From: Candidatus Zixiibacteriota bacterium
Lineage (GTDB): Bacteria; Zixibacteria; MSB-5A5; JAABVY01; JAHJOQ01
NCBI GenBank assembly: GCA_018820315.1
Contig: JAHJOQ010000029.1
Location: 1-38,112 of the forward strand
DNA length: 38,112 nucleotides
Reading direction: 5' to 3'
Made by a program: the position numbers and the translations under genes. The notes beneath the pieces were generated by a model that was given only the letters and a program-made list of their open reading frames with translations, did no database searches and was not told where the DNA came from. Below are positions 1 to 38,112 of this stretch, in pieces; within the stretch, counting starts at the first letter, position 1; every line of letters begins with the position of its first letter.

Positions 1-335
1 AATTTCTTCTCTTCCTTGGTTGCCTTCTCGAGCGTCTCACGACATTCCTCTGAATGCAGGGATGCAGATGCTACTCTGCCGCTCTGATGACCTATCAAAA
101 AGTCGATTTGCTTGATGTAATCGTGGGTCCTCCTGAGGATCGCGGGGATCACTCTCTTGATACGGGAATCCCGTTCGCGGAGGCGCCGTAGCCTCGCCTC
201 TTCCTCAAGTTTCTCGAGTACTCGCTGCTCCTGAAGTTCTTCCAGCTTAGCCTGCGCGAAGTCCCGCTGTGCCTGCCTTTTGCTGTCCTCTCGAAGCTTC
301 TTGATTTTTTCCAGCCTGAACTGAAATTTCTTCAC
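1..335 (-). CDS. fliJ: Flagellar protein FliJ (C-terminus cut by window edge)
   Basis: About 111 codons are visible; the gene runs off the left edge. Read from a GTG at 335, the protein opens KKFQFRLEKIKKLRE, the typical FliJ beginning. It continues as a highly charged, Lys/Arg/Glu-rich, almost certainly alpha-helical coiled-coil chain. FliJ is the central stalk of the flagellar type III export ATPase, inserting into the FliI hexamer and contacting FlhA and export chaperones. A purine-rich AAGAGAG about 10 nt upstream could serve as ribosome binding site. The gene is last in the visible flgB-fliJ run, and its first 89 nt overlap the fliI reading frame, which is unusual. The identification rests on the N-terminal motif, helical character and position directly after fliI. 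Confidence 0.85.
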   Translation of the reverse strand, partial: MKKFQFRLEKIKKLREDSKRQAQRDFAQAKLEELQEQRVLEKLEEEARLRRLRERDSRIKRVIPAILRRTHDYIKQIDFLIGHQSGRVASASLHSEECRETLEKATKEEKK

Positions 336-1644
336 GGTCTATTATCTCTCTTAGTATGTCTATATCTTTTTCCAGATCACCCCGCTCCGACATTTCCTGT
401 CTGAGGAGTGCATTCAAATCGTCATGCTTCACGATGGCTTCATCTGTCAGCTTATGGGATCCCTTTACATATGCTCCGATCGAAATGAGGTCCTCGGATT
501 CGGCATAGGCGGCTATCAATTCTCTTGCCCGGCCCGCAATACGCCTATGTTCGACGTCTGTTACATCGGGCATTACACGCGAAATCGAATCCAGGATATC
601 TACTGCTGGATAGTGATTTCTGTTCGCGAGCTTCCGCGACAAGGCGACATGACCGTCAAGAATGGATCTCACCGAATCTGACACAGGCTCGTTGAAATCG
701 TCGCCTTCGACGAGCACAGTGTAGAGTCCAGTGACGCTTCCCTTCTCTGTCAATCCCGGACGTTCCAGGAATTTCGGAAGGAATGCGAAAACCGACGGAG
801 TGAATCCTTTAGTTGCAGGCGGTTCACCAACCGCCAGGCCTATCTCTCTTAGAGCAAGCGCGATCCTCGTCACCGAGTCGATCATAAGAATCACATTCTT
901 ACCCTGCTCTCTGAAGTGCTCTGCTATTGTTGTCGCAACGAGGGCTCCTTTTACCTTTATCAGCGCTGGTTGATCTGACGTCACACTGACTACTACTGAG
1001 CGGCTGAGTCCATCTTCGCCGAGATCCCGTTCCAGAAAGTCTCTGACTTCGCGTCCCCGTTCGCCTATCAGGCCGATGACATTTACATCCGCTCTCGAGT
1101 GTCTTGCTATCATGCCCAGCATCACGCTTTTACCGACACCAGATCCGGCGAAGATACCAAGTCTTTGTCCCAGACCGCAGGTAGCGAAAGTATCGATCGC
1201 CTTCACACCGGTTAGCATGGGCGCGTTTATTCTTTTGCGCTTGAGAGGATGGGGAGGATCAGCGTATATCTGGCGGCTGATATCCGACTTAATCGCGCCC
1301 TTCCCGTCAATAGGCTCTCCGAGCCCTCCCAGTACACGTCCCAGCAAGTCATTGCCGACACCGACACTCAGCGTTTCTCCAGTAGCCTCCACAACTGATC
1401 CGGGATTGATACCCCGCATCTCCCCCAGCGGCATAAGCATGACCTGACGGTCCTTGAAGCCTACCACCTCGGCAAGAATCGGACGTCCCCCCTCATTCGG
1501 ATGTATTCTGCACAGTTCACCGATTGAGGTCGATGGTCCTGTCGAGGAGATTACGAGTCCAATTACCTGAGTGACCTTTCCTTGCTGCCTGAGCGTCGTG
1601 CAGTCTCGGAGGGCGTCTTTATACTTGTCAAATGAGGACGTCAT
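247..1644 (-). CDS. fliI: Flagellum-specific export ATPase FliI
   Basis: This is the F1-beta-like ATPase that energises flagellar type III protein export, working as a hexamer with FliH and FliJ at the base of the basal body. From the ATG at 1644 it has 465 residues. Walker A AGSGVGKS lies near residue 166-173, the IGERGREV segment near 193-200, and Walker B VILMIDS near 251-257. The family signature LREIGLAVGEPPATKG follows. The start overlaps the fliH stop as TGATG; a GTG three bases upstream (1647) is also possible. Family similarity ends around LREIID. The last roughly 29 residues come from DNA shared with fliJ in another frame and look like a non-conserved tail, making the protein longer than the usual 440 or so residues. 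Confidence 0.96.
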   Translation of the reverse strand: MTSSFDKYKDALRDCTTLRQQGKVTQVIGLVISSTGPSTSIGELCRIHPNEGGRPILAEVVGFKDRQVMLMPLGEMRGINPGSVVEATGETLSVGVGNDLLGRVLGGLGEPIDGKGAIKSDISRQIYADPPHPLKRKRINAPMLTGVKAIDTFATCGLGQRLGIFAGSGVGKSVMLGMIARHSRADVNVIGLIGERGREVRDFLERDLGEDGLSRSVVVSVTSDQPALIKVKGALVATTIAEHFREQGKNVILMIDSVTRIALALREIGLAVGEPPATKGFTPSVFAFLPKFLERPGLTEKGSVTGLYTVLVEGDDFNEPVSDSVRSILDGHVALSRKLANRNHYPAVDILDSISRVMPDVTDVEHRRIAGRARELIAAYAESEDLISIGAYVKGSHKLTDEAIVKHDDLNALLRQEMSERGDLEKDIDILREIIDREEISVQAGKNQEASRGQQKAGTAGLRAG

Positions 1645-2288
1645 CACTCTGACGCTTCGCTGGAGTTAGCTTTTTTGAGAGCGGTTTCTATATTCTGTAG
1701 TTCGGTCTCTATTCTGGCATCCACATTCCCCGATTCTGTCTCGACTATGCATCCGCCAGAGCCGACACGTCGATCGGGCACAATATCTATCTTCTCAATT
1801 CTGTCGTCGAGATCATAGAGACTGTCAAGACTCTCCCTGACGAGTGATTCCTGTTCGGGAGCCACCTTAAGTGTCAAGACACTTCGATCACGAAGGAGCT
1901 CGACCGCTTTCCTGACGGAGTGAATAATGATCTCCTTTGAACCTTCGAGTTCGCTCGAAATGATCTTGCGAGCAATTGCAACTGCAAGATCAACGAGTTC
2001 GACTTCAGATTCCCGATATATCGCCAGCCGCTGGCTCTCGACATCGTGAATGAGACGGTTGAATTGCGCAGTTGCAGCATGAGACTCGGATCTTCCTTTG
2101 CCGTAGCCCATCTGTTGCCCGTCGGCGTACCCGTCTTTGTAGCACTGCTCTTTCTCAGCTTGAGCGTTTGCAGCCAGCCGATTGTATTCAGCTTCCGTGA
2201 CATACCTGACTTCGGGTTCCTCTGAGAGCAGCTCGCCTATAGTGAACTTCTCCGAAGAAAGCCTGACATCACGGAGAAGCTTAGACAA
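1644..2288 (-). CDS. fliH: Flagellar export apparatus regulator FliH
   Basis: FliH binds FliI, restrains its ATPase activity and tethers it to the C-ring. The predicted product has 214 residues. It has a glycine-spaced stretch (GYADGQQMGYGKGR), a charged helical middle, and the C-terminal domain typical of FliH/YscL proteins (VPDRRVGSGGCIVE, then GNVDARIETEL). I chose a TTG start at 2288 because AAAGGAAG sits 6 nt upstream and the gene then overlaps the fliG stop by only 8 nt. An in-frame TTG at 2324 would add 12 residues, also with a purine-rich upstream, and cannot be excluded. No ATG is available near this position. The stop overlaps the fliI start. Confidence 0.88.
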   Translation of the reverse strand: MSKLLRDVRLSSEKFTIGELLSEEPEVRYVTEAEYNRLAANAQAEKEQCYKDGYADGQQMGYGKGRSESHAATAQFNRLIHDVESQRLAIYRESEVELVDLAVAIARKIISSELEGSKEIIIHSVRKAVELLRDRSVLTLKVAPEQESLVRESLDSLYDLDDRIEKIDIVPDRRVGSGGCIVETESGNVDARIETELQNIETALKKANSSEASE

Positions 2289-3297
2289 CGATATCTTCCT
2301 TTCCGCCTCTGCCAGAAATGACAATTTGTCCTTCCTCTTCGAGTCTGCGGATGCTTTCTACAATCTTCTGCTGTGCTGCCTCGACATCGGAGAGTCTCAT
2401 CGGCCCCATGTACTCCATCTCTTCCTTGATCATCACAGAGACGCGTTCCGAGACGTTCGTGTATATCTTACTCTTAACCTCTTCTGATGCAGCCTTCAAA
2501 GCGATTGACAAATCCTTAGTCTCGACCTCTTTGAGCAATCGCTGAACAGATCGGTCATCAAGGAGGATTATGTCGTCAAACACAAACATCATATTCTTGA
2601 TATCGGCGGCAAGTTCAGCGTTTTCGGCTTCAAGGGTCTGGAGTATGTTCTTCTCTGCGGATGTCTCTACAAGATTCAGAATGTCGGCAATTGCTTTTGC
2701 TCCCCCAGACACCGAAAGATCGCGTACTGCATTTGTTGCAAAGTGCGCTTCGAGAGTGCTCTCTATCTGCTTCAACACCTCCGGCGATATTTTCTCCATG
2801 GTCGCAATTCTAATGGCGACCTCCGACTGCAGCTCAGGAGGCAGTTCCGATAGAATAGCCGCCGCTTGTGGCGGTGTAACCTGCGTTAATATCAACGATA
2901 TCGTTTGAGGGTGTTCATTCTGAATGAACTGAACCAACTGTTTCGCATCGATATTCTTGAGTAGATTAAAGCCTGAGGTGATTAAAGAGCTTTCCAGCTT
3001 GTTCATGAGAGCCATCGCCCTGTTCTTGCCGACCGCCTTCTCCAGCACGTCTCTGGCATAGTCAATGCCACCTTGTGAGATATACTGTCTTGCCATGAAA
3101 ATGTCATGACACTCCTGAATCACCATATCTTCAATATCGGATGGGACATCTCTCATGTTGGCGATCTCAATAGTGATTTTCTCGAGATCAGTGTCACCCA
3201 GGTCCTTGAGCACTTGAGCCGAGACGTCAGTACCGAACGCGATAAGCGCAATAGCAGCCTTCTGCGTATTTGTCAAATCTTCGTATTTTTCAGGCAT
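2281..3297 (-). CDS. fliG: Flagellar motor switch protein FliG
   Basis: FliG forms the upper C-ring, binds the MS ring and interacts with the stator to generate torque. The product has 338 residues, normal for the family. The middle-domain signature NEHPQT lies at 127-132. MFVF is at 237-240 in the C-terminal domain, followed by the charged torque helix DDRSVQRLLKEV (247-258), GPMRLSDVE and VRRL-like SIRRLEEEGQIVI. These match the conserved charge pattern of the family. The ATG at 3297 lies 4 nt after the fliF stop, and the 3' end overlaps fliH, so translation is probably coupled along fliFGHI. Confidence 0.97.
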   Translation of the reverse strand: MPEKYEDLTNTQKAAIALIAFGTDVSAQVLKDLGDTDLEKITIEIANMRDVPSDIEDMVIQECHDIFMARQYISQGGIDYARDVLEKAVGKNRAMALMNKLESSLITSGFNLLKNIDAKQLVQFIQNEHPQTISLILTQVTPPQAAAILSELPPELQSEVAIRIATMEKISPEVLKQIESTLEAHFATNAVRDLSVSGGAKAIADILNLVETSAEKNILQTLEAENAELAADIKNMMFVFDDIILLDDRSVQRLLKEVETKDLSIALKAASEEVKSKIYTNVSERVSVMIKEEMEYMGPMRLSDVEAAQQKIVESIRRLEEEGQIVISGRGGKEDIVV

Positions 3298-3301
3298 AGC
3301 T

Positions 3302-4837
3302 CTAATCTGTCATTATCGTACGTATCACTTTTGCGATCTCATCCGGACGATCTTCCGCCGTTTTTTTCATCTGATCCACTAGACGCATTTTTTGTGGCTG
3401 CACAGACACCGGCGACTCCTGTTGTGGAGTCATAGGGTTGATTTTCGGCATCGGCGGTACATATTGCACAAATGCCGCGAACAATTTCTTGATTTTCTTC
3501 TTTCCATAGAAGAATAGAAATACTGCAGCCAGCAGCATCAGTACTTTCTTTCCCACATCCATGTAGAAACTTCGTGTAGAAATGTCATCAAGCGATTTCT
3601 GATCGTCCACAAGTGAGCGGCTGTCAAACTGCATACTCACAACTTCTATCTTATCATTTCTCGTCTCATCGTATCCAACGGCGTTCTTGACGAGCGCCGT
3701 GAGCCTGTTCATTTCTTCATCATCTCTGGGTTTGTATTCGACAACTCCTGCACCATCTTCTCCCTGGACTGTCTCATAGTGCCCGTCTACGAGTACAGCA
3801 ACGGTCAGCTTCTCGATATTGCCGACCGAATTGACAACTCGCTGAACCGTTCGGTTCACTTCGTAATTTGTGATGGAATTCTCAACGGTACTGCTGGTAT
3901 TTGTGGATGTGGAATCCAGTGTGTTCGACGACGCGTCGCTGTTGCTTTCTTCCGTTCTCTCTTCGCTGCGCACGGCCAGATTGTCAGGATCGTATTGCTC
4001 CAATGTTGTTTCTGACTGATTGAAGTTGAGGGACGCTGTCACTCTCACTATAGATTTACCGTTTCCAACAGAATTATCCAGAAGGGTCTGCGCTTTGTTT
4101 TCGAGGTATTTTTCGACATTCTTGCGTAGTTCGAGCTGAGTACCGGAGAGCGACGCAAGCTCATCTGTGCCTGTCGTCTGCGTCAGCAGGTTTCCGTTGT
4201 AATCGATTATCGATATGTTGTCGGGGCTCATCCCCTCTACTGATGCGGCTATGAGATGCGTGATACCGCGTATCTGTCTCGGAGTGACGGTGCTGCCTGT
4301 AGATAGTTTCAGCAGTACCGAGGCAGTTGGAGGCCGCTTGTCTTCCTCAAAAAGATGATCCTCAGGAATTACAACATGCACGCGAGCAGCATCTACATTG
4401 CCCAATGCCATGACAGATCTTGCAAGCTCACCCTCAAGCGCACGCCGGAAGTTGATTTTCTGCAGGAATTCGGTCATTCCGAGATTGGTCTGATCAAAAA
4501 TGGAATATCCCACAGTACCCGACTTGGGAAGCCCGAGAGCGGCCAACCGCATCCGTGCACTGTAAACATCGCCCGACGGAACCTTCACGGTATTACCGCC
4601 TTCAGCTATCTCGTGCTTGATACTTAACTCATCCAGACGGTCGATAACTTCAGCCACCGACTCTGAATCGAGGTCGGAGTAGAGAGTTACATACGTGACG
4701 CTCTTGAATACCCCGAAGAGAAAGAGCGCGGCTACCATAACGCCTGCAGCTACCGAAACCATCAGGACCATCTGCGACCCTGTCATAGATCGAATGATAG
4801 ATGAAAAATGATCGTAGTAATGCTTCATGAATTCCAT
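3302..4837 (-). CDS. fliF: Flagellar MS-ring protein FliF
   Basis: FliF assembles into the inner-membrane MS ring on which the rotor and export gate are built. The product has 511 residues, slightly short for the family. One transmembrane helix lies at about 23-44 and a second at about 432-445, bracketing the large periplasmic region with its ring-building motifs (RMRLAALGLPKSG-like region near 95-108). The cytoplasmic tail ends PDEIAKVIRTIMTD, the segment that clasps the FliG N-terminus. The region around 290-320 is rich in Ser/Thr/Asn and is probably the flexible beta-collar insertion. It lies between fliE (13 nt upstream) and fliG (4 nt downstream). Confidence 0.96.
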   Translation of the reverse strand: MEFMKHYYDHFSSIIRSMTGSQMVLMVSVAAGVMVAALFLFGVFKSVTYVTLYSDLDSESVAEVIDRLDELSIKHEIAEGGNTVKVPSGDVYSARMRLAALGLPKSGTVGYSIFDQTNLGMTEFLQKINFRRALEGELARSVMALGNVDAARVHVVIPEDHLFEEDKRPPTASVLLKLSTGSTVTPRQIRGITHLIAASVEGMSPDNISIIDYNGNLLTQTTGTDELASLSGTQLELRKNVEKYLENKAQTLLDNSVGNGKSIVRVTASLNFNQSETTLEQYDPDNLAVRSEERTEESNSDASSNTLDSTSTNTSSTVENSITNYEVNRTVQRVVNSVGNIEKLTVAVLVDGHYETVQGEDGAGVVEYKPRDDEEMNRLTALVKNAVGYDETRNDKIEVVSMQFDSRSLVDDQKSLDDISTRSFYMDVGKKVLMLLAAVFLFFYGKKKIKKLFAAFVQYVPPMPKINPMTPQQESPVSVQPQKMRLVDQMKKTAEDRPDEIAKVIRTIMTD

Positions 4838-4850
4838 GATATCAATCTAC

Positions 4851-5156
4851 CTAGGCTGGGGTTCGTATAATCTCTTTGTAAGATTCAACCAACTTATTGC
4901 GAATTTCCATCAAAAGCTCGAAACCTATGGAGGCTTCCTCAGACGCCAGCATAACCTGATGGACATCTGAGATCTCACCGGTCAGGAACTTATGTTCCAC
5001 ATCTGCTGCCTTGTGCTGTAAATCATTGACATCATTCACGAACGACTTCAGCACGCTCTTGAATGACTCATTCTCAGACGGTTTGACATCATCGGTACGC
5101 CTCGGAACAGGTAAACCGCTGATCTGAGATGCTATGTCAAGTTTAACAGGATTCAT
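4851..5156 (-). CDS. fliE: Flagellar hook-basal body protein FliE
   Basis: FliE joins the MS ring to the proximal rod and is among the first exported rod components. The product has 101 residues, the standard size. The C-terminal half carries the family pattern: LTGEISDVHQVMLASEEAS, then FELLMEIRNKLVESYKEI. The ATG at 5156 overlaps the stop of the preceding small gene as ATGA, so the two are probably translationally coupled. Confidence 0.95.
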   Translation of the reverse strand: MNPVKLDIASQISGLPVPRRTDDVKPSENESFKSVLKSFVNDVNDLQHKAADVEHKFLTGEISDVHQVMLASEEASIGFELLMEIRNKLVESYKEIIRTPA

Positions 5157-5428
5157 ACTCTAATGTCCAGTAATCTCCCGCGTTGACTGCTGACGCGCGA
5201 ATCGGAGTCAGCCTTGCGAGTGGTCGTTGTGCTAAATTTGTCAGAAAGAAACTGCTTCTCCGCCTTAGACAGCATGCTGAGGAAATCCGATCCTGTGATC
5301 TCCACTGAGGCTTTGCCTCTGCTCGCCCTGCCAACACTCTTTCCGGAATTTCCTTGCTGTTGAGCAGCTACTCTGCCGGGATCAGGGATATTTCTGTATG
5401 CCTGAATTAGATTCGGATTTATCTTCAT
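5153..5428 (-). CDS. Unrecognised 91-aa protein in the flagellar operon
   Basis: I do not recognise this protein. It has a strong ribosome binding site (AGGAGG, 6 nt before the ATG), lies 10 nt after flgC and overlaps fliE as ATGA, so it is a genuine operon member. The predicted product has 91 residues, is basic, and has no signal peptide or membrane segment. It begins MKINPNLIQAYRNIPDPGR, has a Gln/Gly/Ser/Arg-rich low-complexity part (about 22-40), then one amphipathic helix-like block (DFLSMLSKAEKQFLSDKF, 48-65), a Thr/Ser/Arg linker, and ends GRLLDIRV. The MKIN start and the disordered-then-helix layout are faintly like FlgM anti-sigma factors, but the FlgM C-terminal sigma-binding pattern is not evident. 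A chaperone, rod-assembly or regulatory role is speculation from context. Confidence 0.8.
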   Translation of the reverse strand: MKINPNLIQAYRNIPDPGRVAAQQQGNSGKSVGRASRGKASVEITGSDFLSMLSKAEKQFLSDKFSTTTTRKADSDSRVSSQRGRLLDIRV

Positions 5429-5438
5429 TCAAATCCTC

Positions 5439-5933
5439 CTATATTCCCATTGCTTCGGAGACCATTTCCTTGGTTGCACTGACTGCCGTTACATTGGCCT
5501 CGAATGCCCGTGATGCGACCATCATGTTGACCATCTCCGTTACGAGATTGATATCCGGCATCGCTACGTAGCCATCTCCATCGGCGTCAGGATGAGTCGG
5601 ATCGTAGACCATATTGATCTCAGGACGACGGTTCGTAATGACTCTGCCCTTCGCTTCTGAGACTTCCACGTTCTGCGTACTGAATCTCCTGACACTGGGT
5701 TTGTGCTTGTCATGAGTCTGAGCAAGATTGAGCCTTGCTCTCTTGAATTCTCCGGAGAAGTTCATCGACTGATCATCAGCCTCGATCTGCACGTTCTTGC
5801 GGCGGTATGGTCCCCCCTCAGGAGTACGAGTCGTCTCCGCGTTGGCTATATTTTCTGCGGTAGCGTTCAGCTTCAGCCGCTGGACAGCCATGCCGGAACC
5901 TGATATCTTGAGTGCAGAGAAGAATTCGCTCAT
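5439..5933 (-). CDS. flgC: Flagellar basal-body rod protein FlgC
   Basis: FlgC is a proximal rod subunit exported through the flagellar type III system. The product has 164 residues, a little longer than the common 135-150. The N-terminal rod signature is clear (NATAENIANAETTRTPEGGPY, about 23-43). The C-terminal signature YDPTHPDADGDGYVAMPD is followed by EMVNMMVASRAFEANVTA and a terminal helix, the parts that form the rod coiled-coil domain. A central insert of about 20 residues with RRFSTQNVEVSEAKG accounts for the extra length. It starts at ATG 5933, 19 nt after flgB. Confidence 0.97.
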   Translation of the reverse strand: MSEFFSALKISGSGMAVQRLKLNATAENIANAETTRTPEGGPYRRKNVQIEADDQSMNFSGEFKRARLNLAQTHDKHKPSVRRFSTQNVEVSEAKGRVITNRRPEINMVYDPTHPDADGDGYVAMPDINLVTEMVNMMVASRAFEANVTAVSATKEMVSEAMGI

Positions 5934-5952
5934 TTTGTATCTCCAGACCTTA

Positions 5953-6375
5953 TTAGAGTGGACGTCCTCTGATGGCCGATTTCAAAGCTTTGAATTTGTT
6001 GCCTGCGAGTTTGGCTGCCAGTTCGTAGACAAGCTGATTCTGAGCCAGATCGCCCATTTCGCGATCGATATCGACAGAGTTGACACCATTAGATTCATCA
6101 GTCTCCTCAGCAACCTTTACTTTCGGTGGAGATGCCTTCGATGACCTCAGCGGAATGTGCCCCGGGTGAGTCGTGGTGACTTTCATATGCTCCGGTTTGA
6201 GCGCCTTGCGAAGCTCAGCATCAAAATCGATAGATTTTGATTTGTAGCCTGGCGTGGTGACATTCGCAACGTTCGATGCTATCAACTTATGTCTTAAGGA
6301 AGATAGATCAAGCATGCGCTTGAGCACCGGGATCGAAGTTTTCTGAATAATCGCTTTGTTAATTATGTTGCTCAT
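5953..6375 (-). CDS. flgB: Flagellar basal-body rod protein FlgB
   Basis: FlgB is a proximal rod subunit and the first gene of this flagellar operon. The product has 140 residues from the ATG at 6375, where GGAGAA lies 7-8 nt upstream. A longer open frame continues upstream to 6801, but it would run through the promoter, the terminator and rplQ, so it is rejected. The signature ASNVANVTTPGYKSKSIDF sits near residues 33-51, and the C-terminal helix includes VDIDREMGDLAQNQLVYE. Translation would begin about 13 nt into the mRNA if the sigma-54 type promoter at 6399-6415 is used. Confidence 0.96.
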   Translation of the reverse strand: MSNIINKAIIQKTSIPVLKRMLDLSSLRHKLIASNVANVTTPGYKSKSIDFDAELRKALKPEHMKVTTTHPGHIPLRSSKASPPKVKVAEETDESNGVNSVDIDREMGDLAQNQLVYELAAKLAGNKFKALKSAIRGRPL

Positions 6376-6398
6376 GCTAATTCTCCGGCAAATACAAT

Positions 6399-6415
6399 TG
6401 CAAGTGTGGTGCCAA
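6399..6415 (-). promoter_or_regulatory. Sigma-54 type (-24/-12) promoter of flgB operon
   Basis: Read on the minus strand, the sequence is TTGGCAC-CACAC-TTGCA. This matches the RpoN consensus TGGCAC-N5-TTGCA exactly, with GG at 6413/6412 and GC at 6401/6400, 12 bases apart. The predicted start of transcription is near 6388, giving a leader of about 13 nt that contains the GGAGAA ribosome binding site of flgB. Sigma-54 promoters need an enhancer-binding ATPase, and no rpoN or activator gene is in this window. An imperfect inverted repeat (GTACC-N4-GTTAC, 6441-6454) lies upstream and could be an activator site, but that is weak. Confidence 0.8.
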
Positions 6416-6549
6416 TGTGCAGATACAGCGCAGAGCATTCGTAACGTATGGTACGACAGCACATTACAGCAGGGTGCGCCGCATGGTCGCACAAGCGAAT
6501 CCAGACTGGAGCGGAATAATTTTCCTACCGGGGGGAAATATATAGAACG

Positions 6550-6573
6550 AAAAAGGCGGTCAGTGACCGCCTT
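6550..6573 (-). terminator. Intrinsic terminator after rplQ
   Basis: On the minus strand an 8-bp stem AAGGCGGT/ACCGCCTT (extendable to 10 bp) encloses a 5-nt loop CACTG and runs into five T residues (6554-6550). It sits 29 nt beyond the rplQ stop and upstream of the flgB promoter. It therefore separates the ribosomal cluster from the flagellar operon. Confidence 0.88.
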
Positions 6574-6601
6574 CAAATCGCCAGTTAACAGCGCTGATTT
6601 G

Positions 6602-7165
6602 TCAGGAATCAGCCTTCTTGTCGGAACCCTCTGGCTCATCGCCAGAAGAAGGTTCCTCACTCTGAACTTCAGACTCCGTCGATGCCGGCTCAGCTTCCAC
6701 AGTCTCTGCTGTCTCAGCCTTTGCCTTCTTCGCGGAAGGAGCAGCTTTCTTGGTGGCTTTCGCCTTCTTGCTCTTGCCCTTCTTAGCTGTTTCATCATCA
6801 TCGACGTGAGAGGCGGAAATAAGTTCGATCAAAACCAGTTCCGCGCCATCACCCTGCCGAACTCCGATTCTCATGATCCTGGAGTATCCCGAATTTCTGT
6901 CCATCATTTCGGGGGCGATTTCATCGAAGAGCTTCTTGAGGAGTTCTTTGCTCTTGATTGTCTTGGCTGCGAGTCGTCGGGCGCTGACGGTATTCTCTTT
7001 GGCCGTGCTGACCAGTTTGTCGATCACCGGCTTGAGAGCCTTCGCCTTTGACTCAGTCGTTTTGATCCTTCTGTGTGTAATCAAAGCTTGAGCCAGATTC
7101 GATATCAGGGCTTCTCGATGAGCTTTTGGCCGTTCCAGCTTATGAATCTTCTTCCCATGTCGCAT
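6602..7165 (-). CDS. rplQ: 50S ribosomal protein L17 with long C-terminal tail
   Basis: L17 lies near the peptide exit tunnel of the large subunit. Residues 1-118 form a complete L17, starting MRHGKKIHKLERPKAHREAL and including the SRIMRIGVRQGDGAEL motif. The product is 187 residues, against about 115-130 in many bacteria. Residues 120-187 form an extra tail: first Lys/Ala-rich (127-150), then Glu/Ser/Pro-rich and acidic. It is probably disordered. It is the last gene of the alpha block, 6 nt after rpoA, and is followed by an intrinsic terminator. Confidence 0.97.
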   Translation of the reverse strand: MRHGKKIHKLERPKAHREALISNLAQALITHRRIKTTESKAKALKPVIDKLVSTAKENTVSARRLAAKTIKSKELLKKLFDEIAPEMMDRNSGYSRIMRIGVRQGDGAELVLIELISASHVDDDETAKKGKSKKAKATKKAAPSAKKAKAETAETVEAEPASTESEVQSEEPSSGDEPEGSDKKADS

Positions 7166-7171
7166 TATCGA

Positions 7172-8158
7172 CTAATCCTTCTTTCTTGATTCGAGATACT
7201 TCTCGACATCCATTCCAAACGAAAGCCCGAGCTCATCCAGAATAGCATTAAGTTCATTGAGCGACTTCCGTCCGAAATTCCTGTACTTCAGCATCTCGGA
7301 TTCAGTCCGGCGCACGAGATCGCCCAGGATCTGGATATTGGCGGCCCTGAGGCAGTTCGACGATCTGACAGAAAGCTCGAGTTCGTCGACACGCGTTTGG
7401 AGAAGCTGCCTGATTCGCAGAGTTTCCTCATCCTCTTCTTGTTCTTCTTCGACTTCAATCTCTTCCTCGGTGTGGATGAAGAACTGAAGATGATCTTTGA
7501 GCAGTTTTGCAGCATAACCGAGAGCATCCTCAGGTGTAACCACTCCATTGGTGGATACTTCCATCGTAAGGCGATCATAATCCGTTCTCTGCCCTACTCG
7601 TGTATTCTCAACAACGTAGTTCACCTTGACGACCGGTGAGAAAAGAGAATCGACAAATATCGTCCCTGTCGGAGCATCGGGGCGTTTATTCTGCTCCGAA
7701 AGCACATAACTCCGGCCGGTGTCGATGTCGAGTTCAAGTCTCAGCTTGGTGTCGTCGGTTAACTCAACAAGATGTTGATCTTTGTTTATGATCTCGATTT
7801 CAGGAGGACACTGCAGGTCCTTTGCGGAATACTTGCCCTTGCCGTCGCATTCCAGCGTGATCGTCTTCATCTCATCCGAATCCATGCTCACCCAGAGCTT
7901 CTTCACATTGAGGACTATGTCAGTAACATCCTCGTAGACTCCGGGGATACTGGAGAATTCATGCTGAATTCCCTCGATTCGCATCGAGACAACAGCCGAC
8001 CCTTGCAGCGAGGAGAGCAGGATCCGTCTCAGAGCGTTGCCAATGGTGTTTCCAAAGCCGCGCTCCAACGGCTCCATCACGTATCTACCGAAAAACAGCG
8101 GGGTATCAACCTCGTCCCTGGCGACCTCTCTCGGCATCTGAAGATTTTTCCATTTCAT
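7172..8158 (-). CDS. rpoA: RNA polymerase alpha subunit
   Basis: Alpha dimerises to start assembly of core RNA polymerase and contacts UP elements and activators. The product has 328 residues. The N-terminal assembly domain spans about 1-230 ([17 protein letters not shown] at 35-51). An unusually acidic linker of Glu residues covers 231-245. The C-terminal domain (256-318) has VRSSNCL with Arg265 in the DNA-contact position and [22 protein letters not shown]. It starts at ATG 8158, 18 nt after rpsD, and is followed by rplQ as in the usual alpha operon. Confidence 0.99.
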
Positions 8159-8176
8159 GAATACAGCCTCCCTATC

Positions 8177-8806
8177 CTACTTGGAGTAGAGCTCCACAAT
8201 GAGCTGTTCTGAAACGACGACTGGAATGTCGGCACGTTTCGGGACTTCAAGCAATTCACCCTCGAGTGCGGCCTTGTTGAGACGCAGCCATGGAATATCC
8301 ACTGAGCGGTCTGAATCTCTCAGAGCAGAATGGATTAGATCGAGATTCTTGCTCTTCTCGCGGACCTTGACAATGTCTCCTGGACGCAATGTGAAGGACG
8401 GGATATCGACGATTCGGTCATTAACCGTAAAATGACGGTGACTGACCAACTGCCTTGCCGAGTTTCGCGACGGTGCGAAACCGAGCCGATAGACGAAGTT
8501 ATCCAAACGTCTCTCGAGAAAAGAAAGCAGGTTTTCACCCGTGATTCCTTTCGCCCGGGCTGCCTTGACATAGTAGTTGTGGAACTGCTTCTCCAGGATG
8601 CCATAGATCCTACGGACTTTCTGCTTTTCGCGCAATTGGATTCCATACCCGGAGACTTTTCGTCTCATGTTCTGCCCATGCTGTCCCGGTGGATAGCCCC
8701 TGCGCTCATAGGAACATTTCTCAGTACTGCACCGGCTTCCCTTCAGAAAGAGCTTCTCTCCTTCACGCCTGCACAGTTTGCAAACTGCATTTGTATATCT
8801 TGCCAT
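8177..8806 (-). CDS. rpsD: 30S ribosomal protein S4 (zinc-binding form)
   Basis: S4 nucleates small-subunit assembly on 16S rRNA and guards translational accuracy. The product has 209 residues. Four cysteines at 9, 12, 26 and 31 form the zinc site of the C+ type of S4. The S4 RNA-binding domain follows from about residue 97 ([22 protein letters not shown]). The start is ATG 8806. In other bacteria S4 is the translational regulator of the alpha operon; no such site was identified here. Confidence 0.98.
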
Positions 8807-8816
8807 TTATGATCTC

Positions 8817-9209
8817 CTATACGCGCCTGCGCTTGGGTGGACGACAGCCGTTGTGCGGAATCGGAGTAACATCCTTGATGAACGTTATGTCCAGGCCGGA
8901 AGCCTGCAGAGAGCGAATAGCGGCCTCTCTGCCCGATCCGGGACCCTTCACCCATACTTCGACTTTCCTTACGCCGAGATCCATGGCTTCCTTCGCAGTC
9001 GTATTGGCCGCCAATTGAGCGGCAAATGGTGTGCTCTTCTTGGAGCCCTTGAAACCGGCTTTGCCCGCGGACGACCAAGAAAGAACCTTCCCGGTTGTGT
9101 CGGTAATGCAGACAATCGTATTATTGAATGTCGCCTGAATATGAGCCACACCGACTGCCTCGGCGCGCTTTGGTTTCTTCTTCAGACGTTTGCGTTTTGG
9201 ATCTGCCAC
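8817..9209 (-). CDS. rpsK: 30S ribosomal protein S11
   Basis: S11 is part of the platform of the small subunit near the mRNA exit and E site. The product has 130 residues. The core ([45 protein letters not shown]) and the terminal [15 protein letters not shown] are fully conserved. The start is a GTG at 9209 with GGGAG upstream. It lies between rpsM (35 nt) and rpsD (10 nt). Confidence 0.98.
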
Positions 9210-9244
9210 TTAATCTCCCGTTATTATAAGCAAAGAATATTCTA

Positions 9245-9628
9245 CTACTTGATTGCGGGGGCTTTCTTCTTTCCACCCACAGTCTTCTTAGGACCCTTAC
9301 GTGTGCGTGCGTTGGTTTTCGTACGCTGGCCTCTCATCGGAAGACCCCTGCGGTGACGTAAACCTCTGTACGATCCGATATCGATGAGACGCTTGATGTT
9401 CATAGCGATCTCACTTCTCAGGGCACCCTCGACCTTGTGTTCGGTCTCTATCACACCGCGCAGCCTGTTGACATCTTCGTCGGTCAGCGAATGTACGCGC
9501 AAATCAGGGCTGAGACGGGTCGCCTTCAAAATGCTCTTTGCGGAAGCCGGGCCGATACCGTAAATGTAGGTCAGCGCGACTTCGATCCGTTTCTCTCTCG
9601 GCAGATCGACGCCTGCAATGCGAGCCAC
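9245..9628 (-). CDS. rpsM: 30S ribosomal protein S13
   Basis: S13 sits in the head of the small subunit and contacts P-site tRNA and the inter-subunit bridges. The product has 127 residues: [16 protein letters not shown] at the start, [33 protein letters not shown], and a Lys-rich C-terminus. The start is a GTG at 9628 preceded by AGGAGG, so the non-ATG start is well supported. The gene begins 9 nt after rpmJ. Confidence 0.98.
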
Positions 9629-9637
9629 GATACCTCC

Positions 9638-9751
9638 TTAACCCTGCCTCTGTTTGTGGCGCGGGTTCTTGCAGATCACCCTAACGACTCCGCGTCTGCG
9701 GATGATCTTGCAGTGTTCACAACGTTTCTTCACTGATGAGCGAACTTTCAT
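9638..9751 (-). CDS. rpmJ: 50S ribosomal protein L36
   Basis: This is a small gene of 37 codons, [20 protein letters not shown] and on to [10 protein letters not shown]. The zinc ribbon ligands are Cys11, Cys14, Cys27 and His32, so this is the zinc-binding C+ form. L36 stabilises the large subunit near helix 89-97 of 23S rRNA. It lies between infA (13 nt) and rpsM, its usual place. Confidence 0.96.
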
Positions 9752-9764
9752 ATTAACCTCTCAC

Positions 9765-9983
9765 CTACTTATAGCGATAAGTGATTCTTCCTCGATTTAG
9801 ATCGTAAGGTGAAAGCTCTACGGTCACTCTGTCACCTGGAAGGATCTTGATATAGTGCATTCTCATTTTCCCCGATATGTGCGCAAGAACCTTATGGCCG
9901 TTTTCGAGTTCAACCTTGAACATCGCATTCGGCAGAGGTTCGATTACCTTGCCTTCAACCTGAATTGTTTCCTGTTTTGCCAT
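9765..9983 (-). CDS. infA: Translation initiation factor IF-1
   Basis: IF-1 binds the A site of the 30S subunit during initiation. The product has 72 residues, the canonical length, an OB fold with [20 protein letters not shown] and the [23 protein letters not shown] ending. The ATG at 9983 follows the map stop by 2 nt. The order secY-adk-map-infA-rpmJ-rpsM is standard. Confidence 0.98.
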
Positions 9984-9985
9984 GT

Positions 9986-10732
9986 CTACTCTGTCAGAAC
10001 CTCCGGTTCGGCCTCTGTTACGGCAATCGTGTGCTCAAAATGAGCCGACAACGAACCGTCTGCAGTGACAATTGTCCATCCATCCGGCTTGGTCTTGACG
10101 TTGTAACCTCCTGCATTGACCATCGGCTCAATCGCAAGTACCATTCCGGCTTTGAGCAGGACGCCCGTGCCGGGAGACCCGTAATTGGGAATTTGAGGTT
10201 CCTCGTGCATTGCGCGTCCGATCCCGTGTCCAACGAGATCCCTCACAACGCTGAAACCTGCGCCTTCCGCTCTCACCTGCACTGCGTTCGATATGTCTCC
10301 AAGCCTGTTACCTGCGCGAGCCTTCGCAATCCCATCTCTCAGCGACTGAGAAGTCACGTCGAGGAGCCTGCGAGACTCTTCGGGAATGTCACCTACAGCA
10401 AACGTTCTTGCTGAATCACCATTGAAACCGTCGATTAAGCTGCCAATATCGACCGACACTATCTGTCCCTTTCTGATCACTCGCTTCCGCGATGGAATCC
10501 CGTGAACAACTTCGTCATCGATAGACACACAAATCGACTTCGGGTAATCCTGGTAACCGAGAAATGCCGGCACCGCTCCCTTCGAACGGATGAAACCGTC
10601 AGCTATCTCGTCAAGTTCCCCTGTAGTGATTCCCGGCCTTATCTGTTCTCCTATCAAGTCTAGCGCTCTGGCGACAATTTGGGCCGCAACGCGCATTTTC
10701 TCAATCTCTGCCTCTGTCTTCAGCTCTATCAT
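9986..10732 (-). CDS. map: Methionine aminopeptidase, type I
   Basis: The enzyme removes the initiator methionine from nascent proteins. The product has 248 residues, typical of type Ia. All dinuclear metal ligands are present: Asp95 (SVDIG), Asp106 (NGDSA), His169 (GHGIG), Glu202 (AIEPM) and Glu233 (HFEHT). The substrate-contact His77 lies in VVHGIP. The ATG at 10732 lies 2 nt after the adk stop. Confidence 0.98.
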
Positions 10733-10734
10733 TC

Positions 10735-11382
10735 CTAGCCGTTTGCAGAATCCACAAGTGATGCGAGGTCCGCGAATATCTCATCAATCGCGCGTTCGCC
10801 GTCAACACTCTTAAGCACACTTTGCTTCTTATAGTAATTCTGCAGCGGTTCAGTCTGCTCCTTGTAAACTTTCAGTCGATTTATCACAACTTCTTTCGAA
10901 TCATCCTTGCGCTTGGCCAAGTCGACATTGCACTTGTCGCAGATGCCCTCTTTCCTGGGGAGCTTGTTCGGATAGTTGTACGTCGCCTGACAAGACGGAC
11001 AGAAGTATCTCCCGGAAAGCCGGTTAACAACCTCTCCATCCGACACTGCCAAGTCGAGCACCATGTCGATTTTGGACTTGATGCTTCCGAGCATCCCATC
11101 AAGCCCTTCGGCCTGTGGGATTGTCCGGGGAAATCCGTCAAAAAGGAAATTCGATCTATCGCTTTCAAGGCGCTCCTTGATCAATCCCAGAATCAGGTTA
11201 TCAGGTACGAGATCACCCGCATCCATATAGGTCTTAGCCTTAAGGCCAAGTTCTGTCCCATCCTTAACTGCCTTGCGAAGAATATCACCGGTTGATAGGT
11301 GGACCATGTCCTTGGAACTTGCGAGCTTCGCAGCCTGCGTACCTTTTCCAGAGCCCGGAGGACCCAGCATAATGACCAACAT
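10735..11382 (-). CDS. adk: Adenylate kinase (zinc-type LID)
   Basis: It catalyses ATP + AMP = 2 ADP in the cytoplasm. The product has 215 residues, long form. The P-loop GPPGSGKGT is at 7-15, the AMP-binding segment STGDILR at 30-36 and FDGFPRT at 81-87. The LID domain carries Cys128, Cys131, Cys148 and Cys151, a full Cys4 zinc site. The start overlaps the secY stop by one base (TAATG). Confidence 0.98.
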   Translation of the reverse strand: MLVIMLGPPGSGKGTQAAKLASSKDMVHLSTGDILRKAVKDGTELGLKAKTYMDAGDLVPDNLILGLIKERLESDRSNFLFDGFPRTIPQAEGLDGMLGSIKSKIDMVLDLAVSDGEVVNRLSGRYFCPSCQATYNYPNKLPRKEGICDKCNVDLAKRKDDSKEVVINRLKVYKEQTEPLQNYYKKQSVLKSVDGERAIDEIFADLASLVDSANG

Positions 11383-12695
11383 TACATCGACCTCCCCCTG
11401 ATGCGACCCTTCTTCATGAATCCATCATAATGGCGCATAATAAGATGCGATTCCATTTGTTGCAGTGTGTCGAGCGCCACACCGACCACGATGAGGATCC
11501 CGGTACCGCCGAAGTAAAATGTCACACCGGCATATTTCATCAGCAAGTTCGGAAGAATAGCTATCATGGCAAAGAATATCGCGCCCGGCAGCGTAATGCG
11601 TGTCAGGACTCTATCTATGTAGTCAGCCGTTCTTTTTCCAGGTCTGATGCCAGGAATGAAACCGCCCTGTTTCTTCATATTGTCTGCGAGTTCCACCGGA
11701 TTAATAACGATCGCGGTGTAGAAGAATGCGAAGAAGACAATCACAACAGCATAGATGATGTTGTATGTGAGCGCCCTCGGATCGAAATACGATACTATCA
11801 TCGCTACAACTTCATTGCTCGGGAAGAACGTAGCAAGTGTCGACGGAGCGAACATGATCGACTGAGCAAAAATGATCGGGATAACACCGGCGGTGTTTAC
11901 CGACAGCGGAAGATGTGTCGACTGTCCGCCATACATTTTTCGCCCTACCACGCGCTTCGCATACTGAACCGGGATCCGTCGTTGTGCCCTCGTAACAAGA
12001 ACGATTGCTGCGATAACTGCGATGAGGAACGCCACGATTATGGCCTCGGTGATGATTCCACGAACGCCGGTTATCATCAACTGAACCTCATCGATTACCG
12101 CGGGAATAAATCGTGCGATGATGCCGATGAGAATTATGAGCGAGATTCCATTTCCGATACCGCGCTCGGTTATCTGCTCACCCAGCCACATTATAAAGAT
12201 CGTGCCTGATGTGAACGTCAGCACTGTCAACCCCAGGAAACCAAACCCCGGATTCGGTACCGCAGTGACTCCCGACGGCAGCGTGATACTCTGCAGATAA
12301 ATCGCGGTGCCCCATGCCTGCATAGCGGCGATCAGTACAGTTCCGTAACGAGTGTACTGCGTGATTTTTCGCCGTCCCTCTTCACCCTCTTTCTGCAGCT
12401 TCTGAAAATACGGTACTACCGGAGTCAGCAGCTGAAGAATAATTGAAGCAGAGATGTATGGCATAATTCCAAGAGCGAAAATAGTCGCCTTCTGGAACGC
12501 GCCACCGACGAACAGGTCGAACATTCCAAGTAGGGATGCGGCCTGAGAGTCGAAAAACGACTTTAGAGCATGCGCGTCAATCCCGGGTGTCGGAATATGA
12601 CCGCCGAGCCGGTAAATCACTAGAATGAACAACGTGAAGAATATGCGATTTCTCAGCTCTTTGATCTTGAATGCATTTTGGAATGACTCGAGCAT
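11382..12695 (-). CDS. secY: Preprotein translocase channel subunit SecY
   Basis: SecY is the membrane channel for Sec-dependent export and membrane insertion. The product has 437 residues with about ten hydrophobic helices. It carries the conserved GGHIPTPGID after helix 1, SLLGMFDLFVGGAF near the plug, and RIPVQYAKRVVGRKMYGGQS in the cytoplasmic loop. The last loop and tail include IRPGKRTADYIDRVLTRIT. It directly abuts rplO (TAGATG) and overlaps adk by one base. The partner secE lies at 37561-37746. Confidence 0.98.
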   Translation of the reverse strand: MLESFQNAFKIKELRNRIFFTLFILVIYRLGGHIPTPGIDAHALKSFFDSQAASLLGMFDLFVGGAFQKATIFALGIMPYISASIILQLLTPVVPYFQKLQKEGEEGRRKITQYTRYGTVLIAAMQAWGTAIYLQSITLPSGVTAVPNPGFGFLGLTVLTFTSGTIFIMWLGEQITERGIGNGISLIILIGIIARFIPAVIDEVQLMITGVRGIITEAIIVAFLIAVIAAIVLVTRAQRRIPVQYAKRVVGRKMYGGQSTHLPLSVNTAGVIPIIFAQSIMFAPSTLATFFPSNEVVAMIVSYFDPRALTYNIIYAVVIVFFAFFYTAIVINPVELADNMKKQGGFIPGIRPGKRTADYIDRVLTRITLPGAIFFAMIAILPNLLMKYAGVTFYFGGTGILIVVGVALDTLQQMESHLIMRHYDGFMKKGRIRGRSM

Positions 12696-13139
12696 CTAGA
12701 TAATCTCCACCTTCCCCCCTGCGGCTTCCAGCTTTGCTCGTGCGGACTTGCTGCAGGCTTGTGCGAGAACTGTACATGCAACCGAAATGTCACCATTACC
12801 AAGTATCTTAACCGGCTTGTTCAGAGTACTTATCAGACCCGCAGACTTCATCTGCTCTGGTCCGATCTCGGTCGGCTCAGAAATCTTGCTGGCAAGCTGC
12901 CCAACATTGACCACCTGATAGTTCGTATGATCCAAGCTCTTGAATCCACGTTTCGGCAGTCTTCTGTGCAGCGGCATCTGCCCGCCTTCCATCCAATATT
13001 TGTTTTTCGCGCCAGACCTGGCTTGCTGACCTTTGTGACCCTTGCCACTGGTCTTGCCTGTGCCGCTGCCGGGACCTCGTCCAATTCTCTTCCGGTTCTT
13101 GGTCGAGCCTTTTGGCTTTTCTAAGCTACCGAGATCCAT
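12696..13139 (-). CDS. rplO: 50S ribosomal protein L15
   Basis: L15 is an assembly protein of the large subunit. The product has 147 residues. It has the Gly-rich N-terminus GRGPGSGTGKTSGKGHKGQQ and the GGQMPLHRRLPKRGF motif. I chose ATG 13139 with AGGAGA 7 nt upstream over the in-frame TTG at 13142. The start overlaps the rpmD stop (TGATG). Confidence 0.97.
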   Translation of the reverse strand: MDLGSLEKPKGSTKNRKRIGRGPGSGTGKTSGKGHKGQQARSGAKNKYWMEGGQMPLHRRLPKRGFKSLDHTNYQVVNVGQLASKISEPTEIGPEQMKSAGLISTLNKPVKILGNGDISVACTVLAQACSKSARAKLEAAGGKVEII

Positions 13140-13318
13140 CAACTTATCTCCTCAACCTTCAACAAATGCGTTATCTTGCGAACCATCCCGCGAATCTGCG
13201 GTGTGTCGTTGTGAGTTACTGTATGGTGCATCTTTCTCAGGCCGAGCGCGCGCAGCGTCGCTTCCTGATCCCACCTTCTGCCGATGGAACTCCTGACTTG
13301 CGTAATCTTAAGCTTCAT
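13139..13318 (-). CDS. rpmD: 50S ribosomal protein L30
   Basis: L30 is a small protein of the large subunit, here 59 residues. The family pattern [32 protein letters not shown] and [12 protein letters not shown] is clear. The ATG at 13318 lies inside the last codons of rpsE (11-nt overlap), which implies coupled translation. A longer open frame upstream to 13363 is only rpsE DNA in another frame. Confidence 0.97.
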
Positions 13319-13835
13319 CAGGCTCACCCTTCTGAACGGCAGGCTGAGCACCACGATAGTCAAGTGCTTGCTGTTTCGTACGGAGAGATTTCAGTCCGTT
13401 CATCGTCGCCTTGACCACATTTTGCGGGTTCGGTGAACCAAGGGATTTCGTCAACACATCCTGCACACCGGCTGACTCCAAGATAGCGCGCACCGCGCCT
13501 CCGGCGATCACGCCGGTACCGGGAGAGGCTGGGCGCAGCAGAACTCTGGCAGCTCCAAAGCGACCTACAACCTGATGTGGAATGGTGCCTCCAACTATGG
13601 AAACCTTGGTCATCGACTTACGTGCCGCTTCGCTGGCCTTTCGGATTGCATCCGAAACCTCAGAAGCCTTGCCGAGGCCAATACCGACAGAGCCGTCTCT
13701 GTCACCGACAGATACCAACGCTGTAAACGAGAACCTCCGTCCTCCCTTGACGACCTTGGCGACGCGGTTCACGTTAATAATTTTTTCCTCGAGCTCGAAC
13801 CCTTCAGACTCGTATCTGGGTTGATTTCGCCACAT
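13308..13835 (-). CDS. rpsE: 30S ribosomal protein S5
   Basis: S5 helps maintain decoding accuracy and mRNA unwinding at the entry site. The product has 175 residues: an N-terminal double-stranded-RNA-binding-like domain ([33 protein letters not shown]) and a C-terminal domain ([20 protein letters not shown]). The 3' end overlaps rpmD by 11 nt. Start at ATG 13835, 17 nt after rplR. Confidence 0.98.
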
Positions 13836-13852
13836 ATTATTTCCTTCTCAAA

Positions 13853-14236
13853 CTATAACTTCAATCCACCCTTGCGGGCTCCGTCGGCGACAGCTTTGAT
13901 CCTGCCGTGGTAAAGGAACCCATGGCGATCGAATGCTACTGCTTCGATTCCCTTCTCCTTTGCCAGCTCCGCGATCTTGAGACCGACCTTAAAGCTCTTC
14001 TTTATCCGCGTGTCTTCAGGCTCGAGAGTCGCAATGACTCCGGGGTCTCTCGTACTGGCCGCTGCCAACGTTACGCCCTGTGTGTCATCAATAATCTGGA
14101 CGTACATTCCGTTAAGACTCCGATGAACGGCAAGCCTCGGTCGATCTGCTGTGCCAACAATCGGCTTGCGCACGCGCCTTGTTCTGCGCTTGCGCATTTG
14201 AGCTCTTTTTAAATGCTGTTTTCTTAGATCTGCCAT
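13853..14236 (-). CDS. rplR: 50S ribosomal protein L18
   Basis: L18 binds 5S rRNA together with L5. The product has 127 residues with an Arg/Lys-rich N-terminus (RAQMRKRRTRRVRKP), RPRLAVHRSLNGMYVQIIDD, and the terminal FDRHGFLYHGRIKAVADGAR. It lies between rplF and rpsE, the usual spc order. Confidence 0.97.
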   Translation of the reverse strand: MADLRKQHLKRAQMRKRRTRRVRKPIVGTADRPRLAVHRSLNGMYVQIIDDTQGVTLAAASTRDPGVIATLEPEDTRIKKSFKVGLKIAELAKEKGIEAVAFDRHGFLYHGRIKAVADGARKGGLKL

Positions 14237-14254
14237 ATCAGGTATCTCTATATG

Positions 14255-14791
14255 TTAGGCTGCAGTCTTGCCAGCTTTGCGTCGAACCTGCTCGCCTTGG
14301 TATCTGATGCCTTTGCCTTTATATGGTTCCGGACGGCGGAAGCTGCGAATCTTTGCAGCAATCTCGCCAACAAGCTGCTTGTCTATTCCTGAAACGTGAA
14401 TTTTATTAGTCCCTTCAACTTCTATGCTTATGCCGGGAGGTGGAACCAGAACAATGGGATGAGAAAAGCCGAGAGCAAGCTGAATGCTCGATCCCTTCAT
14501 CTCAGCGCGGTATCCAACACCGATGATCTCCAGCGACTTTTTGAAACCTTCACTTACGCCGACGACCATGTTGCTGATGAGAGCGCGAGTCAATCCGTGC
14601 AAGGCCCGGCTCGTTTTGCTGTCATCAGGCCGATAGATGTTAACCGTGGAATCTTCCATGGCTACCCGCATCTTTGGATGATGCTCAAACTCAATAGTCC
14701 CCTTCGGACCGGTAACGGTGACTCTATTGTCGACTATCTCGAACTTCACCTTGCCTGGGATACTGATCGGCTGCTTTCCTATACGCGACAT
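14255..14791 (-). CDS. rplF: 50S ribosomal protein L6
   Basis: L6 sits at the base of the L7/L12 stalk near the factor-binding site. The product has 178 residues from MSRIGKQPISIPGKV. It shows the duplicated fold, with VGVGYRAEMKGSSIQLALGFSHP in the linker/second repeat (shown in parts: IGVGYRAE, LALGFSHP) and the terminal RPEPYKGKGIRYQGEQVRRK. An upstream extension of the open frame (to 14857) is rejected because it covers the 3' end of rpsH. Confidence 0.97.
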   Translation of the reverse strand: MSRIGKQPISIPGKVKFEIVDNRVTVTGPKGTIEFEHHPKMRVAMEDSTVNIYRPDDSKTSRALHGLTRALISNMVVGVSEGFKKSLEIIGVGYRAEMKGSSIQLALGFSHPIVLVPPPGISIEVEGTNKIHVSGIDKQLVGEIAAKIRSFRRPEPYKGKGIRYQGEQVRRKAGKTAA

Positions 14792-14801
14792 CCTATCTCC
14801 T

Positions 14802-15200
14802 TTACCAAACCCTGAGCATGGCTTCGCCGCCGACACCGGCTTTAAGAGCCTCATCATGGGTCATGATGCCTCGGGAAGTTGAGATGATTGTGGTCCCAAC
14901 CTGATAACCAAGCTTCTTCATGTCGTCAATCGTCACATACTTTCTAAGGCCCGGCTTCGAAACTCTCCGAAGCCCCATGATTACGCTCTCATCGCGCTTC
15001 GTATACTTGAGGAACACACGCAGGACGCCCTGCTTGCTGTCCGGCGCTACAGAATATTCCCTGATGAATCCGAGGTCGTGCAGAATTCGAGCGATCTCAA
15101 TCTTTATTCCGGACGACGGTATGTCGACCACTTTGTGCTGTGCCTTTGCGGCGTTTCTGATACGCGTCAGCATATCGGATATCGGATCAGTCATGCTCAT
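14802..15200 (-). CDS. rpsH: 30S ribosomal protein S8
   Basis: S8 binds the central domain of 16S rRNA early in assembly. The product has 132 residues: TDPISDMLTRIRNA at the start and STSRGIMTHDEALKAGVGGE at the end, as in all S8 proteins. The ATG at 15200 has AGGAG about 8 nt upstream; an internal ATG at 15194 is less well placed. In enterobacteria S8 represses the spc operon; no site was identified here. Confidence 0.98.
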   Translation of the reverse strand: MSMTDPISDMLTRIRNAAKAQHKVVDIPSSGIKIEIARILHDLGFIREYSVAPDSKQGVLRVFLKYTKRDESVIMGLRRVSKPGLRKYVTIDDMKKLGYQVGTTIISTSRGIMTHDEALKAGVGGEAMLRVW

Positions 15201-15211
15201 CTAAATAACTC

Positions 15212-15397
15212 CTACCAGCTTGCCTTCACAACGCCTGGGATTTCTCCCAGTAAAGCCAGTTCACGGAAACATATCCTGCAAATGCCGAATCGGCGCATAT
15301 ATGCTCTTGGCCGTCCACACCTGCGACAACGGTTATACTGGCGTACTTGGAATTTTGGTTTACGCCGCTGCTTCACTATAAGACATCTCTTAGCCAC
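15212..15397 (-). CDS. rpsN: 30S ribosomal protein S14, zinc type (S14Z)
   Basis: This is the short 61-residue S14, with a zinc ribbon of Cys24, Cys27, Cys40 and Cys43 (NRCRRCGRP and [10 protein letters not shown]), ending PGVVKASW. It lies in the head of the 30S subunit. The start is a GTG at 15397 that overlaps the end of rplE by 8 nt, preceded by GAAGGGA. No ATG fits. Confidence 0.96.
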
Positions 15398-15944
15398 TCT
15401 GTCCCTTCTTTCTGAAAGGCATTCCCATCTCTTCAAGCAAATGATACGCTTCCTCGTCCGTCTTTGCTGAAGTTACGATCGTAATGCCTAGTCCCCGAAT
15501 CTTGTCGATTTTGTCATAATCGATCTCGGGGAAAATAAGCTGCTCTTTGACACCGAGAGTGTAATTCCCTCTTCCGTCAAAACCATCCGGCGATGCTCCT
15601 CTGAAGTCCCTGATTCGCGGCATCGCTATGTTGGTCAAGCGATCGTAGAATTCATACATTCTGTCTCTTCTCAGTGTGACACTCGCACCTACCGCCATGC
15701 CCTCACGGAGTTTGAAATTTGAGATCGACTTCTTGGCCTTGCGTATCACCGGCTTCTGACCAGTAATTTGCGTAAGCTCTTCTACGGCACTATCGAGAGC
15801 TTTCGAGTTTGTCAAGGCCTCTCCCAAGCCCATATTCACAATGATCTTTGTGAATTTCGGTACCTGCATGACATTCTTATAGCCGAGATCCTTCTTGAGC
15901 TTAGGGGCCACATCATTGAGATATCTATCTTTAAGGCGCGCCAT
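15390..15944 (-). CDS. rplE: 50S ribosomal protein L5
   Basis: L5 binds 5S rRNA and contacts P-site tRNA in the central protuberance. The product has 184 residues: [67 protein letters not shown]. The start overlaps the rplX stop as TAATG, and the 3' end overlaps rpsN by 8 nt. Confidence 0.98.
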
Positions 15945-16261
15945 TAAATCATTTCTCCGCTCTTCACAGAAATTCTGACTTTGGTCCTTGTATTCTTTTC
16001 TTTGTCCTCGATCACTCTATATCCAACGCGAGTCGGTCCTTCACCAGAGTAGTACATCACATTCGAGACATGAATCGGTCCCTCTTTTTCGATAATCCCG
16101 CCTTTGGGATTCTTCTGGGACGGTCTCGAGTGCTTGTAGATTAAGTTCACACCTTCGACAAGAACCTGATTCTTGTCGGTGTTAACCTTCAGGACCTTTC
16201 CCGTCTTTCCGCGGTCCTTTCCGGACAGAACTTTAACCTGGTCACCTTTCTTGATCTTCAT
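15944..16261 (-). CDS. rplX: 50S ribosomal protein L24
   Basis: L24 initiates large-subunit assembly at the 5' domain of 23S rRNA and lies by the exit tunnel. The product has 105 residues with an N-terminal KOW motif ([20 protein letters not shown], about 3-22) and [18 protein letters not shown]. Start ATG 16261, 7 nt after rplN. Confidence 0.97.
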
Positions 16262-16268
16262 ATCTTCC

Positions 16269-16637
16269 TCACAAAACTTCCGGCGCCAGAGAAATGATCT
16301 TCATGAACTTCTTCTCTCGCAGCTCTCTCGCGACAGGTCCGAAAATACGCGTTCCGCGCGGCTCATTCTGATCATTTATCACAACAGCAGCATTGTCGGA
16401 AAACCTGATGTAACTTCCGTCTTTCCTACGTGTCTTCGCCGTCGTTCTAACGACCACGGCCTTGACGATATCGCTCTTCTTGACAGTGCCGTTGGGTATG
16501 GCATCCTTTACCGTGCATACGATGATGTCGCCGACGCGCGCATATCTGCGCTTGGTGCCACCAAGAACCCGAAAACACATCACTTTCTTGGCGCCGGTAT
16601 TGTCGGCCACCGTAAGTCGGGTGTATTCCTGAATCAT
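16269..16637 (-). CDS. rplN: 50S ribosomal protein L14
   Basis: L14 forms an inter-subunit bridge beside L19 and binds silencing factors such as RsfS in other bacteria. The product has 122 residues, starting [20 protein letters not shown] and including [20 protein letters not shown]. The ATG at 16637 directly follows the rpsQ stop by one base. Confidence 0.98.
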
Positions 16638-16638
16638 C

Positions 16639-16896
16639 TTACTTAGCCTTCTCCAGAATTTTCACCAAACGCCAGCGCTTCATCTTCGAAAGTGGACGGG
16701 TCTCAGCGACCTGTACTTTGTCGCCGATACCACATTCATTGTTCTCGTCGTGAGCGTACAGCTTGGAACGTTTCCTGACCACCCTATCGTAAATTGGATG
16801 ACACATCGTGCGATTTAGCTCCACAGTGATAGTCTTGTTCATTGCGGACGAAACTACTACGCCTTGTCGCATCTTCCTGGAAGCTCTATCAACCAT
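16639..16896 (-). CDS. rpsQ: 30S ribosomal protein S17
   Basis: S17 is a primary 16S-binding OB-fold protein. The product has 85 residues ([57 protein letters not shown]). ATG 16896 is chosen because GGAG lies 8 nt upstream; the GTG at 16899 would add one residue. It follows rpmC by 3 nt. Confidence 0.97.
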
Positions 16897-16899
16897 CAC

Positions 16900-17157
16900 C
16901 TACTCCTTGCCACCATTCTCGGTGCTCGCCGATTCAAAAAGCTTAGCAGATGCCGAGAGCTTGTTGATTCCGAGCTTGTGTTCATAAAGAATCGTTTTGA
17001 GGCGAGCCCTGTCGCGACGGAGAGTTCTCAGTCTCAGGGGATTATCCAGCTTATGCACCCGTCTTCTAAGAGTGAGATTAAACAATTCCTCGTCAACCTC
17101 GTGCAAACGGTGCTCCACCTCTTCTATCGACAGATCTCGAATCTGACCCGGTTTCAC
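16900..17157 (-). CDS. rpmC: 50S ribosomal protein L29
   Basis: L29 lies at the exit tunnel and helps dock trigger factor and SRP. The product has 85 residues from a GTG at 17157 ([17 protein letters not shown]), with AAGGAG 6 nt upstream. The core pattern [33 protein letters not shown] is present (in parts: [27 protein letters not shown]). A non-conserved tail of about 20 residues makes it longer than the common 60-70. The start lies one base after the rplP stop. Confidence 0.95.
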
Positions 17158-17158
17158 C

Positions 17159-17581
17159 TCATACTCCTTTGAAGTCAGCTCTGCTGACAAACTTACATTT
17201 GACCGGAAGCTTGTCGGCAGCGAGCTTCATTGCCGTGCGCGCCAACTCAGGACTGACGCCCTCCAACTCAAACAGAATTCGGCCAGGCAACACTACTGCG
17301 ACCCAACCCTCGGGAGCGCCTTTGCCCTTGCCCATACGGGTCTCCGCCGGCTTCTTGGTCACGGGCTTATCCGGAAAGATTCGTATCCAGACCTTTCCGC
17401 CTCTCTTAATCTTTCTAGTCAGCGCGACACGAGCCGCTTCGATATGCCGATTTGAAACCCAGCATGGTTCGAGAGCCTTCAGGCCGTACTCGCCGAAGAC
17501 GAGTGTCGACCCTCTATAGGCTTTGCCGGCGCGGTTGCCACGCATCTGTCGGCGATATTTTACCCGTTTGGGCATTAACAT
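17159..17581 (-). CDS. rplP: 50S ribosomal protein L16
   Basis: L16 organises the A-site and peptidyl-transferase region of the large subunit. The product has 140 residues, [19 protein letters not shown], with [20 protein letters not shown] and the [11 protein letters not shown] motif. ATG 17581 is preferred over ATG 17573-17575 because TGGAGAA is 7 nt upstream and L16 proteins usually start ML-PKR. It follows a 76-nt gap that contains a near-consensus promoter. Confidence 0.98.
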
Positions 17582-17616
17582 AGCGATTCTCCAAAAAAAC
17601 CAAACAAAAGTCTCGT

Positions 17617-17645
17617 ATTATATTCACTTAACTCCCATAAGTCAA
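17617..17645 (-). promoter_or_regulatory. Internal sigma-70 type promoter before rplP
   Basis: On the minus strand, TTGACT (17645-17640) and TATAAT (17622-17617) are separated by exactly 17 nt. The -10 box is perfect and the -35 box has one mismatch. Transcription would start near 17610, about 29 nt before rplP. The promoter lies in a 76-nt gap between rpsC and rplP, in a cluster where most genes overlap or nearly touch. Confidence 0.8.
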
Positions 17646-17657
17646 CTCTAATCTTAG

Positions 17658-18548
17658 TTAACTCCGGGAATCACCTTCACCTTTACTACCCCTTGCAGAG
17701 CCAGGCCTTCCCTGTTCACTTCTACCCTCGCCCTGTCTCGGATGCGCACCCGGACCGGAGGGTCCATCCTCTCCCGGTGATTTCTTGCGCAGTACCTTTC
17801 GTACTCTTCCCTTCTGTGGGCGACGACGCCTCCGCCGATCCCCTTTGCCCGACTCTCTGAGTCTGGCATCGAGTCTGTTTTCGGCCTCCTCACTCATCTT
17901 GTCGCGAACTTCCTCACCCCAGGGATCGAGGATCTCTCCTTTACAAATCCAGACCTTGACTCCGATACAGCCGTAAGTAGTGTGAGCTGTCGAAGTGGCA
18001 TAGTCAATGTTTGCACGCAGAGTGTGGAGAGGTACGCGGCCCTCCATATACTTCTCAGACCGAGCGATTTCAGCACCGCCAAGCCTGCCTCCACAGACAA
18101 TCTTGATACCATCGGCCCCCATCTTCATGGTGGCGCCAAGTGACTTCTTCATCGCCCTTCGAAACGACACTCGACCTTCGAGCTGACGAGCGATCGAATC
18201 GGCAACGAGCTTGGCCGATAGTTCCGGCTTCTTCACTTCGATGATATTCAGAGTAATGTCTTTCTTCGTCAGAAGCTGCAACTCTTCACGGAGTTTATCC
18301 ACTTCGGCGCCCTTGCGGCCGATAACAATCCCGGGACGAGCCGTGTGAATGTCCACAGTTACCCGTTTGGGTGCGCGCAAGATTTCGACATTAGCAAGTC
18401 CTGCATTCTCAAGCCTCTTAGAAATATAGCGCTTGATCTTGATATCCTCGTTGAGCAAGTCTGCGAACTGTCTCTGCGCAAACCACTTCGAGTTCCAGGT
18501 CCTGATAATTCCCAGTCGCAGCCCAATCGGATTAGCTTTCTGTCCCAA
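17658..18548 (-). CDS. rpsC: 30S ribosomal protein S3 with long C-terminal extension
   Basis: S3 forms the mRNA entry channel and has helicase-related activity. The product has 296 residues, against about 210-240 usually. The N-terminal part ([20 protein letters not shown]) and the KH domain with its GxxG loop GRKG (77-80) are normal, as is [20 protein letters not shown] (154-173). From about residue 208 the chain becomes an Arg/Gly/Ser/Pro-rich, probably disordered tail of nearly 90 residues. The start is a TTG at 18548 with AAGGAGG 5 nt upstream; no ATG is available. Confidence 0.96.
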
Positions 18549-18566
18549 TATATCCTCCTTAGAAGA

Positions 18567-18998
18567 TCACTCTTCTGATGGCTTTTCCTTCTTGGTTTTG
18601 GATTTTCCTCTGCGCTGCTTGGCAGCCTTTGTAGCCTCGCGGGTTTCCGCTCGGCCCTCGTCGGAAACCTTCACACTCACATGACAGGATCTCTTCCTGA
18701 TCCTGAACACCCGCCCCATACTTTGAAATCTGATTCTGGGAAGAATGGGACCCCGGTTGACTATGAGTTCGACAATTCGCATGTCCTCAGCCTTCACCTT
18801 GGCCGAGCCCTTCTCAGCAATGGCATTCGAAGCTGCCGACTTGACCGTTTTGTAGAGGGGAAGTGCGGCGCGTTTGGGGATGAACTTCAGCATATCGAGA
18901 GCCTCAGGCACCATCTTGCCTTTGACCAAATTAGCGACCCGTCTCATCTTACGCGCGGACATGCGCAAATACTTAGTTTTGGCTGTAGCTTCTATCAT
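18567..18998 (-). CDS. rplV: 50S ribosomal protein L22
   Basis: L22 lines the peptide exit tunnel with its long beta-hairpin. The product has 143 residues. The core (KYLRMSARKMRRVANLVKGK; hairpin region NRGPILPRIRFQSMGRVFRI at 81-100) is standard. Residues 114-143 form a Lys/Arg/Glu-rich tail not found in short L22 proteins. The start is ATG 18998, 10 nt after rpsS. Confidence 0.97.
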   Translation of the reverse strand: MIEATAKTKYLRMSARKMRRVANLVKGKMVPEALDMLKFIPKRAALPLYKTVKSAASNAIAEKGSAKVKAEDMRIVELIVNRGPILPRIRFQSMGRVFRIRKRSCHVSVKVSDEGRAETREATKAAKQRRGKSKTKKEKPSEE

Positions 18999-19008
18999 GA
19001 TTCGTTAC

Positions 19009-19305
19009 CTACTTCAAGCCTTTCAAAGCACTGGTGCGCTCCGCCAGCTTGCCAGCATGCCCTCTAAAAGTACGCGTCGGGGCAAATTCTCCGAGCTTGT
19101 GTCCGACCATGTTCTCAGTGATGTATACCGGAATGAACTTATTGCCCGTATGGATGGCGATAGTGTGCCCGACAAACTCAGGCGAAATCGTCGACCGTCT
19201 CGCCCATGTCTTGATGACACGCTTCTCACCGGTCGCGTTCAGGGCATCAATTCTCTTCACCAAACTATCATCGAGGTATGGTCCTTTTTTCAACGACCTT
19301 GCCAT
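19009..19305 (-). CDS. rpsS: 30S ribosomal protein S19
   Basis: S19 lies in the head of the 30S subunit with S13. The product has 98 residues: [59 protein letters not shown]. All conserved positions appear intact. It lies between rplB (21 nt) and rplV. Confidence 0.98.
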
Positions 19306-19326
19306 CCAGTCTCCTCCTTAATATAA

Positions 19327-20148
19327 TCACTTCCGACGCTTGACGATCAGCTTGTCGGATGCTTTTCTCCGCCTCGTCTTGTAACCCTTGGTCGGCTTTC
19401 CCCACGGTGTGCATGGATGCCTTCCACCCGACGATCGCCCTTCTCCGCCCCCCATTGGATGATCTACCGGGTTCATTGCGACACCTCTCACACTCGGGCG
19501 ACGTCCCGCCCAGCGGGACCTGCCAGCCTTGCCCCATACAATACTCTCATGATCTACATTGCCGACCTGGCCGATAGTTGCGAAACAGTCTAACCTGACG
19601 AGTCGCACCTCTCCGGACGGAAGCTTAATGTGAGCATGATTGCCTTCTTTGGCCGCCAGTTGCACAAGGCACCCGGCAGAACGAGCAATCTTGCCACCGC
19701 GCCCCGGGAATAGCTCGACGTTGTGTACGGTGGTTCCAAGCGGCATCCTGCTGAGCCTGGTGGCGTTGCCGGTTTTGATCTCGACGTTCTCGCCGGAAGA
19801 AATCTCATCATCGACGTTCAGTCCGAGCGGGGCGAGAATGTATCGCTTCTCACCGTCTGCATAATGCAGCAGAGCAATTCTGCACGTGCGATTAGGATCG
19901 TACTCGATAGCCGCCACTCGAGCGGGAATATCGTACTTGTCACGCTTGAAATCTATGATTCTGTAGAAACGCTTATGACCGCCGCCGCGCTGAAAGGCTG
20001 TCACCCGGCCCTTATTGTTCCTTCCGCCACTCTTCTTCAAGATCTGGACAAGTGAACGCTCCGGCGTATCCTTGGTGATCTCCTCAAATGTGGAAACAGT
20101 GCGATACCTGTTTGAGGGAGTTGTCGGTTTGAACTTTTTAATGCCCAT
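19327..20148 (-). CDS. rplB: 50S ribosomal protein L2
   Basis: L2 is essential for subunit association and peptidyl-transferase activity. The product has 273 residues, [20 protein letters not shown], with [20 protein letters not shown] and the catalytic-region motif [23 protein letters not shown] 20148 with AAGG upstream is preferred over the in-frame GTG at 20151. It is preceded by a 158-nt gap after rplW, the largest inside the S10 block. Confidence 0.98.
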
Positions 20149-20306
20149 CACAATACCTTCGATTTACAAATGTCTATAGATGATTCGCAGGCAATTTCGA
20201 TTGACCGCTGTCCTTATTCCGTTATCTCTGATCTTCCGTAAGCTTCTTCTCTCTTGGGCCGGTTTTGCAGGGAAGGCGTCCCTATACTATGCCGGACCAG
20301 TGGCAA

Positions 20307-20597
20307 TCAGATATTCTCTAGCTGGGAAATCGCTTCACCTTTGGCTAAGGTGACAATCGCCTTCTTCCAGTTTGGCTTCTTTCCGACGAATCTACCGAGG
20401 CGTTTCATTTTGCCGCGGACGTTCATCGTCGTAACATCCTTTACTTTAACATTAAATAACTCTTCAATTGCGCGCCGAACGGCTATCTTGTTTGCACCTG
20501 ACTCGACTTCGAATACGTAACAATTCTGCTGGTCACGCATTATGTGCGACTTCTCCGTCGCAATGTGAGACTTGACTATTGAATGCGCCGATCTCAT
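20307..20597 (-). CDS. rplW: 50S ribosomal protein L23
   Basis: L23 lies at the exit tunnel and docks trigger factor and SRP. The product has 96 residues, starting MRSAHSIVKSHIATEKSHIM, with NKIAVRRAIEELFNVKVKDV and KRLGRFVGKKPNWKKAIVTL. The ATG at 20597 overlaps the rplD stop as ATGA. The upstream extension of the open frame (to 20687) is rplD DNA in another frame. Confidence 0.97.
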   Translation of the reverse strand: MRSAHSIVKSHIATEKSHIMRDQQNCYVFEVESGANKIAVRRAIEELFNVKVKDVTTMNVRGKMKRLGRFVGKKPNWKKAIVTLAKGEAISQLENI

Positions 20598-21229
20598 TTG
20601 GCAAATACCTCCTTGATCGACTGCATCCCGCCTTCGGTCACAAGCACATACTCCGCCCAGGCCAGATCGTATGCATTCACGAGACAAGCTCGCTTGTACT
20701 CAACCTTAGGAATGTTCCTGCAGGACGTCGGCACCAGGCTATCCTTGTTTTCATCCAAAATCAGGATGCGCTTGCCGGTCACTTCAATAGCCTGCAAGAA
20801 CTCAAACACAGTCTTTGTGTTCGGCTTGTCGAGTTCAGGCAACTGCACAATTAGAAGCCTTTCTTCCGATACTCTCTCCGAGAACATCGAAAGAAGTGCG
20901 TTTCTCTTGATTCTCTTTGGCACATTCGAATAGTAACTCCTCGGCTTCGGGCCAAAGACAGTTCCGCCGCCTTCCCAAACCGGGGATCTGTTCGAACCAG
21001 ACCGTGCCCGTCCAGTGCCTTTTTGACGCCACGGTTTCGCACCGCCGCCCCGGACCTCAGCACGCGTCTTGGTCGAATGCGTTCCTTGACGCTGATTCGA
21101 CAGGTACGTCTTCACATATTGGTGTACCTGATATTTCTTCGGATCAAAATCGAACAATCCGGAATCGAGTTCCATCTCACCGGTAGAACCGCCACTGCTG
21201 TTATAGACTTTCGCCTTTACCATTTCCAT
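20594..21229 (-). CDS. rplD: 50S ribosomal protein L4
   Basis: L4 reaches the exit tunnel and regulates the S10 operon in enterobacteria. The product has 211 residues. The tunnel loop STKTRAEVRGGGAKPWRQKG is followed by GTGRARSGSNRSPVWEGGG, both conserved. The ATG at 21229 overlaps the rplC stop (TAATG). A second ATG at 21223 is also reasonable by spacing from AGG. The 3' end overlaps rplW by 4 nt. Confidence 0.97.
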   Translation of the reverse strand: MEMVKAKVYNSSGGSTGEMELDSGLFDFDPKKYQVHQYVKTYLSNQRQGTHSTKTRAEVRGGGAKPWRQKGTGRARSGSNRSPVWEGGGTVFGPKPRSYYSNVPKRIKRNALLSMFSERVSEERLLIVQLPELDKPNTKTVFEFLQAIEVTGKRILILDENKDSLVPTSCRNIPKVEYKRACLVNAYDLAWAEYVLVTEGGMQSIKEVFAK

Positions 21230-21852
21230 TACCTGCTTTTCCTGATTTGTACCAGCGATCGATTCTTACCCGGCACCGCACCTCTTACGCAGATCAAATT
21301 ATTGTCCAGATCGATCTTGGCAACCACGAGATTCTTTAAGGTCACCCTGTCACGTCCCGTCTTTCCGGACATGCGCGTTCCTTTGAATACGCGTGACGGA
21401 TATGAACTCTGACCTATTGAACCAGGCGCGCGCAAGCGATCAGACTGACCGTGAGTCTTCGGACCACCTCTGAAACCGTATCGTCTGACCGTGCCCATAA
21501 ACCCGAGCCCCTTCGACGTACCAGTCACGTCAACTCGTTCTCCGACCTGGAACTGATCAACTCGGAACTCAGTGCCGAGTTCGATTCCTTCCAGATCATC
21601 TACACGCACTTCCCTCAGGAACCTCTTAGGCCCCGTCTTGGAGTGCGCGAAATGACCTTTCATAGGCCTATTGACAAGAGACTCGCGAATATCCTCGAAA
21701 CCGAGCTGAACAGCCTTGTATCCCTCGTTCTCATCGGTCTTGATCTGTACTACTGCACAGGGCCCCGCCTCGATTACGGTCACCGGCACAGCGGTTCCAT
21801 CTTCAAGGAATATCTGAGTCATTCCGATTTTTCTTCCATAGAGCATATTCAT
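21229..21852 (-). CDS. rplC: 50S ribosomal protein L3
   Basis: L3 starts 23S rRNA folding and reaches the peptidyl-transferase centre. The product has 207 residues: YGRKIGMTQIFLEDGTAVPV, VDVTGTSKGLGFMGTVRRYG, GPKTHGQSDRLRAPGSIGQ, RVFKGTRMSGKTGRDRVT. The start is ATG 21852, with a second ATG two codons on. The ribosome binding site is weak (AAAGG about 11 nt upstream). Confidence 0.98.
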   Translation of the reverse strand: MNMLYGRKIGMTQIFLEDGTAVPVTVIEAGPCAVVQIKTDENEGYKAVQLGFEDIRESLVNRPMKGHFAHSKTGPKRFLREVRVDDLEGIELGTEFRVDQFQVGERVDVTGTSKGLGFMGTVRRYGFRGGPKTHGQSDRLRAPGSIGQSSYPSRVFKGTRMSGKTGRDRVTLKNLVVAKIDLDNNLICVRGAVPGKNRSLVQIRKSR

Positions 21853-21857
21853 CGGAA

Positions 21858-22178
21858 TTAAACCTTTATTTCCACATCAACACCGGCCGGGAGGTCAAGC
21901 TTCATCAGAGCATCGACCGTCTGCGGTGTAGATTCATAAATGTCAATGAGACGCTTGTGAATTCGCGTTTCAAACTGTTCGCGGGACTTCTTGTCTACAT
22001 GCGGAGAGCGCAGCACAGTGTAAACGGACCTTCTGGTCGGCAGAGGTATCGGCCCCACCAATCGTGCTCCTGTGCGGAGAACCGTACGAGCGATCTCTCG
22101 CGTGGATTTGTCCAGCGAGTGATGGTCATATGCTTTCAACCGAATCCTTATCTTCTGCATCTTCTGCTCAACTGCCAT
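21858..22178 (-). CDS. rpsJ: 30S ribosomal protein S10
   Basis: S10 belongs to the 30S head and, as NusE, pairs with NusB in antitermination. The product has 106 residues, with [38 protein letters not shown] and [15 protein letters not shown]. The ATG at 22178 uses GGAG located in the last codon of tuf. This ATG and upstream 6 nt are shared exactly with the tuf-rpmG junction at 37994, part of a 119-bp repeat. Confidence 0.97.
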
Positions 22179-22294
22179 AACTTACTCCAGAATCTCCGTT
22201 ACGACACCGGCTCCGACGGTACGACCGCCTTCGCGGATAGCGAAACGAAGCTCTTTCTCCATCGCTACTGCTGTGTGAAGCTCCACTTCCATCG
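22176..22294. repeat. 119-bp exact repeat, copy 1 (tuf 3' end)
   Basis: This stretch, from the rpsJ start codon through the tuf stop into tuf, is identical base for base to 37994-38112 as far as the window shows. The identity stops exactly at the start codon of the downstream gene (c at 22175 versus g at 37993). The repeat probably extends further into the second tuf gene beyond the right edge. Confidence 0.95.
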
Positions 22295-23387
22295 TGATAT
22301 TGTCACCAGGCATTACCATCTCTACGCCGTCAGGTAACTTGATCGAACCTGTTACATCTGTCGTACGAAGATAAAACTGTGGGCGGTAACCGTTGAAAAA
22401 CGGCGTGTGACGGCCACCCTCCTCCTTCTTCAGCACGTAAACCTCTCCGTTGAACTTCTTGTGAGGTGTGATGCTGCCGACTTTCGCCACTACCTGACCA
22501 CGCTCGATCTCGTCCTTGTCAACTCCACGAAGAAGTAATCCAACGTTGTCGCCAGCTTCTCCCGAATCAAGTATCTTACGGAACATCTCTATACCGGTCA
22601 CTACCGTCTTGCGTGTGTCACGGAATCCGACTAACTCTACTTCCGTACCTGTGTTGATCGTCCCGCGCTCTATACGACCCGTCGCTACCGTACCACGGCC
22701 CGTTATCGAAAATACGTCCTCAACCGGCATCAAGAATGGCTTGTCCTTGTCCCGCTGGGGCTCCGGTATATAAGTGTCGCATGCCTCCATAAGCTCGTAT
22801 ACGCTCTTGAATGCAGGATCGTCCTTCACATCAGGATTCGACGCCTGTGTCATTGCCTCCAAAGCACTGCCACGGATCACAGGAATGTCATCACCAGGAA
22901 ATTCATACGCCGACAATAAGTCCCGTACCTCAAGCTCCACTAAATCCAAAAGCTCCGGATCATCTACCTGATCTACCTTGTTCATGTATACGATGATGAA
23001 TGGCACCCCTACCTGACGAGCCAAAAGAATGTGCTCACGCGTCTGTGGCATCGGACCGTCAGCAGCAGATACTACAAGTATCGCTCCATCCATCTGTGCT
23101 GCTCCCGTGATCATGTTCTTGATGTAATCAGCATGTCCCGGACAGTCTACATGCGCATAATGACGATTCTTCGTCTCGTACTCAACATGCGCCGTCGCAA
23201 TCGTGATTCCACGCTCACGCTCCTCCGGTGCATTGTCAATCGAATCAAATGATCGGATCGCACTCAATCCAGAACGCGATAAAATCATCGTGATCGCTGC
23301 CGTCAACGTCGTCTTGCCGTGATCTACATGACCTATCGTCCCGACGTTGACATGCGGCTTCGTCCTCTTAAATTTTTCCTTAGCCAT
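22182..23387 (-). CDS. tuf: Translation elongation factor Tu (complete copy)
   Basis: EF-Tu delivers aminoacyl-tRNA to the ribosome in a GTP-dependent way. The product has 401 residues. The G motifs are intact: GHVDHGKT (19-26), RERGITI (57-63), DCPGH (81-85) and NKVD (136-139). Domains 2 and 3 follow normally, ending [10 protein letters not shown]. It lies between fusA and rpsJ and has a plausible promoter in the 102-nt gap upstream. A second copy enters the window at its right end. Confidence 0.99.
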
Positions 23388-23422
23388 CTATGGCCATCCC
23401 TCCCGAAAATTGGATAACTTGC

Positions 23423-23452
23423 CTAATAAATACGAAAAAATTCACTTGTCAA
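23423..23452 (-). promoter_or_regulatory. Candidate promoter of tuf
   Basis: On the minus strand, TTGACA (23452-23447, perfect -35) is followed after 18 nt by TATTAG (23428-23423, four of six matches to TATAAT). An A-tract of eight lies about 20 nt upstream of the -35 box (near 23474-23481) and could act as an UP element. It lies in the fusA-tuf gap, about 35 nt before the tuf start codon. Confidence 0.6.
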
Positions 23453-23489
23453 GCTCTTAGACTCGATAATCCGTTTTTTTTCACCCATG

Positions 23490-25559
23490 TCATGTTGTTA
23501 CAGCTCTACCGGATGCGGCCTGCTTTGCCTGATCGTAGCGCGAAAACTCCATCGTATACACTGCCCGCCCTTGCGAAAGAGATCTCACTCTGGTGGCGTA
23601 TCCAAACATCTCCGACAGCGGAACTTCAGCGCTGACCACCTGCGCATCCGCACGGTGATCAACACCCCTAATCTTGCCGCGTCGTGTTTTGAGATCGCTC
23701 ATGATCTCACCCACATGCTCATCGGGGGATACAACCTCTACGTTCATGAATGGCTCGAGCAGACGGGGCTTCGCCTTACGCGCACCCTCCTGATAGGCCA
23801 TGGACGCGGCAATCTTGAAAGCCAAATCAGACGAGTCCACCTCGTGGAACGAACCGGAGAGCAGCATAGCTTCGACTCCGATAGTAGGATACCCCGCAAG
23901 GACGCCTGATTGCATGGCATCTCGGACTCCTCTCTCGACAGCGGTAACGAATTCGACCGGAATCTGATCAACACTCGATACATTCACAAAGGCAAAGTCG
24001 GATCCGTCCACAGTCGGCCGAAAGCGCATCAATACATGGCCATACTGGCCCCGTCCCCCCAACTGCTTGATGAATTTCGCCTCAGCCTCACCGACATCGG
24101 TGATAGTCTCTTTGTATGCCACCTGCGGTTTGCCTATATTGGCTTGAACCGAAAACTCCCGAGTTAGCCGATTGACAAGGACCTCGAGATGGAGTTCACC
24201 CATGCCGGCAATTACAGTCTGCCCAGTATCTTCGTCAATTCTCACTTCGAACGTAGGATCTTCATCGGCAAGACGCTGCAGCGCGACGGCAAGCTTGTCC
24301 TGATCCGCCTTTGTGCGTGGCTCTATCGCCACCCAGATAACCGGCTCAGGGAAGACAATCTGTTCCAACAGAATAGGATGCTTCAGATCTGTCAGCGTAC
24401 TTCCTGTCGCCGTAAATCGCAATCCAACGGCAGCAACAATATCCCCGGCAGAGGCCGTTCGCAGGTCTTCACACTTGTTGGCATGCATAGCTAGAATCCG
24501 CCCAATCCTCTCCTTCTTGCCTGTGCTGACATTGATCACAGTGCTACCAGCGTTGACCGTCCCGGAATAAACTCGAAAATAAGTCAATCGACCAACGTAG
24601 GGGTCAGACATTATCTTAAAAGCCAGTGCGGAGAAGGGCTCGCTGTCATCCGGCTTCCTGATCTCTTCCTTCTCACTCTTCGGATTAACTCCTCTGATCG
24701 GCGGAAGATCAGCGGGCGATGGCAAATAGTCGGTTATGGCATCCATTAGGAGCTGAACACCTTTGTTTTTGAACGCCGACCCACACAGAACCGGAATGAC
24801 TTTGCAGGCAATGGTAGCTTTTCTGAGTGCCTGCTTTATCTCAGAGACAGAAACATCCTGATCTTCAAGCAGCTTTTCCATTATGCCGTCATCGAAATTG
24901 CTCAGCGTATCAAGAAGTTTTTCATGATAGCTCCTTGCCGAATCGATCATGTCCTCAGGGATAGGGGCGGTATCGAATTCTGCTCCAAGGCTCTCTTCAT
25001 CGTACAGTCTATAGGTCATGTCCAGCACATCGACTATCCCTTCGAATCCAGACCCCTCTCCTTTGGGCAGAGCCAGCACAAGCACATTTGCTTTCAACTT
25101 CTTGCGCATCATATCCACTGTGCGATCGAACGACGCCCCGATACGGTCCATCTTGTTAATGAAGGCCATCCTGGGGATGTGATACTGGTCAGCCTGCCTC
25201 CAGACAGTCTCCGACTGAGGCTCAACGCCTCCCACCGCACAAAACACACCGATTGCACCGTCGAGCACTCTGAGTGACCGCTCGACTTCAGCAGTAAAAT
25301 CGACATGCCCCGGTGTGTCAATTATGTTGATTGTGATGTTGTTCCAGAAGCATGTTGTCGCGGCTGACGTGATCGTAATGCCACGCTCTTTTTCCTGTTC
25401 CATCCAGTCCATGGTCGCAGCACCGTCATCAACCTCTCCAATGCGGTGAGTCCTGCCGCTGTAGAACAGAATTCGCTCAGTAGTAGTAGTCTTACCGGCA
25501 TCTATATGTGCAATGATACCGATATTGCGGACCATCTTTATGTTCGTCTTAAGTGTCAT
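23490..25559 (-). CDS. fusA: Translation elongation factor G
   Basis: EF-G drives translocation and, with RRF, ribosome recycling. The product has 689 residues. G1 AHIDAGKT (17-24), the switch region KERGITI, DTPGH (81-85) and NKMD (135-138) are present, then CGSAFKNKGVQLLMD. Domain IV has the GGRGQYGHV loop, and domain V ends GYATRVRSLSQGRAVYTMEF. The ATG at 25559 follows rpsG by 116 nt. The Arg in YATRVRS, where many EF-G proteins have Asp, is a small deviation. Confidence 0.98.
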   Translation of the reverse strand: MTLKTNIKMVRNIGIIAHIDAGKTTTTERILFYSGRTHRIGEVDDGAATMDWMEQEKERGITITSAATTCFWNNITINIIDTPGHVDFTAEVERSLRVLDGAIGVFCAVGGVEPQSETVWRQADQYHIPRMAFINKMDRIGASFDRTVDMMRKKLKANVLVLALPKGEGSGFEGIVDVLDMTYRLYDEESLGAEFDTAPIPEDMIDSARSYHEKLLDTLSNFDDGIMEKLLEDQDVSVSEIKQALRKATIACKVIPVLCGSAFKNKGVQLLMDAITDYLPSPADLPPIRGVNPKSEKEEIRKPDDSEPFSALAFKIMSDPYVGRLTYFRVYSGTVNAGSTVINVSTGKKERIGRILAMHANKCEDLRTASAGDIVAAVGLRFTATGSTLTDLKHPILLEQIVFPEPVIWVAIEPRTKADQDKLAVALQRLADEDPTFEVRIDEDTGQTVIAGMGELHLEVLVNRLTREFSVQANIGKPQVAYKETITDVGEAEAKFIKQLGGRGQYGHVLMRFRPTVDGSDFAFVNVSSVDQIPVEFVTAVERGVRDAMQSGVLAGYPTIGVEAMLLSGSFHEVDSSDLAFKIAASMAYQEGARKAKPRLLEPFMNVEVVSPDEHVGEIMSDLKTRRGKIRGVDHRADAQVVSAEVPLSEMFGYATRVRSLSQGRAVYTMEFSRYDQAKQAASGRAVTT

Positions 25560-25675
25560 GACAAAAAAACTCCACTCCCAACATAGAACACGAGCCTTCT
25601 ATACCGGAGCAGAGACTTCTATATTTTGTTTCCGGCCAACCTTCCTGCCGGCAACTCCTGTCAAAGAACTTCAGT

Positions 25676-26146
25676 CTACCATCTGAAATGCGCAAAGGCC
25701 TTGTTAGCCTCCGCCATGCGATGCGTATCCTCTCTCTTCTTTATTGAAGCGCCTTCATTCTTCGCTGCCGCCATAAACTCGCCCGCAAGCTTTTCAGCCA
25801 TCGAATGCTCGCTACGACTGCGAGAGTAGCCGATCAGCCATCTGATTGCGAGCGCATTGCGGCGATTCGGCCGAACTTCGATCGGAACCTGGTATGTCGC
25901 ACCGCCGACGCGGCGTGACTTCACCTCAAGAACCGGCTTGACGTTACTCAAGGCCTTGTGGAAGATATCCAGACCTTTCTGATTTGTCTTCTGCTCGACA
26001 ATCTCTAAGGCATCATAGAAGAGCCTTTCGGCTGTGGATTTTCTGCCTTCCATCATCAGGTTATGAATAAAATAGGTCACCATTGTATCTCCATACACGG
26101 AGTCCGGCGGCCTCTGTCTCTTCTGAATTTTTTTTCGTCTAGCCAT
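25676..26146 (-). CDS. rpsG: 30S ribosomal protein S7
   Basis: S7 nucleates the 30S head and is near the E-site tRNA. The product has 156 residues: MARRKKIQKRQRPPDSVYGD, NVKPVLEVKSRRVGGATYQV, PNRRNALAIRWLI, KREDTHRMAEANKAFAHFRW. It lies 8 nt after rpsL in the standard str order. The length is typical. Confidence 0.98.
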   Translation of the reverse strand: MARRKKIQKRQRPPDSVYGDTMVTYFIHNLMMEGRKSTAERLFYDALEIVEQKTNQKGLDIFHKALSNVKPVLEVKSRRVGGATYQVPIEVRPNRRNALAIRWLIGYSRSRSEHSMAEKLAGEFMAAAKNEGASIKKREDTHRMAEANKAFAHFRW

Positions 26147-26154
26147 ACCTGCAA

Positions 26155-26529
26155 CTACTTCTTAGGTTTCTTGGTTCCGTACTTCGAACGGCTCTTGTTG
26201 CGGTCATCTACGCCCGAGGCATCCATTGTGCCGCGAATGATATGGTACCGCACTCCAGGCAGATCTTTGACTCGGCCTCCGCGGATCATTACAATCGAAT
26301 GCTCCTGCAGATTATGACCTTCTCCCGGAATGTAAGCCGTTACTTCAATACCGTTTGTGAGCCTGACTCGCGCGACCTTTCGAAGAGCCGAATTTGGCTT
26401 CTTCGGAGTCGATGTGTATACTCGCGTGCAGACTCCTCTTTTCTGCGGACAGCTTTTCATCGCAGGAGTATTAGTCTTCTCGATAATCCGCTTTCGTCCG
26501 AATCTGATCAACTGGTTAACTGTCGGCAA
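26155..26529 (-). CDS. rpsL: 30S ribosomal protein S12
   Basis: S12 is at the decoding centre. The product has 124 residues, from [14 protein letters not shown]. The decoding loops [11 protein letters not shown] (Lys43, Lys44) and [10 protein letters not shown] (Lys88) have the streptomycin-sensitive residues. The start is a TTG at 26529 with GAGG 6 nt upstream; family alignment of MPTVNQL makes this start secure. A strong promoter precedes it. Confidence 0.98.
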
Positions 26530-26572
26530 CTCTTACCTCGTTCAATGAGTTACTGTTCAAATACAGATATTC

Positions 26573-26600
26573 ATAATAAGTTCCAAGCCACTATTGTCAA
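26573..26600 (-). promoter_or_regulatory. Promoter of rpsL-rpsG-fusA, overlapping rpoC stop
   Basis: TTGACA (26600-26595, perfect -35) is separated by 16 nt from TATTAT (26578-26573, five of six). The TGA inside the -35 box is the rpoC stop codon. Transcription would start near 26566, giving a leader of about 37 nt before rpsL. This gives the str block its own transcription start independent of rpoBC. Confidence 0.78.
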
Positions 26601-29600
26601 GTGTTTTCTTCAATCAGCTCCATCTCTTGGGTGTCAGACACGGCAGCCGGTTTCTCCTGTGGGAGGATCTTGATAGCCCGGTATTTCTCCAACCCGGTAC
26701 CAGCCGGAATCAGATGACCGATAATGACATTCTCTTTGAGTCCCATGAGATCGTCAGTTTTGCCGTGGATCGCCGCTTCTGTCAGGACTTTTGTTGTCTC
26801 CTGGAAAGATGCTGCAGAAATGAAGCTATCCGTTGACAAGGACGCCTTGGTGATTCCCAGCAGCAGCGGCTGGAATGTCGCCGGATCGCCACCCTCTGCG
26901 ATGACTCTGTCGTTCTCATCTTTGAATCGATGCCTGTCGATTTGCTCGCCCTCAAGGAAGTTCGTATCACCGACCGTTTCGACCCTGACCTTCTGAAGCA
27001 TTTGTCTCACAACGACTTCGATGTGCTTGTCATTGATCTTTACACCTTGCAGCCGGTATACTTCCTGAACCTCGTTCACCAGATACTCCTGCACCGCATT
27101 GGAGCCGAGAATTCTCAAGATATCATGCGGATCAATAGCTCCTTCGCAAAGGCGCTCGCCGGCAGAGACATAATCGTCCTCATGAACACGCATGTGCTTG
27201 CCGTGCGGAACGAGATACTCTTTCTCCTCGCCACCCTCAGACTCTTCACCTGTGACAAGAATCTGCTGGTTACCACGAACGATCTTGCCAAACTTGACCA
27301 CTCCGTCGATCTCAGATATAACAGCAGGATCACGCGGCTTTCTTGCCTCAAATAGCTCAGCCACTCTCGGCAGACCACCTGTGATATCCCGTGTTTTTGA
27401 GATATCTCGCGGTATTTTCACCAGCTGTTCGCCTTTGAAGATCGAGTCTCCATTCTTCACCAGCAGCTGTGCGCCGGTCGGGATCGAATAAGTGCCGACC
27501 TTCTTGTCATCTTTGTTATAGATATCGATCGCCGGCATGAGAGCTTTCTCACGCTGCTCGATGATAACCCATTTTCTGAACCCGGATTTCTCGTCCAACT
27601 CCTCGCGCACAGAGAGATCTTCCACGATGTCCCTGAACGCTACTCGACCGGATCGTTCAGTCAGAATAGTGTTGCTGTACGGATCCCACTCAAAGACAGT
27701 GTCACCCTTCTTAACGGTATCTCCATCCTTGATTGTCAACACTGAAGCATAGGGAACATTGAAACGAGCGCGTACGCGACCTTTGGAATCTACAATCTGA
27801 AGTTCGGTTTCGCGGTTGACGACGATGCTCATTCCATCCTTGCGCGTGATAGTCTTCATCTTGGAAAGCTTCACTTCGCCGTCATACTTCGCTTCCACCT
27901 TAGATTGTTCAGTAATACGGGCGGCCGTACCACCGATATGGAATGTCCGTAGGGTAAGCTGTGTGCCCGGTTCACCGATGGACTGAGCTGCGATCACTCC
28001 GACAGCCTCACCAAGTTCTACCGGCTCACGAGTCGCCAAGTTTCGGCCATAGCATGCTCCGCACACACCACGCTTTGTCTCGCATGTGAGAACAGATCTA
28101 ATTCGGACGCCTTCTATACCTGCATCTTCGATTTGAACAGCGACATCCTCGTGTATTTCAAATCCGGCCTTCACGAGAATTTCGTCGGTGAGTGGATCAT
28201 AAATATCTTCGAGCGCCACACGACCGACGATACGGTCCGACAGAGACTCGATGACTTCTTCGCCCTCTTTCAGGGCAGTCATAGTAATCCCAAGAATCGT
28301 ATCGCAGTCTTTCTCGGTGATGATTACATCCTGAGCTACATCGACGAGTCGTCGGGTCAGGTAGCCGGCGTCAGCAGTCTTCAGAGCGGTATCAGCGAGA
28401 CCCTTGCGGGCTCCGTGAGTCGAGATGAAGTACTCGAGTACGTTTAGACCTTCACGGAAGTTCGAGACAATCGGCGACTCAATGATTTCACCGATCTGCC
28501 CTGTCATCCTCTTCTGTGGCTTGGCCATCAAACCACGCATGCCTGCAAGCTGTCTGATCTGCTCTTTGGACGATCGGGCACCTGAGTCAGCCATCATATA
28601 GACAGGATTGAACCCATCTTCTTCACGGGACAGCCCCTCGAACATCGCCTCAGCGACTTCAGATGTCGTCCTCGTCCATATGTCGACTATCTTGTTATAT
28701 CGTTCACCGTTCGTTATAACGCCCTTCTCATATGTCTTCTGTACCTGCTTGACTTCCTTCTCGGCTTCCTTCACGAGAGCTGTCTTCTCTGCGGGAACAA
28801 CGAGATCATCAATCCCCACGGTGATGCCCGCCAGCGTTGCATATTCAAATCCGAAGTGTTTGAGCCTATCCAGGAACTCGGAAGTCTTCGCAGGGCCCAG
28901 CGTAATGTAAGCCTGCAACACAAGCTCTTCCAGCCTCTTTCTGCTGGCCGTCTCGTTAAAGAAAGGCAGTTCGTCCGGGAATATCGTGTTGAATACGACC
29001 CGCCCCATCGAAGTCTCTATTCGCTGGTCACCTACTCGGACAACTATACTCGCGTTCAATCCAACCGCGCCGGCAGCGTGAGCAGCCAGAGCCTCATCTT
29101 TCGACGAGAATATACTCTTCTCGCCCTTGACACCCGGTCTCGGCTTGGTCAGATAGTGAATACCGAGTACGATATCCTGAGATGGAGTCGCAACCGGTCT
29201 TCCTGATGATGGTAAGAGGATGTTATTAGTCGAAAGCATCAGCAGCTTGGCTTCAAGCTGCGCTTCAAATGACAACGGCACATAGACTGCCATTTGGTCA
29301 CCGTCAAAGTCCGCGTTGAATGCGGCACAGACAAGTGGGTGCAGTCTGATAGCCTTACCTTCAATCAGCACCGGATAGAAAGCCTGGATTCCGAGCCTGT
29401 GAAGAGTTGGGGCACGGTTAAGAAGCACCGGATGATCGCCAATGATTTCTTCGAGGATATCCCAGACTTCCGGGCGTTCCTTCTCGACCAGCCTCTTAGC
29501 CGACTTGACCGTTTGCACGTAGCCCTTCTCTTCGAGCTTCATAATAATGAAAGGCTTAAAGAGCTCCAGCGCCATATTTTTCGGCAGGCCGCACTGATGC

Positions 29601-30679
29601 AACTTCAGTTCCGGACCTACCACGATTACAGATCGGCCTGAGTAGTCAACGCGCTTGCCGAGGAGATTCTGACGGAATCTACCCTGCTTGCCCTTGAGCA
29701 AATCGGACAATGATCGCAGCGGACGCTTCGAATCACCGCGGACTGAGTGCGTCCTTCGGCCATTGTCGAACAGCGCGTCGATAGACTCCTGCAGCATTCG
29801 CTTCTCATTGCGGAGAATCACTTCAGGAGCTCTGATTTCCATCAATTTCTTTAGTCTGTTATTACGGTTTATTACTCGCCGGTACAGATCATTAAGGTCC
29901 GAAGTCGCAAAACGACCACCCTCAAGCGGCACAAGTGGGCGCAAGTCCGGCGGAATTATCGGGATAAAATCGAATATCATCCATTGAGGCTTGTTGTTGG
30001 ACTGCCTAAATGCCTCTACCACGCGAAGACGCTTCAGCACATCTTTCTTGCGCTGAGCAGATGTCTCGACCTTGACCTGGGCACGCAGATGAATCGACAT
30101 TTCCTCGATATCAATCCTGGAAAGCAACTCTCGAACAGCATCGGCACCCATCCGCGCATCGAACTCCTTGCCGGCATCTACCAACTCCTGATAGTCCTCT
30201 TCAGTAATGATGTCTTTCTCTTTAAAGGACGTGTTTCCGGGGTCGATTACAATATAGGCTTCATAGTAGAGAACTCTCTCAAGCTCCCTGACCGAAAGAT
30301 CCAGAAGATAGCCGATCCTTGACGGAAGTGACTTGAAATACCAGATGTGAGAGACCGGTACTGCGAGTTTGATGTGCCCCATTCTCTCGCGACGGACTCT
30401 CGAATGAGTAACCTCCACGCCACATCGGTCACAGACTATTCCGCGAAACCGCACACGTTTGTACTTTCCGCAAGAGCATTCAAAATCCTTCACGGGACCA
30501 AAAATGCGTTCACAGAAAAGGCCTTCACGTTCAGGTTTGAATGTCCGATAGTTGATGGTTTCCGGTTTGGTCACTTCCCCATTGGACCATGATTCAATGG
30601 TTTCCGGAGAAGCGAGCTGAATCCGGATTGCGGAAAAATCTGACGGTCGTTTTACCTGGTGAGGAACAAAATCGACCAT
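26597..30679 (-). CDS. rpoC: RNA polymerase beta' subunit
   Basis: Beta' holds the active site and the clamp of RNA polymerase. The product has 1360 residues. The zinc ribbon is at Cys68, Cys70, Cys83 and Cys86 (CSCGK, CDRCG). The catalytic motif NADFDGD is at 455-461. The bridge-helix region ([20 protein letters not shown]) and a second zinc site ([16 protein letters not shown]) follow. The C-terminal part includes [11 protein letters not shown] and sandwich-barrel-like repeats. The ATG at 30679 has AAGGAG about 9 nt upstream, 57 nt after rpoB. Confidence 0.99.
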
Positions 30680-30736
30680 TTAAGATCACTCCTTACGATT
30701 TGAGACCGATTAAACCCAACATGCGTCAGGCTAAAT

Positions 30737-33700
30737 TTACTTCTCTATCAAGTCTACATCCAGCCCAAGGGCCTGAAGTTCCTTAACTAACACGTTGAAC
30801 GACTCGGGAACGCCCGGCTCCGGTGGGTTTGCACCCTTGACTATTGCCTCGTAGACTTTCGACCGTCCCTGCACATCATCCGACTTCACAGTCAGCATCT
30901 CCTGCAGAGCGTAGGCAGCGCCATACGCCTCCATCGCCCAGACTTCCATCTCCCCGAATCGCTGGCCGCCAAACTGAGCTTTTCCGCCCAGAGGCTGCTG
31001 CGTTACCAGAGAATATGGACCAATCGAACGAGCGTGTATCTTGTCGTCGACCAGATGCGAAAGCTTCATTATATACATAGAACCAACCGTGACTTCATTG
31101 TCAAAAGGCTGACCTGTGCGACCATCATTCAGAACAGTCTTGCCTGATACCGGCAGCCCAGCCTCAGTCAGCTCAGTTTTGACTTCCTCAAGAGTTGCTC
31201 CATCGAAAACGGGTGTCGACACGAACTTGTTGCGAGTCTTGGCAGCCCACCCTAAATGAGTCTCGAGAATCTGTCCCACGTTCATACGAGATGGTACGCC
31301 CAGCGGATTGAGAATGACATCAACCGGAGTTCCGTCAGGCATATATGGCATATCCTCCAATGGCAGGATTTTCGCCACAACACCCTTGTTCCCGTGCCGC
31401 CCAGCCATCTTGTCACCGACAGCGAGTTTGCGTCGTATGGCAATCCGGGCCTTGACAAGCTGCTTCACACCCGGAGGAAGTTCTGCGCCGCGAACCACCT
31501 TGTCCACTTCATTTTCCATCTGATGTCGCTTGGTTGCGATAAGCTTATCCGCTTCCGCCAGAACCTCTTCAACCTTCTTGTTGACTCTGCTCTCCTGGCA
31601 CCATCCATCCTCGGCAACAGCAAACTCGAGATCTATACCTTCAAGCGAATCTTCACGGAACTTGTGGCCGGAACGAATCAAGACGGTCGCATCTTCAGAC
31701 TTCCTGATTGTATTTGCAGTGTATCCATCCAGAAGCTTTATGACCTTTTCGTTTCTGAGACGTGCAATCTCATTTGTCATAGCCGTGAAGTTTTTCTTGA
31801 GCTTTGCGATTTCGCTCTTCTCTATCTTCTTGGCTTCCTCAGTGCGCTCCTTGCGAGAGAATACCTGCGTATCGATCACGACTCCCTTCAGTCCCGGCGG
31901 GGCCTTCAAAGAAGCATCCCTGATATCGCCGGCCTTCTCGCCAAAGATAGCTCTCAGCAGTCGCTCCTCAGGTGAAAGCTCGGTCTCCCCTTTCGGAGTC
32001 ACTTTGCCGACCAGTATATCGCCTGCTTCGACCTCGGCTCCGATTCGGACAATGCCGCGTTCATCAAGGTGAGAAAGAGCATCCTCAGAGACGTTAGGAA
32101 TCTCACGCGTAACTTCCTCTGATCCACGCTTCGTATCACGGACCTGAAGTTCGAATTCTTCAATATGAATCGACGTGAAAATGTCTCTGTGTATCAACTC
32201 CTCAGACACGATTATTGCGTCCTCAAAGTTGTATCCTCGCCACGGCATAAAGGCAACTGTCGCGTTGTATCCAAGCGCAAGTTCGCCACCGTGAGTCGCC
32301 GGACCATCGGCAATTACGTCTCCGGCCTCGACCTCGTCGCCGAGATCTATTATCGGTTTATAGCCTATGCAAGTGTCCTGATTGGAGCGCTTGAACTTGA
32401 TGAGGCTGTATTCATCCTCCTCGACAAAACCGAGTCCGGCCTCACCCGAACCCTTGTTCGGCTTAATCCGGATATCAACAGAATCCACATAAGTTACCGT
32501 TCCGGCGTTCTTGGCAAGAATCGATGCCCCGGAATCTCTCGCTACAGCAGCTTCCATGCCCGTCCCGACCAACGGTGGTTCGGTACAAAGCAACGGCACA
32601 GCCTGGCGTTGCATGTTAGATCCCATGAGAGCACGGTTAGCGTCATCATGCTCCAGGAAAGGGATCAGCGCGGCAGCGACTGAGACGACCTGCTTGGGAG
32701 ACACATCCATATACTCAATCTTCTCGGGTGCAACTACCGGGTAATCGCTCTGGAAACGCGCTGTGATAAGCTGGTTGACAAATCCTCCCTTATCATCAAG
32801 GGGCTCGTTCGCCTGTGCGATGACATACTTATCTTCCTGATCGGCGGACAAAAAGATGATCTCATCGGTCACTCTGCTTTTGACACACTTGCGGTACGGG
32901 GTCTCAAGGAATCCGTACTTGTTGATTCTCGCGTAGGTAGCCAATGAGGCAATCAATCCGATGTTCGGTCCTTCAGGAGTCTCAATCGGACAGACACGAC
33001 CGTAATGCGTATGATGTACGTCTCGCACCTCGAAGCCAGCACGCTCCCTGGTAAGACCGCCCGGACCGAGTGCCGATAGACGCCTCTTGTGTGTAAGCTC
33101 GGACAGCGGGTTGATCTGATCCATGAACTGGGACAGCTGGGACGATCCGAAGAAAGTATCCACTACTGCTGAAACCGTTCTGGCGTTGACCAGATCATGA
33201 GGAGCAATATTCTCATTGTCTTTCAAACTCATGCGCTCTCTTATCGTTCTCGCAATTCGTGATAATCCGACGGAGAATAGGTTTGAGAGAAGCTCGCCTA
33301 CAGAGCGCGCACGACGATTACCCAAATGGTCGATATCATCCACGAAACCGTGGCCGTTTTTCAATCTAACAAGGTAATCGATAATGGCTATAAAGTCTTT
33401 GATATCGAGAGTGACCTTATCGAGAGGCAGATCGAGTCCGAGCCTCTGATTGATCATGTAACGACCGACCTCACCGAGATCATATCTCTTCTCTGAGAAG
33501 AACATCTTCTCGACCAGCCCCTGAGCCATCTCCACATTGGGCGGCTCACCGGGACGCATCTGTGAATAGAGTTTTATCAGCGCTTCCTCACCCGATCTGG
33601 TCGGGTCCTTCTTAAAAGTATTCGGAATTACCTTAATGTCTCTAGTCTCAGCCTCTTTCAGCAAAGTAATCGAAGGAATCTTGAGTTCTCTCAGACGCTG

Positions 33701-34507
33701 ACCGATCTCCTCAGTCAACTGATCCCCTGCTGTGAGGATCAACTCACCTGTCTCAGTGTCCACGATGTCCGAGGCAACGCAACGTCCGATAGCTTTCTCG
33801 AGCTTCTTCGGAGTCAGTGCTGTTTTCTCGAGTTCATAGAACTGACCAAGAATATCTTCGTTCGACGAAAACCCGAGAGCGCGCAAAAGAGTGGTCACCG
33901 GGATCTTTCGCCGCGAGTCGATATGTACGAACATTATGTCGTTTATGTCGATTGAAAACTCCACCCATGAGCCTCTGAAGGGGATAATCCGGGCAGAGAA
34001 GATTCTCTTCCCGTTAGGGTGGATGTCATCGTCGAAAAACACACCGGGCGACCGGTGGAGCTGCGAAACGATGACTCTCTCTGCCCCATTAATTATGAAA
34101 GTACCCTGATCGGTCAGCAGAGGCAGTTCGCCCAGGAAAACATCCTGTTCGATGATGTCCCTGACTTCCTTGGTTTTGTCCTCCGATTCACGCGCGATCA
34201 AGCGCAGAGTAGCCTTCAAAGGAGCAGAATGCGTCATATTGCGCTCCTGGCATTCTCTAACCGTATAGCGGGATGTGCCTACCGAGTACTTCACGAACTC
34301 CAGCGAAAAGTTCTCATGAATATCGGAAATCGGGAATATCTCCAGAAATATCTTCTGAAGTCCCTGAGGCGCCCTCTTCTCCGGAGGAATTTCAAGCTGC
34401 AGGAACTGCTCGAAAGACTTCAACTGGACATCCAGCAGATTCGGCATATCTGCCGGAGACCTCAATTTGGCATATGAATGCCTCTTTGCCTGGGTTACCT
34501 TAGCCAA
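30737..34507 (-). CDS. rpoB: RNA polymerase beta subunit
   Basis: Beta forms the other half of the catalytic cleft. The product has about 1256 residues. The rifampicin region reads [20 protein letters not shown] then [13 protein letters not shown], with the Asp, His and Ser positions that confer sensitivity intact. Ile replaces the Asn found in E. coli after [14 protein letters not shown] and the [17 protein letters not shown] motif are present. I favour TTG 34507 as start because GGAGG (34521-34517) is 9 nt upstream. The in-frame GTG at 34516 directly abuts GGAGG, too close for normal initiation. Confidence 0.98.
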
Positions 34508-34616
34508 GACGGTCACCCTCCATGCAAGAGTATTTCATCAATGGGATTGACTCCCTCTTTTCAAAGAGCTGACGAACCCGTTTAGTGTTCAATCACCCAC
34601 CACCATAATGTGAGTT

Positions 34617-34638
34617 CCGCCAGGATTGTTCCAGGCGG
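34617..34638 (-). promoter_or_regulatory. Hairpin in rplL-rpoB leader
   Basis: CCGCC-TGG-AACAAT-CCT-GGCGG on the minus strand folds as a stem of seven pairs with one T-T mismatch and a 6-nt loop. No T-run follows, so it is not a terminator. It may be an RNA processing or protein-binding element in the long rpoB leader. Function unknown. Confidence 0.45.
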
Positions 34639-34737
34639 CATTAATTAGCCCTACACTAGAAATGAACCGAAGAGGTCGAAGGCGAGATAATATGTCCAGC
34701 GACTCCCTCACACATGCCTCTAATGTTAGGGATTAAA

Positions 34738-34773
34738 GAGGTGCCCCGGGTTTCGTCTACCCGGAGAGCCCTC
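34738..34773 (-). terminator. Probable attenuator after rplL
   Basis: Starting at the last base of the rplL TAG stop, the minus strand folds into CTCCGGGT/ACCCGGGG (8 pairs, one G-U) with a 7-nt loop, plus an outer GAGG/CCTC clamp. It is followed by the weak U-tract TCTTTAAT. Position between rplL and rpoB is where partial terminators set the ribosomal protein to polymerase ratio in E. coli. Here it is inferred from structure only. Confidence 0.6.
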
Positions 34774-35150
34774 TACTTAATCTCTATCTGAGCGCCAACT
34801 TCTTCGAGCTTGGCCTTCGCAGCTTCCGCCTCATCACGAGTCACAGACTCTTTGATGTTGCTCGGATATCCGTCAACAACTTCCTTGGCTTCTTTCAAGC
34901 CGAGGCTGGTAAGCTCGCGCACGACCTTGATGACCTGTATCTTCTTGTCACCGACAGCCGTCAGGACAACGTCAAACTCGGTCTGTTCTTCAACAGCGGC
35001 CTCCGCCGGACCGCCCGCAGCAGCTACTGCAACAGGCATAGCAGCTGAAACACCGAATTTATCCTGGAGCTGCTTGGAAAGATCCGCAAGCTCCAAAACG
35101 GTCATTTTCTCAATCAAGTCAATAATTTGACCAACTGCATCTTCTGCCAC
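34773..35150 (-). CDS. rplL: 50S ribosomal protein L7/L12
   Basis: L12 forms the multi-copy stalk that recruits GTPase factors. The product has 125 residues. The N-terminal dimer domain ([20 protein letters not shown]), Ala/Gly-rich hinge (about 37-54) and factor-binding CTD ([36 protein letters not shown]) are clear. I chose GTG 35150 because AAGGAG (35163-35158) is 7 nt upstream. The ATG at 35156 lies only one base from that sequence. Confidence 0.97.
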
Positions 35151-35184
35151 CGTCATTCTCCTTAAGAATCAGTTTCAATCACTG

Positions 35185-35220
35185 TTGCCAGGGAGTGCCT
35201 CCGGGCAAAAGCCCGCTCCC
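35185..35220 (-). promoter_or_regulatory. Structured rplJ-rplL intercistronic element
   Basis: On the minus strand GGGAG-CGGGC-TTTT-GCCCG-(6 nt)-CTCCC forms a nested hairpin (35220-35191). An alternative stem TTGCC/GGCAA (35208-35204 with 35189-35185) would use part of the same bases, so the two folds exclude each other. It lies about 30 nt before the rplL ribosome binding site and may tune the L10:L12 ratio. This is inference. Confidence 0.5.
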
Positions 35221-35258
35221 ATACATATCTATTTGCAACTTAGAAGCAGCTCTCTATT

Positions 35259-35792
35259 CTACTGTGCCTTCGCTTCGGCAATGGCATCTACGGTCAAGAC
35301 TAACTCACGCAGTATGCTGTCAAGCGTACCGACAAGGGCAGTCATCGGAGATAAAATCACACCGACTACCCTCGAAAGAAGTTCGTCTCTGCTCGGCAAC
35401 TGAGCAAGCTGCTCCAGCTCGGCCTGACCGAAGATTGTGCCGTCAACCAATCCGACTTTGAAGGCTGGTTTTTGGGTCGCTTTGTTGGCTTTTGCGAACT
35501 CGTACAAAAGCTTAACGCCGATCGTAGGATCACCCTGGCTAAATGCAACCGCCGTCGGACCTGTCCAGTGATCTGCAAGCTTGGCATACTGACCGCCAAC
35601 GGAGTCCGCAGCTATCTTAAAAAGCGTATTCTTTGCAATCAGATACTTGACACTGCTCTCTCTTAGGGACTTGCGCAATGCATTCATCTGCTCAACAGTC
35701 AACCCGGCATAGTCAGACAGAAGCACGGCATTTGATGCTTCCATTTGCTCCTTCAGCTTGGCGACCAATTCTATCTTTTCCGGCTTTGGCAT
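35259..35792 (-). CDS. rplJ: 50S ribosomal protein L10
   Basis: L10 is the stalk base to which L12 dimers bind. The product has 177 residues: MPKPEKIELVAKLKEQMEAS, SDYAGLTVEQMNALRKSLRE, YLIAKNTLFKIAA, then a C-terminal helix for L12 dimers. It starts at ATG 35792, 48 nt after rplA, with AAGGAG upstream. L10-L12 feedback on its own leader is known in enterobacteria and was not shown here. Confidence 0.97.
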   Translation of the reverse strand: MPKPEKIELVAKLKEQMEASNAVLLSDYAGLTVEQMNALRKSLRESSVKYLIAKNTLFKIAADSVGGQYAKLADHWTGPTAVAFSQGDPTIGVKLLYEFAKANKATQKPAFKVGLVDGTIFGQAELEQLAQLPSRDELLSRVVGVILSPMTALVGTLDSILRELVLTVDAIAEAKAQ

Positions 35793-35840
35793 CTTGCTGG
35801 CTCCTTAATTATTATCGCAACGCACTCGGCTTAGCTATGG

Positions 35841-36545
35841 CTACTGCCTGAGAGCCGTGAGCAGTTCTTGAGTATCAAGCTTAACACCTGCGCCCATCGT
35901 CGAAGTGATCGAGGCATTTCTAAGATACAGCCCTTTTGATGTTGCGGGCTTCAGCCTCATAATCATGTCGACAAATGACAGCGCGTTTTCTTTGAGTTTA
36001 GTATCGTCGAAGGACACCTTCCCGATGGGCACGGCTATATTCCCGGTGCGATCCACACGGAAGGCTATCTTGCCCTTCTTGATGTCGGCAACGGCTTTGC
36101 CAACATCCGGAGTTACAGTGCCGGATTTCGGATTCGGCATCATCCCCTTCGGGCCTAGCAGCTTACCGATCTTACCGACTTCAGCCATGACATCCGGTGA
36201 CGCGACAACAACATCAATCTCAAGCCATCCACCCTTGAGCTTCTCGATATAGTCCTCAAGACCGACATGATCAGCGCCGGCATCAGTGGCTTCCTTGACC
36301 TTCTCGCCCTTGGTCAATACCAGGACTTTGACCTCTTTGCCAGTGCCGTGTGGCAGTGTGACAGTCCCTCGAATCATCTGATCCGCTTTCTTGGGGTCGA
36401 CACCGAGTCTGACCACGAATTCCACCGTCTCATCGAACTTCGTGAAAGAGTTGCCCTTGACCAGCTTCACCGCTTCTTCTATAGCGTACGCAGTCCGGGA
36501 GTCAACTTTCTCTCTTATCGCTCTGTGTTGCTTACCGCTTCTCAT
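35841..36545 (-). CDS. rplA: 50S ribosomal protein L1
   Basis: L1 forms the mobile stalk at the E site. The product has 234 residues from [15 protein letters not shown], with [37 protein letters not shown] and [22 protein letters not shown] 36545 matches the usual L1 start. An in-frame TTG at 36554 would be too close to the GAAAGG upstream. It follows rplK by 21 nt. Confidence 0.97.
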
Positions 36546-36566
36546 CTGACACAAACCTTTCAGATT

Positions 36567-36992
36567 CTATTCTGTAACCTCGATGCCCATACTCCTGGCA
36601 GTACCGGCGACCATTTTCATGGCGGTCTCGACGCTTGAAGCGTTCAAGTCCGGCATTTTCAGCTCGGCGATCTCTCTGACCTGTGCAAGAGTGACCTGGC
36701 CAACCTTGTCACGATTCGGTTCCCCGGAAGCTTTTGGCACTTTTGCCGCCTTTTTCAGAAGAACTGCGGCGGGAGGTGTTTTCGTTATGAATGAAAAACT
36801 CTTATCGAAGTAAACCGTTATTACAACTGGTATTATCATTCCGGCCTGCTGCTGGGTGCGTGCATTGAATGCCTTGCAGAACTCCATAATATTGACGCCG
36901 TGCTGTCCCAGCGCAGGTCCGATCGGTGGAGCAGGATTAGCGTTCCCCGCCGGAATCTGCAATTTTATGTAACCTGAAATCTTCTTTGCCAT
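36567..36992 (-). CDS. rplK: 50S ribosomal protein L11
   Basis: L11 lies in the GTPase-associated centre and binds thiostrepton-class drugs with 23S rRNA. The product has 141 residues. The N-domain [20 protein letters not shown] and the [17 protein letters not shown] loop are conserved, as is the CTD ([20 protein letters not shown]). The start is ATG 36992, 13 nt after nusG. Confidence 0.98.
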
Positions 36993-37005
36993 AAACTAAA
37001 TACTC

Positions 37006-37542
37006 CTACGAAACAGATTCCACCTGCAGGAAATCTAGCTCCACAGGTGTTGGACGGCCGAAAATCGAAACCATAACCTTAACCTTCTTGCGCTCCATAT
37101 TGATCTCAGAAACAAAACCTGAAAAATCTGCAAACGGACCATCGATTACTTTAACCGAATCCCCGGTTCTGAACGGAAAATCGGTTACCTCTTCCACTCT
37201 GCCATGATCCATCTGACCCATCACGCGGTCTACTTCCTGCTGAGTGATAGGAACCGGTTTGCCGACCGTCCCTACAAAACTCGTTATGCCAGGTGTATTC
37301 CTCACAATATGTTCAGTCTGCTTATTCAAATCCATCTCTATAAGGATGTAACTCGGCAGGAATTTCTTCGTCGACGTAGATCTCTTACCCTGCCGCATCT
37401 CTGTAACTTCCTGAGTCGGAATCAGGATCTGCGTAATCTGCTCCTCCAGACCATATTGCGCAATCGCCGTATCGAGATGGCGCTTCGCTTTCTGTTCGTG
37501 ACCAGAATACGTGTGCACCACGTACCACTTCAAATCTGCCAT
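37006..37542 (-). CDS. nusG: Transcription elongation/antitermination factor NusG
   Basis: NusG binds RNA polymerase and couples transcription to Rho or ribosomes. The product has 178 residues. The NGN domain begins KWYVVHTYSGHEQKAKRHLD and contains KKFLPSYILIEMDLN and NTPGITSFVGTVGKP. The KOW domain lies at about 124-175 (GDSVKVIDGPFADFSGFVSE). Between secE (18 nt) and rplK, its universal location. Confidence 0.98.
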   Translation of the reverse strand: MADLKWYVVHTYSGHEQKAKRHLDTAIAQYGLEEQITQILIPTQEVTEMRQGKRSTSTKKFLPSYILIEMDLNKQTEHIVRNTPGITSFVGTVGKPVPITQQEVDRVMGQMDHGRVEEVTDFPFRTGDSVKVIDGPFADFSGFVSEINMERKKVKVMVSIFGRPTPVELDFLQVESVS

Positions 37543-37560
37543 ACGTAATCCCTATTGTCT

Positions 37561-37746
37561 TTAGCTCAGCACCAGCGCCATGAGGTTGCTCAGTCCCTGA
37601 TCAACCAGGAAGATGAATATTGCCAGAACTAATGACACGAAAATCGTAACGATGGTCGAACCTATAAGTTCCTGCTTTGAAGGCCATGTGACTTTTTTCA
37701 GCTCGACGACCGTTTCCTTAATGTACTTTACTACTTTATCCTTCAT
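37561..37746 (-). CDS. secE: Preprotein translocase subunit SecE
   Basis: SecE clamps SecY in the inner membrane. The product has 61 residues, the short form with one transmembrane helix at about 29-48. The amphipathic segment KYIKETVVELKKVTWPSKQE precedes it, a hallmark of the family. The ATG at 37746 lies 11 nt after the tRNA-Trp gene. Confidence 0.96.
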   Translation of the reverse strand: MKDKVVKYIKETVVELKKVTWPSKQELIGSTIVTIFVSLVLAIFIFLVDQGLSNLMALVLS

Positions 37747-37757
37747 AATATACTTCC

Positions 37758-37834
37758 TGGCAGGTCTGGAGGGACTTGAACCCCCAACCCCCGGTTTTGG
37801 AGACCGGTGCTCTAGCCAATTGAGCTACAGACCT
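37758..37834 (-). tRNA. trnW: tRNA-Trp (anticodon CCA)
   Basis: A complete cloverleaf on the minus strand: acceptor AGGTCTG/CAGACCT, D-arm GCTC/GAGC, anticodon stem CCGGT/ACCGG with loop CTCCAAA (anticodon CCA), T-arm GGGGG/CCCTC with TTCAAGT loop, discriminator G and an encoded 3' CCA. Total 77 nt. It lies between rpmG and secE, a common location. Confidence 0.97.
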
Positions 37835-37843
37835 GTCAATCTC

Positions 37844-37996
37844 TCAGCGAGTCTCCTTGTGCAACGTATGCTTATTGCAGAACGGGCAGTACTTCTTGAA
37901 GCTCTGCCTGTCCGGATGCTTGCGCTTATTCTTGTCAGTCGTGTAGTTGCGGCGTTTACAATCGCCGCATGCCAGGATCATCAGCTCTCTCGGCAT
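37844..37996 (-). CDS. rpmG: 50S ribosomal protein L33 (zinc-binding)
   Basis: A small gene of 50 codons, [20 protein letters not shown] and on to [11 protein letters not shown]. Four cysteines at 10, 13, 37 and 40 form a zinc ribbon, so this is the C+ form of L33. The ATG at 37996 uses GGAG in the last tuf codon. It is followed by tRNA-Trp. Confidence 0.96.
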
Positions 37997-38112
37997 AACT
38001 TACTCCAGAATCTCCGTTACGACACCGGCTCCGACGGTACGACCGCCTTCGCGGATAGCGAAACGAAGCTCTTTCTCCATCGCTACTGCTGTGTGAAGCT
38101 CCACTTCCATCG
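37994..38112. repeat. 119-bp exact repeat, copy 2 (second tuf 3' end)
   Basis: Identical to 22176-22294, in the same orientation, 15818 bp away. It begins exactly at the rpmG start codon and runs to the window edge inside the second tuf gene. Confidence 0.95.
38000..38112 (-). CDS. tuf: Translation elongation factor Tu, second copy (3' end only)
   Basis: Only the last 36 codons and stop are in the window ([20 protein letters not shown] to [10 protein letters not shown]). The DNA is identical to the end of the complete tuf at 22182-23387. The rest lies beyond the right edge. Two tuf copies are common in bacteria; one heads the rpmG-tRNA-Trp-secE-nusG block and the other the S10 block. Confidence 0.95.

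Follow-up and report, generated by a model that had tools for sequence, protein, structure and literature searches.

The core operons of the flagellum are, to our knowledge, nearly the same everywhere, and the locus described here raises the question of what an additional small gene between flgC and fliE encodes. The window, that is, the whole analysed stretch of 38,112 nucleotides, comes from Candidatus Zixiibacteriota, and its nearest named relatives, found via FlgC, were two Candidatus Zixiibacteriota MAGs (L058 and L059). The genes run in the order rplQ - flgB - flgC - gap gene - fliE - fliF - fliG - fliH - fliI - fliJ, and the features of the region are listed in the table below. Direct reading of the sequence revealed that the Shine-Dalgarno site of the gap gene overlaps the flgC stop codon (TAGGAGGATTTGAATG) and is strong, with the stretch TAGGAGGATTTGA-ATG leading to the start codon. 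The original prediction of a real small gene with an AGGAGG site and ATGA coupling to fliE was thus borne out, both signals being present, and the Pfam assignments of FlgC, FliE and FliF, followed by fliG to fliJ, agreed with the standard flgBC-fliEFGHIJ order described around it. At 5953-8806 of the window, flgB stands directly after rplQ-rpoA-rpsD, so that a ribosomal and a flagellar operon are joined; an rplQ-like end also precedes flgB in a genome of the same family (G003), and in G023 motAB stands at this place.

Table. Features of the flgB-fliF region and of a tRNA gene of the window (positions are those of the whole window)
Feature	Position	Strand	Basis or remark
flgB	5953..6375	minus	start picked by comparison with relatives
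flgC	5439..5933	minus	Pfam Flg_bb_rod and Flg_bbr_C
AGGAGG ribosome-binding site of the gap gene, 6 nt 5' of ATG	5435..5440	minus	sequence
Gap gene (X, between flgC and fliE), 91 aa	5153..5428	minus	ORF list; without known family
N-terminal conserved segment MKINPNLIQAYR, phylum consensus MKINPxGIQxYxQ	5393..5428	minus	alignments A1, A2 and A3
Central helix, residues 46-66, FLSMLSKAEKQFLSDKF, consensus LSxEExxALxxLFxxF	5231..5293	minus	alignments; low-confidence AF2
C-terminal tail GRLLDIRV-COOH, most conserved part, FliK-like	5156..5179	minus	A3 alignment
ATGA overlap of gap gene stop (TGA) and fliE start (ATG), translational coupling	5153..5156	minus	sequence
fliE	4851..5156	minus	PF02049 (E=2.6e-25), TIGR00205
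fliF	3302..4837	minus	PF01514 and PF08345
tRNA-Trp (cca)	37758-37834	minus	near nusG/rpl genes

Comparisons with known families gave chance-level matches only in Pfam, NCBIfam and PDB, whether single members or a set of 72 members was used, and no match in PHROGs for the three members tested. These results agree with the original view that no family could be assigned, the profile search with the 72 members having returned no clear match to a known flagellar family, and by such comparisons the gap gene is a member of a new family. A search for related loci with the single 91-aa protein returned nothing, because the family is too divergent, and synteny via fliE was used instead. No literature on the flagella of Zixibacteria was found. 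Identity with FliE, the neighbouring and coupled gene of another family, was rejected, as PF02049 matched neither the 91-aa protein nor any of the 72 members; the rod-binding domain of FlgJ was likewise without a match among the 72 members, and a FlgJ-like gene was recognised by eye as a separate gene in G023. Membership in FliK was also rejected: PF02120 (the Flg_hook C-terminal core) matched none of the 72 members, hhalign detected no homology to FliK-C, and the long N-terminal ruler and linker of FliK are absent, the gap proteins having 73-161 aa versus about 370-730 aa for the open frames in relatives.

Two other small flagellar proteins were considered. The gap protein is small and disordered and starts with MKIN, as does FlgM (PF04316), features that would suit a distant FlgM-like anti-sigma-28 regulator, one of the roles originally suggested; however, PF04316 matched 0/72 members, the C-terminal helices by which FlgM binds sigma-28 are absent, the gene lies in an early operon, and a separate FlgM-like gene follows flgN in G023 as well as on contig C106 (L168) of the window's genome. 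This part of the original prediction was therefore not sustained, FlgM identity being ruled out by the profile non-matches and the separate genes, and a distant relationship is highly improbable. FlaG (PF03646), also a small flagellar protein, has tails of the form G-x-h-h-D-x-x-[AVG] with the spacing of the gap tail, and both this tail and the -EE- at the start of the helix could be read as those of a shortened FlaG. The hhalign probability was, however, 0.2%, PF03646 did not match, the VIRQIP core is missing and a true FlaG is encoded on another contig of the same genome (C61), so that identity with FlaG was ruled out on the same grounds and a FlaG relative is just as improbable. With FliK on contig C30, the gap gene replaces none of the FlgM-like, FlaG and FliK genes of the window's genome, since each is present separately. 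The complete chromosome of G023 has a single cluster with the customary flagellar genes, as identified by eye: motAB, the rod genes, FliK, FlgD, FlgE, FliL-R, FlhB, FlhA, FlhF, FlhG and FliA, together with FlgJ, FlgN, FliD, FliS and a FlgM-like gene. As FliK, FlgM-like and FlgJ-like genes exist separately, the gap gene represents an added function.

The distribution of the gene was established from the loci of fliE. A gene at the same position, 32-37% identical, was present in three genomes of the window's family. The FliE search over 132 Zixibacteria genomes detected fliE in 97, and reading of all those loci revealed that each intact flgC-fliE interval of the phylum contains a single ORF, about 73-161 aa long, whose ending is the same throughout. 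When a profile (A3) built from 72 gap-gene members was searched across the phylum, exactly one gene per genome was found in 94 genomes (in G019 the profile matched one gene in two pieces). It stands immediately upstream of fliE in every case where both are on one contig, and no paralogues were detected elsewhere in the genome. Thus the gap gene is present in 94 of the 97 fliE-positive genomes (92 were found with the profile, G005 and G017 on inspection of the loci), and contig ends cut the locus in two further ones (G068 and G106). In G037 (L044), the first gap-gene codons lead directly into fliE, an apparent deletion; this assembly of 720 contigs, possibly incomplete, gave no FliK match either. 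Among the 35 genomes in which fliE was undetected, only two, both about 70% complete, carried the gap gene (G065 and G112). ATGA or close coupling of the gap gene to fliE was observed in many genomes, and fliE comes immediately after flgC in the Desulfobacterota and Bacteriovoracaceae loci examined. A homologue is therefore found in the flgC-fliE gap of relatives, and the proposal of a lineage-specific gene tied to the rod/FliE operon holds phylum-wide. In two loci of genus g26 (L052 and L053), about 280-350 bp of extra DNA separates flgC from the gap gene; its translation gives repeat-like stretches such as 'VIPAKAGIQ' and 'GEAPAEP', and it is likely a dispersed repeat inserted in this genus.

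Short length, low complexity and the lack of a database match might suggest a spurious ORF or a remnant. Against this stand the position conserved across fliE-bearing families, the strong Shine-Dalgarno site and dN/dS values of 0.04-0.27 (14 close pairs where these could be computed), which demonstrate purifying selection; with the phylum-wide profile search, the dN/dS values rule out a spurious ORF, a reading whose probability is negligible. The gap gene is a flagellar gene that occurs phylum-wide in single copy, is under constraint and belongs to a new family. Since it is a conserved single-copy gene of the flagellar operon that co-occurs with fliE, its product can be classed as an accessory protein of the flagellum encoded in the rod operon.

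Alignment of the family revealed a conserved N-terminus, a variable middle that is probably disordered, one helix and a fixed ending. The MKIN start resembles the starts of Zixibacteria FlgM and FlgJ. A helix had been predicted at about residues 48-65, and the aligned helix lies close to this; the AlphaFold2 model placed helices at 5-12, 46-51 and 55-64 with the rest disordered, although it was built from three sequences (mean pLDDT 53) and is too weak for use beyond the helix. No hydrophobic segment was visible by inspection, as expected from the original statement that the protein lacks a membrane segment. The GRLLDIRV end, described as conserved from the single sequence, proved to be so throughout A3: G occupies -8 in 72/72 members, D occupies -4 in 71/72, both -5 and -3 are hydrophobic in 72/72, and the family motif is G-x-x-[ILV]-D-[IVLF]-x-[AVIL]. 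In families f3 and f15 the helix motif is lost while the tail is kept and fliE is intact; this retention, together with the conservation in A3, indicates that the tail is the part held most firmly by selection. In G019 (L050, about 934-1417 of the reverse strand), the gap gene encodes about 161 aa with a doubled LS..E....LF helix motif. In five loci of family f18 (L106, L116, L120, L137 and L140), the tail reads TG-x-[KR]-[VL]-D-[LFV]-[TK]-G, with a terminal glycine as in some FlaG tails.

Beyond what had been predicted, the conserved end of the gap protein resembles the functional tail of FliK, the hook-length control protein. The FliK tails of Zixibacteria follow the pattern G-x-[ILV]-[ND]-hydrophobic-x-A, with C-termini such as LSGHLNLVA (G000), GRINLFA (G005), KGWIDFKA (G023) and SVDVVA (G033), and FliK of E. 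coli ends in GVDIFA. In five genomes from other lineages the FliK tails were GLSVRI, IVDYYA, EINCLA and GRLSFFV (twice). A loose version of the motif was present in 35/35 tabulated FliK tails, a table that left out the Bacteriovoracaceae FliK, and in 67/72 gap tails and 0/303 other genes of G023, this pattern having been set after the tails had been seen. For tails of the type hydrophobic-[DN]-hydrophobic-x-[AVI], the strict motif was found in 57/72 gap tails and 26/35 FliK tails, with an interior frequency of 0.0018. The resemblance was noticed post hoc and concerns a short motif. In the Bacteriovoracaceae loci (L209-L216), FliK is without the usual terminal motif and mostly ends in -AA; judged from the tails compared, the FliK motif is widespread but not universal. 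In family f11, the gap tail GSFVDIKI nearly coincides with the FliK tail GWIDFKA. Covariation between individual residues of the gap tails and those of the FliK tails was suggestive in f11, f3 and f15 and absent in f8, and was excluded from the evidence. Residue preferences differ: position -4 is usually N in FliK and D in gap tails, and position -2 is usually hydrophobic in FliK and K in gap tails. Moreover, the FlaG tails of Zixibacteria agree with the gap tails in the G-8 and D-4 residues, and the motif is thus not specific to FliK and a partner other than FlhB is possible.

The last five residues of FliK are important for export switching (PMC10965912), and an interaction with FlhB-CCD has been proposed for them (PMC13344023). 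The NPTH cleavage site is retained in FlhB of G023, and from the tail motif, the FliK tail literature and this retained site we infer that the FliK-like tail might be used at the export gate. The gap protein would then be a single-copy protein for flagellar assembly in Zixibacteria, produced alongside FlgB, FlgC and FliE, the rod-base proteins that are exported first, and mostly disordered apart from its conserved N-terminus, amphipathic helix and fixed C-terminal tail. During rod assembly this tail would act at FlhB, and the protein might serve as a checkpoint or competitor, keeping the rod/hook export state in place or setting its timing until FliK takes over. That the gap protein is a small rod-stage export-gate factor acting via its tail at FlhB is our tentative preference among the readings and a reasonable possibility; the stricter version, in which a FliK-type switch peptide acts on FlhB before the hook stage as a dedicated checkpoint and second user of the FliK site, is rather doubtful.

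Position and coupling could also be read as those of a rod/MS-ring assembly factor or a FliE-specific chaperone, binding FliE (or FlgB/FlgC) via the helix or the C-terminal strand and delivering or stabilising it at the FliF/FliP/FliR site, in which case the FliK resemblance would be convergent. The strict flgC-fliE position, the translational coupling to fliE and the co-occurrence with it favour such a factor, but f3 and f15, in which fliE is intact, lack the central helix that would naturally form the chaperone surface, a partner cannot be named from operon position alone, and FliE of Salmonella is not known to need a dedicated chaperone; we consider this explanation possible, if somewhat doubtful. 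Alternatively, the gap protein might be exported as a minor structural component of the rod base or act as an adaptor that links FliE to FlgB/FlgC. This would suit the rod-gene operon and the MKIN-type N-terminus shared with FlgM and FlgJ of the phylum, yet the protein has no D0-type paired helices, is of low complexity and is very uneven in length and sequence outside the tail, which makes a structural part unlikely.

The gap protein shares with FliK the flagellar operon and a short, disordered tail ending in hydrophobic-[DN]-hydrophobic-x-[A/V], as in Zixibacteria and E. coli, whereas it has no ruler or Flg_hook domain, is several times shorter, lacks profile homology, has the fixed G-8 and D-4 and is encoded with the rod genes. 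Its proposed role, keeping the export gate in an early mode, would be similar to that of Flk (Fluke), the inhibitor of premature switching in enterobacteria; Flk is, however, a larger, membrane-anchored protein, whereas inspection of the gap protein showed no hydrophobic segment. Nearly every flagellated Zixibacteria genome thus adds an obligatory-looking gene, at a fixed place, to the first stage of the assembly pathway. If the tail does use the FliK site, the export-specificity switch, which has long been a problem in the field, would have a second ligand in nature, and this would offer a direct route to testing what the last five residues of FliK do.

At the right end of the contig, the stretch at approximately 37990-38112 of the window duplicates the tuf 3' end (22182-23387, minus strand), judging by identical antisense translations, and is probably a second tuf copy at which the assembly broke.
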